Part shown: piece after piece, positions 1 to 64,000 of the stretch | How the letters are laid out: every line of letters starts with the position of its first letter | Numbering within the stretch: the first letter of the stretch is position 1 | DNA from: Actinomycetota bacterium | GTDB lineage: Bacteria; Actinomycetota; Acidimicrobiia; IMCC26256; VFJJ01 | Length of the DNA: 64,000 nucleotides | NCBI GenBank assembly: GCA_009886115.1 | Contig: VFJJ01000011.1 | Span: 91,348-155,347 of the forward strand | Reading direction: 5' to 3' | Translations under genes and position numbers: made by a program | The notes under the pieces: generated by a model | Seen by the model: only the letters and a program-made list of their open reading frames with translations | The model's database searches: none | Told to the model about the DNA's origin: nothing

Positions 1-51
1 TTGTTCCCAGAGACCACGCCAGCGACCCAACCACCAAGCGGGGAGAGGCCC

Positions 52-285
52 ATGTCCGGACTGAACGGGGTGTTCGACGAGGGATTCCTGCGCCGGTATC
101 GAGAGTTGCTCGATGCCGAGACCGCAGCCTTCGACGACCTGGAGCACGCCTATGAAGAGGGCGACAGGGAACGCTTCGACCGGGATCTGGCCGATTGGCA
201 AGCCGTCCTCACGACCAAGCGCGACTTCCTCATCCGGCGAGGCATCGTGCAACCCCTGATCCTGGCTGACTCGGCGGTCGGCTGA
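52..285 (+). CDS. Small acidic hypothetical protein
   Basis: This encodes about 77 residues that I do not recognise. The reading frame is open from the window edge, but the ATG at 52 follows GGGGAGAG at a normal ribosome-binding distance, so I start there. The protein is rich in Asp, Glu and Arg and predicted mostly helical, with repeated E/D-R pairs in its middle. It has no signal peptide, membrane segment or metal-binding cluster. It lies 64 bases before the end of a convergent hydrolase gene, so it probably ends a transcript that enters from the left. A small cytosolic regulator or accessory protein is possible, but nothing in the sequence fixes a role. Confidence 0.6.
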   Translation: MSGLNGVFDEGFLRRYRELLDAETAAFDDLEHAYEEGDRERFDRDLADWQAVLTTKRDFLIRRGIVQPLILADSAVG

Positions 286-349
286 GAGCGTTCGGGCCAC
301 GCTGAGCCTTGGCACGGCAGAGAAGTCAGCCTCCTCACCCGGTCAGCCT

Positions 350-991
350 TCACCCGATCAGCTCCTCGACGAGCTCGTCAGCCAGCTCGACGAGCCGTCG
401 GGTCTGACCGGCGAAGAAATGGTCGGCTCCCTCGATCGTCTCCACGCGGGCGTTGGCCCAGGGCTCGACGATCGGCGACAGCACGGTCGGGCTGCACACC
501 TCGTCGTGTCGGCCCACGGCGATCAGCTTGCGCCGAGGGTCGCGTCCGACGGCGTCGGTCCCGGGGCCGATCCCGTGCTGGAGCGGCGGCGCCACCCCGA
601 ACCACGCGGCGATCCGCTCGTCGTCGACCGACAACGCCATCACCGCCCCGAACGACCAACCCTGCATCACCAGCGGTGTCCCCGCCGGCACGATCGTCGT
701 GAGGTGCTCGAGCGCAGCGCGCACGTCGTGAGCTTCGTCGGCGCCGGCCGAGTGGGTCCCCGTGCTGGCTCCCACCCCCCGGAAGTTGAACCTGACCACG
801 GTGACCGCCATCGTCGGCAGGGCTGAGAACAGCGTCGCCGGGACGATGGTGTGCATCGAGCCGCCGTAGAGCGGATGAGGGTGACACAGCACGAAGCCGG
901 CTCGCGGCCGTCTCCCCCCGAGCGCGACCGCGTGCTCGGCTTCGAGGCTGATCCCGTCGGTCGTCGTCAGCATGATCGATGTCGTGGCCAT
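350..991 (-). CDS. Alpha/beta-hydrolase (dienelactone-hydrolase-like)
   Basis: This is a cytosolic serine hydrolase of the alpha/beta fold, about 213 residues. The motif HPHPLYGGSMHT near the N-terminus provides the oxyanion-hole strand. FNFRGVGAS follows, then the nucleophile elbow GWSFG. The acid probably lies in VGRHDEVCSP and the catalytic His in EGADHFF. This layout is typical of the small COG2945-type hydrolases whose substrate is usually unknown. I use the ATG at 991; a GTG at 1027 would add 12 residues that the family does not need. No partner gene indicates the substrate. It is transcribed towards the gene at the left edge and away from hisI. Confidence 0.85.
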   Translation of the reverse strand: MATTSIMLTTTDGISLEAEHAVALGGRRPRAGFVLCHPHPLYGGSMHTIVPATLFSALPTMAVTVVRFNFRGVGASTGTHSAGADEAHDVRAALEHLTTIVPAGTPLVMQGWSFGAVMALSVDDERIAAWFGVAPPLQHGIGPGTDAVGRDPRRKLIAVGRHDEVCSPTVLSPIVEPWANARVETIEGADHFFAGQTRRLVELADELVEELIG

Positions 992-1107
992 GAGCCGTGA
1001 ACCTAGCGGGGGGCTCGGGTCGCTCACTCCCGGCCCGCGAGCCCGGGAGCTTGGAACGTGCGCCCCGACTCAGCAGGGGCCGCAGGGCGGCAGGACCGCA
1101 GTACCGC

Positions 1108-1152
1108 AGGGGCATCAGGGGCATCAGGGGCATTAGGGGCATCAGGGGCATC
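1108..1152. repeat. 9-nt tandem repeat upstream of hisI
   Basis: Five copies of AGGGGCATC stand head to tail (the third ends in ATT). They finish about 15 bases before the hisI -10 element, so they occupy the region where the -35 element and any activator would sit. Copy-number change could shift promoter spacing; that is inference. Confidence 0.9.
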
Positions 1153-1166
1153 AGGAGGAGCCCGGG

Positions 1167-1172
1167 TACGAT
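1167..1172 (+). promoter_or_regulatory. Putative leaderless -10 element of hisI
   Basis: TACGAT is separated from the hisI ATG by only six bases. Transcription would therefore start at or next to the A of the start codon, giving a leaderless mRNA. The intervening CGAGGG is too close to the ATG for a normal ribosome-binding site. Confidence 0.55.
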
Positions 1173-1178
1173 CGAGGG

Positions 1179-1562
1179 ATGTCCTACGCCTCAACGCCGA
1201 TCGACGCGTCCCCCGAGGCGCTGGCCACCGTGAAGTACGACGAGCAGGGCCTCGTCCCGGCCATCGTGCAGGAGCATGGCACCGGCCGGGTGCTGATGCT
1301 CGCGTACATGAACCCCGACTCCCTGGCCCAGACGTTGGCGACGGGACGTACATGGTTCTGGTCGCGGAGCCGTCAGGAGTACTGGTGCAAGGGTGAGACC
1401 TCGGGTGACCGTCAGTACGTGCGCGAGGCCTACTACGACTGCGACGGCGACACGTTGCTGTTCGTCGTCGACCAAGAGGGCAAGGGCGCCTGCCACACCG
1501 GCGAGTACTCGTGCTTCTTCCGCTCGTTCGGCGAGCCGACCGCTGCGTCCGCCGAGGGCTGA
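1179..1562 (+). CDS. hisI: Phosphoribosyl-AMP cyclohydrolase
   Basis: It opens the adenine ring of phosphoribosyl-AMP in the third step of histidine synthesis, in the cytosol. At 127 residues it has the normal length for a monofunctional HisI without the HisE pyrophosphatase domain. The core reads VLMLAYMN, then [19 protein letters not shown], then the metal-binding region YYDCDGD and [11 protein letters not shown], whose three cysteines are the expected zinc ligands. The rest of the histidine pathway is not in the window. The gene is followed eight bases later by trpE and probably shares its transcript. The start fits a leaderless -10 element. Confidence 0.95.
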
Positions 1563-1570
1563 GCCCCGAG

Positions 1571-3253
1571 ATGACCGGTGCCGGCGCAGGTGCAGCAGCG
1601 GCGCCCCAGGTGTCGCGCGACGACGTGCGGGCCCTGGCTCGCGACCACACCATGGTCCCGGTCTGGCGCGAGCTCCTGGCCGACGTCGAAACCCCGGTCT
1701 CGGTGTTCGCCAAGCTCGTCGGCGACGACGACGGCTTCCTGCTCGAGTCGGTCGAGCACGCCGAGCGCTGGGGACGGTTCTCGTTCGTGGGACGCGATCC
1801 ACAGCTCACGCTCGTCGCCCACGGCAACACGGTCACCTGGCGGGGCCAGCCTCCACTGGGAATCCCGAGTGACCGGGGCGCGTTGATCGCGATCGAAGCG
1901 CTGCTGGGCCAGCTTCGCAGTCCCCGGGTCGCCGAGCTCCCACCCTTCCACGGCGGGCTCGTCGGTCACCTCGGTTACGACATCGTGCGCGAGGTCGAGC
2001 GCCTCCCCGACCGGCCCCCCGACGACATCGGCTTCCCGGACGCCGTCATGTCGGTGCCCCGCCAGGTGGTGGCGTTCGACCACTTCCGCCAGCGCCTGCA
2101 GCTCATCGAGCACCTGTACCTCCCGCCGGGCACGACCGACGCGACGATCGACCAGGCCTACGACGACGCCACCCGCCGGCTCGACGAGATGGTCTCGGCC
2201 GTCGGCCGTCCCTTGCGCTACCAGCCCGCCGCGCCGCCCGCGTTGCTCGCCACCGACGAGCTCGAGATGCTGCCCACGTCGGGCCCCTGGTCGAGCGACG
2301 GATTCCGGCGGGCCGTCGAGGTGGCGAAAGAGCACATCGTGGCGGGCGACATCTTCCAGGTGGTGCTGAGCCAACGTTTCGACATCGAGCTCCCGACCGC
2401 TCCCTTCGAGGTCTACCGGTCGTTGCGCCAGCTCAACCCCTCGCCGTACATGTACTTCCTGCGCCATCCCGAGATCACGATCGTCGGATCGTCGCCCGAG
2501 CCCATGGTGCAGCTGCTCGACGGGAGGGTGATCTCCCGGCCGATCGCCGGCACCCGTCGCCGGGGCCGTACCGAAGAGCACGATCGGCGGATGGCCGCCG
2601 AGCTGGCCGAGCACCCGAAGGAACGAGCCGAGCACGTGATGCTCGTCGACCTGGCTCGCAACGACGTGGGACGGGTGGTGCGCTTCGGAACCGAGACCGT
2701 CGACGAGCTGATGCTGCTCGAGCGGTACTCCCACGTCATGCACCTCACGAGCCAGGTGTCGGGCGAGCTGCGTGATGGGCTCGGACCGATCGACGTTCTG
2801 CGGGCGACCTTCCCGGCGGGAACGGTGAGCGGAGCGCCCAAGGTTCGGGCGATGGAGATCATCGACGCGCTCGAGCCGGTGAAACGTGGGCCCTACGCCG
2901 GCGTCGTCGGCTATCTCGACTTCGCGGGGAACCTCGACACGGCGATCGCCATACGCACCATGTTCGTTCGGCCGCGCGACCCCGTCTCCGGTGACGGCCC
3001 ATCGGCTCCCACGCGCTGGCTGGGCTCGATCCAGGCGGGCGCCGGGGTCGTCGCCGACTCCGAGCCAGCCGAGGAAGACCTGGAATGCCACAACAAGGCC
3101 CGGGCGTTGCTGTCAGCGGCTGCGGCCGCTCGCGACCTCACGCCGCTGGTGGTCGACGACCGCGCCGACCCGAGCGACCCGCACGACCCGAGCGACCCGC
3201 ACGATCCGCACGATCCGCATGATCCGCATGAACGAGAGGTTCGAGATGCCTGA
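1571..3253 (+). CDS. trpE: Anthranilate synthase component I
   Basis: It makes anthranilate from chorismate and ammonia or glutamine, the first step of tryptophan synthesis. The 560-residue protein has the full chorismate-binding domain: DIFQVVLSQRF, LNPSPYMYFL, SRPIAGTRRRGRTEEHD, VDLARNDVGRV, FPAGTVSGAPKVRAMEII and GSIQAGAGVVADS. The ATG at 1571 is eight bases after the hisI stop; upstream in-frame codons overlap hisI and look non-coding. The C-terminus ends in a seven-unit DPS/DPH repeat absent from ordinary TrpE and unlikely to affect catalysis. The glutaminase partner TrpG is not in the window and must be encoded elsewhere if the enzyme uses glutamine. The stop overlaps the start of ygfZ. 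Confidence 0.95.
   Translation: MTGAGAGAAAAPQVSRDDVRALARDHTMVPVWRELLADVETPVSVFAKLVGDDDGFLLESVEHAERWGRFSFVGRDPQLTLVAHGNTVTWRGQPPLGIPSDRGALIAIEALLGQLRSPRVAELPPFHGGLVGHLGYDIVREVERLPDRPPDDIGFPDAVMSVPRQVVAFDHFRQRLQLIEHLYLPPGTTDATIDQAYDDATRRLDEMVSAVGRPLRYQPAAPPALLATDELEMLPTSGPWSSDGFRRAVEVAKEHIVAGDIFQVVLSQRFDIELPTAPFEVYRSLRQLNPSPYMYFLRHPEITIVGSSPEPMVQLLDGRVISRPIAGTRRRGRTEEHDRRMAAELAEHPKERAEHVMLVDLARNDVGRVVRFGTETVDELMLLERYSHVMHLTSQVSGELRDGLGPIDVLRATFPAGTVSGAPKVRAMEIIDALEPVKRGPYAGVVGYLDFAGNLDTAIAIRTMFVRPRDPVSGDGPSAPTRWLGSIQAGAGVVADSEPAEEDLECHNKARALLSAAAAARDLTPLVVDDRADPSDPHDPSDPHDPHDPHDPHEREVRDA
3167..3229 (+). repeat. 9-nt repeat encoding (DPH/DPS)n at the TrpE C-terminus
   Basis: Seven units of GAY-CCG-(AGC/CAY) encode DPS-DPH-DPS-DPH-DPH-DPH-DPH just before the trpE stop. 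The last units carry GAT and CAT instead of GAC and CAC, so the array has begun to diverge. Unit length is a multiple of three, so expansion keeps the frame. Confidence 0.9.
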
Positions 3254-4247
3254 GCTCACCGGAGCGGTGATCTTCGATCGCCGTGATCGCGACTCGGTGC
3301 TGGTGACGGGCCCCGACGCCGCGACGTTCCTGCACTCGTTGTGCTCGCAGGACGTCGCCGGCCTCGCCGACGGTCAGGGTGCCCACGCGCTGCTCCTGCA
3401 GCCGCAGGGGAAGCTGACAGCCGACTTTCGGGTGCTGCGGGTGGGCGACGAGCTGTGGCTCGATTGCGAGGCCGGGGTGGGCTCGGTGCTGGCGTCGACG
3501 CTCAACCGGTTCCGCATCCGGGTCAAGGCCGAGGTGATCGACCGATCACACGAGCTCGGCGTGATCGAGGTGCGCGGTCCGAGCTCCCTGGCGGCGGCGC
3601 CCGGGACGGTGCCTGAGACCCAGCACGCACACCTGCCCTGGCCGAGCCGGCCGAGCGTGCGGATCGTGCGGGCCGACTGGCCCGACGGCACGCCGGGCTT
3701 CGACATCGTCGGCCCGATCGGCGGAGTCGACGGTGGGCTCGATGGCGCGCTCGCCGACCTCGTGGCCACCGGGCTGCGCCAGGCCTCGGCCGACGAGCAC
3801 GAGTACCGCCGGATCGTCGCGGGCGTCGTGCGTCAGGGCCTCGACACGAGCGACGCGACGATCCCGCAGGAGGCCTATCTCGAGCGGACCGCCGTCTCGT
3901 TCACCAAGGGCTGCTTCCTCGGCCAGGAACTGGTGTGTCGCATCGACTCGTTCGGGCAGGTGCCCCGGCTGCTCCGTCTCGTGCACCTCGAAACCCCGGG
4001 ATCGGTCGAGCCCGGCAGCGAGGTCGTGCACGAGGGCGCCAGCATCGGCACCGTCACCAGCGTCGCCACCGAGCTCGGAGGCTCCGGTGCCGTGGCGATC
4101 GTCTCGGTGCGGCGGACGATCGCCGTGCCCGCCGCCGTCACGATCGAAGGTGTCGCCGGGCGGCTCGAGGTCCTTGCCGGCCGCGCCGACGACGATGCCC
4201 CCAAGCCTGTCGCTCAGGCTCGTCTGGGCCTGCGAGGCAAGCGCTGA
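3246..4247 (+). CDS. ygfZ: Folate-binding protein YgfZ/GcvT-like
   Basis: YgfZ-type proteins bind tetrahydrofolate and help maintain or repair certain iron-sulfur enzymes. This 333-residue protein starts with GAVIFDRRDRDSVLVTGPDAATFLHSLCSQDV, the usual GcvT-like opening, and has the diagnostic motif KGCFLGQELVCRI with its conserved Cys; the family consensus is KGCYxGQE. A short beta-barrel C-terminus follows. The ATG at 3246 has GAGAGG six bases upstream and overlaps the trpE stop, so translation is probably coupled. An ATG at 3228 would add six residues. Placement between trpE and trpC is unusual and says little about function. Confidence 0.9.
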   Translation: MPELTGAVIFDRRDRDSVLVTGPDAATFLHSLCSQDVAGLADGQGAHALLLQPQGKLTADFRVLRVGDELWLDCEAGVGSVLASTLNRFRIRVKAEVIDRSHELGVIEVRGPSSLAAAPGTVPETQHAHLPWPSRPSVRIVRADWPDGTPGFDIVGPIGGVDGGLDGALADLVATGLRQASADEHEYRRIVAGVVRQGLDTSDATIPQEAYLERTAVSFTKGCFLGQELVCRIDSFGQVPRLLRLVHLETPGSVEPGSEVVHEGASIGTVTSVATELGGSGAVAIVSVRRTIAVPAAVTIEGVAGRLEVLAGRADDDAPKPVAQARLGLRGKR

Positions 4248-4311
4248 GGCCCTCGCGCTACCCATCGAGAACGCGTGGGAAGCTGATCCCAGGCTCCGCG
4301 AACCGGGACCG

Positions 4312-4317
4312 TACACT
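4312..4317 (+). promoter_or_regulatory. Putative -10 element of trpC
   Basis: TACACT lies nine bases before the trpC GTG. There is no purine-rich ribosome-binding site between them, so the trpC message may be leaderless or nearly so. This would let trpC be transcribed separately from trpE-ygfZ. Confidence 0.5.
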
Positions 4318-4326
4318 GCTCGCCCT

Positions 4327-5124
4327 GTGACGATCCTCGACACCATCCTGGCCACCAAGCGCATCGAGGTGGCAGCACTCCGCCCCCACTCTGCTTCGAT
4401 CGAAGCAGCCGCGGCATGTGCACCGTCGGTTCGTGACTTCGCCGGGTCGTTGCGCCGCGCCGACGGTCGGGTTGCGATGATCACCGAGATCAAGAGGAAG
4501 TCGCCGTCGAAGGGGATCTTGGCTGCGGGGCTGGATCCGATCGCCCTGGCCCGGGCGTACGAGTCGGGGGGCGCGGCCGCATTGTCGGTTCTCACCGACG
4601 GTCCCTATTTCGCCGGATCGCTCGGCGACCTGCAGGCCGCCCGGAGCGCGTGCTCGTTGCCCGTGCTGCGCAAGGACTTCACGGTCGATGCGCTCCAGAT
4701 CCTCGAGGCCCGAGCCGAGGGCGCCGACGCGATCCTCCTCATCGTGGCCGCACTTCCCGACGATGGGCTGTTGAAGTCGTTGCACGAGATGGCGATCGAG
4801 CTCAGCCTGGGCGCACTGGTGGAAGCCGACGACGAGGGCGGCGTCGAGCGCGCCCTGAACGCCGGGGCCCGCATCGTGGGCGTGACCAACCGAGATCTCC
4901 GGACCTTCGGTGAGGATCTCTCGGTGTCGGAGCGTTGTGCCCGGCTCATCCCGGGCGACGTGATCGCCGTGGCGGAGTCGGCGATCCGCACGGTCGAGGA
5001 TGCCGCCCGGATGGCGGCCGCGGGCTTCGACGCCGCGCTCGTCGGCGAAGCTCTGGTGAAGGCCGCCGATCCGAGTGCGCTGGTCGCGGCCATGGCGGCG
5101 GCGCCCGTCTCACGTCGGCCCTGA
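4327..5124 (+). CDS. trpC: Indole-3-glycerol-phosphate synthase
   Basis: It closes the indole ring by decarboxylating 1-(2-carboxyphenylamino)-deoxyribulose phosphate. The 265-residue TIM barrel has the catalytic strands in order: ITEIKRKSPSKG (catalytic Lys), LSVLTDGPYF, LRKDFTVD, AILLIVAAL, LVEADDE, IVGVTNRDLRTF and VIAVAESAI, closing with the phosphate loop GFDAALVGEAL. It is monofunctional, not fused to TrpF. GTG at 4327 begins VTILDTILATKR, the usual N-terminus of the family; the frame upstream overlaps ygfZ and is not coding. A convergent lipoprotein gene follows, separating trpC from trpF. Confidence 0.95.
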   Translation: MTILDTILATKRIEVAALRPHSASIEAAAACAPSVRDFAGSLRRADGRVAMITEIKRKSPSKGILAAGLDPIALARAYESGGAAALSVLTDGPYFAGSLGDLQAARSACSLPVLRKDFTVDALQILEARAEGADAILLIVAALPDDGLLKSLHEMAIELSLGALVEADDEGGVERALNAGARIVGVTNRDLRTFGEDLSVSERCARLIPGDVIAVAESAIRTVEDAARMAAAGFDAALVGEALVKAADPSALVAAMAAAPVSRRP

Positions 5125-5167
5125 CGACACCCCGATACTCGACGCCTGACGCCTGGCGGTCGAGCGC

Positions 5168-5911
5168 TCAGGGTTGGTACCGCTGGACGATCGCGGTCAC
5201 GACGCCGCCTTCCAGGGTGACGTCGAACCCGATGGCGAAGGCGTACTGGTACTCGGGATCGCTCCCGAGATGGCTCGGAGCCAAGAACGTGGCCCACGTC
5301 GCCAGGTCGACCTGGGCGAGGTCGCCGGAATCGCCGCCGCGCCCGTCGGCGCCCTGGACGGTGGCCCGCACGCCGTCTGCCACCGTGAGCGTGACGGTCG
5401 AGAGGTCGAGATTCTCGACGAAGTACCCGTTGGGTGCCCCGTCGCACTCGTCGAACTCCGCGCACGCGGCCTCGTCGGCCTCCAGGCCCGTGAGCCAACG
5501 CGCGGTGTCGAGAGCGATCGTCGAGGTTGCCGCATCGATGGCGTGCACGTAGCCGAAGTAGGTCCCGTCGTCGAGGGCCGACACGACGGTGGCCGGGGTG
5601 GTCGTGGCCGCTGCGGTCGCGGGGGCCGTCGAGGATCCGATCGGGGACACCCCGGTCTGGGTCACGTCGGTCTGAGGGGTCGAGGGAACGCCGCCGCTGC
5701 CGAGGGTCGTCTCGGGGAACACGATCCCGGTGGTCGGAGGGCCCGGCGCCACCGTGGCGACCGGAGCAACGGCGCTCGAGGGCACCGAGATCGTGTCGGG
5801 GGCCGGGGCTTCGACGCTGGCGCCGTCATCACCGCCGCAGGCATTCACCAACGCCACCAACGCCACCAAGGCCGTCACGACGGCCAGGATCTCCGCTCCT
5901 CGTTGATGCAT
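5168..5911 (-). CDS. Putative secreted lipoprotein with Thr/Pro-rich linker
   Basis: The protein is 247 residues. A hydrophobic signal segment ends at VALVNACGGDD, a good lipobox with the lipidated Cys at about residue 25, so it should be anchored on the outer face of the membrane. Residues 30-115 are a Ser/Thr/Pro/Ala-rich spacer. The last 130 residues form a compact domain starting DDGTYFGYVHAID and containing one likely disulfide pair (EAACAEFDECD). I do not recognise the domain; its strand-rich pattern could be a small beta-barrel. It is transcribed against the trp genes, ending 43 bases after trpC, and splits the trp cluster. Confidence 0.8.
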   Translation of the reverse strand: MHQRGAEILAVVTALVALVALVNACGGDDGASVEAPAPDTISVPSSAVAPVATVAPGPPTTGIVFPETTLGSGGVPSTPQTDVTQTGVSPIGSSTAPATAAATTTPATVVSALDDGTYFGYVHAIDAATSTIALDTARWLTGLEADEAACAEFDECDGAPNGYFVENLDLSTVTLTVADGVRATVQGADGRGGDSGDLAQVDLATWATFLAPSHLGSDPEYQYAFAIGFDVTLEGGVVTAIVQRYQP

Positions 5912-6080
5912 TGGCGCAGACTATTGCCCGACGAGCGCAGCCCGCCCCACCCCGCCCCGCCCCGCCCTGCCCTGCGAGCTCGACTGGGCGCCGTCGCCAA
6001 CGTTGGCTCTCGCCGCACGGGGTCAGAACGGTGTGGCGGATACGCTGGCGCACCGGCCCGTCTCCGGGAGGCTGCCCACG

Positions 6081-6758
6081 GTGTTCGTGAAGATCTGCGG
6101 GATCACCAACGAGGAAGATGCTCTGCTCGCTGTGGCCATGGGGGCCGATGCGGTCGGGTTCGTCTTCGCGCCGAGCCCCCGTCAGATGAGCCCCGACGAC
6201 GTCCGCGACATCGTCAAGCGGCTTCCCGACGACATCGTCACCGTGGGCGTGTTCCGCAACGAGATGCCCGAACGAGTGGTGGAGATCATGCAACGGACGT
6301 CCCTCGAAGCCGCTCAGCTGCACGGCCGCGAGCCGTCGAGCGACGTCCGGTGGATCCGTGAACGCGTGGGCGTGGTCATCCAAGGGGTGACCGCGGGCGA
6401 CGACGCGTTCACCCGGGCCTCCGGAAGCGCGGCCGACGTGATCCTGATCGACGGTCCGCAGCCCGGCTCGGGGACCGTCTTCGACTGGTCGCTCGCCGAG
6501 GGTGCGCCGGCGGGGGTCAGGATCCTCCTCGCCGGGGGCCTCACGCCCGAGAACGTCGCCACGGCCATCGCCAAGGTCCGTCCGTGGGGGGTCGACGTCG
6601 CGAGCGGTGTCGAGCGGGCACCCGGGCGCAAGGACCCCGTGAAGGTTCGGCGCTTCGTCGAGGAAGCCAAGCTCGCGGGCGACGAGCTCGCCGATCAGGG
6701 CGGCATCCGTCGCGGGGCTCCCGAACGACCGTTTGATTGGGCAGAGGACGACCAATGA
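6081..6758 (+). CDS. trpF: Phosphoribosylanthranilate isomerase
   Basis: It isomerises phosphoribosylanthranilate to the open-chain ribulose form, the step before TrpC. The 225-residue TIM barrel starts FVKICGIT with the catalytic Cys, then has [18 protein letters not shown] and AQLHGRE. Catalytic Asp lies in [12 protein letters not shown] and the phosphate loop in [11 protein letters not shown], followed by [13 protein letters not shown] at 6081 has GGGAG ten bases upstream; a TACGCT -10-like element at 6041-6046 would give a 30-base leader. The last four bases overlap the trpB start, so the two are translationally coupled. It is longer than the usual 200-210 residues because of a tail ending FDWAEDDQ. 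Confidence 0.95.
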
Positions 6759-8041
6759 CCACGAGCCCCTCTACCACCCGAGCCGGTGGCGTCCATCTCG
6801 ATCCGCCGGGCCCCGAGCCGGTCGGGCTCGGCCGATTCGGCGATTTCGGCGGCATGTACGTGCCTGAGACACTCGTTCCGGCGCTGGAAGATCTCACCGT
6901 CGAGTTCCGCACGGCCTGGCACGACACCGCCTTCCGGACGGAGTTCGCCGAGTTGCTCGGTTCGTACGCCGGGCGCCCGTCTCCGGTGACCGAGTGCCAC
7001 CGGCTCTCCGCGCATCTCGGGATTCGGGTCCTGCTCAAGCGGGAAGACCTGAACCACACCGGTTCGCACAAGATCAACAACGTCCTCGGCCAGGCGCTGC
7101 TCACGCGACGGATGGGCAAGAAGCGGGTCATCGCCGAGACGGGGGCCGGTCAGCACGGTGTGGCCACAGCCACCGTGGCGGCCCTGTTCGGCCTCGAATG
7201 CCGTGTGTACATGGGCTCGGTCGATGTAGAGCGCCAGGCGCTCAACGTCTTCCGGATGCGGCTGCTCGGAGCCGAGGTCGTCCCGGTCACAAGTGGCAGC
7301 GCCACCTTGAAGGACGCCGTCAACGACGCGCTCCGCCACTGGGTTGCGTCGGTCGAGACGACGCACTACATCCTCGGATCGGTCGTCGGCCCGCATCCCT
7401 TCCCGTGGATGGTCAGGGAGTTCTGCCGCGTCGTGGGTGACGAGGCGCGCGAGCAGTGCCGCCTGATCCTCGATGGTCGCGATCCCGACGTGGTGGTGGC
7501 CTGTGTGGGAGGGGGTTCCAACGCCATTGGTACCTTCACCGGGTTCGTCGACACCGACGCTCGTTTGATCGGGGTGGAAGCCGGGGGCCAGGGGCTCGAG
7601 TCGGGCCGCCATGGCGCGGCCCTGTCGCGGGGTGTTCCGGGCATCTTGCACGGAGCGCGGAGCTACTTCATGCAGGACGAGCACGGGCAGATCCTCGAAG
7701 CCCACTCCATCTCTGCCGGGCTCGACTATCCGGGGGTGGGCCCCGAGCACGCCAGCCTGAAGGCGAGCGGTCGGGCCGAGTACAGCCACGCCACCGACGA
7801 GATGGCACTCGTTGGGGTGCGCCTCCTGGCCCGGCTCGAGGGGATCATGCCGGCGCTCGAACCGGCGCATGCCATCGGATGGCTCGCTGATGCGGTCGGT
7901 CGAGCCGATGGCGTCGCTGTCGGCTCCACGGTGCTGATCACGCTCTCGGGACGGGGCGACAAGGACGCCGAGCAACTGGCCGAGCGCTACGCCGGCGCCT
8001 TCGGTCTCGAGCCGGTCGAGCGCGACGAACGTCCGCGATGA
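6755..8041 (+). CDS. trpB: Tryptophan synthase beta chain
   Basis: It condenses indole with serine using pyridoxal phosphate and works as an alpha2-beta2 complex with TrpA. The 428-residue protein has [14 protein letters not shown], the cofactor lysine motif [14 protein letters not shown], catalytic [14 protein letters not shown], the phosphate-binding [10 protein letters not shown] and GVEAGG. The C-terminal region includes [17 protein letters not shown] and the serine loop [10 protein letters not shown] choose ATG at 6755 because AGAGG sits seven bases before it and it overlaps the trpF stop as ATGA. The trpA start overlaps its stop the same way. Confidence 0.97.
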
Positions 8042-8838
8042 AGCTCGAAGCCCACCTGAGGCAGGCCAGGGCATCGGGCCGCAAGTTGCTCGTTCCCTAT
8101 GTCACAGGCGGCCTCGGCGGCGTCTGGATGGAGGCCATCGAGGCGGTCGCGGAAGCGGGAGCCGACGCGGTCGAGGTCGGGATCCCGTTCTCCGATCCGG
8201 TGATGGACGGGCCCACGATCCAGGAGGCGTCGCTGCGGGCGCTCGATGTCGGGGCCACGCCGGCCGGGATCAACGCCGATCTCGCCACCTTGCGCATCGG
8301 CATCCCGCTTCTGGTCATGACCTACTGCAATCCCGTGGCCCACATGGGTTTCGAGCGATTCGCAACCTTGCTGGTGGAAGCTGGGGTCGACGGCGCCATC
8401 GTTCCCGATCTCCCGCTCGACGAGCTCGATCCGTGGTCCGACGCCGCAGGCGCGGTGGGGCTCGAGACCGTGCTGCTCGCCGCCCCGACGACCCCCGACG
8501 ACCGGCTCCGCCGTATCTGCGAGCGTTCTCAGGGGTTCGTCTACGGCGTTTCCCTGCTCGGCGTCACCGGCGAGCGGCTGGCCTTGTCGAGCCAGGCCCT
8601 CGAGATGGCCCGGCGCCTCAAGCGCACCACCGACAAGCCGGCGGTGCTCGGGGTGGGGATCTCGAACGCCGAGCAGGCCGTCGAGGCATGCTCGGCGGCC
8701 GATGGCGTCGTGATCGGATCGGCGGTGGTGCGTTGCCTGCTGTCGGGCGGTGGGGCCGAAGCAGCCGGTGCCTACGTGGCCACGATCCGACAGGCACTCA
8801 CCGACGCCGGCGCCAGCGCCGATGCCGTGGCCGGTTGA
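8038..8838 (+). CDS. trpA: Tryptophan synthase alpha chain
   Basis: It cleaves indole-3-glycerol phosphate to indole, which is channelled to TrpB. The 266-residue barrel has the catalytic Glu in [16 protein letters not shown] and the catalytic Asp in [29 protein letters not shown] and the phosphate-binding GVGISNAEQ and VVIGSAVV are all in the expected order. Its ATG overlaps the trpB stop as ATGA. It ends the tight trpFBA unit; the next gene begins 14 bases on. Confidence 0.96.
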
Positions 8839-8851
8839 CCATGGATGGGGC

Positions 8852-10105
8852 ATGAGCCGGGGGGCCCCGCCCGCCGTTCGACCACGGGCCTGGATCGCCG
8901 TCCTCGCCGTGGCTGCCATGGTGGGCATCGTGGTGGTGGCCGTTGCCTGGTCGTGGCCTGGCGGAGACGCGTCGACCGGCGCATCGGGGACACTGGCCGA
9001 GCGGGTCGGTCGATTCTCGGCGGCCGCGTCATCGGCGGAGTTCTCGGTGGTCGTCGACTGGGAACGGCCGTCGTTGGACGATCCCGACTCGACGTTGGTT
9101 GTCACCGAGCGGTTCACCGGGTCGGTGACCGTCGAGATCCCCGGCCGGTCGGAGTCGATCCTCGACAACGGGACGTACCTCCGGGGCCGGTTCTTCGACG
9201 GTACGGCGGCCTATCTCCGCAATGCCCAGACGCTCGATGCCCTCGCCGCGGCCCGCTGGACCAGCCGCGAGCTCACCGCCGCCGAGCAGGCCCGCACGTT
9301 CGTCGACCGTCCGAGGTTCCTCCGCGACCTGTTCGCTGCGCTCACCGGCGGGGTCGTGGGCGTGCCCGCTGGAGGTCTCACACCGATCAGCTACGAGCTT
9401 GGCGCTGCGCCGGCCGTGACGTTCCTCAGCGACATGCCTTTCGCCACCGCGACCGTCGTCGTCTGGGCCCGCGATTCGGGCGAGCCCCAGATCGTCACGA
9501 TCGCCGCCGAGGGTCCGGGTCGTCTCGCGGCCGAGCTGCGTTTCGGTCGCTGGAATGCCCAGCTGCTGCTGGAACCTCCTGGCATCCTCGCTCTCGACCA
9601 GACCCCGTCGATCGACGATCTGAGCCTGGGTCAGTACTCGGGGGTCAACCTCGTCCAGCCAGCGACCCTGCCCGAGGGATGGGCGTTGCTCGAAGCCGAC
9701 GTGGTGGCGGGTGGGGCCGGACCCGCTCGCGGTGCGGTGCCCTGCGTGCACCCGGTCTTCACCTACGGCGATGTCTCCGAACCCACCGGCGCCGGTGCCG
9801 ATGCCGGTGAGACGCTGGTGCTCGAGCAGCTTCCTTCGACATGTCGAACCAACGTTCCGGCCACCGCGCAGGAGCTCCTCGCCGATACCACCCTCGGCTG
9901 GTACGTGGTCGTCGACGACGAGACGATCATGGGCGAGATCGCTTCGGGCTCGACCATCGTCCGCTTCACGACGACGCTGGCGGTCGAGGAGGTCGCGTCG
10001 ACCTTGGCCACCATGTCGGCGCTCGTCCTGCCCACCACCCCACCCACCACGGTGCCCCCGACGAGCACGACGAGCACGGGAGCAACGACGACGACGAGCT
10101 CGTGA
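8852..10105 (+). CDS. Membrane-anchored extracytoplasmic protein, Thr-rich tail
   Basis: The protein is 417 residues. An N-terminal uncleaved or signal-type helix (about residues 14-33, IAVLAVAAMVGIVVVAVAWSW) is followed by a long outside domain. The first part (residues 45-260) reads like an LppX/LprG-style lipid-binding fold, with an acidic strand after the helix, many beta-strands and TYLRGRFFDGTAAYLRN, but the match is by feel and weak. A second part, from about residue 265, has two cysteines that could pair. The tail is Thr/Pro/Ser-rich and probably glycosylated or wall-spanning. It lies 14 bases after trpA and may be co-transcribed, though no functional link to tryptophan is evident. 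Confidence 0.75.
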   Translation: MSRGAPPAVRPRAWIAVLAVAAMVGIVVVAVAWSWPGGDASTGASGTLAERVGRFSAAASSAEFSVVVDWERPSLDDPDSTLVVTERFTGSVTVEIPGRSESILDNGTYLRGRFFDGTAAYLRNAQTLDALAAARWTSRELTAAEQARTFVDRPRFLRDLFAALTGGVVGVPAGGLTPISYELGAAPAVTFLSDMPFATATVVVWARDSGEPQIVTIAAEGPGRLAAELRFGRWNAQLLLEPPGILALDQTPSIDDLSLGQYSGVNLVQPATLPEGWALLEADVVAGGAGPARGAVPCVHPVFTYGDVSEPTGAGADAGETLVLEQLPSTCRTNVPATAQELLADTTLGWYVVVDDETIMGEIASGSTIVRFTTTLAVEEVASTLATMSALVLPTTPPTTVPPTSTTSTGATTTTSS

Positions 10106-10123
10106 CGGCAGCGCAGGGGCGGC

Positions 10124-10462
10124 TCAGCGGCGGAGGCCGTGGCCGAAGAAGCCGCCCTTGGGCCGGGCGTGAGCGTGGAAATGGTCGGGGATGTTGCGCA
10201 TGTGGCCGTCGACGTAGTGTTCGCCGAAGACGTCGGTGGCTACGCGGCCCAGGTGCTCCATCATGTGTGAGCGGTGCTCGTCGGGAGGCTCGGTCCCGTG
10301 CCAGCGCCACACCACCATCGGCGTCGCACAGATCTCGCACTCTGCGATCCAACACACGTCGTCCTCGTGGAACCACGGTGTGATCTTCGCTGCTTCGCAG
10401 AGGTCACACCGTGGGTCCTTCACGAGCTCGAGAGCAGTCTCACTCGGCTCCGGCAGGCTCAT
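10124..10462 (-). CDS. Small Cys/His protein, putative zinc-binding
   Basis: The 112-residue protein has a likely metal site. The first pair is CDLCEAAKITPW. CWIAECEICATPMVV supplies more cysteines, and HGTEPPDEHRSHMMEHL and HFHAHARP are His-rich. The spacing suggests one or two zinc ions. No signal or membrane segment is present. Similar short proteins with CxxC pairs followed by a Trp-rich strand occur in actinobacteria without known function. It is encoded directly downstream, on the same strand, of the decarboxylase gene (26 bases away), so it is probably the second gene of that transcript. Confidence 0.75.
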   Translation of the reverse strand: MSLPEPSETALELVKDPRCDLCEAAKITPWFHEDDVCWIAECEICATPMVVWRWHGTEPPDEHRSHMMEHLGRVATDVFGEHYVDGHMRNIPDHFHAHARPKGGFFGHGLRR

Positions 10463-10487
10463 CGCCCGGCTCCTGTCACGGTCGTCG

Positions 10488-11675
10488 TCACACGCAGTAG
10501 CTCTTCAGGGGGGGGAAACCGTTGAATCCCACCGTCGAGTAGGTGGTCGTGTATGCACCCGTCGAGAGGATCTCGACGACGTCCCCGGGGCGCAAGGCCA
10601 TCGGGAGGTGGTAGTCGGCCTTGTCGTAGAGGATGTCGACGCTGTCGCACGTGGGGCCGGCCAGCACCACCGGACCCGACTCGCTTCCGTCGTGTGGCGT
10701 GCGAATCCGGTACCGGATCGCCTCGTCCATGGTCTCGGCCAGTCCCGAGAACATGCCGACGTCGAGGTACACCCAGCGGCGCTCGTCGAGGTCGCTCTTG
10801 CGCGACACCAGGACGACCTCGCTGAAGAGCACCCCGGCGTCGCCGACGAGGTACCGACCGGGCTCGGCGATGAGGAGCGGTCGGTCGGGCCCGTTCATCA
10901 ACGGCCCGAGGTGCCGGGCGACGGAGTTGCGGATGGCCTTGCCGTACGCGCCGATCTCGGGGACCACGTCGCTGTAGCGCGACGGGAAGCCGCCGCCCAG
11001 GTTCACGACGGCCGGCGTGACGCCGTCGCGTTCGAGCATCCGGAACATCGCAGCCACCTCGGCGAGCGGGCCGTCCCACTGGTTGGGATGTCGCTGCTGA
11101 GAACCGACGTGGAAGCTGGCGCCGACGCGATGGCCCCGCTGGGCCGCGTCACGGAGGAGGTCGACGGCCATCAGCGGCTCGCACCCGAACTTTCGCGAGA
11201 GCGGCCAGTCGGCCCCTTCGCCCGCAGTCAGGATGCGACAGAACACGGTTGAGCCGGGCGCCTCGGCGTTGAGCTTGTCGAGCTCCTGGGCACTGTCGAA
11301 GGCGAACATCCGCACGCCCATCTCGTGGGCGTAGGCGATGTCCTTGCGCTTCTTGATGGTGTTGCCGTACGAGATGGTCGACGGCTGGGCACCGGCGCGC
11401 AGGCAGGCCTCGATCTCGCCGACGGAGGCCACGTCGAAGCACGAGCCCAGCTCCACGAGCAATCGGAGGATCTCGGGCGCCGGATTGGCCTTCACGGCGT
11501 AGAAGATGGCGGCTTCGGTGAGCGAGTCGCTCAGGGCCTGGTAGCGCTCGGCGACGATCGCGAGGTCGACGACCAGACACGGCGTTGGCGGGTCGTTGTC
11601 GGCGACGAAGCGCCGGATGCGGTCGGTGGGCAGATGAAGGGTGGCACCAACTGGTGGTGCGGTGTCGTCAGCCAA
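10488..11675 (-). CDS. Ornithine/lysine decarboxylase, PLP type III fold
   Basis: It decarboxylates ornithine, lysine or both, giving putrescine or cadaverine for polyamine synthesis. This 395-residue protein belongs to the alanine-racemase-like (type III) decarboxylases. The cofactor lysine lies in FYAVKANPAPEIL, then SYGNTIKKRKDI, GASFHVGSQQ and VNLGGGFPSRY. The phosphate site is IAEPGRYLV, and the catalytic Cys and Asp are in GPTCDSVDIL. The pocket that separates ornithine from lysine cannot be read by eye. The TTG at 11675 is preceded by GAGGAGG at ideal spacing, and no ATG lies nearby. It is divergent from the haemoglobin gene and followed by a small Cys/His gene. Confidence 0.9.
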   Translation of the reverse strand: MADDTAPPVGATLHLPTDRIRRFVADNDPPTPCLVVDLAIVAERYQALSDSLTEAAIFYAVKANPAPEILRLLVELGSCFDVASVGEIEACLRAGAQPSTISYGNTIKKRKDIAYAHEMGVRMFAFDSAQELDKLNAEAPGSTVFCRILTAGEGADWPLSRKFGCEPLMAVDLLRDAAQRGHRVGASFHVGSQQRHPNQWDGPLAEVAAMFRMLERDGVTPAVVNLGGGFPSRYSDVVPEIGAYGKAIRNSVARHLGPLMNGPDRPLLIAEPGRYLVGDAGVLFSEVVLVSRKSDLDERRWVYLDVGMFSGLAETMDEAIRYRIRTPHDGSESGPVVLAGPTCDSVDILYDKADYHLPMALRPGDVVEILSTGAYTTTYSTVGFNGFPPLKSYCV

Positions 11676-11871
11676 CGGTCCTCCTCGGTGAGTGGGGAGG
11701 GTAAGTATGGAGCACCTGGAGCCCTTGTCCTGCACGGATCCCGTGCGCGATGGATTCCATCGTCGCCTGTGTCGGTTGCGACGGAATCCGAATCGATCGG
11801 GGCCCCCACATGATCCGATCGCAAACGGACACGGTGCGATCGGACAGGAGCGGAGCCGCGAGACTGCGATC

Positions 11872-12249
11872 GTGGACGAGGAGATCACCCTGTACGACCA
11901 CGTCGGCGGATCGGCGTTCTTCGGCCCGCTCGTCGAGCACTTCTACGACGGCGTCGAGCACGATCCCGTGTTGCGGCCGCTGTATCCCGACGACCTGGGC
12001 CCCGGAAAGCGGGCCCTGCGGCTGTTCCTCGAGCAGTACTGGGGCGGACCGGGCACCTACAGCGCCGAGAAGGGTCATCCCCGCCTGCGGATGCGTCACG
12101 CACCGTTCGTGATCGGGCCTGCCGAGCGCGACCGCTGGTTCCACCACATGGTCGCGGCCGTGAAGCGGTCGGGTCCGAGCCCGGAGATCGAGGCTCGGCT
12201 CCTCGAGTACTTCGACATGGCGGCCACGGCCATGATCAACCACGAGTGA
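11872..12249 (+). CDS. glbO: Truncated haemoglobin (group II, HbO type)
   Basis: This small globin of 125 residues binds haem and oxygen in the cytosol. Group II globins from actinobacteria are linked to oxygen handling or peroxide defence. The sequence TLYDHVGGSAFFGPLVEHFYDGV carries helices A-B, YPDDLGPGKRALRLFLEQYWGGP the E helix region, HPRLRMRHAPFVIG the proximal His (F8) region, and RDRWFHHM the conserved group II Trp. GTG at 11872 gives the normal N-terminus. The frame is open further upstream, but that part overlaps the decarboxylase promoter region and looks non-coding. Confidence 0.92.
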   Translation: MDEEITLYDHVGGSAFFGPLVEHFYDGVEHDPVLRPLYPDDLGPGKRALRLFLEQYWGGPGTYSAEKGHPRLRMRHAPFVIGPAERDRWFHHMVAAVKRSGPSPEIEARLLEYFDMAATAMINHE

Positions 12250-12266
12250 CACCAGCGCCGCTGGCA

Positions 12267-12298
12267 CGGGTCAACGGGTCAACGGGTCAACGGGTCAG
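12267..12298. repeat. 8-nt tandem repeat between convergent genes
   Basis: Four copies of CGGGTCAA (the last ends in AG) lie between the haemoglobin gene and the convergent membrane-protein gene. The final unit overlaps the stop codon of the latter. Confidence 0.9.
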
Positions 12299-12912
12299 AG
12301 CCCGTCCAGCGTCTGACAGGAATCCATGTCGTTGGTCGTGGCGAAGGTGTCCATGCGCTCGGTGATCGACACGTCCTCGACGGCGGTGCCGTTGAACACG
12401 GCATCGCCGCTGTCGGCCGCGACCACGTCGGCCGTGTAGCCGGTGCGCTCGCGCACGTGCAGGTCCCAGTCGGCGAGCCAGGTGTCGACCACCAGCCGAT
12501 CGGCCACCATGGCCGGTGCGCTGGCGGCGAGGTCGGCCACCATGGCGCGCAGGCCGGCGTTCTCGGCCTGGAGACGGGCGATGCGTTGCTCGAACGTCTC
12601 GTCGTCGCGGCGCTCGGGAGCCTCAGGCAGTGTGGCCTTGAGCGACGAGCAGATCGACTCGGCTCGTGCCGCCCACGCCGTGTCGGCGAGCAGGTCGGGT
12701 GAGTCGTCGCCGGTGCCGTCGACGAAGGCGAAGATCCACAAGAGGATGATGCCCACGACCACCGTCGACCCCAGCAGCCGCGTCAGCTGGGTCCGCCGGC
12801 TGCGGTGGGTGCGGGAGCCGGGCTCGGTCGTCGTCGAGGTGCCTCGGGTGCGCGCCATCGGGGCCAACGGTACCGGGCCCTCCCGGCACGGCTCCGACGG
12901 AGCCCGGGTCAC
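12295..12912 (-). CDS. Single-pass membrane protein of unknown function
   Basis: The protein is 205 residues with a basic, Arg/Thr-rich cytosolic N-terminus and one membrane helix (STVVVGIILLWIFAFV, about residues 49-64). The outside part begins with a Cys-containing helix (AESICSSLKATL), then a coiled-coil-like stretch (ETFEQRIARLQAENAGLRAM), and ends in DMDSCQTLDGL, whose Cys could pair with the first. I do not recognise the family. The GTG at 12912 overlaps the stop of the upstream MFS gene as GTGA, suggesting coupling; an ATG at 12858 would drop 18 residues and is equally possible. It may be an accessory factor for the transporter. Confidence 0.75.
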   Translation of the reverse strand: MTRAPSEPCREGPVPLAPMARTRGTSTTTEPGSRTHRSRRTQLTRLLGSTVVVGIILLWIFAFVDGTGDDSPDLLADTAWAARAESICSSLKATLPEAPERRDDETFEQRIARLQAENAGLRAMVADLAASAPAMVADRLVVDTWLADWDLHVRERTGYTADVVAADSGDAVFNGTAVEDVSITERMDTFATTNDMDSCQTLDGL

Positions 12913-14570
12913 AGCTCGACCGATGTCGGGTCGAGGTCGTCGTCGCCGGGTTCGGCCGCAGGCGCGGGTTCGGCTTCGGGCCGCTTCCGGAGATCCACCG
13001 GGTCGTCACGGTCGTCAGTGGAGCCAGCCGGGCTCAGCTCGTCGAGCGTGGTCGCTGACGCCTCGGGGAGCCGGGGGAGCAGGAACAGGGTGGCCAGGAT
13101 CGGGATGACCCCCAGGATCGCGATCGTGCGACCCAAGCCGCCCAAGGGATCGCGGAGGAACCCGGTCGCGATCAGCCCGACGGCCGATCCGCTCACCCCG
13201 GCCACGAGCAGCAACGCGTGGGCTCGGGCCCGCAGCGCGGTGGGGAACATCTCGCTGCTGAAGCTGGAGATCGCCGGCGCGGCCATGGCGCCCACGACCG
13301 CCCCGATGGTGGCGGCCGTCCACAGGGGCACGCCGCTGGTGGTGTAGAAGGTCATCGAAGCCACCAGACCTGCGACGCCGAACCCGATGGCGACGGGCTT
13401 GCGCCCCTTGGTCTCGGCCAGGCGAGAGCCGACGAGGATCCCGAACAGGGCCGTGACGCTCGTCGTGGCGACACGGAAGATCGTGATGTCGAGCCCGTCG
13501 AACCCCCGGTCGCGTCGGAGGTAGCGGTTCGAGAACTGGGCCGCCGGGGCCACGAAGATCTGGAGCAGGAACACGAACGCCGCGAGGGCGAAGAACCGGC
13601 GTCCGTAGCGGCCCCGCACGATCTCGCGGACGGCCACCGGCCGGGCCCGCTGCTCGGCGCTGATGGCCTCGAAGCGGGGTGACTCCTGCAACCTTCGGGC
13701 CATCCCGGGGACGAGCACGAGCGAAGCCGCGACGAGGCCGTAGTGGATCCGCCAGGCTTCCCCGCCGAGATCGCTCAAAGGCAAGAGCAACGTCCCGATG
13801 GCGAAGCCGGCGTTGCTGGCCAGGGTCAGCATGCCGAGCGCATAGGCCCGGGCCCGCTCGGGAGCATTCTCGACGACGGTGATCGCGGCGATGGAGATGC
13901 TGGCATTGAACAGGCCCCGGCTGAGCACCTGCGGCACGGTGAACAGCGCGAGGTTCGGCGCCAGCGCCGAGAGGCCGCTCACGATCCCGATCCCGACGGT
14001 GGTGAGGAGCAGGACCCTGCGCCGGCCGGCGCGGTCGGCGACCGACGCCGCGACCAGGGCCACGATCACGCCGACCCGAGCGACAGCCAGGGCGATGCCG
14101 AGGGCGCGATCGGAGCTGCCGAACGAATCGCCGATGTAGTCGAGGTTCTGAGTGAACAACGACCCGCCGAAGGTGGCGATCGCCAGCAAGGCCGAAACGG
14201 TGACCAGATGCACTGCCTGCGCCTCGCTGAACGGGACGGGCGGCCCGGCGCGGACCTTCCGACGCCGCTCGATGTGCACGGGCTCGCCGCGAAGTGCGGA
14301 CGCGGCGCGTTCGAGGCCCCGGCGACGTTCCCACCACAGGCTCGGGGTGGTGACCCACCAGAAGTACGGAAGGCGCGGAGCCCGACCCACGACGAGCTCG
14401 ACGCGGCCGTCGTCGCCGACGCTCGCTGTGGCGGCGGCAGTCCCGTCGATCGACGACGAGATCGTGAAGTGCACGACGCCGTCGGTCACCCGCGCCTCGG
14501 GCAACGATGCGAGCCCCCGCTCGATGACCGTCTGGGGATCGGCATCGACGGTCAGCTTCAGGCGGGGCAC
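12909..14570 (-). CDS. MFS transporter with soluble N-terminal extension
   Basis: This is a 553-residue major-facilitator permease. About twelve hydrophobic helices run from residue 118 to 515. The loop 2-3 signature reads ASVADRAGRRRVLLL, and the second-half equivalent is VGSRLAETKGRKPVAIG. It resembles the sugar/metabolite (2.A.1.1/2.A.1.15-like) exporters, but the substrate cannot be told. Residues 1-110 are not membrane: LTVDADPQTVIERGLASLPE...VVHFTISSS looks like a small helix-grip or beta-rich domain facing the cytosol. Most MFS proteins lack it. The C-terminus is acidic and Pro-rich. The next gene overlaps its stop. Confidence 0.88.
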   Translation of the reverse strand: MPRLKLTVDADPQTVIERGLASLPEARVTDGVVHFTISSSIDGTAAATASVGDDGRVELVVGRAPRLPYFWWVTTPSLWWERRRGLERAASALRGEPVHIERRRKVRAGPPVPFSEAQAVHLVTVSALLAIATFGGSLFTQNLDYIGDSFGSSDRALGIALAVARVGVIVALVAASVADRAGRRRVLLLTTVGIGIVSGLSALAPNLALFTVPQVLSRGLFNASISIAAITVVENAPERARAYALGMLTLASNAGFAIGTLLLPLSDLGGEAWRIHYGLVAASLVLVPGMARRLQESPRFEAISAEQRARPVAVREIVRGRYGRRFFALAAFVFLLQIFVAPAAQFSNRYLRRDRGFDGLDITIFRVATTSVTALFGILVGSRLAETKGRKPVAIGFGVAGLVASMTFYTTSGVPLWTAATIGAVVGAMAAPAISSFSSEMFPTALRARAHALLLVAGVSGSAVGLIATGFLRDPLGGLGRTIAILGVIPILATLFLLPRLPEASATTLDELSPAGSTDDRDDPVDLRKRPEAEPAPAAEPGDDDLDPTSVEL

Positions 14571-14657
14571 CGCTGGATCGTAGGCACTCGGAGAGCGTGG
14601 TCCGGTTCCGTGGCTCTATGGTGCGCGCTCAAGCGAACGACGACCCGGGGGAAACCG

Positions 14658-15128
14658 ATGCCGCAGCTCCAGGTGGGAGACGCCGCTCCCGACTTCACGC
14701 TCAGCGATCAGGACGGCCAGGCCGTGTCGTTGAGCTCGCTCAGAGGCAAGAACGTCGTGATCTTCTTCTATCCCAAGGCCCTCACGCCCGGCTGCACGAC
14801 CCAGGCCTGCGAGCTGCGCGATGCGGCGCCGGGCCTGGCCGGACAGAACACCGTCGTGCTCGGCATGAGCCCCGATCGTGCCGAACTGCAGAAGCGCTTC
14901 GACGACAAGCACTCGCTGGGCTATCCGCTCCTCGCCGACACCGACCACGCCGTGGCCGAGGCCTACGGCGTGTGGGGCGAGAAGGTCAACTACGGCAAGA
15001 AGTACATGGGAATCATCCGGTCGGCCTTCGTGATCGACGCATCGGGGAACATCGCCGCGACCTTCTACAAGGTGAGCCCCAAGGACACCGTCCCCAAGGC
15101 CACCAAGGCCCTGGCCGCGCTGAGCTGA
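14658..15128 (+). CDS. bcp: Thioredoxin-dependent peroxiredoxin, Bcp/PrxQ type
   Basis: It reduces hydrogen and organic peroxides in the cytosol. The 156-residue protein is the normal length for Bcp. Its motif is FYPKALTPGCTTQACELRD, with the peroxidatic Cys in PGCT and the resolving Cys five residues later in QACE, the atypical two-Cys pattern. Further family features are VVLGMSPDRAELQKRF, YPLLADTDHAVAEAYGVWGEK and IIRSAFVID. A GGGGG run about six bases upstream supports ATG 14658. A strong bidirectional hairpin follows the stop. Confidence 0.95.
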   Translation: MPQLQVGDAAPDFTLSDQDGQAVSLSSLRGKNVVIFFYPKALTPGCTTQACELRDAAPGLAGQNTVVLGMSPDRAELQKRFDDKHSLGYPLLADTDHAVAEAYGVWGEKVNYGKKYMGIIRSAFVIDASGNIAATFYKVSPKDTVPKATKALAALS

Positions 15129-15140
15129 GCCAACACCCCC

Positions 15141-15190
15141 GACCAAGAGTGAGTTGACCCCCGCCAGTGCGGAACAACTCACTCTTGGTC
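15141..15190. terminator. 16-bp perfect hairpin between convergent genes
   Basis: GACCAAGAGTGAGTTG at 15141-15156 pairs perfectly with 15175-15190 across an 18-base loop. It lies 13 bases after the bcp stop and ahead of the kinase stop on the other strand, where a bidirectional terminator is expected. No T-run follows, so it is not a standard intrinsic terminator. A (CCCCGAG)n tandem repeat fills 15205-15231 next to it. Confidence 0.6.
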
Positions 15191-15239
15191 GAGAGGGGGG
15201 CCGTCCCGAGCCCCGAGCCCCGAGCCCCGAGCGCTGGTG

Positions 15240-17639
15240 TCAGCTCACGAGGGTACGGGTGACGTCGATCGTGGAGTTGGGCTCGATGGTCCGGTTCTCG
15301 TCGAACACGACCGTGCCGTTCTGGCGGATGCGGATGGTGAACGTCTGGGTGCCGCTGCCGCCGGGACAGACCGCGTAGTACACGACCCGCACCAGGTAGC
15401 CGCCGGGGGCTGCGCCGTCGACGGGCCAGACGACCCGTTCGACGGGGGTGTTGCTGCTGGCTGTCGGGATGCAGCTGGCGTTGGCGTCACGGTCGAGCGC
15501 TCCGCCACCGGGGGCCGTCGGGGAGTTGTACGCGACCGTCGTCCCCGACGGCTCGGCCACCACGACGAGGTCGAGGTCGGCCGGGCTGGTCCAGCTCAGC
15601 TCCACCTCGAGATCGGGTCCCCGCGGCGCTGGCGCCGACGACGCGGTCCCGAGCGCCGTCGTGGTGGTAGCGGGAAGTGTCGTGGTCGTGGTCTCGACCG
15701 GGACCACGAGCACATCGGCTTCGCCTGAGGTTCCGACGGGTCGACGGAACTGCGTGTCGTCGGCTGCGGTGAGCACCAGCGCCTCGACCGGAGCGCCGGC
15801 GACGACCACCGCGTTCTCCTCCTGCGAATACCCGGGCCAGGCTTCGCCGCTGTTGGGCGCTCCGGCGTCGAGTGGCTCGGGGCCGAGCAGCGGGTTCCCG
15901 CAGGCGCACTTGGCCCTCGGCACTCCCTCGGCGTCGACGAGCACGGCCGTGCCTGCTTCGAGCACCGACTGACGGGGTGTCGCCTGGCCGTTGGCGTAGC
16001 CGTGATTGGTGACCCGCGTGTCCTGACGCAGCACGACCGGCGTGAGGCTCCGGACGTACTCGGCGAGATCGGTGACCGCGATGCCTTGGACCCGGGCCCA
16101 GGCGGCGCCCTTGGCCGGCTCGCTCTGCAAGAAGGCGATCATCTGCTCGGCGTCGCACGAGCCGATCGACTGGGTCCCGCCGTAGAGCCCCGGCGTCGTG
16201 CCCACCACCGGCGTCACGCTGACCCGTCCGCCGCTCTTGGTGCCGCCGCTCGTCGAGCCGATCTCGGAGAAGCTGTTCCCCGCTCCCTTGGCCACGCTCG
16301 AGGTGAAGGGATCGTCGCCCACCGCAGCTGCCGGCTCGAGCACGAGCACGGCGCCAGCGCCCTTGCCGGGAACACCTGTCGCCGCGCCGCTGTCGTCGCC
16401 CCCCAGCACGGCGAGGGCGCTCAACGCCAAGGCGAGGGCGAGGAGGACCACGCCGACCGTGACGATCATGCGGGCCTGGCGTCGGACCTGGGATCCCGTC
16501 TCGGCCGGGGCACGATGCCCGTCCCCGGAGATGTCGCCGGGCGGGTGGGGATCGAGCCAGGGATTCGCCGCCGAGCTCGACGCCGCCGCTGCGCCGTAGC
16601 CAGCCGCAGCGTCGGACATGATCGTCGGCACGGCCTGGGTGGGGATCTCGTACGACGGGGGCGGCGGACTGGCGTACACCCGCGGTTGGCTGTCGAAGGG
16701 ACTGCCCGCCGCGGCGACTCCGGCCGCAGCCTCCGCCGCCGAGAGGTCGACGCTCGGCGGACCGCCCGGGTAGGCCGCCTCGCTGGTGAGCGGGCCGGCC
16801 CCGGTGGCCGAGGCGTCGAAGGTGGCGGAAGGATCGAGCGTCGCCAGGGCTCGGGCCAGATCTGCGGCCGACGGGTGACGCGCTGCGGGGTCCTTGGCCA
16901 TGGCCCGCTCGATGATGGCGGCGAGACCCGACGGGACGCCCGTCCAGCGCAGGTCGGGGACGGGTTCGCTGGCGATCCGGTTGAACACCGCGATGATCGA
17001 GTCGTCGGTGATGCGGGAGAACGCCGGCAGCCCGGTGAGGAGCGCGTACATGGTCGAGCCCAAGGCGTACACGTCGCTGGCGACGCTCGGGGGCCGACCC
17101 GACAGCAGCTCTGGCGCAGCATGGGCGATCGACGCGGTGATGCTGGAGGTCTGGGTGCGGGCGCCCTCGACCTGGGCGATGCCGAAGTCGGCCAGCATGG
17201 GCTCGCCGTAGGCCGAGACGAGGATGTTGGCGGGCTTGATGTCGCGGTGCAGCACGTCGGCCCGGTGGGCCGCGTCGAGCGCCCCCGCGATCCGTCCACC
17301 GATGCGCACGACGTCCTGCCACGGGAGGCGTCCGTCACGATCGAGGCGGTCCTGGAGCGAGCCGGCCGTGAGATACGGCATCAGGAGGTAGGCGTGCCCC
17401 GTGCTGGTGTATCCGGCTGCGTAGACGGGAACGATGTTCGGATGCGACGACAGCGCTCCGAGGGCCCGCCGCTCCCGGTCGAAACGCTCGCGGTTGCGGT
17501 CGTCGATGTGGGCGCCGGTGAGGATCTTGACGGCCACCTCACGTTGGAAGTCGACCTGCATGGCCCGGTACACGACCGCGAAGCCGCCCCTGCCGATCTC
17601 GACCGCGTCGATGAGCCCCGGAATCCCCAGATCAACCAT
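15240..17639 (-). CDS. Receptor Ser/Thr protein kinase, DUF6777-like outside domain
   Basis: This 799-residue membrane kinase has an intact catalytic domain: glycine loop EIGRGGFAVVYRA, VAVKIL lysine, catalytic LHRDIKPANIL, LADFGIA and the APELLSGRPPSVASDVYALG substrate loop. A Pro/Ala linker (residues 275-380) leads to one membrane helix (about 390-412, VTVGVVLLALALALSALAVLGG). Outside, residues 480-610 resemble DUF6777: SCDAEQMIAFL, LTPVVLRQDTRVTNHGYANG and CACGNPLLGPEPL. The last 120 residues are a strand-rich YfaP-like domain (WTSPADLDLVV). It probably senses an envelope signal. It lies downstream of fabI on the same strand but 100 bases away. Confidence 0.93.
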   Translation of the reverse strand: MVDLGIPGLIDAVEIGRGGFAVVYRAMQVDFQREVAVKILTGAHIDDRNRERFDRERRALGALSSHPNIVPVYAAGYTSTGHAYLLMPYLTAGSLQDRLDRDGRLPWQDVVRIGGRIAGALDAAHRADVLHRDIKPANILVSAYGEPMLADFGIAQVEGARTQTSSITASIAHAAPELLSGRPPSVASDVYALGSTMYALLTGLPAFSRITDDSIIAVFNRIASEPVPDLRWTGVPSGLAAIIERAMAKDPAARHPSAADLARALATLDPSATFDASATGAGPLTSEAAYPGGPPSVDLSAAEAAAGVAAAGSPFDSQPRVYASPPPPSYEIPTQAVPTIMSDAAAGYGAAAASSSAANPWLDPHPPGDISGDGHRAPAETGSQVRRQARMIVTVGVVLLALALALSALAVLGGDDSGAATGVPGKGAGAVLVLEPAAAVGDDPFTSSVAKGAGNSFSEIGSTSGGTKSGGRVSVTPVVGTTPGLYGGTQSIGSCDAEQMIAFLQSEPAKGAAWARVQGIAVTDLAEYVRSLTPVVLRQDTRVTNHGYANGQATPRQSVLEAGTAVLVDAEGVPRAKCACGNPLLGPEPLDAGAPNSGEAWPGYSQEENAVVVAGAPVEALVLTAADDTQFRRPVGTSGEADVLVVPVETTTTTLPATTTTALGTASSAPAPRGPDLEVELSWTSPADLDLVVVAEPSGTTVAYNSPTAPGGGALDRDANASCIPTASSNTPVERVVWPVDGAAPGGYLVRVVYYAVCPGGSGTQTFTIRIRQNGTVVFDENRTIEPNSTIDVTRTLVS

Positions 17640-17740
17640 GAGATCCCCATCTTGCCCGCTGGCGGCCGCCCCGTCGCGCCAGGCCCCAGGTCACGGGGCG
17701 CCCTCAGAGCCGAACACCGTCGGCCTCGCGTTCGCCAGGT

Positions 17741-18511
17741 TCACGCGCCGACGGCATGGAAGCCGCCGTCGACATGCACCATCTCGCCGGTCGTGGCGGG
17801 GAACCAGTCGGACAGGAGCGCCACGACGGCCTTCGCCGCGGGCTCGGGGTCGGTCACGTCCCAGCCGAGGGGGGCCCGTTCGGTCCACAGCTCCTCGAAC
17901 CGGGCGAACTCGGGGATCGACTTGGCGGCGATCGTGCGCAGCGGACCGGCGCACACCAGGTTGACCCGAATCTGATGCGCCCCCATGGCCCGGGCGAGGT
18001 AGCGCGAGCACGACTCGAGGGCCGCCTTGGCGACGCCCATCCAGCCGTAGAGCGGCCAGGCGACGGTGGCGTCGAAGTCGAGGCCGACGATCGAGCCGCC
18101 CCCAGCCGCCTCCAACAGAGGCTTGCACGCCTCGGCGAGCGCCTTGAGCGAGTAGGCCGACACCTGCATCGCCGTCGAGACGTCACCCCAACCGGCTCGG
18201 AAGAAGTCCTCCCCCAGGCAGGCTTCGGGAGCGAAGCCGATCGAGTGCACGACCCCGTCGACCCGTCCCCACCGTGCTGCGAGATCGGCCCGCAACGCAG
18301 CCAGGTGCTCCTCGTTGGTGACGTCGACCTCCACGATCTCAGGCACCGTGGCGAGCTTCTTCGCAACCCGCTGGGTGAGCGACATGGCCCGCCCGAACGA
18401 GGTGAGGACGATCTCGGCACCCTGCTCCTGGCAGAGCCGGGCGACCGTGTAGGCGATCGAAGCGTCGGTCAGGACGCCGGTCACGACGATCTTCTTACCC
18501 TCGAGCAACAT
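17741..18511 (-). CDS. fabI: Enoyl-ACP reductase, InhA/FabI type
   Basis: It performs the last, NADH-dependent reduction of each fatty-acid elongation cycle. The 256-residue short-chain dehydrogenase fold has the FabI-specific nucleotide loop VVTGVLTDASIAYTVA, HSIGFAP, and the active site WPLYGWMGVAKAALES, where Tyr and Lys are six residues apart as in InhA. The DFDATVAWP stretch also follows InhA more than E. coli FabI. ATG 18511 is preceded by GGGAG. It is the last gene of the fab operon, 42 bases after the carboxyltransferase. A longer frame running through this region is a shadow. Confidence 0.95.
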   Translation of the reverse strand: MLLEGKKIVVTGVLTDASIAYTVARLCQEQGAEIVLTSFGRAMSLTQRVAKKLATVPEIVEVDVTNEEHLAALRADLAARWGRVDGVVHSIGFAPEACLGEDFFRAGWGDVSTAMQVSAYSLKALAEACKPLLEAAGGGSIVGLDFDATVAWPLYGWMGVAKAALESCSRYLARAMGAHQIRVNLVCAGPLRTIAAKSIPEFARFEELWTERAPLGWDVTDPEPAAKAVVALLSDWFPATTGEMVHVDGGFHAVGA

Positions 18512-18552
18512 GGGTGTCTCCCGGTCGGGCCCCCGTTGGACGGGGGTCGGAG

Positions 18553-19941
18553 TTACAACGGTGAGTTGGAATGGCGGCGGGGCTCGGAGCGGTCGCGCTT
18601 GGTGCGGATCCCGTCGAGGGCCTCGGCGACGCGTCGACGGGTGTCGATGGGCGCCACCACGTCGTCGACGAGCCCGCGCTCGGCTGCGATCAAGGCCGTG
18701 GCGAACTTCGTCGTGTAGTCGTCCTCGAGCCGCACCGTCTCGCGGGCGCGTTCGTCGGCATCGTCGATCGCGTCGAGACGCCGCCGGAAGAGGATCCGTA
18801 CCGCAGGCGGCGCGCCCAGCACTGCTATCTCGGCCGTCGGCCAGGCGAGGCAGATGTCGTTGCCGACGCCCTTGGAGTCCATCACGATGTACGCGCCGCC
18901 GTAGGCCTTGCGCAGCACGACACAGATCCGCGGCACCGTCGCCCGGCAGTAGGCGTGCACGAGCTCGGCGCCGTGGCGGATCATGCCGCGCCACTCCAGG
19001 TCTCTTCCGGGCTCGAAGCCCGGGGTGTCGACGAACGTGAGGATCGGGATGTTGAACGTGTCGCAGTGCTGGACGAAGCGGGCCGCCTTGCGCGAGGCCT
19101 CGATGTCGAGCGTCCCGGCTCGCATCTGCGGCTGGTTGGCGATGACGCCCACGACCCGGCCACCCAGGCGCCCGTAGGCCGTCACCAGGTTGGGCGCGTA
19201 GTGGGGACGCACCTCGAGGATCGAGTCGTCGTCGAGCACGTCGCCCACGACCTCGCGCACGTCGTACGACGCCGTCGGTCGGGCCGGAACGAGCGTGGGG
19301 GCGATCTCGCAGTCGCGATCGAGCGGATCGCTCACGGGCAGTCGCGGGGGTTCGTCGGCTGCGCTCTGCGGCAGGTACGACAGCAGCTCGGTGAGCGCGG
19401 CCACGGCGTCGGCCTCGTCGACGGCCGAGAGATCGGCGATCCCCGAGTGGTGGTCGTGGACGAAGGCTCCCCCGAGCTTGGTGGCGCCGATGGGAACGCC
19501 CGTGAACTCCGTGACCGCGTCGGGCCCGCTCACGAAGGCGTAGGCCTCGGCGGTCATCACCACGTGATCGGCCATGCCCAGCAACAGCGCCGGCCCCGAC
19601 AGGCACGGTCCGGTGACGGCGAAGAGGATGGGCACCACGCCCGAAGCGTCGGCGACGGCCCGGGCGATGCGGCCCCAGGCGTGCAACGACGCCACGCCCT
19701 CGTGGATGTCGGCCCCCGACGTGGAGAGGATGCCGACGACAGGAATCCCGAGCTCGACGGCCTGTCGGATGCACCGGGTGATCGTGGCGCCGTCGGCCGG
19801 TCCGATCGAGCCCCGATGGCGTCCACCGGCGAGGCGGAACATGGCGACCGGGCGGCCGGCGAGCTCGCCGAGGCCCGCTTCGACGGCCGTGCCCCGATCG
19901 CGCGAGATCGGGGCACCGAGATCGTCGAAGGCGAGGGCCAC
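18553..19941 (-). CDS. Acyl-CoA carboxylase carboxyltransferase subunit
   Basis: It should transfer CO2 from carboxybiotin to acetyl-CoA or propionyl-CoA. The protein has both halves of the carboxyltransferase pair: the N-half includes VAMFRLAGGRHRGSIGPADGATITRC and the C-half includes VVGVIANQPQMRAGTLD, FVDTPGFEPG, GAELVHAY and RKAYGGAYIVMDSKGVG. At about 462 residues it is shorter than usual single-chain AccD/PccB subunits (510-550), with a brief N-terminus. No ATG is available; GTG 19941, 12 bases past the fabF stop, is my choice, with a CTG overlapping that stop as an alternative. Neighbours are fabF and fabI, so malonyl-CoA supply is the likely job. No zinc finger of the E. coli AccD type is seen. 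Confidence 0.85.
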   Translation of the reverse strand: MALAFDDLGAPISRDRGTAVEAGLGELAGRPVAMFRLAGGRHRGSIGPADGATITRCIRQAVELGIPVVGILSTSGADIHEGVASLHAWGRIARAVADASGVVPILFAVTGPCLSGPALLLGMADHVVMTAEAYAFVSGPDAVTEFTGVPIGATKLGGAFVHDHHSGIADLSAVDEADAVAALTELLSYLPQSAADEPPRLPVSDPLDRDCEIAPTLVPARPTASYDVREVVGDVLDDDSILEVRPHYAPNLVTAYGRLGGRVVGVIANQPQMRAGTLDIEASRKAARFVQHCDTFNIPILTFVDTPGFEPGRDLEWRGMIRHGAELVHAYCRATVPRICVVLRKAYGGAYIVMDSKGVGNDICLAWPTAEIAVLGAPPAVRILFRRRLDAIDDADERARETVRLEDDYTTKFATALIAAERGLVDDVVAPIDTRRRVAEALDGIRTKRDRSEPRRHSNSPL

Positions 19942-19952
19942 GTCGTGGGTGC

Positions 19953-21248
19953 TCAGGCCGACGGGCCTGGCACCCGATGGGCAGGCGCCGACTCGTCGCG
20001 GGCCGGACCCAGCACCAGGCTGGCGTTGTGCCCACCGAAGCCGAACGAGTTGGAGATCACCGGCGCTACCGCGATCGTCCGAGGGCTGCCGGCGACGATG
20101 TCGACGAGCATCTCGGGATCGGCGGTGTGATGGTTGGCGGTCGGGGGCACGATGCCCCGAGTGGCGCTGAGCAATGCGGCAATGGCCTCGACCGCACCCG
20201 CCGCGCCGATCATGTGGCCGATGACGCCCTTGGTGGAGGTGAGCGGGGGCGGCTTGTCGCCGAAGACCTTGCGCACGGCCTCGGCTTCGGCAGCGTCGTT
20301 CATCGGAGTCGAGGTGCCGTGGGCGTTGACATGGCCGATCGCCGCAGCCGTGAGGCCGGCGTCGGCCAGTGCCTGCTCCATGCACGCCGCGGCACCAGAC
20401 CCGCCGGGCGATGGCGCCGTGATGTGATAGGCGTCGTTGTTGCGACCGTACCCGAGCACCTCGCCGTAGATCCGGGCGCCTCGCTCGACGGCCCGGTCGT
20501 AGCGCTCGAGCAGCAAGAAGCCGGCGCCCTCGCCCATCACGAACCCGTCGCGGTCGACGTCGAACGGCCGCGATGCCAGCTCGGGGGCGTCGATCCGGGT
20601 CGACAGCGCGGTCATGCGCCAGAAGGCCGACAGCGTGATCGGGGTGATGACGGCCTCACAGCCGCCGGCCATGACGATGTCGGCCGAGTCGTCGCGGATC
20701 ATCCGGGCGCCCTCGCCGATGGCGTTGGCCGAGGTGGCGCACGCCGTGGAAACGCAGAAGTTGGGGCCGGTCCAGCCGAATTGCATCCCGATGACGGCGG
20801 TGGCGGCGTTGGGCATGAACATGGGGACGAGGAAGGGGCTGACCCCCCGATACCCCTTGGTGGCGTACGCAACGGCCTGCTCCTCGAAGGTGATGATGCC
20901 CCCGATGCCCGACCCGGCCACGACCCCGCAGCGGGCCGGATCGGCGCCGACATCGCCAGCATCAGCCAGCGCATCGACCGCCGCGCCGATCGCGAACTGT
21001 GAGACCCGGTCGAGGCGGCGGACCTCCTTGGGGGCCACGTACGTCGTGGGGTCGTAATCCGTGACCTCACATGCGAAATTGACCGGGAGCTCCGACGCGT
21101 CGAAGCGGGTGATCGCCGCAGCCTGCGACCGGGCCGAGAGCACGGTCTGCCAGAACGTCTCGACGTCGTTTCCCGCTGGGCTCTTCACGCCCAGGCCGGT
21201 GATGGCGACACGAGGGCGTCCCCGATGATCGAGGTGGTCGACGGTCAT
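19953..21248 (-). CDS. fabF: 3-oxoacyl-ACP synthase II
   Basis: It elongates acyl-ACP with malonyl-ACP. The 431-residue thiolase-fold enzyme has the active-site Cys in CVSTACATSANAIGEG and the two catalytic histidines in VNAHGTSTPMND and GVIGHMIGAAGAVEA. FSSNSFGFGGHNA appears as ISNSFGFGGHNASLV near the end. These are all the expected KAS I/II residues. ATG 21248 gives a usual N-terminus, VAITGLGVKSPAGND. It sits between acpP and the carboxyltransferase gene, all on the minus strand. Confidence 0.96.
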   Translation of the reverse strand: MTVDHLDHRGRPRVAITGLGVKSPAGNDVETFWQTVLSARSQAAAITRFDASELPVNFACEVTDYDPTTYVAPKEVRRLDRVSQFAIGAAVDALADAGDVGADPARCGVVAGSGIGGIITFEEQAVAYATKGYRGVSPFLVPMFMPNAATAVIGMQFGWTGPNFCVSTACATSANAIGEGARMIRDDSADIVMAGGCEAVITPITLSAFWRMTALSTRIDAPELASRPFDVDRDGFVMGEGAGFLLLERYDRAVERGARIYGEVLGYGRNNDAYHITAPSPGGSGAAACMEQALADAGLTAAAIGHVNAHGTSTPMNDAAEAEAVRKVFGDKPPPLTSTKGVIGHMIGAAGAVEAIAALLSATRGIVPPTANHHTADPEMLVDIVAGSPRTIAVAPVISNSFGFGGHNASLVLGPARDESAPAHRVPGPSA

Positions 21249-21338
21249 GTGATGCGTTGCTCCTCCGGGCGCCTGATTCCGGGCAGGTGGCGGCGATCCG
21301 AGAACCTCGGTGGCCGGGACCCGAACCGGGGCGGCCCT

Positions 21339-21590
21339 CTAGCTCTTGGCTGCCAGCTTGCCCATGACCAGGTCGAGGGAGTTGCCGATGGTGAGCACAC
21401 CCTCGAGGTCGTCTTCGGGGACCGTGATGTCGAAGCGCTCCTCGAGTGCCATCACGAGCTCGACGAGGTCGAGGCTGTCGGCGTCGAGGTCCTCCTTGAA
21501 GCGGGCCTCCTCGGTGATGGCGTCGTCGTCGACACCCAGCACCTCGATAGCCGCCTCACGAAGCTTGACGAACGCATCAGCGCGGTCCAT
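21339..21590 (-). CDS. acpP: Acyl carrier protein
   Basis: This is the 83-residue carrier for growing acyl chains. The phosphopantetheine attachment Ser lies in DLDADSLDLVELVMALEE, the classical DSL motif. Length and strong acidity are normal. It is encoded between fabG and fabF, as in many fatty-acid operons. No phosphopantetheinyl transferase gene is in the window. Confidence 0.97.
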   Translation of the reverse strand: MDRADAFVKLREAAIEVLGVDDDAITEEARFKEDLDADSLDLVELVMALEERFDITVPEDDLEGVLTIGNSLDLVMGKLAAKS

Positions 21591-21620
21591 TGACGTTGTC
21601 CCCCTTGGGATCGGTGAAGT

Positions 21621-22391
21621 TCAATGCCCCATCCCCAGTCCGCCGTCGACGGGAATGATGGCTCCAGTGATGTATCCGGCGAGGTCGCTGCACAGGAATG
21701 CGACGGTGGCGGCGACCTCGTCGGCGGTTCCGAAACGCCCGAGCGGAACCTGCCCGGCCAAGTCGGTCCGACGTTCCTCTCCGAGGGCGTCGGTCATGGC
21801 GGTGGTGATCGGCCCCGGGGCCACGACGTTGGCCGTGATGCTACGGGACGCGAACTCCCTGGCAACAGTTCTGGTCAAGCCGATCACGCCGGCCTTGGCC
21901 GCCGCATAGTTGGCCTGACCAGCCGATCCGAGCATCCCGACGACCGATGTGACGTTCACGATCCGGCCGAACCGGGCCCGCATCATCCCTGGCACCGCCC
22001 GCCGGATGGCGTAGAAGCATCCGTCGAGGTTGGTGTGCACGACGCTCGACCACTGCTCGTCGGTCATGCGCAGCAACAGGCCGTCGGCGTTCATCCCGGC
22101 GTTGTTGACCAGGAGCGTGACCTTCTCACCGAAGGCGTCCTCGACGGCGGTGAAGGCTGCGTCGACGGCGGCCACGTCGGAGGCGTCGGCTCGCACCGCC
22201 AGCCCGGCGCCTCCAGCCTCCTCGATGTGCTCGACCACCTCGAGCGCGCCGTCCTCGTCGCGGGAGTAGGTGACACCAACCCGGTGTCCATCGGCAGCCA
22301 GACGGATCGCGATGGCCCGTCCGATGCCCCGTGACGCGCCGCTGACCAGCGCCACCCGGGTCGGGGCGGCGCTGTCTGCTCGGGAGGTCAT
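21621..22391 (-). CDS. fabG: 3-oxoacyl-ACP reductase
   Basis: NADPH-dependent reduction of 3-oxoacyl-ACP. This 256-residue short-chain dehydrogenase has VSGASRGIGRAIA for the nucleotide, LLVNNAGMNADGLLLRM, catalytic Ser in VNVTSVVGMLG and the Tyr-Lys pair in NYAAAKAGVIGL. The C-terminus VDGGLGMGH is typical of FabG. Its ATG overlaps the fabH stop as ATGA, so the two are coupled. Confidence 0.95.
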   Translation of the reverse strand: MTSRADSAAPTRVALVSGASRGIGRAIAIRLAADGHRVGVTYSRDEDGALEVVEHIEEAGGAGLAVRADASDVAAVDAAFTAVEDAFGEKVTLLVNNAGMNADGLLLRMTDEQWSSVVHTNLDGCFYAIRRAVPGMMRARFGRIVNVTSVVGMLGSAGQANYAAAKAGVIGLTRTVAREFASRSITANVVAPGPITTAMTDALGEERRTDLAGQVPLGRFGTADEVAATVAFLCSDLAGYITGAIIPVDGGLGMGH

Positions 22392-23392
22392 GCCTTGGCT
22401 CCCCAGCGGATGAGCGCCGAGGCCCAGGTCATCCCGGCGCCGAAGCCGGCGATGAGCACGAGGTCGCCCGGCTTGATGCGCCCCTGATCGGCGGCCTCGA
22501 ACATGGCCAGCGGGATCGACGCCGACGACGTGTTGCCGAAGCGGTCGAGGTTGATGACCGTCTTGTTGGTGGGGAACCCGAAGCGCTTGATGGCGGCCTC
22601 GATGATGCGGATGTTGGCCTGGTGGGGCACGAACACGTCGACGTCAGCGGCGGTCACGCCGGCCTGGGCCAGGGTCTTCTCGACGGTGCCCACGACGGCT
22701 CGGACGGCCCGCTTGTACACCTCCTGGCCTTCCATCTTCAGGTAGTGGCCCCGGTTGGCGACCGTCTCGGCGCTGGCTGGCAAGCGCGTGCCTCCGGCGG
22801 GCACGTTCAGGATCGACCAGGCCGAGCCATCGCAGCCCAGATCCCACGCCAGCACGCCGGGAGCGCTGGGCGAGGTGTCGTCGTGGCGCTGGAGCACGCA
22901 CGCCGCGGCTCCGTCTCCGAAGAGCACCACGGTGGCGCGGTCCTGGGGATCGATGATCCGGGTGAGGGCCTCGGCGCCGATCAGCAGGACCGACCGGTAC
23001 ATCCCGGTGTTCATGAGCGCAGCCGCGGTCACGTAGCCGTAGGCGAAGCCCGAGCAGGCCGCGTTCACGTCGAAGGCTCCGCAGCGCAGGCCGATGCCGT
23101 CATGGACGATCGACGATGTCGACGGGACGACCATCTCGGGCGTCGCCGTGGCCAGCACCAGCAGGTCGATGTCGTCGGGGGTCAGGCCCGCGTGCTTGAT
23201 CGCGGCCATGCCGGCATCGATGCCAAGCGTGGCGGTCGATTCGTCGGGTCCGGCGACCCGCCGTTCCCTGATGCCCGAGCGCGACACGATCCACTCGTCG
23301 GTCGTGTCGACCTGAGCTTCGAGGTCGGCGTTGGTGAGCCGGCGTTCAGGCAGGGCAATGCCCCAACCCGCGAACGTGACGGGGATGAACAT
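22388..23392 (-). CDS. fabH: 3-oxoacyl-ACP synthase III
   Basis: It starts fatty-acid synthesis by condensing an acyl-CoA with malonyl-ACP. The 334-residue protein has the catalytic Cys in DVNAACSGFAYG, His in FVPHQANIRI and Asn in DRFGNTSSASIP, plus the usual opening VTFAGWGIALPERRLTN and TTDEWIVSRSGIRERR. Whether it prefers acetyl-CoA or branched primers cannot be read. It lies 30 bases after the biotinyl-like gene and overlaps fabG. Confidence 0.96.
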   Translation of the reverse strand: MFIPVTFAGWGIALPERRLTNADLEAQVDTTDEWIVSRSGIRERRVAGPDESTATLGIDAGMAAIKHAGLTPDDIDLLVLATATPEMVVPSTSSIVHDGIGLRCGAFDVNAACSGFAYGYVTAAALMNTGMYRSVLLIGAEALTRIIDPQDRATVVLFGDGAAACVLQRHDDTSPSAPGVLAWDLGCDGSAWSILNVPAGGTRLPASAETVANRGHYLKMEGQEVYKRAVRAVVGTVEKTLAQAGVTAADVDVFVPHQANIRIIEAAIKRFGFPTNKTVINLDRFGNTSSASIPLAMFEAADQGRIKPGDLVLIAGFGAGMTWASALIRWGAKA

Positions 23393-23422
23393 GGTCGTGA
23401 CGCTACGGGACCGTGCCCGCGA

Positions 23423-23728
23423 TCAGGCGATCCGCAGCCAGGCCACCGGCTGGCCTTCGCGCACTCGCTCGCCCGGCTCGGCGAGCATGCCCATGACACG
23501 CCCCCGGAAAGGACTGCACACGGGCTCGGAAGTGCCCGGGCCCTCGACGGCGCCGATCGCCTGACCCGGCTCGATGGCCAGCGGATGATCGGCCAGGCCG
23601 TCGGCGTCGCTGTCGACCGGGGCCGAGGCGTGGGGCCGGAAGACCCCGGCCCTCGGTGAGACGATCACCCGCTCGAGGACGGCGAGGCGTTCTCCCTGCA
23701 GCACTTCGGCCACGGTGCTCGTCGACAT
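23423..23728 (-). CDS. Biotinyl/lipoyl-like domain protein lacking any lysine
   Basis: The 101-residue protein aligns by eye with the C-terminal domain of biotin carboxyl carrier proteins: VIVSPRAGVFRP matches the VxSPMVGTFYR strand, then IEPGQAIGAVEG, and VCSPFRGRVMGMLAEPGERVREGQPVAWLRI matches the GTV...GxxV...PLxxI end. Where AccB has EAMKM, this has EGPGT, and the whole protein contains no lysine, so it cannot carry biotin or lipoate. ATG 23728 has AGGAG at good spacing. An ATG at 23857 overlaps the fabD stop as ATGA and would add a Pro-rich 43-residue extension. It sits inside the fab operon next to fabH, with a carboxyltransferase further down, so a structural or regulatory role is possible. 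Confidence 0.8.
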   Translation of the reverse strand: MSTSTVAEVLQGERLAVLERVIVSPRAGVFRPHASAPVDSDADGLADHPLAIEPGQAIGAVEGPGTSEPVCSPFRGRVMGMLAEPGERVREGQPVAWLRIA

Positions 23729-23853
23729 GTGTGTCTCCTGATCCTTGGCCGGGCGAAGACGGCCCGGGTGCTGCGGGATGGGGTGGACGGGCATGGGGGG
23801 CTGGGCGGGTCGTCGGGCTCGGAGCCCTTCGAGCGTCGAGATCGTGTGCGGGC

Positions 23854-24777
23854 TCATGCGGCCTCGATGGCGTCGAGCACGGTGAGCTCATCGGGGGTGG
23901 CGATGCCGAGAGCGCGTACGTCGGGGACGGTGCGCTTGGCCAGGCCGGCGATCATCGAACCGTGGCCGATCTCGAGGAAGGTCGTGGCGCCGATGCCGGC
24001 CAGGGTCTCCATGACGCTTCGCCACCGGACGGGGCGCGTGAGATGGGTGACCAGGCGCTCGCGCCAGCCGATGCCGTCGGCGTACGACCGCGCGTCCTCG
24101 TTGGAGACCACCGGGGCGTCGGGCGTGTGCCAGGTGAGCGTGCTCAGGTGATCGGCGAGCGACTCGGCCGCTTCGGCCATGAGGGGGGTGTGGAAGGCGC
24201 CACCCACGTTGAGGGGGGTGATTCGCCGGACTCCGGCCTGCTTGGCGGCCTCGCTGGCGGTCTCGACGCCCTCCGGGGTCCCGGCGATGGCGATCTGGCC
24301 GACCGTGTTGTCGTTGGCGATCCAGCAAGCGTCGGGAGCGGCGGCACAGGCCTGCTCGGCCTGCTCGAGGGTGCCGCCGAGGAGAGCGACCATCTTCCCC
24401 GGGCGCCGGTTGGCTGCCTCCTGGGTGAGCTCGGCCCGCCGTGCCGCCAGTACGACACCGTCGTCGAGCTCCAGCGTGCCGGAGGCGATCAGCGCCGTGA
24501 CCTGCCCCAACGAGTGCCCGGCGAAGGCGACGGGAGGCGACGGAAGTTGGTCACGAACGGCGTCCCACACAACGAGACTGGTGAGAAGCACCGAGAGTTG
24601 GGCCTCGCGGGTGCTCGAGAGCTCCTCGGCAGAGGCGTCGACGAGAAGGTGGGTGAAGTTCTCGCCCGTGGCCTTCTCGGCTCGCTCGACCACGGCCCAG
24701 CTCGGGTGGTCGACCCAGGGACGTCCCATGCCGGGCTGTTGGGTGCCCTGACCTGGGAAGACGATGGCATGACCCAT
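23854..24777 (-). CDS. fabD: Malonyl-CoA:ACP transacylase
   Basis: It loads malonyl groups onto ACP. The 307-residue protein starts IVFPGQGTQQPGMG, has the nucleophile Ser in FAGHSLGQVTALIA, and the catalytic His in NVGGAFHTPLM. Gln and Arg residues expected for malonyl binding are present (QGTQ; ARRAELTQEA). It is the first gene of the minus-strand fab operon and divergent from fabZ across 177 bases. Confidence 0.95.
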   Translation of the reverse strand: MGHAIVFPGQGTQQPGMGRPWVDHPSWAVVERAEKATGENFTHLLVDASAEELSSTREAQLSVLLTSLVVWDAVRDQLPSPPVAFAGHSLGQVTALIASGTLELDDGVVLAARRAELTQEAANRRPGKMVALLGGTLEQAEQACAAAPDACWIANDNTVGQIAIAGTPEGVETASEAAKQAGVRRITPLNVGGAFHTPLMAEAAESLADHLSTLTWHTPDAPVVSNEDARSYADGIGWRERLVTHLTRPVRWRSVMETLAGIGATTFLEIGHGSMIAGLAKRTVPDVRALGIATPDELTVLDAIEAA

Positions 24778-24942
24778 GCGAGACCGCTGCGCCTTCTGCT
24801 AGGTTCGTCGGGATTCGGCGAACAGGAGGTGTTGGTCCCCTCCGGGGACCTGAGGCTTCCGACTCCCCCGATCGGCGGGGGGTTACATCGCGGTGGCTGG
24901 GAGATGAAGTCCCGGGATCGAACCCTCGGCGGGCACCCGTGC

Positions 24943-24948
24943 TTTGAT
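24943..24948 (+). promoter_or_regulatory. Putative leaderless -10 element of fabZ
   Basis: TTTGAT lies exactly six bases before the fabZ ATG, with no ribosome-binding site between. The remaining 24778-24942 gap between fabD and fabZ should hold the divergent fab operon promoter; I could not place that one convincingly. Confidence 0.45.
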
Positions 24949-24954
24949 GAGCCC

Positions 24955-25413
24955 ATGGCCCAGCCGGCGAGCCCAGATCCGTCCTATCCGCGTGTCGCGG
25001 TCGACCCGTTCGTCGCACTCTTGCCCCATCGGCCGCCGTTTCGGTTCGTGGACGTGGTCGACGAGTGCCGGCCTGGCGATCACGTTCGGGCGCGATACCG
25101 CGTCACCGGCGACGAGGCCTTCCTCGCCGGTCACTTCCCTGGTAATCCCGTCGTCCCCGGGGTGATCCAGCTCGAGGCGCTGGCCCAGGCCGGAGCCATC
25201 GCCGTGCTGTCCGACGAGCGCTACGCGGGCCGACTGCCGCTGTTCGGCGGGGCCGAGAAGGTCAGATGGCGCCGGATCGTCCGTCCGGGCGACGAGCTCG
25301 TCCTCGAATGCACGCTCGAGCAGCTCTCCGCCCGCGGCGGTTGGGGCGCCGCCCGGGCCACCGTCGACGGCCAACGTACCTGCGAGGCCCGGATCTTCTT
25401 CGCCCTCGGCTAG
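24955..25413 (+). CDS. fabZ: 3-hydroxyacyl-ACP dehydratase
   Basis: It removes water from 3-hydroxyacyl-ACP. The 152-residue hot-dog protein has LLPHRPPFRFVDVV, the catalytic His in FLAGHFPGNPVVPGV and the catalytic Glu in QLEALAQAGA, then FGGAEKVRWRRIVRPGDEL. ATG 24955 starts just upstream of the conserved region. The gene is divergent from fabD and supplies the dehydratase that the minus-strand operon lacks. A tRNA-Leu gene follows 99 bases later. Confidence 0.93.
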   Translation: MAQPASPDPSYPRVAVDPFVALLPHRPPFRFVDVVDECRPGDHVRARYRVTGDEAFLAGHFPGNPVVPGVIQLEALAQAGAIAVLSDERYAGRLPLFGGAEKVRWRRIVRPGDELVLECTLEQLSARGGWGAARATVDGQRTCEARIFFALG

Positions 25414-25512
25414 ATGCAGCTCGTTGCACGTGGGAGCACCAGTCAGGCGAAGCTCGCCCGATGTCGTCCACGAAGGCCGACGCGTCGACCCACAGCTACG
25501 ATGTCGGCGCTC

Positions 25513-25596
25513 GCCCGAGTGGTGGAATGGCAGACACGGCGGACTCAAAATCCGCTGCCGCAAGGTGTGTGGGTTCGAATCCCACCTCGGGCACCA
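25513..25596 (+). tRNA. tRNA-Leu (anticodon CAA)
   Basis: The acceptor stem GCCCGAG (25513) pairs with CTCGGGC, followed by A and an encoded CCA. The D-arm region is TGGTGGAATGGCAGACA. The anticodon stem GCGGA/TCCGC encloses loop CTCAAAA, giving anticodon CAA, which reads UUG Leu. The variable arm is long, as in class II tRNAs, and the T-arm GTGGGTTCGAATCCCAC is perfect. Its 3' part is repeated at 31595, see the island entry. Confidence 0.95.
25542..25595 (+). repeat. attL-like copy: 3' part of tRNA-Leu
   Basis: These 54 bases, from the anticodon stem to the CCA end, recur at 31595-31649 with a single extra A in the T-loop. Intact tRNA on one side and a 3' fragment on the other is the standard footprint of integration into a tRNA gene. 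Confidence 0.85.
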
Positions 25597-26309
25597 CCCT
25601 TGACCAGCATAAATGTGACCAGCCGCCTGGACGGTGGGTCGCCGATCACCTCCCGCGTGCTCGGCAATCTCATGACCGGCGGGCGACCGCAATCAGCGGA
25701 CGCGTGAGTTGCGTGTGGACCTGCCCAAGAACTCGTGACTGTCGAGGGTGCCCCACCTCGGGCAACCCCGACATCATCCGCCCCGGCGGGCCATAGAACT
25801 CCCACCCATCATCCCCAACGGCGGGGCTGACTTTCCCCGCCATGAGCCCGGGTGGTCGATCCGCTCGAGGAAGTGCCATCTACAAGACCTCCGATCGTGG
25901 AGAGGCCCTCCCCGCCGAGTTGGACGCTCCGGGGAGGGCTCTCCGCGGTGGTTGCCACCGTGGCCATGGTTGGCCGTGCCGGTTGAGTGTCGACTAACGC
26001 CTACGGGACTCCCGAGCTGCCGACCGCCCTCGAACGAGCGACCGGCTACTCCTACACCGCACAAGCCACCAGCGCCGCCGACACCCGACGAGCGATCGAC
26101 CAACTCACCCGCACCCTCCACCCCGAACACCACCGAGGCCACGATCTCGGCATCGGGCTGTGAAGCGTGCGGCTCGGCACGCGCAGCCGCTTGGGATCAT
26201 CGGCGGCTCAGCGTGATCATGGTGCGCTGGTCGGTGCCCGACTCGCCCCGGCGGGACCGTCCGAGATCGCGGCAACGGGTCGGGGAGTCCCAGATGCTGC
26301 CGGAAGGGG
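25597..26309. other. Gene-poor left end of the island
   Basis: No convincing long gene lies in these 713 bases. A bulged hairpin at 25899-25944 (arms starting GGAGAGGCCCTCCCCG) is visible. A short frame at 25987-26163 (GTG start, 58 residues) has protein-like composition: ALERATGYSYTAQATSAADT followed by RRAIDQLTRTLHPEHHRGHD. It may be the tail of a lost gene. The frames longer than 100 codons here are Pro/Arg-rich shadows. Confidence 0.5.
25987..26163 (+). CDS. Possible small ORF or gene remnant
   Basis: The 58-residue frame starts at GTG and ends in TGA. Its composition (normal Glu, Thr, Tyr and Leu, with an amphipathic helix around RRAIDQLTRTL) is much more protein-like than neighbouring frames. 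It has no clear ribosome-binding site and no recognised family. It may be the C-terminus of a protein cut at island formation. Confidence 0.3.
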   Translation: MSTNAYGTPELPTALERATGYSYTAQATSAADTRRAIDQLTRTLHPEHHRGHDLGIGL

Positions 26310-26600
26310 TCAGGGCGCGACGAGGCGTTCGAAGCGTTGCCGGGCTCCTTGGCGAGTGATGCCGAGCTGAGCGCCGATCACCCCCCACGAGAGACCGGCT
26401 CGGCGGGCTGCGAGCACGGCGGCTTCGACGCGGCCTCGCGCATCTCGCTGGGCCGCGGCAGCGGCCCGAAGCTCAGCCAGCACGGCCGGATCGGTGACCA
26501 CGAGCGCGTCACCGGGCACGTCGTCGATGGCCGTGATGATGGCGTCGGTTTCCCGGCTCGTCATGCTGCGGGGGTGCTTTGTGGTCTTCATGGCTGTCAC
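26310..26600 (-). CDS. Small HTH protein, putative antitoxin
   Basis: This 96-residue protein ends in a helix-turn-helix: AARRAGLSWGVIGAQLGITRQGARQRFERLV, a pattern common in small actinobacterial DNA-binding proteins. The preceding helix (AVLAELRAAAAAQRDARGRVEAAV) is likely a dimerisation coil. GTG 26600 overlaps the stop of the upstream gene as GTGA, so the two are coupled; an in-frame ATG at 26591 is the alternative start. Partnered with a compact toxin-like protein and a palindromic operator, it looks like the antitoxin and repressor of a toxin-antitoxin unit. The toxin-first order is less common but known. Confidence 0.7.
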   Translation of the reverse strand: MTAMKTTKHPRSMTSRETDAIITAIDDVPGDALVVTDPAVLAELRAAAAAQRDARGRVEAAVLAARRAGLSWGVIGAQLGITRQGARQRFERLVAP

Positions 26601-26842
26601 CTTGGAGGGGGAGTGATGCGGTGGAGGTACTTGGCTCGAGCTGGCATGGCGTGGATCACGAAGTCGGTCTCGTCGGTGCTCAGAACACCGATCTCGAGGA
26701 GTTCGGCGGTACAGCCCGGGCCGATGAGCATGACGAAGTCGGGTTGCTCTGGGTTGGTGATCGCCGTGATTGCGTTGGCGACTGCGTGGCGGATGTCGTC
26801 GTCGGAGACTCCGTGCTTGCTGGCACTCGCAAGGATCTCCAC
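26597..26842 (-). CDS. Small toxin-like protein of a putative TA pair
   Basis: The protein is 81 residues from GTG 26842, which begins VEILASASKHGVSDDDIRHAV. The middle, DFVMLIGPGCTAELLEIGVL, and the end, DFVIHAMPARAKYL, give a compact alpha-beta protein like the small ribonuclease-fold toxins (BrnT/DUF4258-like). It is a pattern I associate with actinobacterial TA partners, but I cannot name the family with certainty. A longer frame starts at ATG 26884; I prefer 26842 because a complete promoter and operator lie directly before it. It is immediately followed by the HTH gene. Confidence 0.65.
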   Translation of the reverse strand: MEILASASKHGVSDDDIRHAVANAITAITNPEQPDFVMLIGPGCTAELLEIGVLSTDETDFVIHAMPARAKYLHRITPPPR

Positions 26843-26845
26843 ATT

Positions 26846-26878
26846 GACAACTCTAGTTGTCGCGACGGGCTGTGGCAA
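26846..26878 (-). promoter_or_regulatory. TA promoter with palindromic operator
   Basis: On the minus strand TTGCCA (26878-26873) and TAGAGT (26855-26850) are separated by 17 bases, and the GTG start follows seven bases later, giving a leaderless message. A perfect 7+7 palindrome, GACAACT-CT-AGTTGTC on the plus strand (26846-26861), covers the -10 and the start point. That is where an autorepressor such as the HTH partner would bind. Confidence 0.6.
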
Positions 26879-26940
26879 CCACATTCAGCCGGGACACCCG
26901 TCGGGCACCCCGTAAGGGCCGCACTGTTGCACCCGACACG

Positions 26941-27192
26941 GTGAGCGCGGCCTACGATCCGGCGACGGACGAGTGGCGACGCCTCGCCGACGGCCCGTGG
27001 GGCCTCCCCGCGGTGTGGACCGGCACGACGATCATCACCGTGACCGATACCGACTCGGTCACAGGCACCCGCCTCGCCGGCCATGACCCGGCGACCGACG
27101 CGTGGCGGGTCCTCGAAGGGTTGGACGCCGGGGAGCAGCCGGTGATCATCCCCGGCCAGGGCGGCGCGGCGGCCACTCCCCAGGGACCGTGA
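26941..27192 (+). pseudogene. Kelch-type propeller fragment
   Basis: The frame encodes two kelch-like blades: AAYDPATDEWRRLADGPWGL with VWTGTTIITVTD, then AGHDPATDAWRVLEGLDAGE. These are the YDPxTxxW repeats of extracellular galactose-oxidase-like propellers. A working protein needs about six blades and a signal peptide; neither is present, and the GTG at 26941 is only a convenient start. It is probably the C-terminal stump of a larger secreted or membrane protein. Its stop is followed by a 35-base sequence that recurs after the membrane protein gene at 30345. Confidence 0.6.
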
Positions 27193-27215
27193 CGTGACAC
27201 CCGACGCACGTTTCT
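27181..27215 (+). repeat. 35-bp direct repeat, copy 1
   Basis: The sequence beginning CAGGGACCGTGACGTGACAC spans the stop of the kelch fragment. It matches 30345-30379 at 30 of 35 positions, where it likewise spans the stop of the 834-residue membrane protein gene. Confidence 0.75.
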
Positions 27216-27361
27216 TGCTGGATCGCCTCACATCGCGCGCTGGCGGGCCGGGGCTCGTCCTTGCCAGCCCGAGAATCTTGCGAAGTGCGCGACGATTTGG
27301 GTGGGCCCCGTTCGTTGGAGGTGTTGTGGGACCGCAAGGGGCGTCACCGGGGGCGGCGATC

Positions 27362-27859
27362 ATGTCGCCGGACGCGTTCTGTGACTTCTATCGCAGCGTC
27401 TTGCCCGACGTGTACGGCTACGTCCTCAGGCTGTGTGCCGGTGATCGGGCGCAAGCCGAGGATCTCACCCAAGACGTCTTCGTGGCGCTGTTGGAGGAGC
27501 TGCGTCGGGGTCGTATCGAGCGCGCCGACGTTCGCTGGTTGATCACCGTCGCACGTTCGCGGTTCCTGGATCTCGCTCGGCGGGAGCGGCGACGAGGGTC
27601 GAAGTTGGAGCTGATCCGACGGGACGAAGCGACCGACGAGGAGCCGACCGGCGACGACGTACTGGGCTGTCTCGCCAGGCTGCAGCCGCTCCACCGTGCC
27701 GTTCTGGTGTTGCGGTACGTGGACGGCCTCGCCGTCGCCGACGTCGCCGCGGTCGTCGGCCGCGGCGTGACCGCGACGAACTCATTGCTCGCCCGCGCCC
27801 GAGCCGAGCTCCGTCGATCCGGCCTGCGCGCTGTTGCAGGAGGCAACCCCGATGCCTGA
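27362..27859 (+). CDS. ECF-type RNA polymerase sigma factor
   Basis: The 165-residue sigma factor has only regions 2 and 4. Region 2 reads DAFCDFYRSVLPDVYGYVLRLCGD...QAEDLTQDVFVALLEEL (broken here for length) with VRWLITVARSRFLDLARRERR, and region 4 is LQPLHRAVLVLRYVDGLAVADVAAVVGRGVTAT, a standard HTH. ATG 27362 follows a G-rich stretch; the frame is open to 27194, but the extra 56 residues do not look like sigma. Its stop overlaps the ATG of a large membrane protein, the usual layout for a sigma factor and its membrane-bound controller. The targets are unknown. Confidence 0.88.
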   Translation: MSPDAFCDFYRSVLPDVYGYVLRLCAGDRAQAEDLTQDVFVALLEELRRGRIERADVRWLITVARSRFLDLARRERRRGSKLELIRRDEATDEEPTGDDVLGCLARLQPLHRAVLVLRYVDGLAVADVAAVVGRGVTATNSLLARARAELRRSGLRAVAGGNPDA

Positions 27860-30356
27860 CCTTTCCCCCTCATACCGCGTCGAGCCCGACGCCGAGTTCG
27901 CCGACCGCCTCGAGCGCGTCCTGGTGCAGCGGCTCACCGCCCCCGCCTCGTCGAGGCCGACCGAGGTCCCGCGCGTCACCACGGTGTCACGGATCGACAC
28001 CACGCCCGGCAACAGCTGGACGGGCGAGGACGATGCGTTGATCGACCTCGACTCGATGGGCGCCGCCCGCCGGCCGGCCCGTCGCCGGCTCGCGGCGACG
28101 ATCGCGCTGGGGGCTGCTGCGGCCGCGGTGTTGGCCGTGGCCCTCACGGCGGTGATCCGCATCGAGGACGAGCACGACCTTGCCGATGTGCCGCCGCCCA
28201 CACTGGCCGCCACCACGGTCACCACCGGCCCGCAATCCACGCCGTTCGAGGGCACCTGGGTGTCCACCGACGCCGACGGCTCGTCGCCGACCATGGAGAT
28301 CGCCCGCTCCGGCATCGACTTCGAGGTTGTCGTGCGTGACGACCCCGCCAGTGTCTGCTCAGGTGCGCCCTCGACCATGACCGGGACGGGACGGCTCGAC
28401 GCGAATGGGGCCCTGGTCATCCCGCAGCCCGTGCTGACTTGCGACGACGGGAGGACGCCCGAGGCACTCGACGGCTCGTCCTTGGAGGAGCTACTCCGCG
28501 ACCTGACCTTCCTCCACGACCCGCAGAACTACACCCTCACCGACAACCTCGGGTCCGTCTGGGCGCGCGTGGGTGGAGAGGGAGCGAGCCCTGCGCCCCC
28601 GGCGTCGGGCGGGATGTGGCCGCAGTCGAGCGCCGATGAGGTGAGCGAAGCCCAGGAGCTCGCCGACGCCGGCGACCCGGCTCACACATGGCAGGTCGAC
28701 CCGCAGCTGGCCTCCGAGGAGGGCTGGGGGCATCTCAATGACCCGGGGGCGGAGATCGTCGAGCGTTTCCTGCGGGAAGAGCTGGGGTGGGAGGAGTTCG
28801 TGTTCGACGTCTTCCAGGAGTACGTGCGCGACGTCGGCGACGGTGCCGATGGAGTCCACCGTGGCGTCACGTTCCTGCGGTGCGCACCCGGTGCGGCAAA
28901 TCCCCTGTACTCCGCTGGTGCGGACCAGCTGCCTGGGGCGCGGTGCGCGCCGACGATCGACGAGTTGCGCTACGAGACGGTGAGCGTTGACCTCTCCCAG
29001 CCCGACCGGCTGGGCCCGGATGGGATCTGGGTGGTGAGCGGGTGGCGGATCACCGAGCCGTTCATGCAGGCCGACCCGAGCGTGCTCGAGGCCGAGGCGA
29101 CAGCACACCTCGAGAACTTCCTGCAGGCACGCATCGATGGTGAAGGCGCCGAGGGGTACATCCTCTCGGAGGTACCGCTGCTGTATGCCACGACCGCCGG
29201 CGCCCGATACGAGCGGTTCGAGGTCGACCGGGTGAGCGAACCGCGGTGGCCATACGGTGGCATGGACTTCACGGTCCGGCTGTTCGCGGACGGCGGCGAG
29301 ACGGTCGTCGAGCAGCCGATCTCCCTGGAACACGACGGGTTTGTTGAGAGTGACGGGCTGCCGCCCAGGGCCACCCTCAGTTACTGGAATAACTACCCCA
29401 GGGAGACAACAGAGAACGGCCAGCCGGTGCCAGTGCCCTACGAGTTCCTCGACGGCGACGAGTTCCTCGACGGCGCGGTGACCGTCTCGGCAGCCGCCCC
29501 GTGGCTGAGGAGCCTGCACTTCGAGGCCGCCCTGGCGCTGGATGATCAGGCGCTCGAACGCGTGGCATTGGCGGTCGATTCGCTCCAGGTCAGCTGCCGT
29601 CCGATCCCGGCCGCCGCCGATGCCGCCGCCCTGGCTGCCAACCTCCAGGCTGACCCCGACCTGGTGGCCACCGCCGCGGTGGAGGTCACGATCGGCGGGA
29701 TCGCAGGACTGCAGATGGACCTCACCCTCGCTGCCGGGGCGAGCGCGTGCCCCGAGGACAGGTTGGGCAGCGAGCCTGACCCGGAGGACAGGATTCGAGG
29801 CACCGGTTTCCCGCTCGAGCTGGGGAGCCGCATGCGGCTCCACCTGCTCGACCTCCCCGAGGGATCGGGGACACCCATCCTCGCGATCGCGGTCGTCGCA
29901 CCCGACGCACGCTTCGAGGCCGTGGTCGACGCGGCAACGCCGATCATCGAGTCCATCGAGTTGCTGGGACCAGTCGACATCGCGGTTGGTGATGTGCTGC
30001 CCGAGGATTTCCGCGACTTCCTGGCCAGCGAGTTCGGCCTCGCGGTCGAAGACGCCAGTGAGCTGGCGGACTCGTTCGAGACCCTGGATAGCGTCGAGGA
30101 CGAGATAACGCTCCAGCGGTCGGGCTGGAGCGAGGCCGCGGAGATCCGCGTCTACCTGGGTCGACGTACCGACGACGGGGGCCTCGCCAGTACTGCCCAG
30201 TGGCCGGTAGGGGCAGCGGTCTGGGTCGTGGACGTCAACAATGCCGGGGTCCCGAGTGGAGCGGGCTTGGACCTCGCCGGCCGAGTCGTCCTCGTGCACG
30301 ACGCCGAGACCGGCGAGTCTCTGACCTACTTTCAGTCGGCACCGCAGGGACGGTGA
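27852..30356 (+). CDS. Large membrane protein paired with sigma factor, anti-sigma-like
   Basis: This 834-residue protein starts at ATG 27852, inside the sigma stop. Residues 1-76 are cytosolic (YRVEPDAEFADRLERVLVQRL), then one membrane helix at about 77-101 (LAATIALGAAAAAVLAVALTAVI) and a large outside part. The outside contains GTWVSTDADGSSPTMEI, a lipocalin-like opening, then acidic, Trp-poor domains without clear family matches. A small cytosolic head, one helix and a big sensor are consistent with a membrane anti-sigma factor, but the zinc ZAS motif (HxxxCxxC) is absent. It could instead be the main effector transcribed by the sigma factor. Confidence 0.72.
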   Translation: MPDLSPSYRVEPDAEFADRLERVLVQRLTAPASSRPTEVPRVTTVSRIDTTPGNSWTGEDDALIDLDSMGAARRPARRRLAATIALGAAAAAVLAVALTAVIRIEDEHDLADVPPPTLAATTVTTGPQSTPFEGTWVSTDADGSSPTMEIARSGIDFEVVVRDDPASVCSGAPSTMTGTGRLDANGALVIPQPVLTCDDGRTPEALDGSSLEELLRDLTFLHDPQNYTLTDNLGSVWARVGGEGASPAPPASGGMWPQSSADEVSEAQELADAGDPAHTWQVDPQLASEEGWGHLNDPGAEIVERFLREELGWEEFVFDVFQEYVRDVGDGADGVHRGVTFLRCAPGAANPLYSAGADQLPGARCAPTIDELRYETVSVDLSQPDRLGPDGIWVVSGWRITEPFMQADPSVLEAEATAHLENFLQARIDGEGAEGYILSEVPLLYATTAGARYERFEVDRVSEPRWPYGGMDFTVRLFADGGETVVEQPISLEHDGFVESDGLPPRATLSYWNNYPRETTENGQPVPVPYEFLDGDEFLDGAVTVSAAAPWLRSLHFEAALALDDQALERVALAVDSLQVSCRPIPAAADAAALAANLQADPDLVATAAVEVTIGGIAGLQMDLTLAAGASACPEDRLGSEPDPEDRIRGTGFPLELGSRMRLHLLDLPEGSGTPILAIAVVAPDARFEAVVDAATPIIESIELLGPVDIAVGDVLPEDFRDFLASEFGLAVEDASELADSFETLDSVEDEITLQRSGWSEAAEIRVYLGRRTDDGGLASTAQWPVGAAVWVVDVNNAGVPSGAGLDLAGRVVLVHDAETGESLTYFQSAPQGR

Positions 30357-30379
30357 CATGACACCCGATGCACGTTCGT
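30345..30379 (+). repeat. 35-bp direct repeat, copy 2
   Basis: This is the second copy of the repeat at 27181. It spans the stop of the large membrane protein and is followed, as in copy 1, by the start of a different frame (M/V-T-P-D-A-R in both). The pair may mark a recombination or duplication boundary. Confidence 0.75.
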
Positions 30380-30448
30380 TTCCGGGCCGAGATACGGCTT
30401 TCGCCGGCAACGACCCACCACGTCGCCGGGCCGCTCGCATTTGTGCTG

Positions 30449-30703
30449 ATGCCGGCCGGGCTCGCCGTGGCCGGACCTGAGTTCGGTGGTTGGACCGACG
30501 CCGTGAAGATCGACGAGGTCGCCGGCAACCATCCGGATGTGAACAGCACGTCCCTGGACGGCTGCCCGGCGCAGTCGCCGGTCGGCTTGCACCTGTTCAT
30601 GGCGTCCAACCGGACCGGGGGCCACCGCGGCGGGCTCGACACCTGGATGGCGTCGAGGCAGCACAGGGGCGACCCCTGGGGAGCCCCGCAGAACCTGCCG
30701 AGC
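30449..30703 (+). pseudogene. Fragment of a PD40/WD40-like propeller protein
   Basis: The frame reads GWTDAVKIDEVAGNHPDVNS then TSLDGCPAQSPVGLHLFMAS, NRTGGHRGGLDTWMASRQ and DPWGAPQNLP. This matches the repeated unit of PD40 propellers (W..PV.L...VNS..DD.CP..SPDG..LYFAS.R.GG.GG.DIW). Only about one and a half units remain, with no signal peptide, and the frame runs on into sequence antisense to the next gene. It is a broken gene. With the kelch fragment it shows the island once carried more propeller proteins. Confidence 0.65.
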
Positions 30704-30814
30704 CGATCAACCCCTGTGTGTCAGGCTCAGGCAGCTTCGAGATCTGACGGGACCCGTTCGATCCGTCGGTTCTGGAGCAGGGTGGGAAGGCTGAGCTGGT
30801 GGCCTCTGGTGGGT

Positions 30815-31399
30815 TCATGGTGCCGATTCCACCAGCGGCACGAGGGCGCCCCGCTGGAGCTCCTTGAGGAAGCCGGATCTGGCTGCTTTCCATTCGTGGG
30901 TGCTGACGACGGTGGGGTTGACCTCCCGACCGAGGGTCGTCTCGGTGTCTCGGCAGGCTCGGGTGACGTGGTCGATGTCGGCGTCGCCGATCACGATCAG
31001 GTCGATGTCGTGAGGTTCGGGCCCGGGTTCGCCTCGGTATCGTCGGGCCCACGATCCGTAGAGGTACGCCTTGTCGATCCCGGGGATGCGGGTGAGCGCC
31101 TGGCGCAGGACCGGCAGTGGTCCGAGTGCCTTGCTGAGCATCGAGGTCAGCTCTTGGTAGTAGAGGCCATCCCGGTTGGCTTGTACGAGACGCATCCTGC
31201 CGAGTCGCCGGTCGCTCACCAGGTCGGCGTCGACGAGCCGTTCGATCTCACGCGAGACTGTCTGTTGAGGGATGTCGGTCCGTTCGGCGATGCGCGCGAT
31301 GTGGTACTCGTCGTCGGGATGCAAGTAGAGCTCCCCGAGGATTCGCAACTGGTGCGCAGAGCGGAACAAGGGCATCAGGGCCGGGGGAGATGTACTCAC
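30815..31399 (-). CDS. HTH-nucleotidyltransferase fusion protein
   Basis: About 194 residues. The N-terminal half is a winged helix: LFRSAHQLRILGELYLHPDDEYHIARIAERTDIPQQTVSREIERLVDADLV. The C-terminal half is a minimal nucleotidyltransferase domain with KAYLYGSWARRYRGEPG and PHDIDLIVIGDAD, giving the GSxxR and DxD metal site. Such fusions occur beside mobile elements and in MNT/HEPN-type TA systems; no HEPN partner is visible here. The start is uncertain: GTG 31399 or ATG 31375. It is the last gene of the island, encoded against the direction of the sigma unit. Confidence 0.8.
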   Translation of the reverse strand: MSTSPPALMPLFRSAHQLRILGELYLHPDDEYHIARIAERTDIPQQTVSREIERLVDADLVSDRRLGRMRLVQANRDGLYYQELTSMLSKALGPLPVLRQALTRIPGIDKAYLYGSWARRYRGEPGPEPHDIDLIVIGDADIDHVTRACRDTETTLGREVNPTVVSTHEWKAARSGFLKELQRGALVPLVESAP

Positions 31400-31594
31400 A
31401 CGACGAGTGTGGTCACCCGAAGTACGAGTGAATGGCGGTTCGTGGATGACCACTCTCGGACGACGAATCGTTCCGCCATCGTTCCGCCAGACGGGCCGTC
31501 ATGGGCCGATACCGGACAGCATCAGATGGACGCCAGATAGGTTCTGAACAGCACAAACGAGCACTCGACAGCACCAGATGGACGCCCTCGGTCA

Positions 31595-31649
31595 GACTCA
31601 AAATCCGCTGCCGCAAGGTGTGTGGGTTCAGAATCCCACCTCGGGCACC
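31595..31649 (+). repeat. attR-like copy of the tRNA-Leu 3' end
   Basis: It is identical to 25542-25595 except for one inserted A in the T-loop (GGTTCAGAATCC). It lacks the 5' half of the tRNA, so it cannot be a working tRNA. It marks the right end of the island. The stretch 31400-31883 otherwise holds no gene that I can support. Confidence 0.85.
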
Positions 31650-31883
31650 GGCTGTGAGGGAACCCGCCCGGGCGGGGGTTCGTCCGAGCCAGCCGCACTG
31701 TGGCGACGCCCTCGACGAGTGCCTCGCGGCCCGGGGGGCGATGCCCGCTCGGGGTGATGCTGGTGTACAAACGTGCGCATTCTTCCGGTGACGGGAGTTC
31801 CGGCCGGCGTGACGTACAGCGGACAGGCCTTGGCGACGATGACCTCTCGTGGTCGTCGGGTCATCCGCGTGGAGGATCGATTG

Positions 31884-34166
31884 ATGCGTTTGCCCATCAG
31901 CAAGCTCGCCCTGGCGTTCGTCGTCGCTGCCCAGGCCGTCGTGGTGTCTGGAGCGGTGGTCACGGCCCAACCGGCGGGTGCTGCGGTCACGCAGGTCTGG
32001 CGTCAGGAATCTGCCGGGTGGAACCGCTCGTCGTCTCCGGCGATCGCCGACATCAACGGCGACGGCACCAACGAGATCGTCGTCGGGCACCAGGATGGGC
32101 TGCTGCGGGTGCTCAAGGCCGATGGCTCGCCGGTCGCGGGCTGGCCGCAGCCCGTGGTGATCTCGGGGAACACCCCCACCGCGATCGACAGCTCGCCGGC
32201 GATCGGCGATCTCGACGGTGACGGCAAGCCCGAGATCGTGGTGGGTGCCGGCTCGACCTGGGTGCAGAACCAGCATGGCGGTGTGGTGGCGTTCCGGGCC
32301 GACGGCACGGTCTTGTTCCGGTGGCAGGCCGCCGACGAGTTCACGGTGTGGGGCATGATCGCCCGCCGCGACGGGTACTCGGAGGGAGTGTTCTCGACCC
32401 CCGCCATCGGCGACGTCGACGGCGACGGCAAGAACGACGTGGTGTTCGGCGGCTGGGACATGCGCATCCACGCCCTCGATCGGACGGGCAAGGAGCTTCC
32501 CGGCTTTCCCGTGTGGAACGACGACACGATCTGGGCCTCTCCCGTGCTGTACGACGTCGACGCCGACGGCCGGCTCGAGATCCTCATCGGCGGGGCGAGC
32601 ACACTGGGCGGACAGGTCCCCTGGGATGGCGGCGTCTTTCGGATGATCGACTATCGCAACGGCACCCCGGTCGTGGCCTGGCAGGCCGGCAGCGCCGAGG
32701 TGTTCGACTCGAGCCCCGCGCTCGGCGACATCGACGGTGACGGCCGAATGGAGGTCGTCACCGCGAGCGGCGCCTACTACGACAACGCCGACAGTCGGAA
32801 GATCTACGCCTGGCACGCCGACGACGGCTCGCCGGTACCTGGCTGGCCGGTGTCGGTCTCGGGAATCGTGATGGCGTCGGTGGCCATCGGCGACGTGTCG
32901 CACGACGACGGCGGCAAGCCCGAGGTGATCGTCGGGAGCTGGGACGGAAGTGTCTGGGCCCTCCGGGGAACGGGTCAGATGCTGTGGAAGCGCCAGACCG
33001 ATGGCGGCATCGTCGACGGGCGCAAGATCAGCAATTCGCCGATCATCGCCGACCTCGACGGCAACGGGACCAACGACGTGGGCATCGGTAACTCGTACGC
33101 CTACTTCATCCTCAACGGCTCCACGGGAACGGTCCAGCAGACCGTCGCCGACTGGCAGAGCTACGAGGGCTCGGCAGCGCTGGGGAACTTCGGAAGCGCG
33201 GGATGGCGCTTGCTCATCAACAGCTTCGACACGCCGGGAAACCGCTCGTGGTTCACGGCCTACTCCGTCCCCGCACCCAAGGTCGATCCGCCGTGGCCGA
33301 TCTGGCGCAAGAACCTCCGGCGTCTGGGGGCCGCGTCTTCGGACGGGACGCCGCTCCCGCCATGGCAGTGCTCGAAGTCGGTCAATCCGCCGGGGAATCC
33401 CGACCCCAACTCCGGGAAGGGTTACTGGGTCCTGCTGTTCAACGGCACCGTGCAAGCCTTCGGGGCGCCGCATCTCGGCGACCTCGCCACCGCCGGCGTT
33501 CCGGGCAACGCCATCGGCCTGGCCGAAACGCCAGACGGAGCCGGATACTGGATCGTCAAGGGTGACGGCCGGGTGTTCGCGTTCGGCACGGCCCGACACC
33601 ACGGTGATGCCGCCGGGCAGGGCCACACGATCGTCTCGATCGCCCGTACCCGCACGGGTCTGGGGTATTGGCTCCTCACGTCGGGCGGCCGCGTGATCCC
33701 CTTCGGCGACGCGCGGCATTTCGGCGATCCATCGGCGATGCAGCTCAACCAGCCCGTCATCGCCATGACAGCGACCGCCGACGACGGCGGCTACTGGGTG
33801 CTGGCGCTTGACGGCGGTATCTTCTCGTACGGCAACGCCACCTTCTACGGCTCGGCCGGGGCCATGAGGCTCAATGCTCCCGTGATCTCCATGAGCTCCA
33901 CGGCCACGGGCATGGGGTATTGGCTGCTGGCTCGCGACGGAGGCATGTTCGCCTACGGCGATGCCCGCTTCCACGGATCGGCGCCGGGACTCGGCCTGTG
34001 CTCGGCCCCGAACGCCGTCGAGCTGCGCCGAACGGCTTCAGGCCGGGGGTACTTCACCCTCATGGCCGACGGCGGTATCTACAGCTACGGCGATGCCGCG
34101 TTCTTTGGCGCATCTCCGGGAGCGGCATGGTTCAATCCGCCCGTTGATATCGTCGTTCGGCTGTAG
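31884..34166 (+). CDS. Secreted FG-GAP propeller protein with GYW repeats
   Basis: The 760-residue protein has a signal peptide (KLALAFVVAAQAVVVSGAVVTAQPAGA). Residues 40-500 are FG-GAP/VCBS blades with calcium loops such as DINGDGTNEIVVG, DLDGDGKPEIVVG, DVDGDGKNDVVFG and DLDGNGTNDVGIG, so it is a seven-bladed, integrin-like propeller. Residues 540-755 hold six repeats of about 40 residues: GYWVLLFNGTVQAFG, GYWIVKGDGRVFAFG, GYWLLTSGGRVIPFGDARHFG, GYWVLALDGGIFSYGNATFYG, GYWLLARDGGMFAYGDARFHG and GYFTLMADGGIYSYGDAAFFG. The same repeat occurs in the GH43-like protein at 49444. A GGAGG eight bases before ATG 31884 decides the start. It probably binds an extracellular ligand or polysaccharide. Confidence 0.88.
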   Translation: MRLPISKLALAFVVAAQAVVVSGAVVTAQPAGAAVTQVWRQESAGWNRSSSPAIADINGDGTNEIVVGHQDGLLRVLKADGSPVAGWPQPVVISGNTPTAIDSSPAIGDLDGDGKPEIVVGAGSTWVQNQHGGVVAFRADGTVLFRWQAADEFTVWGMIARRDGYSEGVFSTPAIGDVDGDGKNDVVFGGWDMRIHALDRTGKELPGFPVWNDDTIWASPVLYDVDADGRLEILIGGASTLGGQVPWDGGVFRMIDYRNGTPVVAWQAGSAEVFDSSPALGDIDGDGRMEVVTASGAYYDNADSRKIYAWHADDGSPVPGWPVSVSGIVMASVAIGDVSHDDGGKPEVIVGSWDGSVWALRGTGQMLWKRQTDGGIVDGRKISNSPIIADLDGNGTNDVGIGNSYAYFILNGSTGTVQQTVADWQSYEGSAALGNFGSAGWRLLINSFDTPGNRSWFTAYSVPAPKVDPPWPIWRKNLRRLGAASSDGTPLPPWQCSKSVNPPGNPDPNSGKGYWVLLFNGTVQAFGAPHLGDLATAGVPGNAIGLAETPDGAGYWIVKGDGRVFAFGTARHHGDAAGQGHTIVSIARTRTGLGYWLLTSGGRVIPFGDARHFGDPSAMQLNQPVIAMTATADDGGYWVLALDGGIFSYGNATFYGSAGAMRLNAPVISMSSTATGMGYWLLARDGGMFAYGDARFHGSAPGLGLCSAPNAVELRRTASGRGYFTLMADGGIYSYGDAAFFGASPGAAWFNPPVDIVVRL

Positions 34167-34309
34167 TCAAAGCACTGGTGGCCGACCGTCGCGCCGCGAC
34201 GCAACGCGGGCCATGGCTCCTTGGACTCATGATCATTGGGGCAACGGAGCCTGGCGTCTAGGATCGAATCGGCCCGCTCGGTCGTGGATGGTTCGCCTGG
34301 AGGCGTCAC

Positions 34310-35611
34310 GTGACCCCCGAAGATTCTGTGACCATCGACGTCGCGGCGCCGGGACGTGATGCACCACTGAGGATCACGGGGTCGGCCAGCGATTTCGGGG
34401 TCATGGGCGCGGTCGCTCGCGGCGGCGGAGCCTACGAGCCGGGGCCCATGACCTTCATGGCCCACACCATCGAGCCCGGTTGGCAGTGCCTCGACATCGG
34501 AGCCAACATCGGGATCCTCGCGTCGGCGATGGCTCAGGCCTGCATGCCCGGCAAGACGGTGGCATTCGAGCCGGCCAAGTCGGCCTACAGCTATCTCTGC
34601 GCCAACCTCGAAGCCAACGCCGCAGCGAACGCCACCGCACTGCGCATCGGCATCTACTCCGATTCCGGATCGATGGATCTGAGCCATGCGCAAGGCCATC
34701 CCGGGGGCGCTCACCTGTCAGCCGAGGGACGTGTGGCCGACGACAACCTGGAACAGGTGCCCGTCGTCGCGCTCGACACATGGATCGAGGAGAACGGATT
34801 CGGCCCGGTCAACTTCGTGAAGATCGATGTCGAAGGTTCGGAAATGCACGTCCTCGACGGTGGTCGGGCCACATTCGCCACGCGTCCCGTATTGCTCATC
34901 GAGTGCAATCCCCTCGCGCTGAAGCGCTTCCACGGGGCGTCGGCCGTCGACCTCTATTCGCGCTTGCAGGTGATCTACGGTGAGGTTGGACACCTCGCTG
35001 GTGACGGGCTCCCGGTCAAGATCTCGTCCCCGGCGGAGTTGGTCGACCTGCTCGAACGCCAGGGAATCCTCGATCTCGTGGCCGGGGTCGAGCTGCACGA
35101 CCGGCGCACCATCAAGACCCGCATCATGTCGCCCGTCGTGCGGCTGGCCAGCTATCTGGCTCATCGCCCGGCGGCCGTGAAGGTGTCGCGTCGCTTCGGC
35201 GTGACCAGGTTTCCCAGGTCCCGCTTCGTTCTCGAACCTCGGTACGCCATCACCTTCTCGGTGAATCGCCTCGTCGTGTCGGTCTCGTCGTTGGTGACCG
35301 TTCCGGTCACGATCACCAACACCAGCACGGGCTGGTACTCGAGCTCCTTCCCCAACCACCCGGTATGTGTCTCGTACCACTGGGCGCGAGATGGCGAGGT
35401 GATCGAGCTCGACGGGATCCGAACGTTCCTTCCCGAGCCGCTCGGCCCGGGCCAGACGGTGGAGCTTCCGCTCACCGTCGCCGTCCCGGACGGCGCGGGG
35501 GAGTACGAGTTGCAGGTGGCCCTGGTGCAGGAGTCGTTCGCCTGGTTCGACCAGATCGACGACCGCCTGGCCTTCTGCCTTCCCTGTCAGGTTCGATCGC
35601 CGGCGTCCTAG
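34310..35611 (+). CDS. FkbM-family methyltransferase with beta-sandwich tail
   Basis: The 433-residue protein has an FkbM SAM-dependent methyltransferase domain at residues 40-220: CLDIGANIGILA binds SAM, VAFEPAKSAYSYLCANLEAN is the second strand, VPVVALDTWIEENGF follows, and NFVKIDVEGSEMHVLDGG is the family hallmark. FkbM enzymes usually O-methylate sugars or polyketides. Residues 310-430 form a separate domain (VTVPVTITNTSTGWYSSS, VSYHWARDGEVIELDGIRT, LPLTVAVPDGAGEYELQVAL), like the beta-sandwich tails of some polysaccharide-modifying and export proteins that bind glycan. GTG 34310 has GGAGG six bases before it. A TAGGAT -10-like element lies at 34259-34264. Confidence 0.88.
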   Translation: MTPEDSVTIDVAAPGRDAPLRITGSASDFGVMGAVARGGGAYEPGPMTFMAHTIEPGWQCLDIGANIGILASAMAQACMPGKTVAFEPAKSAYSYLCANLEANAAANATALRIGIYSDSGSMDLSHAQGHPGGAHLSAEGRVADDNLEQVPVVALDTWIEENGFGPVNFVKIDVEGSEMHVLDGGRATFATRPVLLIECNPLALKRFHGASAVDLYSRLQVIYGEVGHLAGDGLPVKISSPAELVDLLERQGILDLVAGVELHDRRTIKTRIMSPVVRLASYLAHRPAAVKVSRRFGVTRFPRSRFVLEPRYAITFSVNRLVVSVSSLVTVPVTITNTSTGWYSSSFPNHPVCVSYHWARDGEVIELDGIRTFLPEPLGPGQTVELPLTVAVPDGAGEYELQVALVQESFAWFDQIDDRLAFCLPCQVRSPAS

Positions 35612-35850
35612 CCGCTCCGAGCGTCGTCTCCTTGTCCCGGGACCGCTACCCTGAGCCCGTCACGCATGCATCGGCGGTTCAGCCGTGATCGATGCTGACG
35701 GACCAGAGCGGGAGCGGCGAGCTCCTCGGTGGCGGCCGATGTCTTCTGGACGCCACTCACCTTGCGCACGAACTGGCGAGCCGCCGCTTCGATCTCGTCG
35801 GCGGTCACCGGCGGTTCGAGACCTCGTAGCGTCGTGATGTTTCTGCACAT
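35608..35850 (-). CDS. DUF2277 family small protein
   Basis: The first 40 residues, MCRNITTLRGLEPPVTADE then IEAAARQFVRKVSGVQKTSA, match the start of DUF2277 (MCRNI..L..FEPPAT..E...AA.QYVRKVSG..KPS..N), a small conserved protein of unknown function. The remainder is more Arg-rich than the family, which usually continues with a helix ending RLLD, so the C-terminus may be diverged or frameshifted. It is convergent with the FkbM gene. The bases CTAG at 35608-35611 give the TAG stop on each strand. Confidence 0.72.
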   Translation of the reverse strand: MCRNITTLRGLEPPVTADEIEAAARQFVRKVSGVQKTSAATEELAAPALVRQHRSRLNRRCMRDGLRVAVPGQGDDARSG

Positions 35851-35935
35851 CCTCGAAGCCTTGCACGGTCGGAGTGCGCGCCCCGTGCCATCGGCATCGT
35901 GCAGCGCCGCCACAGTGCCCGTCGCCCCAACCGCG

Positions 35936-35977
35936 TGTGTCCGGTTCGCGATTCCGCGGAATCACGAACCGGACACA
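35936..35977. repeat. 21-bp near-perfect palindrome without loop
   Basis: TGTGTCCGGTTCGCGATTCC and the next G (35936-35956) are followed at once by their inverse complement (35957-35977), with one mismatched pair. It sits 86 bases upstream of the DUF2277 start, between that gene and the convergent end of the membrane-protein gene at 36030. It may serve as a terminator for the gene at 36030 or as a protein-binding site. Confidence 0.8.
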
Positions 35978-36029
35978 TAGAGGGACGGCAGTCGCCGTGA
36001 CCGCGCCCGGCCGTCCTGGGAGCGTGAGG

Positions 36030-37184
36030 TCAGGGAGTCAGCGGCTGGACGGTCACGGTGATGGTGGCCGATGAGCCCAGCGCCAGCCCGGAGGCGTCGA
36101 TGGCCTCGATCCGGTAGGTGTAGGTCTGACCGGCCTCGACATGGATGTCGACCCAGGAGGTGATCGAGGGGCCGCCCCAGATGGTCATCGACTCGGCGCC
36201 ACCGGGCCCCGTCTTGTGCAGGCGATGCTGGGCCGTGGCCGGGTTGCCCAATGGGCTCCAATAGCAGTTCATGGAGATCCACCCGTCGTTGCGCTTGCAC
36301 ACGAGCGACATGCTCTCGGCCGAGCCCGCCGGCGGCGGGGCCGGTGACGTGGTGGGAGTCGTCCAGGGCGCGGCAGTGGTCGAGGTCACGCCGGCGGGCG
36401 GAGCCGTCGTGGCGGTGGTGGCAGGTCCGGTCTCGGGCGTCGGAGTCGATGTCGATGTCGACTCGCTGGGCCCGGTGCCCGGGAATCCCGCTGGAGGCGA
36501 CCCCGCAGGAGCGGGTCCCGTCGTCGGCGGCTGCGGCGGCGCGGCCGTCGTGCCGGCGGCCGCGGCGGTCGTGGCCGGCGTGGTGGTGGCCGCGGTGGCC
36601 GTCGTCGCCGTCGTCGCCGTCACCACGACGGGTGCGGGTGCGCTCTCGACCTCGTCGAGTTCTTTGCCGTTTCCGGGGGTGCCCGGGGCCGTGCCGTCGT
36701 CGCCCGCTCCCGGGTCGTCGAGCTCGAAGGGTGCGATGCCATCGAAGGTCTCGGCGAACTGGTGCTGGAGCGGGTCGGGGAGCACGCCAGCTGAGCCGGC
36801 TCCACCCGATGCCGCGGCTGCGGCGCCGATCCCGAACGTGAGCTTGCCGACAACCGACAACCCGGCGATGAAATGCTTGACCACCATGATCTTTCTCCTC
36901 CACTTCGGAAGTCCGGCCACCTGCGGCGCAGGCCCGTCGACGTTGCTTGCTGCGGTCGCCCGCAGGTCGCCCTTTTCGGTGGAGACACCATGGAGGAAGA
37001 TGCTCGACAGCGCCGAGGACGGTTGGGGAACCGGCCCGGCGCCGAGCAGCCGCACGTCGGCGATGAACGCCGAAAGCATCGGGTGTTCGACACCCGAGCG
37101 GCCGGCGATGATCGCCTCGATGCTGCGTTCGTCGAGCGTCGCAGTCCGTGGCATCTCGTCACCGTCATCGTGGAAGCGGGTCAT
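36030..37184 (-). CDS. Sigma-factor-linked membrane protein with Thr-rich stalk
   Basis: The 384-residue protein begins with a cytosolic part of about 95 residues (TLDERSIEAIIAGRSGVEHPMLSAFIADVRLL), which resembles the start of actinobacterial anti-sigma-type proteins. A weak membrane segment follows around residues 103-128 (IAGLSVVGKLTFGIGAAAAA). Residues 160-290 are an extreme Thr/Ala/Pro stalk. The end is a fibronectin-III/Ig-like domain (SMSLVCKRNDGWISMNCYWSP to YTYRIEAIDASG). Its ATG overlaps the sigma gene stop as ATGA. The role is inferred from layout: a membrane controller of the sigma factor or its surface-exposed product. No zinc anti-sigma motif is seen. Confidence 0.75.
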   Translation of the reverse strand: MTRFHDDGDEMPRTATLDERSIEAIIAGRSGVEHPMLSAFIADVRLLGAGPVPQPSSALSSIFLHGVSTEKGDLRATAASNVDGPAPQVAGLPKWRRKIMVVKHFIAGLSVVGKLTFGIGAAAAASGGAGSAGVLPDPLQHQFAETFDGIAPFELDDPGAGDDGTAPGTPGNGKELDEVESAPAPVVVTATTATTATAATTTPATTAAAAGTTAAPPQPPTTGPAPAGSPPAGFPGTGPSESTSTSTPTPETGPATTATTAPPAGVTSTTAAPWTTPTTSPAPPPAGSAESMSLVCKRNDGWISMNCYWSPLGNPATAQHRLHKTGPGGAESMTIWGGPSITSWVDIHVEAGQTYTYRIEAIDASGLALGSSATITVTVQPLTP

Positions 37185-37783
37185 CGGGGTACGGCCTCCT
37201 CCGCGTTGGCCGAAAGCTTTCGGCGGAGTTGCTCGAAGGCGCGCCGTTGGAGCGCTTTGACCGCTCCCGGGCTCTTGCCGACCACATCGGCCACCTGTTC
37301 GACCGTCAGGTCGCCTACGATCCGCAGCAAGACCACGTCGCGCTGATCTGGCATGAGACTGTCGCAGAGCGCCCGGACGTGCTCGCGGCTCAGTTGCTCG
37401 AGGGCCCCGTCGGACGCGTCGCCGGGGGCGGCGAGACCGACGGTGTCACCCATGTCGTCGACGGGCTGATGTTGTACGAAGCCGTTGCGGCGTATGGTCT
37501 TCCGGCGCTCGTCCTGCAGCCGGTTGTGGGCGATCACGAAGACGAACGATCGGAACTGCGCACCGTCGCCGGCGAAACGGCCGATCGACTTCACGAGCGC
37601 GAGGAACACCTCGCTGGTGAGGTCGTCGGGCTCACGAGCGCCCTGGCCCCGGAAGTAGCCGGCGACGGCGGGCGCGAGCGCGTGGTACAGCGTCTCCCAC
37701 GCTGCGCCCATCCCCGAGCGCGCGTCGGCGAGGGTCGACGCGAACGCCTCCGGCGACAGGCCGTGGTGGGGCCGAGCACTCAC
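37181..37783 (-). CDS. ECF-type RNA polymerase sigma factor
   Basis: The protein is about 200 residues with regions 2 and 4 only: AAWETLYHALAPAVAGYFRG, REPDDLTSEVFLALVKSI and FRSFVFVIAHNRLQDERRK (region 2), then LMPDQRDVVLLRIVGDLTVEQVADVVGKSPGAVKALQRRA (region 4; HTH). I start at GTG 37783, which follows GGTGG; the frame is open to 37873 at an ATG, but that extension is Arg-rich and unlike sigma. The gene is coupled to the membrane protein downstream. This is the second sigma/membrane pair in the window, of a different subfamily from 27362. Confidence 0.87.
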   Translation of the reverse strand: MSARPHHGLSPEAFASTLADARSGMGAAWETLYHALAPAVAGYFRGQGAREPDDLTSEVFLALVKSIGRFAGDGAQFRSFVFVIAHNRLQDERRKTIRRNGFVQHQPVDDMGDTVGLAAPGDASDGALEQLSREHVRALCDSLMPDQRDVVLLRIVGDLTVEQVADVVGKSPGAVKALQRRAFEQLRRKLSANAEEAVPR

Positions 37784-37928
37784 CGTCCACCGATCGGCAC
37801 ATCGCGCCGCCCGCTGGAGTGCTCGTCGGGGGAGCACCTCGGAGAAGACCGGGTTCTCAGCCCGAGAGCTCACAAGTGCTCGACCGAGGGGCGCGGCTCC
37901 GGGCCGGGCCGGGCATCCTCGCCGGGGG

Positions 37929-38642
37929 TCAGTGGTTGGGGTTCTGACCCTTCATGAGCTGGCGGTCCTGGCGGGCCAGGTGCAGGATCTGCGTGCCTTC
38001 GACCTGCTCCACATAGCGGACGAAGCGGTACTTGTCCTCGAAGCCGTCGGTCTGGCGGGGGGCCACTCGGGCGTGACCGGGCAGGGTGCGCACGTTCACG
38101 AAGCTGCAGACGTTGCGGGTGAACGCCAGCTCCATCTCGGCGTCGAGCTCATCGAACGTCGTGACGTTCGCCGTGTGCGGAACGCCCGCGGCGGCGGCCA
38201 TTGCGGCCAGGTCGGTGCTCGACGCCGTGGCGCTGAGGCGACGGCCGCCCGGTCCCCAACCGATCGACTCGTAGCAGCCGTTGTCGACGACGAACACGAC
38301 GAGGTTGGCCGGGCAGTGCTGACCGAGGGCCACGAGCTGGCCCAGCTCCATGAGGACCGAGCCGTCGCCGTCGAGGCACATGACCTTGCGGTGAGGCAGT
38401 GCCAGGGCCAGCCCCACCGCGAGGCCGATCACGTCGCCCATCTGGCCCAGATGGGCGCTGCGCGGGTGCTCGCCCGTGTGATGGGCCCACTCGAACGAGA
38501 CGGCCCCGATGTAGGTGGCCATCACTAACGCGTCCTCGGGCAGGCGAGCGGCGAGGCGTCCCAGCCAGTCGTAGCGGTCGAGACCATCGGTGAGCTCGCT
38601 GGGAGGCGTGGTGGCGTTCCTGTCGTTGGCGCGATCGTTCAT
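37929..38642 (-). CDS. TPP-dependent 2-oxoacid decarboxylase, beta subunit
   Basis: The 237-residue protein is the TPP-binding C-domain of a split decarboxylase of the sulfopyruvate (ComE) or phosphonopyruvate type. It has SAHLGQMGDVIGLAVGLALA, the cofactor motif VMCLDGDGSVLMELGQLVAL and VFVVDNGCYESIGW, so metal and diphosphate ligands are in place. Its ATG is one base past the stop of the alpha subunit, so the two form one enzyme. The natural substrate could be sulfopyruvate, phosphonopyruvate or another 2-oxoacid; no PEP mutase or sulfolactate enzyme is nearby to decide. Confidence 0.88.
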   Translation of the reverse strand: MNDRANDRNATTPPSELTDGLDRYDWLGRLAARLPEDALVMATYIGAVSFEWAHHTGEHPRSAHLGQMGDVIGLAVGLALALPHRKVMCLDGDGSVLMELGQLVALGQHCPANLVVFVVDNGCYESIGWGPGGRRLSATASSTDLAAMAAAAGVPHTANVTTFDELDAEMELAFTRNVCSFVNVRTLPGHARVAPRQTDGFEDKYRFVRYVEQVEGTQILHLARQDRQLMKGQNPNH

Positions 38643-38643
38643 G

Positions 38644-39150
38644 TCAGTCGTTCCAGACGCAGTCGCCGGAGATGAGGATGGCAGCCGGATGGAGCTGGGC
38701 CTCGGAGATCCGCTGGGCCCGCTTGATGCTGCGCCGCAACAGCGCCGGGTCCCGGACGATCAGGTACGGGACGCGAAGCGCATCGAGGAGGGGCTCGACG
38801 ACGATGCCGTGGGGGATGCCCCAGTGCTCGGTCTCGCCCACGTCGCCCCGGTACGAGAGCATCAGCACGACAGGGACGCCCGTCCCCAGGGAGATGCGGG
38901 CGATGTACTCCGACGCCACCCGCAACCCCGAGTTCTCCATGATCAGGGCCGGTTTCTTGCCGCCCAGCCAGGCACCGGCGCAGATGGAGAATCCGACGCC
39001 CTCGTTGCACACCGGGGCGTACTGGATCTCGGGATCGGCTTCCACGAGCTCGTGCAGGTTTCGTTGCCAGCCGTCGGGCAGGCCGGAGACGAAGTCGATC
39101 CCGGCCTCCTTCAACCCGGCCAGCGCTTCGCCAGCGGCGTGCTCGAGCAC
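38644..39150 (-). CDS. TPP-dependent 2-oxoacid decarboxylase, alpha subunit
   Basis: This is the 168-residue PYR-domain partner (ComD-like). It has GIDFVSGLPDGWQRNLHEL, the cofactor-activating Glu in YAPVCNEGVGFSICAGAWLGG, ALIMENSGLRVASEYIARI and MLSYRGDVGETEHWGI. Its length equals known sulfopyruvate decarboxylase alpha chains. The start is GTG 39150 with GAGGAGG upstream; the frame further out overlaps the divergent ferritin-like gene. The product aldehyde (sulfo- or phosphonoacetaldehyde) could be reduced by the alcohol dehydrogenase encoded nearby at 40023, but that link is inference. Confidence 0.88.
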   Translation of the reverse strand: MLEHAAGEALAGLKEAGIDFVSGLPDGWQRNLHELVEADPEIQYAPVCNEGVGFSICAGAWLGGKKPALIMENSGLRVASEYIARISLGTGVPVVLMLSYRGDVGETEHWGIPHGIVVEPLLDALRVPYLIVRDPALLRRSIKRAQRISEAQLHPAAILISGDCVWND

Positions 39151-39271
39151 GTGTCGCCTCCTCGTTCGGATCGAGCGGAACTCTACGCGCGGTGCTGGTG
39201 GTCGGTCCCGAACGTTGGCAGACTGGCTGCCTCGGTCCGCGAAACAATGGCAGCGGATCCACGGAGGACCC

Positions 39272-39952
39272 ATGGCCCAGTCGCCCACCGACTTCTACGA
39301 CTCGATCATCGGGCTCATCGAGTCGCGACGAGACACCGCGGAGGCCGACGTCCAGAGCTTCTTCAATCGCCCCATGAGCGAGCAGGAACTTGTGGAGTGG
39401 TTGTCGTTCCAGGCCTACTACGAGTTACGGGCCGCCCAGTTCATCGGCCGCTGGCTGGCCGACACGCCCGAGCGCGACGCGCTCGTGCTCCTGGCCCAGC
39501 AGGTCGAGGACGAAGCAATGCACTACGAGTACTGCATGCGGGCGCTCGACAAGCGGGGTGTGACCTCACTCGATCGCTGGAAGCCCGAGCCGGAGTGGGA
39601 GGAGTGGATCGACGGCTGGTACCCGTCGGGCATCGACACTCTGGAACGGGTCGCGGCCCACAATGTCACCGGTGAGGTGGGCGCGTGCCAAGCGTTCTAC
39701 GACATCAAGCCGCGGATCCCCGACGACGTCGTCAAGACCCTGGAACGGATCATCCCCGACGAGTTGTTCCACATGAAGCTCGGTCGCCAGATCCTCGAGA
39801 AGTATGCAGTCACCGACGATCAGCAGGAGCGGGTACGTCTCCGTGTCGTGCGTACCTTCGAGCTCGAAGAGGCGGGACGGGTCGCCTTCAACCGCCGCAT
39901 GGCTCGCCTGGGCCTGGCCGATATCGGTGATCCCACCCCACCCGTCATCTGA
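39272..39952 (+). CDS. Ferritin-like diiron/four-helix protein
   Basis: A 226-residue helical protein. Helices carry AYYELRAAQFIGRWLADTPE, LAQQVEDEAMHYEYCMRAL (ExxxxxH pattern), AAHNVTGEVGACQAFYDI and RIIPDELFHMKLGRQIL (ExxxH). Paired Glu and His in four helices are what a ferritin-like diiron site needs, so an oxygenase or metal-handling role is likely. GGAGG five bases before ATG 39272 sets the start. It is divergent from the decarboxylase genes and 70 bases before the alcohol dehydrogenase on the same strand, perhaps in one transcript. Confidence 0.8.
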   Translation: MAQSPTDFYDSIIGLIESRRDTAEADVQSFFNRPMSEQELVEWLSFQAYYELRAAQFIGRWLADTPERDALVLLAQQVEDEAMHYEYCMRALDKRGVTSLDRWKPEPEWEEWIDGWYPSGIDTLERVAAHNVTGEVGACQAFYDIKPRIPDDVVKTLERIIPDELFHMKLGRQILEKYAVTDDQQERVRLRVVRTFELEEAGRVAFNRRMARLGLADIGDPTPPVI

Positions 39953-40022
39953 GCCAGCGAGCGATATCACCGCGAGGTCGGTTTCCACGCCGGCCCGAAA
40001 AGGCACGAGACCCGGAGACAGC

Positions 40023-41174
40023 GTGTTCGATCCGTTCCAGTACTTCTCGCCCATCGAGTTCGCGTTCGGTGCCGGCCGGCGCAGTGAGATCCCGGGGCGG
40101 CTCGCTGCCCGAGGCGTCGAGCGCGTCCTGGTGGTCACCGACGCGGGGATCGTCAACGCGGGCATTGCCGAGCAGGTCGAGCGGCTCCTCATCGAGGCGG
40201 GGATCGGCGTCGAGCGCTTCACCGACGTGAAGTCGAACCCCACGGTGGAAAACGTCGACGCCGGCGCGGCGATGCTCACGGCCACTCGGGCCCAGGCCTT
40301 GGTCGCCATCGGCGGGGGCAGCCCGATCGACGCGGCGAAGATCATCGGAGCGGCCGCCGCCAATGGTTGCTCGTCGCACGCGTTCATGACCGGCGAGCGA
40401 AAGATCGAGATCGCCGGGGTGCCCCTGGTGGCCGTGCCCACCACGGCTGGCTCGGGCGCCGAATCGGCCAAGGTGTCGGTGCTCGTCGACCACGCGACCG
40501 GCGAGAAGAAGGGCGTGTTCGGTCCGGGCACCGCGCCCTGGCTCACGGTCCTCGACCCTGAGCTGATGGTCGGGTTGCCGCCCTGGCTCACCGCAGCCAC
40601 CGGGATCGACGCGCTCTCGCACGCGCTGGAGGCGTATCTGGGTCGCGCGGCGAGCCCCATCTCCGATGCCCTGGCCGAGCAGTCGATGCGACTCGTCGCC
40701 GGGTATGTCGAGCGGGCCGTCGAGAATGGCCGCGATCTGGAGGCCCGTTCGGCCATGACGATCGCATCGGCGTTGGGCGGCCTAGCGAAGGAGCAGTCGG
40801 GGCTGGGGATCCTCCACGCCGTGGCCATGCCGGTCGGGTACCTGTACGACCTGCACCACGGGTACCTGTGCGCCGCGCTCATGCCAGCCACGCTCGACTG
40901 CAACCGTTCGGCGGCGCTGGCCAAGACGGCGTGGATCGGACGGGCCTTCGGTGTCTCCGACGGCGACGACGAGACGGCCGCAGCCCAGGCGGGCTCGACG
41001 ATCAGGGCACTCAACGAGCGCATCGGTCTGGGCGCCGGGCTCCGGGAGTCGGGAGTACGCGACGAAGACCACGACCGCATCGTCGCCGACGCCATGACGA
41101 GCTACCTCCTCAAGAACAACCCCATCACGGGCACTCCCGAGCTCTGTCGTGAGGTGCTCGTCGCCTCACTCTGA
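40023..41174 (+). CDS. Iron-containing alcohol dehydrogenase
   Basis: This 383-residue NAD(P)-dependent dehydrogenase belongs to the iron group III family. It starts VFDPFQYFSPIEFAFGAGRRSEI, binds NAD through ALVAIGGGSPIDAAKII, and holds iron with Asp and His residues in TGIDALSHALEAYL and GILHAVAMPVGYLYDLHHGYLCA. GTG 40023 has GGAG six bases upstream. A phosphonoacetaldehyde or sulfoacetaldehyde reductase is possible given the split decarboxylase next door; simple aliphatic substrates are equally possible. A strong hairpin follows its stop. Confidence 0.9.
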   Translation: MFDPFQYFSPIEFAFGAGRRSEIPGRLAARGVERVLVVTDAGIVNAGIAEQVERLLIEAGIGVERFTDVKSNPTVENVDAGAAMLTATRAQALVAIGGGSPIDAAKIIGAAAANGCSSHAFMTGERKIEIAGVPLVAVPTTAGSGAESAKVSVLVDHATGEKKGVFGPGTAPWLTVLDPELMVGLPPWLTAATGIDALSHALEAYLGRAASPISDALAEQSMRLVAGYVERAVENGRDLEARSAMTIASALGGLAKEQSGLGILHAVAMPVGYLYDLHHGYLCAALMPATLDCNRSAALAKTAWIGRAFGVSDGDDETAAAQAGSTIRALNERIGLGAGLRESGVRDEDHDRIVADAMTSYLLKNNPITGTPELCREVLVASL

Positions 41175-41177
41175 CGC

Positions 41178-41224
41178 TTCTTTGTGGCTGAGGCCACGCC
41201 GGGAGCAACCTCAGACACAAAGAA
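41178..41224. terminator. 16-bp hairpin between convergent genes
   Basis: TTCTTTGTGGCTGAGG (41178-41193) pairs with 41209-41224 at 15 of 16 positions around a 15-base loop. It begins three bases after the alcohol dehydrogenase stop and ends 15 bases before the convergent oxidoreductase stop. A bidirectional terminator is the likely role. Confidence 0.6.
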
Positions 41225-41238
41225 CCAGGGTGGGGGGA

Positions 41239-43578
41239 TCACGGGGCGCTCTGCAACAGCTCCCACAGCCGAGACGGCGACAACGGGGTCCGGTCGATGC
41301 GGTCTGCGATCTCGGGCAGGGCCGCAGCGACGGCGTTGACCACGCAGGCCATGGCGCCATTGGTTCCGCCTTCGCCCATGCCCTTCATGCCCCCGGGGGT
41401 GTGGGGCGACGGGATCTGGATGTGCTCGATGGTCACGTCGGGCATCGATGCCGACACCGGCGCCAGGTAGTCGAGGAATGTCGTCGTGATGGGCTGGCCG
41501 TCGGCGTTGTAGGCGATCTCCTCCAAGAGCGCCGCGCCGAGGCCCTGGGCGATGCCGCCGTGGATCTGGCCTTCGACCACGAGCGGGTTGACGATCGTCC
41601 CGCAGTCGTGCACGACCGCGTAGTGCTCGATCTCGACCTCGCCCGTGGTCCGATCGACCGCAGCGCGACAGACGTGGGCTGCGTAAGAGAACGTCGCCGA
41701 GACGGGGTCGTAGGCCGCTGTCTCGAGCAGACCGGGCTCGATGCCCGCAGGAAGGGAGAAGCCCTGCCAGGCCCGGTGCGCGACACGAGCGATCGGGACC
41801 GACACGTTGGTACCGATCACCGCGGCCGCGCCGTCGACGAGCACGATGTCGTCGACGGCTGCTTCGAGCATCTCGGCGGCAATGGCCTTCACCTTGGCGG
41901 CGATCTTGTCGGCCGCGAGAACGAGAGCGCCGCCACCGACGGGCATCGACCGGGACGCCGCGGTCCCGTAGGCCGAATAGGGCGTGGAGTTGGTGTCGTT
42001 GGCGATCAGCTCGATCCGGTCGATGTCGAGCCCGAGTCGGTCGGCACACACCTGGAGGAACGTCGTCTCCTGGCCTTGGCCGTGTGGTGAGATACCGGTG
42101 TAGATCCGAACCGATCCGTCGGGCTCCATGCGGACGGTGGCCGTCTCGTGACCGCCGATGCCCAAGCCGATGAGCTGATTGGTGGTGCTGTTGCCGATGC
42201 CGGCCATCTGCACGTAGAAGCAGTATCCGAGACCGCGCGCTCGGCCGTCGTCGGGCGCCGGTGGGAACTGCGTCGCCAGAACCCGGGCTCTCTCGAGGCA
42301 GGTGGGGTAATCGCCGTTGTCGTAGGTGATATATGTCCGAATGGTGTAGGGAAGCTGCTCGGGCTGCACCATGTTGCGCAGCCGCAGCTCGACGGGATCG
42401 GTTCCGAGAGCCCGGGCCACGAGCTCGACGGTCCGCTCCCTCACCAAGGCGGCCTGGGTCTGACCGAAGCCCCGATAGGCCCCGAGCGGCGTCCGGTTGC
42501 TGGCAACGACCTTGGCGGTGCTGCGGACGGCATCCCACGTGTAGGGCCCGGGAACCATCCCGGTCATGGTGAACAGCGGTCCACCGCCGAAGATGGCGAA
42601 CTGCCCGCCCGTGTCACGGACCGCATCGAGTCGCAGGCCCCGCAGGCGCCCGTCGTCGTCGTAGGCGACCTCGACGTCGACGTGATCGTCGCGGGCGTGC
42701 GTGGTCGCGACCATGTGCTCGGAGCGGTCCTCGATCCACTTGACGGGACGGCCGAGCCGCAGCGCCGCCAAGCAGACCATCAGCTCGTCGTCGTAGGCGT
42801 GGTCTTTCAGCCCGAAGGCGCCACCGACGTCGGGGGCGATCACCCGGATTCGGTGCTGGGCCAAGCCGAGCACCTCGCTGACGGCGTCACGAATGGCATG
42901 GGGCGCCTGGTTCGATGACCAGATCGTGAGCGTGCCGGTTGCCGGGTCGGGGGCGGCGACGATGCCGCGACATTCCATCGAGATCCCGGCGATCCGGCCC
43001 AGGTGCATCCGGTGGCGCAGCACACGATCGGCGGCGGCGAACACGGTATCGGTGTGCTCGGCGCTGTCACCGGCTTCGAACGCGCTCAACACGTTGGTGC
43101 CGTACTCGGGGTACAGGAGTGCCGCCCCGGGGGCCAGCGCCGCTTCGGCGTCGGCCACGATGGGCAGCTCCTCGAAGTCGACGACGATCTGGTCGACGGC
43201 ATCCTCGGCCGTGTACCGGGAGCCGGCCACGGCCACGCCGATCGGCTGGCCCACGTATCTGACCCGGCCGTCGGCGACGCGCGTCGAGGTCTGGAGCTGG
43301 ACACCCAGCGTCCACAGGACCGGGACGGAATGGGTGGCGGCATCGATCTCGGACGGTCCCAACACGAGCGCGGCGCCTTCGACCGCTGAGGGGTCGAAGG
43401 ACCGCACGATGCCGTGGGCGATGGGGGAGCGCACGATCGCGGCGTGCGCCATGCCCGGGAGCTCGATGTCGTCGACGAAGCGCCCCAGCCCGCGCAGCAG
43501 CCTCCCATCGTTGCGCCGGGGCAGGCGCTGGCCCACGTACCGAGGCCTCGGCACCCCCGTCGCGTGCATCGATCTCAT
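41239..43578 (-). CDS. Molybdenum hydroxylase large subunit (xanthine dehydrogenase family)
   Basis: The 779-residue molybdopterin-cytosine-dinucleotide-type subunit has RPRYVGQRLPRRNDGRLLRG at its start, YVGQPIGVAVA, APDVGGAFGLK, the active-site loop LGAYRGFGQTQAALV, TGISPHGQGQETTF and the catalytic Glu in GMKGMGEGGTNGA. The loop AYRGFGQ differs from CO dehydrogenase (AYxCSFR) and from form II (AYRGAGR), so it is an aldehyde or aromatic hydroxylase of unknown substrate. ATG 43578 overlaps the small-subunit stop as ATGA. A longer frame upstream is a shadow. The FAD medium subunit is not adjacent. Confidence 0.92.
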   Translation of the reverse strand: MRSMHATGVPRPRYVGQRLPRRNDGRLLRGLGRFVDDIELPGMAHAAIVRSPIAHGIVRSFDPSAVEGAALVLGPSEIDAATHSVPVLWTLGVQLQTSTRVADGRVRYVGQPIGVAVAGSRYTAEDAVDQIVVDFEELPIVADAEAALAPGAALLYPEYGTNVLSAFEAGDSAEHTDTVFAAADRVLRHRMHLGRIAGISMECRGIVAAPDPATGTLTIWSSNQAPHAIRDAVSEVLGLAQHRIRVIAPDVGGAFGLKDHAYDDELMVCLAALRLGRPVKWIEDRSEHMVATTHARDDHVDVEVAYDDDGRLRGLRLDAVRDTGGQFAIFGGGPLFTMTGMVPGPYTWDAVRSTAKVVASNRTPLGAYRGFGQTQAALVRERTVELVARALGTDPVELRLRNMVQPEQLPYTIRTYITYDNGDYPTCLERARVLATQFPPAPDDGRARGLGYCFYVQMAGIGNSTTNQLIGLGIGGHETATVRMEPDGSVRIYTGISPHGQGQETTFLQVCADRLGLDIDRIELIANDTNSTPYSAYGTAASRSMPVGGGALVLAADKIAAKVKAIAAEMLEAAVDDIVLVDGAAAVIGTNVSVPIARVAHRAWQGFSLPAGIEPGLLETAAYDPVSATFSYAAHVCRAAVDRTTGEVEIEHYAVVHDCGTIVNPLVVEGQIHGGIAQGLGAALLEEIAYNADGQPITTTFLDYLAPVSASMPDVTIEHIQIPSPHTPGGMKGMGEGGTNGAMACVVNAVAAALPEIADRIDRTPLSPSRLWELLQSAP

Positions 43579-44102
43579 CGTGTGAGCCCCAGCTCCTGCC
43601 AGGCGCGCTCGACGGCGGCCCGGATGTTCACGTACCCCGTGCAGCGGCACACGTGGCCGCCGAGGGCATCGAGGGTCTCGTCGCGGCTCCAGCCGGCCCG
43701 CTCGGCTGCCACGACGGTCATGACGATCCCCGCGGTGCAGAACCCGCACTGGAGGCCGTGCAGCTCGTGCATGGCGCGCTGAAAGGGGTGCAGCGCTCCA
43801 AGGCCGCCGGCACCTTCGGCGAAGCCGGTGTCGCCGCCGCCGACCGCCACCGCGGCCGCGACCGACTCGATCGTCTCGATCCGGGCGCCTTCGGCCTGGG
43901 GGGCGAGCGCGAGGCACGAGCGTGCCGGGTTGTCGTCCCAGATGACGGTGCACGCGCCGCACACACCCTGCTCGCAGCCGACGTGCGTGCCGGTCAGGCC
44001 GAGCTCGTGGCGCAAGACGTCGCTCAGCAGCGTCCTGACGTCGACATCGATCGTGCGCGCCTCACCGTTGACAACCAGCTGCACTCGTCGGCGTTCGGTC
44101 AC
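43575..44102 (-). CDS. Molybdenum hydroxylase [2Fe-2S] subunit
   Basis: The 175-residue subunit passes electrons from the Mo site. The plant-type cluster is GTHVGCEQGVCGACTVI plus the following Cys in ARSCLAL; the second cluster is LQCGFCTAGIVM with GGHVCRCTGYVNI. All eight cysteines are present. It lies first in a two-gene operon with the large subunit. Electrons would normally move to an FAD subunit, which is missing here. Its start faces the amidohydrolase gene across 89 bases containing a 48-nt palindromic element. Confidence 0.94.
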   Translation of the reverse strand: MTERRRVQLVVNGEARTIDVDVRTLLSDVLRHELGLTGTHVGCEQGVCGACTVIWDDNPARSCLALAPQAEGARIETIESVAAAVAVGGGDTGFAEGAGGLGALHPFQRAMHELHGLQCGFCTAGIVMTVVAAERAGWSRDETLDALGGHVCRCTGYVNIRAAVERAWQELGLTR

Positions 44103-44116
44103 GGGCCCCTCCCCTG

Positions 44117-44164
44117 CAACTGTCGGCGTGGCGCCCCGTATCCGGGGCGTGACACTGACAGTTG
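44117..44164. repeat. 48-nt palindromic element, copy 1
   Basis: A 22-base arm starting CAACTGTCGGCGTG, a TATC loop (44139-44142) and a 22-base right arm ending ACTGACAGTTG. Two mismatches and a few G-T pairs. It shares arm ends, length and loop with 51356-51403. This copy lies between divergent starts, so it is not simply a terminator, and its right end overlaps the likely -35 region of the amidohydrolase promoter. Confidence 0.8.
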
Positions 44165-44178
44165 AAGATGTGTGTTGT

Positions 44179-44184
44179 TAGCCT
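44179..44184 (+). promoter_or_regulatory. Putative leaderless -10 element of the amidohydrolase
   Basis: TAGCCT stands seven bases before GTG 44192. CTGACA inside the palindromic element, 19 bases upstream of it, could act as -35. Confidence 0.45.
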
Positions 44185-44191
44185 GCCCGAT

Positions 44192-45565
44192 GTGACCACC
44201 ACAGCGACGACTTTGATTCGGAACGGGATCGTGATTCCTTGCGAAGGGCGCAAGGTCGTGCACGACCCGGGTTCGGTGCTGATCGAGGGGACGGGCATCG
44301 TCGCGGTGGGCTCCGTCGCCGAGCTCGACGCCGACCCGAGAGCCGCCGGGGCAACGGTGATCGACGCGACAGGCCAGGCCGTCATCCCCGGCCTGCACAA
44401 CTGCCATCTGCACAGTGGGTTGCTGCGGGGCACGGCCGAGTCGATGTCGCTGTGGGACTGGCTCGAGAGCTACGTCGACCCGGCCCACAAGGTGATGACG
44501 CCCGAGATCGCCGAGGCCGCGTCGTACATGGCCTACACCGAAGGGCTCCTCGCCGGCACGGTGTCGGTCATGGACATGTGGCGCTTCATGGACGGCTCGG
44601 CTCGCGCCGCCGACGAGATCGGCATCCGAGCCACCCTCGTGCCCTACACGGCGGATCTCTACGACTACTTCGAGACGCTCGAGACCAACCGCCGCCTGCT
44701 CGAGACCCATCTGAGCGCCTCCGACGGCCGGGTCCGCACCTGGGTCGGCCTCGAGCACATCATGTACTGCTCGGCCGAGATGTTCCGGGCCGCCGCCGAC
44801 CTCGCCGCCGAGTTCGGCACGGGCATCCACACGCACTCGTCGGAGTCGATCTGGGAGGTGCAAGAGACGCTCAAGCGGTTCGGGCGCCGACCGATCGAGG
44901 AGTTCTACAACCGGGGCATCCTCGGTCCGAGCACGGTCGTCGCGCACTGCGTCTGGCTCGACGACCGCGAGATCGAGCTCATGGCCCAGACGGGCACCAG
45001 CGTTGCGCACTGCCCGTGCTCGAACATGAAGCTCTCGTCCGGGCCGGCCCGGGTTGGCGACTACCGCCGCGCCGGCATCCACGTGGGGCTCGGCAGCGAC
45101 GGCGAGAAGGAGAACAACAACCTCGACATCATCCAGGAGATGAAGTTCGCGTCGTTGCTGCAGAAGGTCTCCACACTCGACCCGACGACCGGCGATCCCT
45201 GGGACATCCTCGACATGGCCACGCTCGACGGGGCCACGGCGCTCGGTCTGGGCGATCTCTCGGGCTCGCTGGAGGTGGGCAAGCGGGCCGACGTGGTCAC
45301 GGTCGACCTGCGCAGGCTGCACTTCACGCCGCTGCTGCACGGCAAGAACTTCAACGCGGCTGCGCATCTGGTGTTCTCGGCGTCGGGGCGCGACGTGTCG
45401 AACGTGTGGGTCGACGGCCGGCAGCTCGTGGCCGATGGACAGGTCACGACCGTCGACGTGGAGACCGTCCGCAGCCGGGCGCAGAGCGCGGCCGAGGAGC
45501 TCTTCGAGCGGCGCGAAGCCGTGTTGGGGCTCACGGCGAGCCCGAAGAACACGCAACTCGCCTAA
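44192..45565 (+). CDS. Amidohydrolase, SsnA/TrzN/AtzB-like aminohydrolase
   Basis: A 457-residue metal-dependent deaminase or hydrolase of the cytosine-deaminase/AtzB branch. The first metal motif is PGLHNCHLHSGLLRG (HxH), then GIHTHSSESIWEV, VVAHCVWLDDREI and the metal Asp in HVGLGSDGEKENNNLDIIQEM, with VAHCPCSNMKLSSG between. The set fits enzymes acting on triazines, guanine, S-adenosylhomocysteine or similar amino-heterocycles; the substrate cannot be read. GTG 44192 gives the usual TLIRNGIVIPCEG start. It is divergent from the molybdenum hydroxylase; together they might form a small N-heterocycle breakdown unit (inference). Confidence 0.9.
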   Translation: MTTTATTLIRNGIVIPCEGRKVVHDPGSVLIEGTGIVAVGSVAELDADPRAAGATVIDATGQAVIPGLHNCHLHSGLLRGTAESMSLWDWLESYVDPAHKVMTPEIAEAASYMAYTEGLLAGTVSVMDMWRFMDGSARAADEIGIRATLVPYTADLYDYFETLETNRRLLETHLSASDGRVRTWVGLEHIMYCSAEMFRAAADLAAEFGTGIHTHSSESIWEVQETLKRFGRRPIEEFYNRGILGPSTVVAHCVWLDDREIELMAQTGTSVAHCPCSNMKLSSGPARVGDYRRAGIHVGLGSDGEKENNNLDIIQEMKFASLLQKVSTLDPTTGDPWDILDMATLDGATALGLGDLSGSLEVGKRADVVTVDLRRLHFTPLLHGKNFNAAAHLVFSASGRDVSNVWVDGRQLVADGQVTTVDVETVRSRAQSAAEELFERREAVLGLTASPKNTQLA

Positions 45566-45597
45566 CTCCGGGCCAACGAGGGATAGTCAATGCCTGA

Positions 45598-46854
45598 CTA
45601 CCGGGCGACGGCCCGCACCGGGTAGTGGAGGAACCCGGCGAACTGGTTGGCCCGCAGACGCACCGGATCGCCGTCGAGCTCGAAGCGGGCCACCCGGCGA
45701 ACGACCTCGGTGAGCATCGAGCGCACCTCCATGCGGCCGACCTGGGCGCCGATGCAGAAGTGCGGCCCGCCCCCGCCGAAGCCCACGTGGTCGTTGGGGC
45801 TGCGCCACGGGTCGAGCCGATCGGGGTCGGCGAACACGCGCTCGTCGCGGTTGGCCGACGAGAACGACAGCACCACTTTGTCGCCGGCCTTGATCTGCTG
45901 CCCGCGCAGCTCGTGGTCGACGGTCGCCGTGCGGCGGAAGTTCATGGCCGGCGACGCCCAGCGCACGCACTCCTCCACCAGTGTCGCCGGGCACTCGGCA
46001 TCGGGGCCGCCGAGCTCCAGCACCCGGTGGAGCTCGTCGAGCAGCTGGGGCCGCTCCACGAAGGCCGAGACGGCCTCCGACAGCGTGTGGGCGACCGTCC
46101 CCACCCCACCCACCACGGTCACGAGGACGAACAGCGCCAGCTCGTCGTCGGTCATGCGGTCGACGGTGCCGTCAGGGCGGACGATCTCGGAGCGCACGAG
46201 GTCGGCAGCGATGCCGGGGTGGGCGTCGGGGTCGCGGCGCACCCGGGCGAAGAGCTCCCGGGCGTAGTCGACGGCCACCATCTGGATCTCGGGCCGGGGC
46301 TTGCCCGAGGGGTTGAGCTCGGGCTCTTGGGCCAGCGAGATCATGAGCGACCACTCCAGCATCCGGTCGTGATCGTCGGCCGGGATGCCGAACATGGCCG
46401 CCGGAACCTCGAAGCCCATCGGCGTCGCGCACCCGTCGTGGAAGTCGCCCCGGCCCTCGTCGAGTAGCCGGTCGACGGTTCGCCGGGCCACGTCGCGGGC
46501 CAACCCTGCGAACTGCCGCACCCGGCCCGGCGTGAACGCGGGGCTCACGAGCCGCCGGGTGCGGGTGTGGTCGTCGGGATCCTGGTTCACGAAGATCCGT
46601 TGCCTGAAGGCCAGCTCCTCGTCGCTGCGGGGGTCCTCGAGCGACGATCCCCGCAGCGCGTTCGAGTAGGTCTGCCAGTCACGGTTGGCGGCCACGACGT
46701 CGTCGTGGCGGGTGACGAGCCAATAGCCCCGTCCACCGGTCTCGGCCGGTTCGTCGTGCCAGGCCACGGGATCGTGGCGGCGCAGCCACGCGAAGTAGTC
46801 GTAGGGCACGCCCGACCGGAACAGGTCGGGATCCATCAGGTCGAGCCGGTCCAT
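45598..46854 (-). CDS. Cytochrome P450
   Basis: A 418-residue soluble bacterial P450. The haem motif is FGGGGPHFCIGAQVGRMEVR, the ExxR helix ECVRWASPAMNFRR begins with EECVR, and the I-helix reads VTVVGGVGTVAHTLSE, which keeps the oxygen-activating Thr but replaces the usual acidic neighbour (AGxET) with Gly. PERF-region is ANRDERVFADPD. The substrate is unknown; the surrounding CoA-catabolic genes suggest a lipid, terpenoid or sterol. It is downstream of a second P450 with 39 bases between, so probably one operon. Confidence 0.93.
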   Translation of the reverse strand: MDRLDLMDPDLFRSGVPYDYFAWLRRHDPVAWHDEPAETGGRGYWLVTRHDDVVAANRDWQTYSNALRGSSLEDPRSDEELAFRQRIFVNQDPDDHTRTRRLVSPAFTPGRVRQFAGLARDVARRTVDRLLDEGRGDFHDGCATPMGFEVPAAMFGIPADDHDRMLEWSLMISLAQEPELNPSGKPRPEIQMVAVDYARELFARVRRDPDAHPGIAADLVRSEIVRPDGTVDRMTDDELALFVLVTVVGGVGTVAHTLSEAVSAFVERPQLLDELHRVLELGGPDAECPATLVEECVRWASPAMNFRRTATVDHELRGQQIKAGDKVVLSFSSANRDERVFADPDRLDPWRSPNDHVGFGGGGPHFCIGAQVGRMEVRSMLTEVVRRVARFELDGDPVRLRANQFAGFLHYPVRAVAR

Positions 46855-46893
46855 GGGCCCAGCGCTCCTCCACCGAGTCGGTCTCCGAGTGCG

Positions 46894-48117
46894 TCAGCGC
46901 AGTCGGACGGGCATGTGCTTGATGCCGTTCACGAAGTTCGAGCGGAGCCGTTCGACGGGCCCCGTCAGCTCAAGGCGGGGCACGAGCTCGACGATGGCGT
47001 CGAAGATGGCCCGGGCTTCGAGACGGGCCAGCGACGCGCCGAGGCAGAAGTGGGGGCCACCGGCCCCGAAGGCCACGTGCTCGTTGGGCTGGCGCAGCAG
47101 ATCGAGCTGGTCGGCCGTGGGCCCGAAGAACGCCTCGTCGCGATTGGCCGACGGGTACCACATGATCACCATCTCCCCCTCGGCGATCTGCTGGCCGGCG
47201 ATCTCGACATCGTGGGTGACGCGGCGGGCGAAGTGGTGGACGGGCGTCACGTAGCGCAGCAGCTCCTCGATGGCGACGGGGATGCGTTCGGGGTCGGCGG
47301 CGAGCAGCGCATGCTGGTCGGGATGCTCCATGAGGGCCAGCGTTCCGTGGGTGATGAGGTTGCGGGTGGTCTCGGAGCCGGCGTTTTGCAGCAGGAGGAA
47401 GAAGACGTCGATCTCGTGCTGGGTGAGGCGGTCGACGGTGCCGTCCTCGCGCTTCATCTCGGCGGCGAGCAGCACCGAGATGAGGTCGTCGCGGGGACTC
47501 GATCGCCGTTCCTCGCACATCCCTTCGGCGTACATGTACATCGAGGCCATGGCCGCCATCTGGTCTTCGGGGGTGTGGACGTACTCGGGGTCGTCCCCGC
47601 TCATGGTGACCTCGGTCCACTCGAACACCTGGTGACGATCGGCCTCGGGGACGCCCACGAGCTCGGCGATCACCTGCAGTGGCAGCTCGACGGCGACCTG
47701 GTTGACGAAGTCGAACTCGCCGGCGGCTGCGGCCCCTTCGACGATCCGCTTCACGAGGGCGCGGATGCGCGCCTCCATCCCGGCCACCCGCCGTGGGGTG
47801 AAGCCCTTGTTGACCAGCAGCCGCATGCGGGTGTGGATCGGCGGGTCGAGGCTGATGAGCAGCGGCATGTCGGGCGCATCGGGCTGGAGGGGCCAGGCGA
47901 ACGGCCCCGGGCGTGACGAGAAGATCTCGGGTCGACGCGAGACCGACAGCACGTCGGCCATCCGCACGACCGACCAGAACGCCTGGTTGCGATCGGTCGC
48001 GTCCGAGTGCACCAGCCCGGGGGTGGCCCGCATCTCCCTGAACACGTCATGGGGAACGGCCCGGGCCCAGATGCCGTTGTCGAAGAGGTCGACTGCGTGG
48101 GGCTGAGTCATGGTCAT
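46894..48117 (-). CDS. Cytochrome P450
   Basis: The 407-residue P450 has all standard elements: I-helix FFLLLQNAGSETTRNLITH, ExxR in EELLRYVTPVHHFARR, ANRDEAFFGP and the haem loop FGAGGPHFCLGASLARLE. LISLDPPIHTRMRLLVNKGFTPRR matches the CYP125/CYP124-like group that oxidises sterol and isoprenoid side chains in actinobacteria, a weak resemblance only. ATG 48117 is preceded six bases earlier by CACGAT, so it may be leaderless. It is divergent from an acyl-CoA dehydrogenase 46 bases away; co-regulation is likely. Confidence 0.92.
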   Translation of the reverse strand: MTMTQPHAVDLFDNGIWARAVPHDVFREMRATPGLVHSDATDRNQAFWSVVRMADVLSVSRRPEIFSSRPGPFAWPLQPDAPDMPLLISLDPPIHTRMRLLVNKGFTPRRVAGMEARIRALVKRIVEGAAAAGEFDFVNQVAVELPLQVIAELVGVPEADRHQVFEWTEVTMSGDDPEYVHTPEDQMAAMASMYMYAEGMCEERRSSPRDDLISVLLAAEMKREDGTVDRLTQHEIDVFFLLLQNAGSETTRNLITHGTLALMEHPDQHALLAADPERIPVAIEELLRYVTPVHHFARRVTHDVEIAGQQIAEGEMVIMWYPSANRDEAFFGPTADQLDLLRQPNEHVAFGAGGPHFCLGASLARLEARAIFDAIVELVPRLELTGPVERLRSNFVNGIKHMPVRLR

Positions 48118-48163
48118 GGCCCAATCGTGCCTCACGACGGGTGTCCATGGCACCATCTCGGCC

Positions 48164-49381
48164 ATGAGCCTGAGCGCGAGCGAACTCTCCGACGTGGACG
48201 AGGCGACCGTCCTCGAGCTGTGCGACCGTCTGCTCACCGAGCACCCGCCCACGTCGACTCCAGCCGGGGTGTTCCTCGGAGCCCAGTTCGACCTGGGGCT
48301 GGCGTGGGTCCACTTCCCTGTCGGCCACGGCGGGCTGGGCCTGTCGCCGAAGCACCAGGTGGCCATCGGGAGCCGCCTCGGCCCCGCCGGTGCGCCCGAG
48401 CCCTTCAGCCGTAACCCGATCGGGTGGGGGATGGGCGCGCCGACCGTCGTCACCCACGGCAGCGAGGCCCAGAAGGCGCGGTATCTGCGGCCGCTGTTCA
48501 CCGGCGAGGAGATCTGGTGCCAGATGTTCAGCGAGCCCGGCGCCGGCTCCGACGTGGCCGGCTTGTCGACGATGGCCGTCCGCGACGGCGACGAGTGGAT
48601 CGTCAACGGGCAGAAGGTCTGGACGTCGCTCGGGCATCTCGCCCGTTGGGGGATGCTCGTCGCCCGGACCGACCCGAACGCCTTGAAGCACAAGGGACTG
48701 TCGTACTTCGTCGTCGACATGCACGCGCCCGGGGTCGACGTGCGCCCGCTCCGGCAGCTCACCGGCGAGGCCGAGTTCAACGAGGTCTTCTTCACCGACG
48801 TGCGCATCCCCGACGCCGAGCGCCTCGGCGACGTCGGCCAGGGCTGGCACGTCGCGCTCACCACGCTCATGAACGAGCGCGTCTCGCTGGGCGGCGGCGT
48901 GCCGCCCCGGGGCTCGGGGATGATCGGACGGGCGCTCGAGTTGTGGCTGGCGGTTCCGGCCGAGGATCGCGACGCCATCCGGCGTGATCGGTTGACCCGC
49001 TTGTGGATCGAGGCCGAGACCATCCGGCTCACCAACATGCGGTCGTCGGGCGCGCGCACGGTGGGCGTTCCCGGTCCTGAAGGGTCGGTGGGCAAGCTGG
49101 CGACGGCCGAGTTCAACAAGCGCATCACCGAGTTCTTCTGCGAGATCCTGGGGCCGGCGTCGATGGTCGGCGTCGACTACAGCTTCCGCCGGCCCACCGA
49201 GGGCCAGGGAATGCTCGAACGGTTCAACGACCGCAAGCTGTTCCTGCGGATGCGGGCGCAGAGCATCGAGGGCGGCACGTCGGAGGTGATGCGCAACATC
49301 CTCGGTGAGCGCGTCCTCGGCCTCCCCGGCGACGTGCGGGTCGACCGCGACCGCCCCTGGTCGGAGGTCCCCCGGAACTGA
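48164..49381 (+). CDS. Acyl-CoA dehydrogenase
   Basis: The 405-residue flavoprotein has PVGHGGLGLSPKHQVAIG, the FAD motif WCQMFSEPGAGSDVAGLSTMA with VNGQKVWTS, FFTDVRIPDAERLGDVGQGW and the C-terminal SIEGGTSEVMRNILGERVLGLP, where GGTSE is the adenine-ribityl contact. It oxidises an acyl-CoA to the 2-enoyl-CoA. It resembles the actinobacterial FadE group used on sterol or branched substrates. ATG 48164 lies seven bases after CACCAT, a possible leaderless -10. It is divergent from P450 46894. Confidence 0.92.
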   Translation: MSLSASELSDVDEATVLELCDRLLTEHPPTSTPAGVFLGAQFDLGLAWVHFPVGHGGLGLSPKHQVAIGSRLGPAGAPEPFSRNPIGWGMGAPTVVTHGSEAQKARYLRPLFTGEEIWCQMFSEPGAGSDVAGLSTMAVRDGDEWIVNGQKVWTSLGHLARWGMLVARTDPNALKHKGLSYFVVDMHAPGVDVRPLRQLTGEAEFNEVFFTDVRIPDAERLGDVGQGWHVALTTLMNERVSLGGGVPPRGSGMIGRALELWLAVPAEDRDAIRRDRLTRLWIEAETIRLTNMRSSGARTVGVPGPEGSVGKLATAEFNKRITEFFCEILGPASMVGVDYSFRRPTEGQGMLERFNDRKLFLRMRAQSIEGGTSEVMRNILGERVLGLPGDVRVDRDRPWSEVPRN

Positions 49382-49443
49382 GTTATCGAGCATTTGACCC
49401 AGGCCGCGCTGTTCCGGCTCACGTCAGCGCCGATACTTGAGGG

Positions 49444-51336
49444 GTGATCCTCCGAGGACGTCGCTCGCACTCTGTATCCGCCGTGTTGCTCGCGGCGATG
49501 TTTAGCGCGGCAATGCTCGCGGCCTCGAGCGCCCAGCCGGCCGGCGCCTATCCCGGGGCGCCGTGGTTCGAGCCGAACAGGCCGTACACGCAGAACTTCC
49601 CCGACCCGGCGATCCTGGTCGACGGGGGCCGCTACTACGCCTACGCCACGACCACGGGAGGGGCCTACCTCCCGGTCATGACCTCGACCGACGCCGTCAC
49701 CTGGACGGCCCGGCCCCGGTACAGCCCCAACCCCTACAACTCCGACCCGTTCTACAACGACGCCCTGGTGCAGGCGCCGAGCTGGGGAACCGACGTGAAC
49801 CCGGGGCAGCGGCTGGCCAAGGAGCTGCGGGCGCCCGGCGTAACGAAGATCGGCTCGACGTACGTGGCGTTCTCGACGGTGCGGACCCAGGCCGGGAACC
49901 CGGGCCGCTTCTGCATCAGTGTTGCCACGGCCACCGCAGCGATCGGACCGTTCCGTGACACGACGAGCGGCCCCCTCGTCTGCGACAGCGATCCGGCCGG
50001 CTCGATCGACCCGCAGCCGTTCGTCGACCCGGCCACCGGGACGCCGTGGCTGCTCTGGAAGAGCGAAGGAGTGCCGGGCTTGCAACCCACTCGCGTCTGG
50101 ATCCGCCAGCTCGACGCTGCCGGCACCGGATTCGCCCCGGACTCGTCGGCCGTCAGCCTGCTCTTCACCGACCAGCCCTGGGAGGGGAACCTCATCGAGA
50201 ACCCGGCCATGGTGCGGTGGCAGGGCCGGCTGTTCTTGTTCTACTCGGGGAACGAATGGCCGTCAGCCAACTACGCCGCGGGATACGCAGAGTGCGCCAC
50301 GCCGGTCGGACCCTGTACCAAGAACCCGAACAACCCACTGCTCGCGTCTCGGGGCAGCGAGCTCGGTCCGGGGGCTCCGGCGCCGTTCGTCGACCTGGAG
50401 GGCAACCTCCGGGTGGCCTACCACTTCTGGAACGCCCCGTACACCAACTATCCCGCCTTCCCGGCGTGCCAGTCGGCGGGTACGTGCATGTCCCAGGGAC
50501 AGCGCCGTATGAAGGTCGCGTCGCTGGTTCTCACCGGCAACGGGCTCGTGGTGGGCGCGCCGGCCGTCGGCCCCGGATACTGGATGCTCGGTCGCGACGG
50601 CACCGTCTACCCCTTCGGAGGGGCCGCGTTCCTCGGTGAACCCAAGTCGCAGCTGGGTTTCGGGGTGACGGCCGTCGATGTCGAGTCGACCCCGTCGGGG
50701 AAGGGCTATCTCGTGCTCGACCGGATCGGGCGGGTGTTCTCCTACGGAGACGCGGCCGCGTTCGGCGCGCCGGGCAACGCCCCCGTCGACGGAGCCGGCG
50801 GCGAGCGAGCGGCATCGATCTCTGTGACGCCGAGCAACGGTGGGTACTGGGTCTTCACCAACCGTGGACGGGTGTTCGGCTACGGCGACGCGCGGACCTT
50901 CGGCGACCTCTCGGGCGTGGCCCTCAACGGACCGGTTCTCGGCTCGATTCCCACGCCCACCGGGGCCGGGTACTTCATGGTCGGCTCTGACGGCGGCGTC
51001 TTCGCGTTCGGTGACGCCCTGTTCTCGGGCTCGACCGGCAACATGGTCCTCAACCAACCGGTCGTTGGGCTGGTCCCGACGCCCACGAACCGGGGCTACT
51101 GGCTCGTAGCCAGCGACGGGGGCGTGTTCGCGTTCGGCGATGCGACGTTCCGGGGTTCGATGGGCGCGGTGCGGCTCAACCAACCGGTCAACGGGATGAT
51201 CCGCAATGGCACGGGTTATCTCATGGTCGCCAGCGACGGCGGCATCTTCAACTTCAGCGACCAACCGTTCTTCGGCTCGCTCGGCGGGACGCCGATCCCG
51301 CATCCGATCGTCGCCGCTGCCGTGAAGGACAAGTAG
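49444..51336 (+). CDS. Secreted GH43-like glycosidase with GYW repeats
   Basis: The 630-residue protein has a signal peptide (VSAVLLAAMFSAAMLAASSAQPAGA). Residues 40-370 form a five-bladed GH43-like fold: NFPDPAILVDGGRYYAYATT gives the base Asp, GSIDPQPFVDPATGTPWLLWK the pKa-setting Asp, and WEGNLIENPAMVRWQGRLFLF the acid Glu. Arabinan or xylan side chains are usual substrates. Residues 378-625 hold six GYW-type repeats (GYWMLGRDGTVYPFG, GYLVLDRIGRVFSYGDA, GYWVFTNRGRVFGYGDA, GYFMVGSDGGVFAFGDA, GYWLVASDGGVFAFGDATF, GYLMVASDGGIFNFSDQ), as in the protein at 31884. The start is GTG 49444. Confidence 0.88.
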   Translation: MILRGRRSHSVSAVLLAAMFSAAMLAASSAQPAGAYPGAPWFEPNRPYTQNFPDPAILVDGGRYYAYATTTGGAYLPVMTSTDAVTWTARPRYSPNPYNSDPFYNDALVQAPSWGTDVNPGQRLAKELRAPGVTKIGSTYVAFSTVRTQAGNPGRFCISVATATAAIGPFRDTTSGPLVCDSDPAGSIDPQPFVDPATGTPWLLWKSEGVPGLQPTRVWIRQLDAAGTGFAPDSSAVSLLFTDQPWEGNLIENPAMVRWQGRLFLFYSGNEWPSANYAAGYAECATPVGPCTKNPNNPLLASRGSELGPGAPAPFVDLEGNLRVAYHFWNAPYTNYPAFPACQSAGTCMSQGQRRMKVASLVLTGNGLVVGAPAVGPGYWMLGRDGTVYPFGGAAFLGEPKSQLGFGVTAVDVESTPSGKGYLVLDRIGRVFSYGDAAAFGAPGNAPVDGAGGERAASISVTPSNGGYWVFTNRGRVFGYGDARTFGDLSGVALNGPVLGSIPTPTGAGYFMVGSDGGVFAFGDALFSGSTGNMVLNQPVVGLVPTPTNRGYWLVASDGGVFAFGDATFRGSMGAVRLNQPVNGMIRNGTGYLMVASDGGIFNFSDQPFFGSLGGTPIPHPIVAAAVKDK

Positions 51337-51355
51337 CGCGCTGCCGGAGTCCTGC

Positions 51356-51403
51356 CAACTGTCAGCGTGGAGGGCCGTATCCGGCCTCTCACGCTGACAG
51401 TTG
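51356..51403. repeat. 48-nt palindromic element, copy 2
   Basis: A left arm starting CAACTGTCAGCGTG (51356-51377), TATC loop (51378-51381) and right arm ending ACGCTGACAGTTG (51382-51403). The outer 14 pairs are perfect. Same length, loop and arm ends as 44117-44164. It lies between convergent stops here. Confidence 0.85.
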
Positions 51404-51419
51404 GAGCGGTGGTACGGGT

Positions 51420-52652
51420 TCAGGCGATGGTGCCGGCGCTTCGCAGGGCGCCCAGACGGGCGTCGTCGTAGCCCAGCGCCGAGCGCAGCACGTCGTCGGT
51501 GTGCTGGCCCGGCGTGGGCGCGGTGGCGGGCGACGGCAGCCCGTCGCTGAAGCGCAACGGGGTCGCGATCGTGGCCGGGCCGGCGGTGGGCGTGCTCCAG
51601 TGGGTGCGGGCGGCGAAGTGGGGATCGTCGACGGGGCCATCGGGATGGTGCACGGGCGCGATGGGCACGTTGTGCGCGATACCGAAGTCGATCCATGCGG
51701 CCGTGGTACGGGTCGCGAAGATCGCCGCGAGCTCGCGGCGTAGCTCACGGTTGCCCCGGGCGTGCTCGGCCACCTCGGCGCCGGGCCAGCGCTCGTAGAG
51801 ATCGAGACGGTCGACCGCCGCGCAGAGGTTGTGCCAGAACACCCGCTCGGAGGCCATCACGAGGAGATGGCCGTCGAGCGTCGCGTAGTACTGGTAGCGG
51901 ACGGCCTCGCTCATGTCGAGGTCGGCCGCCGGCACTGAGGACCCCGCCGGCGCTCTCGGCGCCAGCAGGCCGTCGCGGCGGGCTCGTGACGCCTCGATGC
52001 GGCTGAAGGCCCATCCGGCTGCGGCGTCGGCCTGGGCGATCTCCACGGCTGCCCCACGGCCGCGGGCCCGGGCCTGCAAGAGCGCGGCCACGATGCCCAG
52101 CGCCCCGTAGAGGCCGCCGGCGTGGGTGCCGATGTCGGTGGCGCCGAGGCCCAGGCTCACGAACTCGTCAGGCCCGGCGACGGGCGGGACGAGCCCGGCG
52201 TAGGCGTCGAACGCGACCCCGTGGGCCGGCGCCGTGGCGTAGGGCCCGGTCGAGCCGTACCCGGAGACCGATGCGAACACGACCATGGGATTGAGCTCGA
52301 GCAAGCGGTCGATCGGAAACCCCATGCGGGCCAACGCTCCGGCGCGGAGTCCCTCGATCACGACATCGGAGACGGTCACCAGCTCGGCGAACACAGCGCG
52401 GCCTTCTGGGCTGCGGAGGTCGAGGCCCAGGCTCCGCTTGCCCCGATTCCAATGCCAGTGCAGCACCGAGAGGCCATCGATGTGCGGCCCGCCCGTGGTC
52501 CGCACGTAGTCGGGCCGTGCCGGCTCCTCGATCTTGATGACCTCGGCGCCGAGATCGGCCAGGTGCATCCCGACACTGTCGGGGGCGAGCAGCGCGATCT
52601 CGAGCACGCGCACCCCGGCGAGCGGTCCTGACCCTTCCACCCAGTTGCCCAC
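51420..52652 (-). CDS. Family III CoA transferase (CaiB/BaiF)
   Basis: The 410-residue enzyme moves CoA between carboxylic acids. It has the family pattern GPLAGVRVLEIALLAPDSVGMHLADLGAEVIKIE at the start, then NRGKRSLGLDLRSPEGRAVFAELV and DVVIEGLRAGALARMG. GLGATDIGTHAGGLYGALGI contains the catalytic Asp. GTG 52652 begins just before the conserved region. Together with dehydrogenases, synthetase and thioesterases nearby it may activate or recycle acids in an oxidation pathway. A 22-bp hairpin lies between it and the thioesterase gene upstream. Confidence 0.92.
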   Translation of the reverse strand: MGNWVEGSGPLAGVRVLEIALLAPDSVGMHLADLGAEVIKIEEPARPDYVRTTGGPHIDGLSVLHWHWNRGKRSLGLDLRSPEGRAVFAELVTVSDVVIEGLRAGALARMGFPIDRLLELNPMVVFASVSGYGSTGPYATAPAHGVAFDAYAGLVPPVAGPDEFVSLGLGATDIGTHAGGLYGALGIVAALLQARARGRGAAVEIAQADAAAGWAFSRIEASRARRDGLLAPRAPAGSSVPAADLDMSEAVRYQYYATLDGHLLVMASERVFWHNLCAAVDRLDLYERWPGAEVAEHARGNRELRRELAAIFATRTTAAWIDFGIAHNVPIAPVHHPDGPVDDPHFAARTHWSTPTAGPATIATPLRFSDGLPSPATAPTPGQHTDDVLRSALGYDDARLGALRSAGTIA

Positions 52653-52691
52653 CGATGCCCCCCACCGACGCCGCCGGCGTCGCCGACGCCG

Positions 52692-52738
52692 AAATTTGTG
52701 CAGGAATCGTCGCCTCGCGACGATTCCTGCACAAATTT
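52692..52738. repeat. 22-bp perfect inverted repeat
   Basis: AAATTTGTGCAGGAATCGTC and the next two bases (52692-52713) pair perfectly with 52717-52738 across a CTC loop. The AT-rich outer ends stand out in this GC-rich DNA. It lies between two genes on the minus strand, 18 bases after the thioesterase stop and 40 before the CoA transferase start, so it could attenuate or terminate transcription or stabilise the upstream message. Confidence 0.85.
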
Positions 52739-52755
52739 GGAGAAGGACTCGGACA

Positions 52756-53448
52756 TCAGGTCCGAATGCGACCCTCGAACTGGTACCGGGACGGGTCGAC
52801 GGCGATGAACAGACCGGTGGCGTCGGCGGTCACCGACCCGTCGCTGGTCACGCAGGTGGCGATCGTGAACACCTTGCGCCCCTCGACCCGCTCGACGCGG
52901 GCCTCCAAGAGCAGGTCGGTGTTCAAGGGCGTGGCCGCTCGGTAGTTGACCGTCATCGACGCGGTCATGCAGAGCTGACCCGACAGCGACGAAGCGGCTG
53001 CGAGCACGTAGTCGAAGGCCGTGCCGAGGTAGCCGCCGTGCAGCATCCCCGGCGGGCCCTCGTACTGCAGCGTGTACCTGACCCGTCCGACGACCCGGTC
53101 GGCGAAGCGTTCGAGCACGAGCGGCGGCGCCATGGGGTTGGCCGGGCCGACGACGGTGTGGGTCTCCATGATCGCCGTGTTGTCGCCCGAGCGGACGGTC
53201 GCCCCGGGAGTGTCCTCGTAGCGTGAGGTGCGAGCGTGGGGCGCGAGCTCGGCAGCGAGCCGAGTGGCCTCGTCGGCGATCTCCTCGATGAGGCCGGCGG
53301 GAGCGGCCGAGTGGACCATCGTCCGCATGAGCGACCGCACCGCGTCGGCAGCGCGCCGGGCCGGGGTCGCCCCATCGGTCGGCCAGCCAACGGGTGCCGC
53401 GCCGTCGCTCCTGGCCGGCGCCGGGGGGTCGTCGTATTCGGCGGCCAT
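52756..53448 (-). CDS. PaaI-type hot-dog thioesterase
   Basis: The 230-residue protein has a C-terminal hot-dog domain (residues 100-225) with YEGPPGMLHGGYLGTAFDYVLAAAS, the HGG motif of PaaI/FabZ-like thioesterases, then MTASMTVNYRAATPLNTDLLLEARVERVEGRKVF. The first 95 residues are helical (DAVRSLMRTMV, ADEATRLAAELAPHA) and typical of mycobacterial-type PaaI homologues. It hydrolyses an acyl-CoA of unknown structure. Its stop is close to the CoA transferase gene and it starts six bases after the upstream dehydrogenase. Confidence 0.88.
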   Translation of the reverse strand: MAAEYDDPPAPARSDGAAPVGWPTDGATPARRAADAVRSLMRTMVHSAAPAGLIEEIADEATRLAAELAPHARTSRYEDTPGATVRSGDNTAIMETHTVVGPANPMAPPLVLERFADRVVGRVRYTLQYEGPPGMLHGGYLGTAFDYVLAAASSLSGQLCMTASMTVNYRAATPLNTDLLLEARVERVEGRKVFTIATCVTSDGSVTADATGLFIAVDPSRYQFEGRIRT

Positions 53449-53454
53449 CGTGCC

Positions 53455-54651
53455 TCAACCCGGCTCTCGGGGTAGGCCCAGCCCCAGTTGGGCGATGGTG
53501 GTGCGTTGGATCTCGTTGGCGCCGACGCTCAACGTGGGGTGCAGCCGTTCGACGGCCTCGTAGGCGAACCATCGGCCGAGCGGAGGCTGGGCGAACCAGC
53601 CCGGCGCCGCGAGCACGTCCGGGCCCAACAGCCGGGAACCCGAGCGGGCGATGCCCTGAAGGAGCTCCGTCGCCCAGACCTTCACCGAGGCCGACTCGAC
53701 GACCGGCGCCCCTCCGACGTCCTGGGCCCACAGGACCCGCTCCGCGAAGCGCATCCCCAGCCAGAACCGGGTGACCAGTGACGCGAGCTCGTCGCGCACC
53801 GTGGGGTCGCGGGTTCCCCGGGCCAGCTCGACCAGGGCCTCGAGGTTGCGCCGGGCCCAGCCCAGCCAGGCCATGCCCGAACGCTCGTTGAGCAACGCCG
53901 CACCGAGTTGACGCCAGCCCCGGGATCGTTCGCCCAGCAGCGCCTCGGCGCCGACGATCGCCCCGTTGAAGCGGATCGTCCCGAGGTCCCAGCCGTTGGC
54001 GGTGCGGACCCGTTCGACCTCGACCCCGGGCGTCGACATGGGCACGAGCAGCATCGACAGGCCCTGGTTGCGAACCGTCCCCGGCTCGGTGCGGGCGATG
54101 GTGAGGCACCAGTGCGCCTTGTGCGGACCGGTCACGAGCACCTTCTCGCCGTCGATCACGAAGGCGGTCGGCTCGCCGTCGGCGCCGTGCTCGTCGGGGA
54201 AGGCCGTCGTGGTGATCTCGGCCAGGTCGGAGCCGGCGCCGGCCTCGGTGTAGGCGATGGCGGCGTTGATGGTGCCGGCGATGGCCGGGGGAAGGAAGGC
54301 GTCCTTCTGAGCCGGGCTCCCGAACTGGATGACCGTCGGGGCGACGAGAGCCACCGCGGTGTCGATGAGCGGCGCGTCGTGGTAGGCCGCCTCGTGCGAC
54401 ACCACGGCCTGGAACGAGCGCGGACGGCCCTGGCCACCGTGCTCGACGGGCAGGCTGACACCGAGAAGCCCGGCGGCGCCGGCCTTGCGTAGCACCGACG
54501 ACTCGAACCGCTCCGACCAACCGGTGAGATCGCGCCCGTCGCGATCGGCGTCGGTTCCCTCGCTCATCCACCCGGCCAGTTGCTCACGCAGCCCACGCCG
54601 GAACGCTGCGAGCTCGTCGGGGAAGCAGAAGTCGGGAAGCTCCCCGGACAT
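53455..54651 (-). CDS. Acyl-CoA dehydrogenase
   Basis: The 398-residue enzyme has LPVEHGGQGRPRSFQAVVSHE, AAIAYTEAGAGSDLAEITTTA for FAD, VIDGEKVLVTGPHKAHWC, NGWDLGTIRFNGAIVGAEALLG and the C-terminal HPTLSVGANEIQRTTIAQLGLGLP. The last motif (GANEIQRTT) replaces the usual GGTxEIQRN. ATG 54651 has GAGG seven bases upstream; residues further out overlap the divergent kinase leader. It leads a three-gene minus-strand unit with the thioesterase and CoA transferase. Confidence 0.9.
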   Translation of the reverse strand: MSGELPDFCFPDELAAFRRGLREQLAGWMSEGTDADRDGRDLTGWSERFESSVLRKAGAAGLLGVSLPVEHGGQGRPRSFQAVVSHEAAYHDAPLIDTAVALVAPTVIQFGSPAQKDAFLPPAIAGTINAAIAYTEAGAGSDLAEITTTAFPDEHGADGEPTAFVIDGEKVLVTGPHKAHWCLTIARTEPGTVRNQGLSMLLVPMSTPGVEVERVRTANGWDLGTIRFNGAIVGAEALLGERSRGWRQLGAALLNERSGMAWLGWARRNLEALVELARGTRDPTVRDELASLVTRFWLGMRFAERVLWAQDVGGAPVVESASVKVWATELLQGIARSGSRLLGPDVLAAPGWFAQPPLGRWFAYEAVERLHPTLSVGANEIQRTTIAQLGLGLPREPG

Positions 54652-54764
54652 CGTCACGCCTCGAGACGCTAGCCAACGGGTTCGAACGATGTTTCGGTAT
54701 CGCCGTGGCATCGGGGGGATCAACCCGGTACCGTTTCGACAGCCGGCGAGGCAGGAGGTGGCCG

Positions 54765-55640
54765 ATGGCGTTCTCGACCGACGATGCTTCGCCGCTTCTC
54801 GGCATCCCCGGCTACGAGAACGTCCTCGAGATCGGTCGGGGCGGGTTCGGGATCGTGTACCGGGCCCGCCAAGCGGAGCTCGATCGGGTGGTCGCCGTGA
54901 AGGTGCTCACATCCGTCGTCGACGCCAAGGCGTTGCAGCGTTTCGACCGCGAGCGCAAGGCCCTCGGGGCGTTGTCGGACCACCCCAACATCGTCACGAT
55001 CTTCGAATCGGGCACCACCGCACGCGGCATGCCGTTCCTCACGATGGAGTTCCTGGCCGGCGGATCGTTCGGCGATCGGCTGGCGAGTGCCGGTGCGGTC
55101 GATTGGCCGAGCGTCGTCGCCATGGCGGTCTTGGCGCCAGGGCCCCCGCTTCCGCCGCCGGTAGCCACCACGTCACCCGCGACGAGCACGACGCTCGCTC
55201 CGGTGCTCATGCCCGACGTCATCGGCCTCAGCCAAGCGGCGGCCCGTTCAGCAGTCACCGACCTCCAGCGCAGCTTCAAGCCGCAGGGCTACTTCGCGTA
55301 CACCGAGAGCCTGAAGTGCAACGGCAACACCGATCCCAGCCTGTTCGGCACGGTGCACGCCCAGAGCCCTCCGGCCGGGACTGCCATGTTCTTCCAGCAG
55401 CCGGCCAGCATCGACATCTACGAGACCTGCACGACGGTCCCCAACCTCCTCGGTGCCGACCGGAACTCGCAGGCACCGGCGCTCGTGCTCCAAGCTGCCC
55501 TCCAGGCCACGTACACGATGGGCGCTTGTCAATCCGGTGTCGGATCGAACGTCGTCATCGCCCAGGATCTGGCCGATGGATCGATCGTCAAGACCAACTC
55601 GATCGTCAGGGTCACCTTCACTCCAGCGAGTTGCCCGTAG
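54765..55640 (+). CDS. PASTA-type Ser/Thr kinase with catalytic core deleted
   Basis: The 291-residue product starts as a normal kinase: EIGRGGFGIVYRARQAELDRVVAVKVL (split glycine loop and Lys), the C-helix RERKALGALSDHPNIV, and MEFLAGGSFGDRLAS. After WPSVVAMAV the sequence jumps directly to VLAPGPPLPPPVATTSPATS, an extracytoplasmic linker, then two PASTA-like units: VLMPDVIGLSQAAARSAV and TTVPNLLGADRNSQAPAL. HRD, DFG, APE and the membrane helix are all absent, though the frame is intact. It cannot be an active or membrane-anchored kinase. An in-frame deletion of about 700-900 bases is the simplest cause. AGGAGG before ATG 54765 is excellent. Confidence 0.88.
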   Translation: MAFSTDDASPLLGIPGYENVLEIGRGGFGIVYRARQAELDRVVAVKVLTSVVDAKALQRFDRERKALGALSDHPNIVTIFESGTTARGMPFLTMEFLAGGSFGDRLASAGAVDWPSVVAMAVLAPGPPLPPPVATTSPATSTTLAPVLMPDVIGLSQAAARSAVTDLQRSFKPQGYFAYTESLKCNGNTDPSLFGTVHAQSPPAGTAMFFQQPASIDIYETCTTVPNLLGADRNSQAPALVLQAALQATYTMGACQSGVGSNVVIAQDLADGSIVKTNSIVRVTFTPASCP

Positions 55641-57304
55641 TGAGCGTTTCTCGCCACCAGCCTGTGACGATCCCGGACGTGGTGCGCGACGCCGCCCGCC
55701 GTTGGCCCGACGGTGAGGCGCTCGTCGTGGGGGAGCGGCGCTGGACCTTCACCGAGCTCGCCGGCGAGGTCGACCGGCATGCGGCGACGCTCGTGCGCGA
55801 CGGCATCTCGACGGGTGATCGTGTCGCTCTCTGGGCGCCGAGCTCGGCCGAGTGGATCATCACCGCGCTCGGTGTGCTCGCAGCCGGCGCCACGGTCGTG
55901 CCGCTCAACACGCGCTACAAGGGGGTCGAGGCGACCGACATCCTGAACCGGTCGCGAGCCAGGATCCTGTTCACCAGCATGGGCTTTCTCGGTCTCGACT
56001 TCCCGCAGGCCCTGGCCGACACCGGCATCGCGCTCCCGACGCTCGAGCGCATGGTGCTCCTCGGCGTCGACGCCATGGCGGTCTTCGACACGACGGTGTC
56101 GGGAGCGCTCCCGAACGTGGGGCCCGACGACATCAGCCATGTCCAGTACACCAGCGGCACCACCGGCGCTCCGAAGGGGGCGATGCTGCGCCATCGGGCG
56201 ATGGTCGACACGACCCGCATCTGGACCGACGCCGTCGGCCTCGGTCCCGGCGATCGCTACCTCATCTCGAGCCCGTTCTTCCACATTGCCGGGCACAAGA
56301 CGGGCATCCTGGCGTGCATCACCGCCGGGGCGACCATGGTGCCGGTGCCGCTCTTCGACGCCGACACCGCCCTCGAGCTCATCGAGCGCGAGCGGATCAC
56401 CGTGATGCAGGGGCCGCCGACGATCTTCCATTCGCTGCTCGCCCATCCCGATCGCGGTCGGTTCGATCTCAAAAGCCTGCGGCTGTGCGTGACGGGCGCC
56501 GCCACCGTGCCTGTCGAGCTGATCCGACGCATCCGTGCCGAGCTGCCCTTCGAGAGCGTGATCACGAGCTACGGGCTCACCGAGACGACAGGCGTCGCCA
56601 CGATCTGCTCCGCCGACGATCCGCCGGAGGTCATCGCCCACACCTCGGGGCGGCCCATCCCCGGTGTCGAGGTGCGCATAGCAGCGATGGACCCCACTCG
56701 AGTCGACGGGCCCCGTACCGGCACCGGCCGCGTCGACGGGCCCAGCTCCGGCGACGCCGAGCGCACCGGTGAGATCCTGGTGCGGGGCATCGGGACCATG
56801 GCGGGCTACCTCGACGATCCCGCGGGTACGGCCGAGACCATCGACACCGAGGGTTGGGTCCACACCGGCGACGTGGGCCGCCTCGACCAGCAGGGCAACC
56901 TGGTGATCACCGATCGGCTCAAGGACATGGTGATCGTCGGCGGGTTCAACGTGTACCCGGCCGAGGTCGAGAACCTGATGCTGGCCCACCCGGCGCTGGC
57001 CCAGGTGGCGGTCGTCGGTGTCGCCGACGAGCGTCTGGGTGAGGTCACCGTGGCGTACGCGGTGCTGCGCTCCGACGGTGTCGGCGGTGTCGACGGTGCC
57101 GACGACCCGGGGGGTCCGGAGGGTCCGAGCTCGACGGCGGAGGAGCTCGTGGCGTGGTGCCGAGCGCACATGGCGAACTTCAAGGCTCCCCGCCAGGTCG
57201 TGCTGGTCGAGGGCCTGCCCACCAACGCTGCCGGCAAGGTCGACAAGCTGGTCCTGCGTGAACGAGCGCGGCGAGGCACCGCGCCGGGCAGAATGCCGTC
57301 ATGA
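55640..57304 (+). CDS. Acyl-CoA synthetase (AMP-forming)
   Basis: The 554-residue ligase activates a carboxylic acid to its CoA ester. Core motifs are VQYTSGTTGAPKGAMLRHRA (P-loop), SSPFFHIAGHK, ITSYGLTETTGVA, WVHTGDVGRLDQQGNLVITDRLKDMVIVGG (split for length) and the catalytic Lys in LPTNAAGKVDKLVLRE. It resembles FadD3/FadD17-like actinobacterial enzymes. Two low-complexity insertions (TRVDGPRTGTGRVDGPSSG and VGGVDGADDPGGPEG) occur at surface loops. GTG 55640 overlaps the kinase stop. It is followed by an overlapping selenoprotein gene. Confidence 0.92.
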   Translation: MSVSRHQPVTIPDVVRDAARRWPDGEALVVGERRWTFTELAGEVDRHAATLVRDGISTGDRVALWAPSSAEWIITALGVLAAGATVVPLNTRYKGVEATDILNRSRARILFTSMGFLGLDFPQALADTGIALPTLERMVLLGVDAMAVFDTTVSGALPNVGPDDISHVQYTSGTTGAPKGAMLRHRAMVDTTRIWTDAVGLGPGDRYLISSPFFHIAGHKTGILACITAGATMVPVPLFDADTALELIERERITVMQGPPTIFHSLLAHPDRGRFDLKSLRLCVTGAATVPVELIRRIRAELPFESVITSYGLTETTGVATICSADDPPEVIAHTSGRPIPGVEVRIAAMDPTRVDGPRTGTGRVDGPSSGDAERTGEILVRGIGTMAGYLDDPAGTAETIDTEGWVHTGDVGRLDQQGNLVITDRLKDMVIVGGFNVYPAEVENLMLAHPALAQVAVVGVADERLGEVTVAYAVLRSDGVGGVDGADDPGGPEGPSSTAEELVAWCRAHMANFKAPRQVVLVEGLPTNAAGKVDKLVLRERARRGTAPGRMPS

Positions 57305-59013
57305 CCCGACTGACGATCGTCAACCCCATCGCCCGGCCCCTCGCTTCGACCCAGGAAGCCGAGCGCTACGAGCCCGCACCCCGCCCGGGCACCCTCGATG
57401 GCCTCACCGTCGGACTGTTCTGGAACGGCAAGCCCCTGGGCGACATCGGGCTCGCTCGCACCCGCGAGAACCTCGAGCGGCTCTACACCGGGCTGCGGTT
57501 CGTCGACGTGTTCGGGGCCAAGGGCGGGCTCACCCGCTTCGCCAGCCCCGAGCAGCTCGACCTCATGGAAGCCGAGTGCGACGTCGTGGTGGGTGCCACC
57601 GCCGATTGAGGCGCGTGCACCTCGTGGCTCATGCGTGACATGAGCGCGCTGGAACGCCGAGGCGTTCCCACCGTTGCCTGGACGTCGTCGGAGTTCGTCG
57701 AGGACGCCCATTGGAGCTCGAACGTCTTCGGCGTCCCCGAGCTGCCCATCGCCGAGGTCACCCAACCCTTCACCAACCGCGACCCGGCGACCATTAACGC
57801 CATGGTCGACGGGGCCATGAACCAGGTGCTCGACGCGCTCACCCGGGGACGTGAGCGGCTCACCGCCGTGCCTGTCTTCCAACACGTGAACCTGGTCGAG
57901 GATCCCGTGTTGCACTACGACGGCGACGACCTGCTCGGCGCCTGGGACCGGATGAACGTCGAGTTCATCGCGGCGGGCTGGTCCGACGGGTTGCCGCTCG
58001 TCGCCCCGACACCCGAGAAGGTCGCCGCCATGGTCGCGGGGAGCGGGCGGGCCGCCGACGACCTGGTCGGGATCTTCGCGCCGGGCGACGGCATCGGGAC
58101 GGTCGAGAAGATCGCGGCAAACGCGGTGATGGCCGGCGCCAGCCCGACCCACATGCCGGTGATCCTGGCGATGATGGACTGCGTTCTCGATCCCACGATC
58201 GGCTTGCGCACCTGGGCCATGTCGACCGGTCCGCAAGCGCCCGTGGTGTTGGTGAGCGGACCGTACGCCGAGGCGATCGGGATGAACTCCGGCATCTGCG
58301 CGCTCGGCCCGGGCTCGATCTCGCACGTCAACGTGGTGATCGGGCGCACGCTCCGCCTCGTGATGATGAACGTCGGCCATTCCTATCCCGGCGTCTCCGA
58401 CATGGACACCATCGGGAACTCCATGAAGTTCTCGGCCTGCGTCGCCGAGAACGAAGCCCGCAACCCCTGGGAGCCGTGGCGGGTGCAACAGGGCTTCTCA
58501 GCGGAGGCGACGACCGTCACGGTCAACGTGCCCTACGGCGTCTGCGAGCTGTTCGACTTCCAGAACTGGGAGCCCGACAAGCTCGTCGAGAACTTCGCCA
58601 CCGTGGCCTCCAACGCCTGTGCCACACCCAGCAACGGCGTCTGGCTGGTGAAGACGCCGGCCGACCTGTCGGCGGGGTACCCGTTCAGTGGCGACTTCCA
58701 CAACCTCATCCTCATGTGCCCTGAGCACGCCGAGGCCTTCGCTGTGGGGGGCTGGTCGCCCACCGACATCGCCGAGGGCCTGTGGGAGCGGGCGCGCCTG
58801 CCGTTCCGGGTGCTCATGCTCAACCAGCCCATGAAGAGCTTCGAGGTGTCGCACCCCGAGCTGTTGCACCTGATCGACGAGCCCGAGACGATGCTGCCGG
58901 TGTGCCCGACGGCCAAGGCGTATCAGGTGTTCGTGGTCGGCGCCGATGCCGGACGGTCACTGTTCTTCCACGGCGGCACGATCTCGGTCACCAAGGAGGT
59001 CCGCCTGCCGTGA
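57301..59013 (+). CDS. UGSC-family selenoprotein, in-frame TGA read as Sec103
   Basis: The gene is one reading frame of 570 residues interrupted by TGA at 57607-57609. Before it is VGLFWNGKPLGDIGLARTRE and DVVVGATAD; directly after it is GACTSWLMRDMSALERRGVP. The join ATAD-U-GACTSW matches the U-G-S-C redox motif that names the UGSC family. A 7-bp hairpin lies 18 bases after the TGA. Residues 1-185 are the UGSC domain. Residues 205-570 are a second domain (EFIAAGWSDGLPLVAPTPEK; GTVEKIAANAVMAGASPTHM; ISHVNVVIGRTLRLVMMNVG) found with it but of unknown role. A Sec-Cys pair suggests redox or peroxidase-like chemistry. It overlaps the synthetase by four bases and the thioesterase by one. Selenocysteine machinery must be elsewhere. 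Confidence 0.88.
57610..57645 (+). promoter_or_regulatory. Putative bacterial SECIS hairpin
   Basis: GCTCATG (57627-57633) and CATGAGC (57639-57645) form seven perfect pairs around CGTGA. The G in the second loop position lies 26 bases after the TGA, inside the 16-37 range reported for bacterial SECIS loops. An outer GCGCG/CGCGC pairing can partly extend the stem. It would bind SelB and direct selenocysteine insertion. Confidence 0.65.
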
Positions 59014-59840
59014 TGGTGGTCGCCGCCGACGGTGACACCCGACGCGGGCCGTTCGTCTTCTCTGTCGAGCAGCGGTGGTGCACCGGCGATCGTCTCTTCG
59101 GCGGCGTCGCGTTCGGTGCCGCTCTGGCCGCGCTCGAGCTCGCCGTCGAACGGCCCACCATCTCGGCGGCAGCCCAGTTCGTGAACACCGGCCGCCTGGG
59201 TGAACCCCTGACGATCGCCACCGAGGTGCTCGTCGCCGGGACGGGCGCGACCCAAGCCCGGGCCAGCGCGGTGCAGGGGTCGGTCACCGTGGCGCTGGTC
59301 TCGGCGACCCTCGGCGCGCTGGGCCCTTCCGGGTCGGTCGACCCGCCCGACCCGCCCGACCCGCCCGACCCGCCCGACCCGGGAGCAACCTGGGGCGCCG
59401 GGGAACGCTCCCGTGGCGCCCCGGTGGTCGCCAACCCGGAGCAGTGCAGGCCGCGCGAGTACCAGAACCCGCTTGCCGGCTCCATCACCGAGACGCTCGA
59501 CGTGCGGGTGGCCGGGGTGACCCCGTCCACCGTGGTGCTGTGGGCCCGATGGGTCGAGGCCACCGCGTCGTCCGGACCGGCCTCGGCGCTGGCCCTCCTC
59601 AGCGACCATGTGCCGTATGGGGTTCGCCTGGTTCAGGGCCCCGAGTTGTACGGGGTGAGCCTCGACGCGACGCTGCGGATGCTGCCGGCGGCTGCGGCGT
59701 GGGAACCGTCGGCCTGGGTGCTGCTCGAGATCACCTACGACATGCTCGGGGCGTACGGCCACGGCACCGTGTGGCTCTGGGACCTCGACGGACGACCGCT
59801 GGCGATCTCCACCCAGACCGTCCGCATCCGCCACTGGTAG
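59013..59840 (+). CDS. Acyl-CoA thioesterase, TesB-like double hot-dog
   Basis: The 275-residue protein has the first hot-dog opening FVFSVEQRWCTGDRLFGGVAFGAALAALE, where FGG is the family signature, then AAAQFVNTGRLGEPLTIATEVL. The second half includes VRVAGVTPSTVVLWARWVEA and AWVLLEITYDMLGAYGHGTVWLWD, typical of TesB-type ends. A (DPP)4-DPG run from a 9-nt repeat links the two halves. The ATG at 59013 overlaps the selenoprotein stop (TGATG); a GTG at 59010 is an alternative, and AGGAGG lies just upstream. Confidence 0.82.
   Translation: MVVAADGDTRRGPFVFSVEQRWCTGDRLFGGVAFGAALAALELAVERPTISAAAQFVNTGRLGEPLTIATEVLVAGTGATQARASAVQGSVTVALVSATLGALGPSGSVDPPDPPDPPDPPDPGATWGAGERSRGAPVVANPEQCRPREYQNPLAGSITETLDVRVAGVTPSTVVLWARWVEATASSGPASALALLSDHVPYGVRLVQGPELYGVSLDATLRMLPAAAAWEPSAWVLLEITYDMLGAYGHGTVWLWDLDGRPLAISTQTVRIRHW
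59340..59384 (+). repeat. 9-nt repeat encoding (DPP)n
   Basis: Five units of GAC-CCG-CCC (the last is GAC-CCG-GGA) encode DPPDPPDPPDPPDPG inside the thioesterase, at the linker between its two domains. Confidence 0.9.
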
Positions 59841-59891
59841 GGGCGCGCTCCCAGACCGGGCGGGAACGCGCCGTGCCTCCTGAAACGACGG

Positions 59892-60347
59892 TCAGACGTC
59901 GAACTCGTTCGGGTCGATGCCGCAGGCGAAGCACGCCTCACGCACCGCCTTCTTTTCGTGGTCGTCGAAGTTGCCGTCGGCCGCACCGATGATGATGCCG
60001 ATCTGAATGACCGCTCGGGCCTGATCGGGCTTCTTCTTCAACTTGCCGATGGCTTGGAGAACGTCGATCTTGCCGAAGTCGTAGTCGCGTTCGAGCTTCA
60101 GGCAGTAGTCGGCGAACTTCGTTCGGAGCTCGTCGGGCGGGAAGATGGCGAGGATCTCGTTCGACGCGATGTACGAGGCGGTCTTCTGCCGCTCTGACGG
60201 GTCGATTGAGCCGTCGGCCGCAGCGACCAGCGCGCACATGGCCATGGAAGCGTCCGAGAAGTTGCCGTTCTTGAACGTGTGGGCTTTGGTCTTGAGCTGA
60301 GCGCTCATCTCGCCGCTCTTTGTCTTCAACTGGTCCCAAATCGGCAC
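59892..60347 (-). CDS. terB: TerB-like tellurite-resistance protein
   Basis: The 151-residue protein equals E. coli TerB in length. It has the two TerB helices: SMAMCALVAAADGSIDPSERQK and VIQIGIIIGAADGNFDDHEKKAVREACFACG, each with the acidic AADG loop thought to bind a metal ion. LKTKSGEMSAQLKTKAH forms the N-terminal helix. Lysine-rich use contrasts with neighbours. GTG 60347 has AGGAG at good distance. TerB proteins take part in stress and chemical resistance complexes; no TerC, TerD or other ter gene is in the window, so its job here is unclear. Confidence 0.88.
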   Translation of the reverse strand: MPIWDQLKTKSGEMSAQLKTKAHTFKNGNFSDASMAMCALVAAADGSIDPSERQKTASYIASNEILAIFPPDELRTKFADYCLKLERDYDFGKIDVLQAIGKLKKKPDQARAVIQIGIIIGAADGNFDDHEKKAVREACFACGIDPNEFDV

Positions 60348-60569
60348 GTATTTCTCCTTGAGCGAGCGAGGGCCTGAGCAACGCAGCGAGAACTCTCGGT
60401 ATCCGTCGAGCCATGTCCTGTGGACATCTGCACCTGCAGCGGATTGATCGGATCGCCGAGTCAACGGGGTGGCCCGACATTAGCAGTCGATCACCCCGGT
60501 ACCCCGGTGTCGACGACGACCGGACGCAACCGCCGCACCGGCGGCGGCGTCGACGGTTCGCGACGGCGC

Positions 60570-61025
60570 TCAGAACAGGTAACGCGAGATCGACTCGATC
60601 ACGCACGCCGGCTTGTCGGAGCCGTCGATCTCCATGGTGTCGCGGCAGACCACCTGCACACCCCCGGCCACGTCGGTCACCTCGATGATCTCGAGGGCCA
60701 GCCGGACCCGCGAGTTCACCTTCACGGGGGTGAGGAACCGCACCTTGTTCACGCCGTAGTTGATGGCCAGCTTGGTGTTGTCGACCCGGAGCAGCTCGGT
60801 GCGGACCATGTTGGTGAGCGACATCGTGAGGTACCCGTGGGCGATCGTCGCCCCGAACGGTCCAGCAGCTGCCCGCTCGGCATCGATGTGGATCCACTGG
60901 AAGTCGCCCGTGGCCCGGGCGAACTCGTCGATGCGGTCCTGGGTGATGTCGATCCAGCTGCTGTGGCCGAGGTGGCTGCCCACGGCAGCCTTGAGCTCGT
61001 CGGGCGAGGAGAACGTCGTCGTCAT
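60570..61025 (-). CDS. MaoC-family (R)-enoyl-CoA hydratase
   Basis: The 151-residue hot-dog hydratase has the motif RATGDFQWIHIDAERAAAGPFGATIAHGYLTMSL, with the catalytic Asp and His in GDFQWIHID and AHGYLT. Length and start match mycobacterial HtdZ-type proteins (Rv0130). It hydrates a 2-enoyl-CoA or the reverse. ATG 61025 is preceded by CACGAT six bases away, so it may be leaderless. It is divergent from a P450 gene 67 bases away. Confidence 0.92.
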   Translation of the reverse strand: MTTTFSSPDELKAAVGSHLGHSSWIDITQDRIDEFARATGDFQWIHIDAERAAAGPFGATIAHGYLTMSLTNMVRTELLRVDNTKLAINYGVNKVRFLTPVKVNSRVRLALEIIEVTDVAGGVQVVCRDTMEIDGSDKPACVIESISRYLF

Positions 61026-61092
61026 GGCCTCATCGTGACGCCCGGGGCCGGCTGCGGGCAAAGCATCGCGGGCGCGGTGTAGAAACGTTCCC

Positions 61093-62325
61093 ATGACGAG
61101 CGCACCGCCAGCCCGCCGCATCAACGTCCTCGACCCGCAGTTCTACGTCGATCCGTGGGACGACTACCGGTGGCTGCGCGACAACGCCCCGGCCTACCGC
61201 GACGAGACGAACGCGGTGTGGGCGATCAGCCGCCACCACGACATCATCGACCTCGAGAAGAACACGGCCCTGTACTCGTCAGCGAGCGGGAGCCGGCCGC
61301 ACATCTACGACTCGTCGTCGATGATCAACGCCGACGATCCGCTGCACACGAACTTCCGCAAGCTCGTCGCCCGGCGCTTCACCCCCAAGGCCGTACGCGA
61401 CCACGAGGGCTACGTGCGGGGCATCGCCACCGAGCTCATCGACCGAGTCGCCGGGCTGGGCCACTGCGAAGCCGTCGAGGATCTGGCGTCGCGCCTGCCC
61501 GCCATCGTGATCTGCGACAAGCTCGGCTATCCCCGCGACCTCTGGGAGAAGTGCCGGGAGTGGTCGGAGGTCACGATGCACGAAGCGGGTCAGTACCCGA
61601 CCGACGGCACCAAGCGGCCTCCGGGCGGTCCCGAGGGCCTGTCGAGGGCGGCGATCGACGAGTTCGCCGGGGTCACCTGGCACCTCATCCAGGAACGCCG
61701 CAAGGATCCCCGCGACGACCTCATCTCCGTGTGGTGCCACAGCGATGTCGCGTTCCCCGACGGCACCGTCCGGCCGATGAACGAGGGCGAGATCATCGCC
61801 GAGGCCATCCTCCTGCTCGATGGTGGGGCCGAGACGAGCCGCACCGTCATCGGCGCCACCATGGTCGAGCTGTCCCGGCGTCCCGACCAGCGCCAGGTGC
61901 TGATCGACGATCCCTCCGTCCTCGGGCGGACGGCCGTCGAGGAGTTCCTGCGTTTCACCTCTCCGCTGGTGAACATGAAGCGGACCGCGACCGCCGAGCA
62001 CGTGCTGCACGGCCAGAGGGTGAGCGAGGGCGACGAGTTCGTGTTGCTGTACGCCTCGGCGAATCGTGACGAGCGGGTCTTCGACGATCCCGACAGCTAC
62101 GACGTTCGGCGCCAGCACAACCACCACGTGGCGTTCGGGTTCGGGACCCACTTCTGCCTCGGCGCATCGTTGGCCCGCTTGGAGATCAGGGTCATGTTCG
62201 AGGAGCTGCTCCGGCGCATCCCCGACTGGCGCATCGCCCCCGGGGCCGAGCCCGAGATCGTGCCCGGATCGTTCGCCCGGTACTACGACCGCATCCCCAT
62301 CGAGTTCACACCCGAGCGGAGCTGA
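61093..62325 (+). CDS. Cytochrome P450
   Basis: The 410-residue P450 has LDPQFYVDPWDDYRWLRDNAP at its start, I-helix EAILLLDGGAETSRTVIGA, ExxR in EEFLRFTSPLVNMKR and the haem loop FGFGTHFCLGASLARLE. This FGFGTHFCLG pattern and the INADDPLHTNFRKLVARRFTPK segment fit the CYP142/CYP125-like group that acts on steroid side chains, which is a suggestion only. An enoyl-CoA hydratase follows eight bases later and a TauD-type gene after it, all in one direction. Confidence 0.93.
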   Translation: MTSAPPARRINVLDPQFYVDPWDDYRWLRDNAPAYRDETNAVWAISRHHDIIDLEKNTALYSSASGSRPHIYDSSSMINADDPLHTNFRKLVARRFTPKAVRDHEGYVRGIATELIDRVAGLGHCEAVEDLASRLPAIVICDKLGYPRDLWEKCREWSEVTMHEAGQYPTDGTKRPPGGPEGLSRAAIDEFAGVTWHLIQERRKDPRDDLISVWCHSDVAFPDGTVRPMNEGEIIAEAILLLDGGAETSRTVIGATMVELSRRPDQRQVLIDDPSVLGRTAVEEFLRFTSPLVNMKRTATAEHVLHGQRVSEGDEFVLLYASANRDERVFDDPDSYDVRRQHNHHVAFGFGTHFCLGASLARLEIRVMFEELLRRIPDWRIAPGAEPEIVPGSFARYYDRIPIEFTPERS

Positions 62326-62332
62326 TGGGGTC

Positions 62333-63088
62333 ATGATCCGCGTCGAGCCCGAGGGCGCCGTCACCTGGATGACCATCGACCGGCCCGAGGTCCACAATGC
62401 CTTGACCCTCGAGGGGTACGCCGATCTGCGGGGAGCGCTTCGCGAGTTCGATGCCGATGAGCGTCGGCGCGTCGCCGTGGTGCTCGGCGCGGGCGGTCGA
62501 GCGTTCTCCACCGGCTCCGACATGAAGGGATCGTCGTGGCATCCGGCCGAGGGTGAGCCGTTGCGCGTCACCGAAGATCCCGACGGCGACCTCACCCGCA
62601 AGCCGGTCATCGCTGCGATCGACGGGTACTGCCTGGGCGGCGGCCTGGAATGGGCCCTCCGGTGCGACATCCGCATCGCGACGCCCCGATCGTCGTTCAG
62701 CCTGCCCGAACCGCGCTGGGGCGCTCTGGCCGGATACGGCCTCCATCATCTCCCCCGTTTGATCGGGCCCGGCGACGCGTTGTACCTGCAACTCACGGGC
62801 GATCGGATCGACGCCGAGCGGGCCCTGCGCCACGGCATCGTCCAGGAGCTCGTCGAGCCCGACCGGCTCCGGGCGCGGGCCTCGGAGATCGCCGCGATGA
62901 TCGTGCGCTGCTCGCCGATGGCCATCGAGGCCATCAAGCAGACCATCTGGTTCAACGTGCGCCAGGGCGTCGAGGACTCCTACCGGTTCGTGGCGCCGCT
63001 GGCCCTGGCCATCGGCCGATCGGAGGACGTGCGCGAAGGCCCGAGGGCCTTCGTCGACAAGCGTGAGCCGCGCTGGAAGGGTCGCTGA
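62333..63088 (+). CDS. Enoyl-CoA hydratase/isomerase
   Basis: The 251-residue crotonase has VTWMTIDRPEVHNALTLEGYADL, the oxyanion Gly in GRAFSTGSDMKGSS, and VIAAIDGYCLGGGLEWALRCDIRIAT. The second catalytic region is FSLPEPRWGALAGYG; Glu in PEPRWG could be one of the catalytic pair. It hydrates or isomerises an unsaturated acyl-CoA. ATG 62333 follows GATGGGG. It belongs to a P450-hydratase-dioxygenase run. Confidence 0.92.
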   Translation: MIRVEPEGAVTWMTIDRPEVHNALTLEGYADLRGALREFDADERRRVAVVLGAGGRAFSTGSDMKGSSWHPAEGEPLRVTEDPDGDLTRKPVIAAIDGYCLGGGLEWALRCDIRIATPRSSFSLPEPRWGALAGYGLHHLPRLIGPGDALYLQLTGDRIDAERALRHGIVQELVEPDRLRARASEIAAMIVRCSPMAIEAIKQTIWFNVRQGVEDSYRFVAPLALAIGRSEDVREGPRAFVDKREPRWKGR

Positions 63089-63091
63089 GTA

Positions 63092-63940
63092 TTGGGGTCA
63101 CTGACGTTCCGGGCATTGTCGCCTGCGCTCGGCGCCGAGGTGATCGGGCTCGACCTGATGCGCGGGGAGCTCCGTCCCGAGGAGGTCGCGGCGCTGCGCG
63201 GGGCGTTCGCCGAGCATCACCTCCTCCTGGTCCGAGCCGGTCCCGTCAGCGTCGAGGGTCAGCTCCGCCTGCTCGGGCTGTTCGGACCGGTGCTCGTGAA
63301 CGCCGGAGTCGACCACGCGTTCGTCTCGAACACCCGACCCGACGGCATCATCGGAACGGGCGAGCTGCGCTTCCACTCCGACCTGGCCTTCACCGCCGAG
63401 CCCGATCTGGGACTGTCGCTCTACGGGGTCGAGCTTCCCGGCGGGGGAACCACGACGAGGTTCGCCAATGCGGCCAAGGCTTTGCGTGATCTCGATCCGT
63501 CGACTCGGAGCCGCCTCCAGGGTCTGAGGGCGCGCCACGCTTTCGACCTGACCACGCAACACGGCCACGGGCGAGCGCTCGATACACCGGTTCCCGAGAC
63601 CGGATATCGCGCTGAGCACCCGATCGTGTCGATCGATCCCACGATGGGGACCGAAGTGCTGTACGTGAGCGAGATGCAGACCGAGGGCGTCCTCGGGCTC
63701 GACGAGGTCGAGGGTCGACGCCTGTTGGAGCTGCTGTTCGCGGCTCTCTACTCGCCGGGCAACGTCTACGAGCACCCGTGGGAGCTCGACGACCTTCTCG
63801 TATGGAACAACATCACCCTCCAGCACGCCCGCGGCCCGATGGCGGTGGGGGAGGCCAGGACGCTCCGGCGGGCGACCCTGGCCCATCGGCCGATCGATCA
63901 GATCCTCACCGGTTTCACGCCCCGCACACGGGCCGTGTGA
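63092..63940 (+). CDS. TauD/TfdA-family Fe(II)/2-oxoglutarate dioxygenase
   Basis: The 282-residue oxygenase has the iron motif RFHSDLAF (HxD) and the distal His in WNNITLQHARGPM, with the 2-oxoglutarate Arg in RRATLAHRPI. The opening FRALSPALGAEVIGLDLMRGE is typical. Members split sulfonates, phenoxyacids or hydroxylate amino acids and lipids; the substrate is unknown. No ATG is available: TTG 63092 starts it three bases after the hydratase stop. The remaining 60 bases of the window show no gene. Confidence 0.85.
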   Translation: MGSLTFRALSPALGAEVIGLDLMRGELRPEEVAALRGAFAEHHLLLVRAGPVSVEGQLRLLGLFGPVLVNAGVDHAFVSNTRPDGIIGTGELRFHSDLAFTAEPDLGLSLYGVELPGGGTTTRFANAAKALRDLDPSTRSRLQGLRARHAFDLTTQHGHGRALDTPVPETGYRAEHPIVSIDPTMGTEVLYVSEMQTEGVLGLDEVEGRRLLELLFAALYSPGNVYEHPWELDDLLVWNNITLQHARGPMAVGEARTLRRATLAHRPIDQILTGFTPRTRAV

Positions 63941-64000
63941 TGTCTCGCGCCGGCAGAGCCGTCCGGCCCACGCCGAGCGTCGACGGGTGATCGAGCGTCA

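Follow-up and report, generated by a model that had tools for sequence, protein, structure and literature searches.

The locus considered here raises the question of what a protein built like a biotin carrier domain can do inside a fatty acid biosynthesis operon when it has no lysine on which to carry biotin. The protein, termed X, is encoded within the window, the whole 64,000-nucleotide stretch of an Acidimicrobiia genome that was analysed.

Reading frame and operon context of X

The frame of X is interrupted on the plus strand and the open reading lies on the minus strand (Table 1), a point left unstated in the original prediction, whose claim that no lysine occurs in 101 residues is confirmed by translation of that strand. 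An AGGAG motif precedes the ATG start. An alternative start at 23857, which overlaps the fabD stop, opens a frame of 144 residues with one additional lysine; the shorter start is favoured over this frame because X orthologues begin near it. The other eight proteins of the cluster have a lysine content of 1.75%, from which 1.8 lysines are expected per 101 residues, with a probability of finding none of ~0.17. The complete lack of lysine, shared by 26 of 43 named X orthologues, was rejected as an anomaly by itself at this composition. The zero count alone is weak evidence, and what stands above chance is the absence of lysine at the attachment position.

Table 1. Positions in the window of X, its hairpin and the neighbouring fatty acid synthesis genes.
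Feature	Positions	Strand	Basis
fabI, enoyl-ACP reductase	17741..18511	minus	NCBIfam
CTx, carboxyltransferase beta-like subunit; inherited together with X, uncertain start codon	18553..19962	minus	NCBIfam, PDB sequence match, clade
fabF	19953..21248	minus	NCBIfam, ORF
acpP, acyl carrier protein	21339..21590	minus	NCBIfam, ORF
fabG	21621..22391	minus	NCBIfam, ORF
fabH	22388..23392	minus	NCBIfam, ORF
X, biotinyl-domain protein without lysine, 101 aa	23423..23728 (stop codon included)	minus	translation, orthologue starts, predicted fold
Hairpin EGPGT (X residues 62-66) replacing EAMKM; Gly65 at lysine position	23531..23545	minus	alignment, predicted model
fabD, malonyl-CoA:ACP transacylase; fused with X in other lineages	23854..24777	minus	NCBIfam, ORF
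fabZ, divergent; start codon uncertain	24955..25413	plus	NCBIfam

The minus-strand genes follow the order fabD-X-fabH-fabG-acpP-fabF-CTx-fabI, with fabZ divergent, and this order, together with the NCBIfam names, upholds the earlier placement of X in one operon with a carboxyltransferase and fabH. The fabD-to-fabI order with X was found again in most of 45 named loci, some of which end at contig boundaries, ranging from Acidimicrobiia MAGs to Aquihabitans sp. G128, and X lies immediately downstream of fabD in nearly all named operons. The window FabD scores 234.6 bits against its NCBIfam model (cut-off 260.9). The usual motif of bacterial FabD is GHSLGE; the window protein displays GHSLGQ, as do 25 of 25 loci of the order scanned, and the fused protein L117 has GHSVGE. 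The NCBIfam match of CTx, to mmdA, is under its cut-off, and the closest PDB entries by sequence are B subunits of propionyl-CoA carboxylase complexes (405 bits); the AccD6 score is 265 bits. CTx is ~60 N-terminal residues short of the propionyl-CoA carboxylase B subunits, with query residue 13 opposite chain residue 75.

Fold and attachment site

The strand pattern of a biotin carrier originally read from the letters is borne out by structure prediction. An AlphaFold2 model of X built from 43 family sequences (mean pLDDT of 85.4) displays strands at residues 57-63 and 66-71 connected by a turn at 64-65, and structural comparison with Foldseek and VIA-align revealed matches led by BCCPs, including E. 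coli AccB (PDB codes 1bdo and 4hr7_G; Z of 11.5) and Arabidopsis BCCP1 (Z of 11.2). The predicted fold of X is that of functional BCCPs, a biotinyl barrel. At the sequence level, every match of the window X alone to Pfam and NCBIfam falls under the model cut-off, including that to Biotin_lipoyl (PF00364; 14.6 bits, gathering cut-off 22.1), and 30 of 43 family members match PF00364 at E 0.01.

An excerpt of a previous report gives E-x-M-K-M as the biotinylation hairpin motif (PMC11077971). In X the hairpin reads EGPGT where EAMKM would be expected, as originally proposed, and the attachment lysine aligns to Gly65; the X family profile places EGPGT opposite both the EAMKM of a BCCP and the EGDKA of a lipoyl E2, with glycine facing lysine. 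Over 109 aligned rows of the X family (25 + 44 + 40 loci, with repeats kept rather than de-duplicated and the doubtful members L161 and L162 counted), the attachment column contains lysine in none, glycine in 77, a deleted tip in 15 and other residues in 17, such that neither the lysine of the E-x-M-K-M hairpin nor that of lipoyl domains was found at the site in any row. The lysine-free site is accordingly a property of the relatives and not of the window protein alone, which answers the check proposed with the original prediction. A few rows have a lysine one or two places off the column (e.g. EGKGH in L094, L096 and L097), and seven more X sequences outside this tally, read by eye, lack the attachment lysine too. 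Judged from its sequence, X cannot accept biotin at the usual position.

The suggestion that X might bind another cofactor found no support. It is very improbable that the X hairpin bears a different attached group, or that X works somewhere else, e.g. as a binder of small-molecule ligands: the C-terminal region does contain conserved charged residues and Trp97, but the hairpin tip that would bear the group is variable or deleted, and therefore displays no conserved attachment residue. It is extremely improbable that X is a functionless, decaying former carrier. Loss of the attachment lysine and absence of X from several lineages would agree with decay, but X keeps its place between the same neighbours throughout the class, ten columns are invariant among 43 members, and of six orthologue pairs five have dN/dS values between about 0.08 and 0.2, with the closest pair reaching 0.4 (dN 0.04 vs dS 0.10). 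X orthologues are under purifying selection, and together with the family-wide conservation this rules out a local mutation or pseudogene.

These observations are consistent with X being a biotinyl domain turned non-carrier. Biotinylatable domains lie on other contigs of the window's genome, one with EAMKM in L229 (719-codon frame) and one with ESMKM in L239 (77-codon frame), and X is therefore not needed as a carrier. A separate gene for a true carrier thus exists elsewhere in the genome; it would supply the biotin carrier proper and presumably pairs with CTx.

Candidate partners of X

Among 198 genomes of the class, counted by hand from match lists with a CTx presence threshold of 1e-125 set from a gap observed in the match scores, X and CTx are both found in 61 and neither in 125, while nine have X only and three CTx only; the p value of the Fisher test applied to this table is no true probability, because the genomes are related and relatedness inflates co-occurrence statistics. 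Weak matches to X in the phylum (E above about 1e-10) were treated as ordinary carriers or unrelated proteins and excluded from the X set. Within the order (58 genomes) the corresponding numbers are 37 with both, 16 with neither, one with X only and four with CTx only, two of the CTx presences (G014 and G052) being partial matches. The four genomes with CTx only were rejected as counter-examples, and are uninformative as such, because in each the contig ends before the operon reaches the position of X. In six operons spanning fabD through fabI without a break (L167, L168, L169, L171, L172 and L174), X and CTx are both missing, and L179, cut inside fabD, is a seventh. The absence of X requires at least three changes on the FabF-FabG tree, with X and CTx missing together from the operons of those lineages.

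The CTx rows form one clade with a support of 100/100, separate from 12 generic carboxyltransferases. In lineages where X is fused to FabD, CTx lies mostly away from the fab operon, and linkage alone therefore does not explain the co-occurrence of X and CTx. At the 15 CTx loci examined in these lineages (L186-L199 among them), CTx is usually located between LysR-type and citrate-synthase-like genes, named by eye. An isolated X-CTx pair lies among unrelated genes in L084, from a bin with a contamination estimate of 5%; the same genome, G041, has another piece of CTx next to fabI where a contig ends (L180:8378-10004). When the background signal of the other operon genes was removed, the tree distances of X over 31 loci correlated best with those of CTx (r of 0.28, Mantel p of 0.0025, the highest of six tests with uncorrected p values), followed by fabF (0.20, p of 0.015) and fabH (0.15, p of 0.047), while the partial correlations with fabD (0.08, p of 0.23), fabG (0.07, p of 0.21) and fabI (-0.14, p of 0.95) were not significant.

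It is conceivable from these data that X is purely a carboxylase subunit that helps to assemble the CTx complex or inhibits it, in the manner of plant BADC or of an epsilon subunit, with its fusions to FabD serving as incidental devices for co-expression. Co-inheritance with CTx, the pair in L084 and a strongest coevolution of X with CTx all point in this direction, and the plant proteins, as described in an excerpt of the source, offer a precedent (PMC11926652). We nevertheless regard this explanation as distinctly unlikely, in view of X operons without CTx (L103, L124 and L125) and of FabD fusions in lineages that lack CTx. Nine X genomes of the class are under the CTx threshold, comprising G014, with a partial CTx-like piece, G040, where X lies in an intact operon, and seven of families f92, f94, f95, f102 and f104. 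In the X genomes examined outside the class, the search for CTx returned generic carboxyltransferase matches only, with identity of at most 48%.

A single reading frame spans FabD and X in 18 ORFs, distributed over other Acidimicrobiia families and family f43 outside the class, with X placed at the C-terminus of FabD. Two changes between the fused and separate states are required on the FabD tree, both forced by supported branches, and the fusion thus arose at least two independent times. Frame length and tblastn positions indicate that five of seven further genomes also appear fused. FabD is a candidate partner of X no weaker than the carboxylase, because the two are physically fused in several lineages, and the broader one, because some X genomes of the class and those examined outside it are without CTx. 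In the predicted model of the natural fusion L117, FabD is confident while X is under a pLDDT of ~50, and no docking is visible. One of the 18 fused ORFs (L118:7086-8240) joins X to a degenerate FabD from which FPGQG and GHSxG are lost, and the bin that holds it also contains a normal fabD-X operon (L099). In families f94 and f95 an X-like gene lies outside the fab operon. Two X-like lysine-free genes off the operon (L258:4301-4495 and L260:9091-9312) neighbour nusB-like and pyrR/pyrB/pyrC-like genes, named by eye, and may be a relic of an accB position.

X could instead be an accessory domain serving FabD alone, in its stability, oligomerisation, regulation or docking to ACP. The association with CTx would then reflect only the common descent of a specialised operon for fatty acid synthesis. 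The repeated fusion to FabD speaks for this explanation, as does the presence of X beside or fused to FabD where CTx is absent, in the class and outside it. It is still somewhat unlikely, since eight genomes of the order have FabD without X, all eight also lacking CTx, which disfavours X tracking FabD alone within the order. CTx is, moreover, co-inherited with X even when unlinked from the operon, X and CTx form a pair without fab genes in L084, and no fabD lies upstream of X in L095, L102 and L112.

The explanation that we tentatively prefer, with a probability of roughly 0.4, is that X, BCCP-like but carrier-dead, acts as an adaptor between the carboxylase and FabD, joining malonyl-CoA production to malonyl transfer onto ACP and/or stabilising the carboxylase. 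X would act as a protein-protein adaptor whose BCCP-like surface docks on an acyl-CoA carboxylase, in Acidimicrobiia chiefly on the dedicated CTx. Being bound or fused to FabD, it would place malonyl-CoA production beside its transfer onto ACP, and/or the carboxylase would be stabilised. We infer that X binds CTx or FabD. Against this explanation stand the nine X genomes of the class below the CTx threshold, the merely generic carboxyltransferase matches in X genomes beyond it, the occurrence of X without fabD in L095, L102 and L112, the non-significant partial correlation with fabD and the L117 fusion model, which displays no docking. Of the original proposal that X is a scaffold or regulator of the carboxylase, the carboxylase half fits the co-inheritance with the CTx clade and the X-CTx pair of L084, but the FabD half, to which the fusions point, was missed. 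A more elaborate version, possible though doubtful, would have a carrier-dead BCCP mimic, in some cases fused to FabD, dock in CTx and unite carboxylase and malonyl transacylase for direct handover of malonyl-CoA to ACP, as an independently evolved bacterial counterpart of BADC with channelling. To our knowledge, there is no settled account of how the supply of malonyl-CoA is coupled to its use in dissociated type II fatty acid synthases. X, a conserved, BCCP-like and non-catalytic domain joined to FabD in some lineages and inherited together with one carboxyltransferase, offers a bacterial candidate for such coupling that can be put to the test.

Comparison with known systems

The biotinyl domain of E. 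coli AccB (PDB codes 1bdo and 4hr7) is predicted to share the fold of X over 71-74 residues. Most standalone X members have a hairpin of equal length, and the X family profile spans the AccB domain nearly whole. X differs from AccB in lacking the attachment lysine, in presenting only 22% identity and in being encoded beside or fused to FabD. The mycobacterial FAS-II operon with accD6 also contains a carboxyltransferase gene among fab genes, as does the X operon, although CTx is nearer to propionyl-CoA carboxylase B subunits than to AccD6 (405 vs 265 bits); we know of no X-like gene in the mycobacterial operon. The AccE epsilon subunits of actinobacterial acyl-CoA carboxylases resemble X, by analogy only, as small non-catalytic proteins encoded with a carboxyltransferase, but they are not known to be biotinyl barrels. 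The literature surveyed, mostly titles and abstract openings, mentions no BCCP-like protein that lacks lysine and either lies in a fab operon of bacteria or forms a fusion with FabD.

The plant BADC proteins provide a further comparison. An excerpt of the source describes them as BCCP homologues that are not biotinylated, are linked to fatty acid synthesis, bind BCCP and BC of the heteromeric acetyl-CoA carboxylase and function as assembly "glue" or as inhibitors (PMC11926652). X too is a BCCP-like domain without the biotinylation motif. In contrast to BADC, which is known from plants and binds BCCP and BC, X is bacterial and linked to CT and FabD, and the two are likened by description, not by sequence. 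By analogy, X may work as BADC proteins do. Its features suggest that biotin carriers could also have been turned into assembly or regulatory components outside plants.

Follow-up and report, generated by a model that had tools for sequence, protein, structure and literature searches.

The UGSC family of selenoproteins was described by Zhang and Gladyshev in 2008, and that paper (PMC2398784) also records a fusion of UGSC to a domain called 'Unknown_1'. In environmental data it is one of the more abundant families of selenoproteins, yet it is an orphan in function. A second group of selenoproteins relevant here comprises GrdB and PrdB of the glycine, sarcosine and proline reductases (PF07355, TIGR01917/TIGR01918), which carry selenocysteine (Sec) in a U-G-T/S-x-T segment. 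The Sec proteins of glycine reductase are reduced by thioredoxin. With these systems we compare a gene found in the window, i.e. the whole stretch of 64,000 nucleotides of actinobacterial DNA that was analysed. The gene with its parts and the ligase and thioesterase genes on either side of it lie on the plus strand.

Reading frame and evidence for selenocysteine decoding

When the TGA at 57607-57609 is read as Sec, positions 57301-59013 of the window translate into one open frame of 570 residues. This codon is the single internal TGA, corresponds to residue 103 in the context GATAD-U-GACTSW and is followed by the terminal TGA at 59011-59013. Cys106 (57616-57618), the presumed resolving Cys of the U-G-A-C motif, is invariant in 23 of 23 aligned UGSC domains, and the motif Gly is invariant as well. 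Standard ORF calling splits the gene into 57301-57609 (102 aa) and 57631-59013 (460 aa), precisely the failure that the earlier note had predicted when it joined the two frames across the TGA with coordinates that proved exact. The internal ATG at 57631 is located within a hairpin (57627-57645) and has no purine-rich site at normal spacing upstream. A start there would remove the motif along with the N-terminal half of the UGSC domain. The sequence thus bears out what the same note had remarked on the missing ribosome-binding site and the loss of the motif. Translational coupling with the upstream acyl-CoA ligase frame (54485-57304) is plausible, because ATG 57301 overlaps the stop of that frame as ATGA. 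The stop of the UGSC gene overlaps the next start as TGATG (59011-59015); with overlaps at both of its ends, the gene is arranged like a member of a compact operon.

It is virtually certain that the N-terminal region belongs to the UGSC domain family. A profile search of the joined protein matched PF24696 with residues 10-181 (57328-57843; E 7e-35, model positions 2-171 of 172) at 121 bits, which is above the gathering score of 25, and the match continues across the TGA. The score for NF041046 was 105.4 bits, missing the equivalog cut-off of 125 bits; the paralogues L065 (122) and L067 (110) and the orthologue L079 (106) likewise fall below this value. The U/C-G-S-C motif is present as the variant UGAC. 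The replacement of Ser by Ala had been pointed out before and is confirmed, but it is not unique to this gene, since the paralogue L067 has UGAC too, as does a clade found in other genomes (L029, L031-L033, L040, L044).

The full Sec machinery is encoded in the host genome, an assembly of 224 contigs and 5.45 Mb that is 96% complete. The genes selA (459 bits), selB (294-320 bits) and selD (398 bits) all score above the curated cut-offs. Contig C73 carries adjoining selA and selB together with tRNA-Sec (selC; anticodon TCA, i.e. UCA), and selD is located on C57. Eight UGSC genes were found in this genome, each with exactly one TGA, always at the motif. In 50 collected UGSC entries, which are partly redundant, the motif codon is TGA in 46 and TGC (Cys) in 4, the latter representing three distinct genes. 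Cys homologues with TGC aligned to the UGA, by which bacterial selenoproteins are recognised, are L076, L077 and L078. The selenoprotein reading of the earlier note is upheld by the TGA conserved in relatives, the UGSC match and the Sec machinery; judged from these comparisons, the gene almost certainly encodes a selenoprotein in which UGA 57607 is decoded as Sec. A sequencing error at this position is very unlikely, because PF24696 is continuous, a 71%-identical gene of another phylum has the TGA and all eight paralogues of the host genome have it as well.

The organism class had been regarded as little noted for Sec, a view that does not hold, as selA was found over the cut-off in 199 of 296 sampled genomes; Actinobacteria were already named a selenoprotein-rich phylum in 2006 (PMC1794560). 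Judging from a named Actinomycetota MAG of the same order and from the Acidimicrobiaceae orthologue, the class is probably Acidimicrobiia-like. Among the matches listed, UGSC genes across the class mostly have one TGA, and genomes with TGA-type UGSC nearly all have selA, the exceptions being G185 and G291. Genomes with UGSC lacking the TGA and with no selA over the cut-off were, again among the matches listed, G023, G111, G142, G145, G200, G203, G215 and G220. The selA-positive genomes also include roughly 1-Mb ones of one genus (f22 g36). These genomes must use Sec outside UGSC, since they have selA yet are absent from the UGSC list.

The hairpin downstream of the UGA

A SECIS-like hairpin (GCUCAUG-CGUGA-CAUGAGC) is located at 57627-57645, corresponding to +18 to +36 after the UGA. 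It has 7 bp, a 5-nt loop with G-U (57634-57638, 24 nt from the UGA) and a predicted energy of -8.6 kcal/mol, and it conforms in all constraints to the published bSECIS model (PMC13188914), which served as criterion. Since an equally good hairpin follows 6% of all TGAs in the window, the window hairpin taken alone is weak evidence for a SECIS. Rfam yielded no SECIS or other RNA above chance in the gene region. The 80 nt surrounding the TGA fold within the range of shuffled sequences (z -0.77), and the case for the hairpin therefore rests on position, loop and conservation.

In most UGSC relatives, the segment from +12 to +30 after the UGA forms a stem of 7-8 bp closed by a loop of the AGUGU type; the window hairpin is 6 nt farther from the UGA than the hairpins of the paralogues. 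In 18 distinct sequences of relatives, 90.5% of the cells of the stem are paired and four of the seven pairs change on both sides. The covariation score of this set was reached by 0 of 500 shuffles, with slid registers scoring far lower. In the orthologue L075, 22 nt across the hairpin are identical to the window gene, a length that is equalled but not exceeded by identical stretches elsewhere in the gene. The stretch includes CGT, a minor codon that accounts for 10% of the Arg codons in the genes sampled. This identity strengthens the window hairpin as a SECIS. In the Cys orthologue L076, only 5 bp are left at the hairpin position. GrdB-like genes of the same class, as read from their sequences, have a hairpin at the same place after the UGA.

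Partner domain, orthologues and predicted fold

The C-terminal partner domain comprises about residues 206-570 (365 residues; 57916-59010). It has no Pfam or NCBIfam entry, and no convincing match was found in Pfam, NCBIfam or PDB sequences; modelled on its own with AlphaFold2, it reached a mean pLDDT of 87.9. The earlier note had read the two ORFs as one UGSC selenoprotein, which is correct as to the joined gene but overlooked this separate, unannotated domain, which accounts for about two thirds of the protein. A likeness to the fumarase alpha subunit was considered and rejected, the Foldseek match being poor (E 1.9e-3, TM 0.22, rmsd 16.5) and no Fe-S Cys set being conserved.

Elsewhere, the partner occurs as a stand-alone gene beside UGSC. 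Of the 296 genomes of the class, 104 have the partner, in most cases encoded by an ORF of its own, and 105 have UGSC; the two sets of genomes are nearly identical. At all eight UGSC loci of the host genome the partner is adjacent or fused. Gene order varies: a separate partner is often located upstream, a fused one downstream. The same pair, in Cys forms, is also present on haloarchaeal and Arthrobacter plasmids. Based on co-occurrence, adjacency or fusion and the plasmid pairs, UGSC and its partner appear to form a two-component protein, of which the window gene is the fused form; to judge from these sequence patterns, the partner domain is very probably an obligate partner subunit of UGSC. 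We hold the combined assignment as a selenoprotein with a two-component architecture with good confidence.

Two plasmid-borne homologues were observed besides. Acidovorax sp. T1 carries a UGSC-partner fusion with an in-frame TGA on its conjugative IncP plasmid p2-T1 (L083), for which the RefSeq CDS (6923-7213, 97 codons) ends at the TGA. The fusion homologue on plasmid pSPTER of Sporomusa termitida (L084, 6989-8713) has the motif GDMGTSS, in which the active position is occupied by an amino acid other than Sec or Cys.

A scan of genome contigs yielded six full-length fusions orthologous to the window gene (L075-L080). TGA forms are L075 from a Deltaproteobacteria MAG placed in Myxococcota (71% identity), L079 from Chloroflexi (Chloroflexota; 47%) and L080 from Syntrophobacterales (32%). 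The motif codon is TGC in L076 from an Actinomycetota MAG (same contig as G076:C253; 64%), in L077 from Acidimicrobiaceae (63%) and in L078 from Oryzicola mucosus (51%). In the tree, L075 and the window gene form a pair (98/97 support), and the two Cys forms from Actinomycetota group with each other. With midpoint rooting, L076 and L077 are nested among Sec forms, and selA is still present in both genomes (G076, L077), which suggests, on this midpoint root only, a Sec-to-Cys replacement that left a weakened hairpin behind. We did not find selA in the genome of L078, nor in that of L079, a TGA form from a 2.0-Mb MAG of uncertain completeness. No viral copies were found in IMG/VR.

The AlphaFold2 model of the UGSC domain, obtained from a 63-row alignment, has a pLDDT of 92.4 and a pTM of 0.92. 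In this model, Sec103 follows strand 95-101 and directly precedes helix 104-119, with Cys106 one turn on. A selenolate in such a position has a lowered pKa. Foldseek comparison of the model with the PDB returned flavodoxin, WrbA, LarB and DJ-1-like folds, none with E<1e-3, and no thioredoxin fold was among the top 50. The predicted structure thus points to a flavodoxin-like alpha/beta domain and speaks against the Trx-like fold put forward in 2008.

A comparison by hhalign aligned the UGSC profile with that of GrdB-like proteins of the class across 66 columns, the two Sec residues being in register (P 7.5e-5, probability 62%); controls with the partner domain gave P values of 0.04 and 0.67. 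Independently of this, TIGR01917 (GrdB) of NCBIfam matches the paralogue L065 over the same Sec segment (E 0.0012). The window protein itself gave no match to PF07355, the criterion for GrdB/PrdB. At the level of sequence profiles, UGSC is probably a distant homologue of the Sec-bearing end of GrdB/PrdB-type reductases. GrdB/PrdB-like selenoprotein genes with U-G-T-G/S-T-R and a downstream SECIS-like hairpin (L107-L116 and others) are present in about 20 of the 296 genomes. The Pfam GRDB model stops one residue ahead of the Sec, so that the TGA is easily missed; a reading of the class GrdB genes as lacking the TGA was rejected after extension past the end of the model showed U-G-T-G/S-T.

Proposed function and comparison with known systems

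The UGSC gene is located between an AMP-dependent acyl-CoA ligase (55601-57304, start approximate, ORF end 57304; PF00501 E 6e-86, PF13193) and an acyl-CoA thioesterase of the 4HBT_3 type (59013-59840; PF13622 1.3e-10, PF20789 2.2e-10). Genes for CoA-transferase III, acyl-CoA dehydrogenase, MaoC, P450, enoyl-CoA hydratase and TauD are also found nearby in the window. Related fusions have as neighbours an AMP-ligase (L077; L076/L028), CoA-transferase and enoyl-CoA hydratase (L079) or acyl-CoA dehydrogenase (L078). Based on these neighbours and the position between ligase and thioesterase, the substrate of the fusion clade could well be a carboxylate (carboxylic acid) or an acyl-CoA (CoA ester). 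Since the neighbour genes differ from one UGSC locus to another, the acyl-CoA link may be specific to the fusion clade or incidental. The neighbours of the common UGSC type (HhH glycosylase, lysyl-PG synthase TM, flavin reductase) were set aside, as they looked like synteny rather than function. Farther upstream lies the ORF 54705-55637, in which a protein kinase domain is represented by its N-terminal third only (94 of 263 positions) and PASTA comes next; its product is perhaps a truncated or pseudo-kinase.

In the mechanism that we propose, the ribosome would decode UGA 57607 as Sec via SelB, tRNA-Sec and the hairpin just downstream, a step strongly supported by comparison. An electrophilic substrate, bound where the UGSC and partner domains meet, would be attacked by the selenolate of Sec103 and cleaved or reduced, Cys106 would resolve the intermediate as a Se-S bridge, and thioredoxin would restore the reduced enzyme. 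Resetting by thioredoxin is suggested by the analogy to glycine reductase and by a single locus on one Arthrobacter plasmid, where trxB, trxA, partner and UGSC stand in a row. Reductive cleavage is a possible, still tentative, assignment of the chemistry.

An alternative would be a general thiol or selenol peroxidase or disulfide reductase acting via U-x-x-C, with the partner domain as a scaffold. UxxC is indeed the usual redox motif, and those who first described the family suggested that it has a Trx-like fold and acts in redox reactions (PMC2398784). We nevertheless consider this function unlikely: the top 50 Foldseek matches contain flavodoxin, WrbA, LarB and DJ-1-like folds and no thioredoxin, the profile resemblance is to GrdB, and a large one-to-one partner and eight paralogues in differing contexts fit substrate-specific enzymes better. 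It is extremely improbable that the locus holds two separate genes, a 102-residue protein and a second one starting at ATG 57631, as standard calling yields, given that the UGSC domain spans the TGA with the motif at the junction, that a ribosome-binding site is missing before 57631 and that the TGC orthologues are continuous through the motif codon. Equally improbable is a pseudogene or sequencing error, i.e. a TGA mutated or misread from TGC or GGA in an ordinary Cys protein, for which Cys orthologues of 63-64% identity in related Actinomycetota could speak, but which is contradicted by the same TGA codon and hairpin in an independent Myxococcota MAG (L075), by the TGA in seven other paralogues of the genome and dozens of relatives, and by the full Sec machinery.

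Taken together, the window gene most likely encodes a thioredoxin-regenerated two-component selenoenzyme with reductive chemistry within acyl-CoA catabolism, the reaction being what we infer from the above. More speculatively, UGSC and its partner might represent a novel class of two-component selenoenzymes: a GrdB-like module for reductive cleavage, serving actinobacterial acyl-CoA catabolism and present in up to eight copies per genome, presumably for different substrates. The fused window gene would be the form that reveals the pairing. The fused gene, the near-perfect pairing and the distant relation to GrdB turn an orphan family into a testable hypothesis of a two-subunit enzyme. The case also shows one actinobacterial class to be rich in selenocysteine users.

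The UGSC family, its motif and a fusion are already published; as far as the literature was searched, the near one-to-one pairing with the partner, the predicted fold, the link to GrdB and the size of the expansion are new. The window gene resembles the UGSC family (PF24696, NF041046) in its domain match (E 7e-35), in U-G-x-C with Sec in most members and Cys in few, and in a SECIS directly after the UGA. It differs in having UGAC instead of UGSC, a score of 105 versus 125 bits for NF041046, a fused C-terminal domain and a hairpin 6 nt further out. The UGSC/Unknown_1 fusion from marine metagenomes (PMC2398784, Figure S1A) likewise joins UGSC to a conserved unknown domain, and the C-terminal domain of the window protein is probably the same as Unknown_1; the main text of that paper does not report the partner as a nearly universal neighbouring gene.

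In common with GrdB/PrdB, the window protein has the Sec segment, E..GIP and HP..D segments downstream of it, a SECIS-like hairpin at the same distance and Sec residues that align in the distant profile similarity. In contrast to these reductases, it does not have the 340-residue N-terminal GrdB region, its partner domain is unrelated to GrdB and no GrdA partner was identified. The fusion on Acidovorax plasmid p2-T1 shares the in-frame TGA, and its split RefSeq annotation is the same hidden-gene error, illustrating how gene callers break up such genes at the UGA. This fusion differs in belonging to Betaproteobacteria, in its UGSC motif and in being about 30% identical over its length.

Follow-up and report, generated by a model that had tools for sequence, protein, structure and literature searches.

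In E. coli formate dehydrogenase (fdhF), SelB binds the loop of a hairpin and brings Sec-tRNA to the UGA. The model of the bacterial SECIS used by bSECISearch (bSECIS, summarized in PMC13188914) has a loop of 3–9 nt with a G within its first two positions, an upper stem of 4–16 bp, a UGA-to-loop spacing of 16–37 nt, and an MFE of −7.5 kcal/mol or lower. UGSC selenoproteins and a UGSC/Unknown_1 fusion were described by Zhang and Gladyshev 2008 (PMC2398784); they have a UxxC motif, occur mostly as Sec forms, and belong to the most frequent environmental selenoproteins (PMC2398784). UGSC selenoproteins that have UAG instead of UGA have been described in Geodermatophilaceae (PMC5330540). The protein encoded in the window, the whole 64,000-nucleotide stretch of DNA that was analyzed, is like those of PMC2398784 in its motif, its Sec form, and its fusion to a second conserved domain. 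The kind of selenoprotein is already known, and the window gene is a further member of the UGSC family.

The gene is a single frame interrupted by a TGA, with homology on both flanks (Table 1). The motif at the TGA is U-G-A-C (residues 103–106), which is the UxxC of the family. The PF24696 profile scored 121 bits against a gathering cut-off of 25, and the match spans both sides of the TGA. The U/C-G-x-C motif is present, and G104 and C106 are invariant in an alignment of seven fusion orthologues. The UGSC equivalog model of NCBIfam (NF041046) gave the window protein 105.4 bits, below the cut-off of 125, and only one of the four other fusion members scored (L150, 126 bits) reaches it; the fused branch is therefore not filed under this equivalog. 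The genome contains a tRNA-Sec with a UCA anticodon (66 bits), SelA (459 bits), SelB (294–320 bits), and SelD (398 bits), and SelA, SelB, and tRNA-Sec are all on contig C73. On this gene content the genome is predicted to be equipped to decode Sec.

Table 1. Features of the selenoprotein locus in the window, with the related loci elsewhere in the genome.
Feature	Position	Strand	Basis or remark
AMP-binding acyl-CoA ligase gene, upstream	55640–57304	+	PF00501, E 6e-86; ORF span, 55640 is not a mapped start
UGSC fusion selenoprotein gene (predicted)	57301–59013	+	570 aa with U103; single frame interrupted by TGA
UGSC domain (Pfam PF24696), residues 10–181	57328–57843	+	E 7e-35
In-frame TGA, predicted to be read as Sec, residue 103	57607–57609	+	frame and homology on both flanks
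Candidate SECIS hairpin with three lower-stem pairs	57624–57649	+	folding; 57624–57626 pair with 57647–57649, G57646 bulged
Candidate bacterial SECIS hairpin, upper stem and loop	57627–57645	+	GCTCATG (57627–57633), loop CGTGA (57634–57638), CATGAGC (57639–57645); 7 bp, all Watson-Crick
Companion domain, about 370 aa, fused to the UGSC domain	57907–59010	+	separate neighboring ORF at the seven other UGSC loci of the genome
Acyl-CoA thioesterase-like gene, downstream	59013–59840	+	PF13622, PF20789
Other UGSC loci of the genome (G000)	contigs C1, C44, C101 (two), C149, C154, C179		

A first, sequence-only reading of this DNA had described a hairpin of seven perfect pairs with the loop CGTGA downstream of the TGA and had placed the loop G 26 nt after it. 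The pairing is exact in the sequence and the position of the G is confirmed. The stem starts 17 nt past the TGA, the loop starts after 24 nt (57610–57633), and nucleotide 26 is G57635. That reading also held that the distance and the loop fit published rules for the bacterial SECIS. The element agrees with all four constraints of the bSECIS model (PMC13188914), having a loop of 5 nt with G at position 2 followed by U, a stem of 7 bp, a spacing of 24 nt, and an MFE of −13.4 kcal/mol, and it breaks no rule of that model; what differs is only its register, compared with the other members of its gene family. The MFE is that of a 29-nt element (57622–57650) and corresponds to a z of −2.2. The lower stem differs between relatives. 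In an 86-nt context the hairpin is retained in the fold, but the stability equals that of shuffled sequences (z 0.01); a different stable structure, which the first reading had named as evidence against itself, was not obtained.

The first reading had further called a perfect stem at this place more than chance would usually give, and this holds only mildly. An equally good hairpin by the same rules follows 247 of the 18,230 in-frame codon positions in the open reading frames of the window (1.4%), and random synonymous codings of the same peptide give a perfect stem in 6.6% of cases, or in 15% when G-U pairs are allowed. The evidence from the single sequence is weak, and it is the comparison with homologues that decides.

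Nine distinct TGA genes were compared, the window gene together with L145, L153, L154, L155, L156, L183, L184, and L185, which are 56–71% identical. The sources of the orthologues are a Myxococcota/deltaproteobacterial MAG and genomes of the class to which a Chloroflexi MAG belongs; the relatives are mostly MAGs and several pairs come from one genome, so the independence of the eight is limited. All nine carry the stem at +18 to +36 with an identical CGTGA loop, and 63 of 63 stem-pair cells are standard, with three pairs that vary only to G-U forms. Three orthologues (L146, L147, and L148) have a Cys codon at the site, which in each lies within one unbroken frame. None of them has a stem of at least 6 pairs anywhere in the allowed range, although a weakened partial stem remains in L146. 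The hairpin is thus kept with the TGA and lost with the Cys codon, the two outcomes that the first reading had proposed as its check.

The synonymous sites give the same contrast. Across the TGA set, the seven codons of the hairpin have a synonymous identity of 0.94, which is the top value among 374 seven-codon segments of a gene that averages 0.52. The loop Arg is CGT in 9/9 TGA genes, and CGT makes up 15% of the Arg codons in the window; in the Cys genes the position is CGG in two and a His codon in the third. These data show purifying selection on the synonymous sites of the stem and loop, and the comparison points to selection on the hairpin itself, beyond the TGA alone. Two-sided compensatory changes were not found within the clade, where the stem changes are G-U only, because the clade is narrow and its codons are constrained. 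The strength of the case is the contrast between TGA and Cys genes together with the synonymous conservation, not compensatory change in the clade. On these sequence comparisons it is very highly probable that the hairpin is a functional bacterial SECIS that directs Sec at UGA 57607–57609 and that it moved to 24 nt in the ancestor of the clade.

The alternatives are all improbable. The best of them accepts the TGA as Sec and takes the hairpin as a by-product of the conserved peptide W-L-M-R-D-M-S, with the true SECIS located elsewhere or unneeded. The recoding frequencies given above speak for it in that the peptide alone favors some pairing. Against it, the Leu, Arg, Asp, and Ser codons of the stem and loop show almost no synonymous variation across the TGA genes, Cys orthologues with close peptides (WLIREMA and WLVRDMA) have no stem, and the window clade has no alternative stem at the place where other UGSC genes carry theirs. 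We regard this explanation as very unlikely.

Slightly less likely still is that the TGA is a true stop and separates two coupled genes, one for an N-terminal UGSC fragment of 102 aa and one for a protein of 460 aa with its start at ATG 57631, within the hairpin. Conventional gene finding would give these two genes (open reading frames 57301–57609 and 57631–59013), and the TGA orthologues have ATG or GTG as the codon at 57631; outside the clade, the matching codon is mostly no start codon. The split would fall between the conserved U and C of the UGSC domain, at a site that is Cys in an unbroken frame in three orthologues, and it is precisely the Cys orthologues that have lost the hairpin. The complete Sec machinery of the genome also argues against a true stop. 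With the TGA read as a Sec codon, the locus holds one selenoprotein gene in place of the two that annotation would give. A sequencing error or a pseudogene, the TGA being absent from the living genome or the gene dead, is a negligible prospect even for a draft genome of 224 contigs, since the same-codon TGA and the same hairpin occur in eight orthologues from other assemblies and the remainder of frame 57301–59013 is open.

The frame, the family, the machinery genes, the retention of the hairpin in UGA genes and its loss in Cys genes, and the synonymous-site selection were computed here, and SelB binding, decoding, and selenylsulfide/thiol chemistry are carried over from knowledge of E. coli fdhF and SelB. 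By that analogy, SelB-GTP-Sec-tRNA(Sec) would be held on the hairpin loop when the ribosome meets UGA 57607–57609. Sec would be delivered without termination. The product would be a UGSC-family protein of 570 aa that has Sec103 in the UxxC redox motif and the companion domain in frame. Selenylsulfide/thiol chemistry may then take place at UxxC.

The position of the hairpin sets the window clade apart from the rest of the family. In 58 genomes of the order there are 96 UGSC domains, and the aligned site is TGA in 72 and a Cys codon in 24. The loop starts 19 nt after the UGA in 60 of the 72 TGA genes, and at 18–19 nt in 40 of 54 fusion TGA genes. These other SECIS elements, in the same genome and across the order, are also in-frame hairpins, of 6–9 bp, that lie downstream of the homologous UGA and overlap the same codons. 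Their loops are, for example, GTG, GTT, or CTTGT and start at 18–19 nt, whereas the loop of the window clade is CGTGA and starts at 24 nt. Most UGSC genes carry theirs 5–6 nt closer to the UGA, which the first reading could not see, and a search of all UGSC genes for the hairpin at the place it has in the window clade therefore fails.

The older position was analyzed by covariation in 29 sequences, the sister TGA group and other relatives, in which the hairpin lies 6 nt upstream of its place in the window clade. In this set 94% of cells are paired and 5 of 7 pairs have two-sided changes, and none of 500 shuffles was as good. The older position is not paired in the window clade (51% of cells), and the new position is largely unpaired in the other relatives (58% of cells). 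A maximum-likelihood tree places the nine TGA and three Cys genes in one clade (support 100/100) that adjoins L157–L159, which have the old hairpin; in a smaller set, the clade is retained when the Sec and hairpin codons are masked. Within the clade, L146 with L147 and L148 alone are two separate Sec-to-Cys replacements. The simplest history is a single relocation of the SECIS on the stem of the clade followed by these two replacements, both accompanied by hairpin loss. All three Cys genes lie in genomes that still score above the cut-off for tRNA-Sec, which means that an absence of this tRNA does not explain the losses.

It is likely that the SECIS moved 5–6 nt in a single ancestor, from a loop start at 18–19 nt to one at 24 nt after the UGA, while the UGA, the frame, and most of the peptide were kept and the new loop became fixed as CGUGA. 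The sister group has the codons CTT GTC CAC GAC ATG and L155 has CTT GTG CGT GAC ATG AGC. A His-to-Arg change would destroy the old 3′ arm and an altered Val codon would close the new loop, which is a likely path. Because the paralogous UGSC genes of this genome differ in SECIS position, its SelB would have to serve two registers and two loop types. A limited literature search turned up no relevant report of a change in the position of a bacterial SECIS, and the lineage-specific shift may be new. The shift and the independent Sec-to-Cys losses would be a natural experiment on the tolerance of SelB for hairpin position and loop sequence. If the history is correct, the clade is a natural series of old position, new position, and two later Cys losses in which the requirements of SelB can be tested.

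All eight UGSC loci of the genome have an in-frame TGA, and each is accompanied by a single copy of the companion domain. The window copy is the only fused one and the only one with a SECIS loop at 24 nt; six of the seven others have a stem of at least 6 pairs with the loop at 19 nt. The TGA paralogue L027 (G000:C101:28627–29151) forms a stem of no more than 4 bp at the usual place, and its SECIS is weak or located elsewhere. A non-fused Cys paralogue in another genome, L034 (G042:C45:30920–31429), has an intact hairpin at the old position, GTCGTGGA GCG TCCACGAC. This perhaps reflects a recent Sec-to-Cys change or codon constraint, and it means that a hairpin alone is no proof of Sec. Viral contigs contained no relative, and relatives in plasmid sequences reach 34% identity at best.

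The companion domain had no match in a Pfam search at E values up to 10 and belongs to no NCBIfam family. It has conserved cysteines, of which C380 and C473 are invariant in seven orthologues. In a fold search with this domain, Foldseek put class I fumarate hydratase at the top (E 5e-4). A second aligner reached no more than Z 4.3, covering about 200 residues at 6 Å, and this assignment was rejected. A sequence search against solved structures returned chance-level matches only (E 0.52 and 0.11). The AlphaFold model of the UGSC domain has a mean pLDDT of 73 and was built on seven sequences. Its fold matches were flavodoxin-like, B12-binding, and receiver domains (Z up to 11.2), with no thioredoxin among the matches listed. 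The model provisionally suggests a flavodoxin-like/Rossmann-type sandwich in which Sec sits where a helix begins, in contrast to the Trx-like fold suggested for UGSC in PMC2398784. GrdB/PrdB-type reductases have the UxxC motif in common with UGSC, as PMC2398784 lists it for PrdB. Two fusion members, L150 (residues 82–158, E 0.024) and L145 (residues 83–127, E 0.09), weakly resemble glycine reductase selenoprotein B across the Sec stretch. The best score against the GrdB profile (TIGR01917) was 13.6 bits (E 0.024) compared to a cut-off of 602, and it was found in L150 rather than in the window protein. A distant link of UGSC to these reductases is possible on sequence grounds, as a lead and not as membership.

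The stop of the acyl-CoA ligase gene overlaps the ATG of the UGSC gene at 57301 (57301–57304), and the ATG of the thioesterase gene overlaps the UGSC stop (59011–59015). These overlaps suggest that the three genes (55640–59840) form one operon. Genes for an acyl-CoA dehydrogenase, a MaoC hydratase, and a P450 are nearby. Based on the overlapping and nearby genes, a reasonable guess is that the selenoprotein has a putative role as a redox step in the degradation of an acyl-CoA or similar compound. The gene neighborhoods of L145 and L147 were compared and no shared partner was found. A TerB-domain gene (tellurite resistance family; 59895–60464, minus strand) adjoins the selenoprotein operon, and a selenium/tellurium link through this gene is possible.
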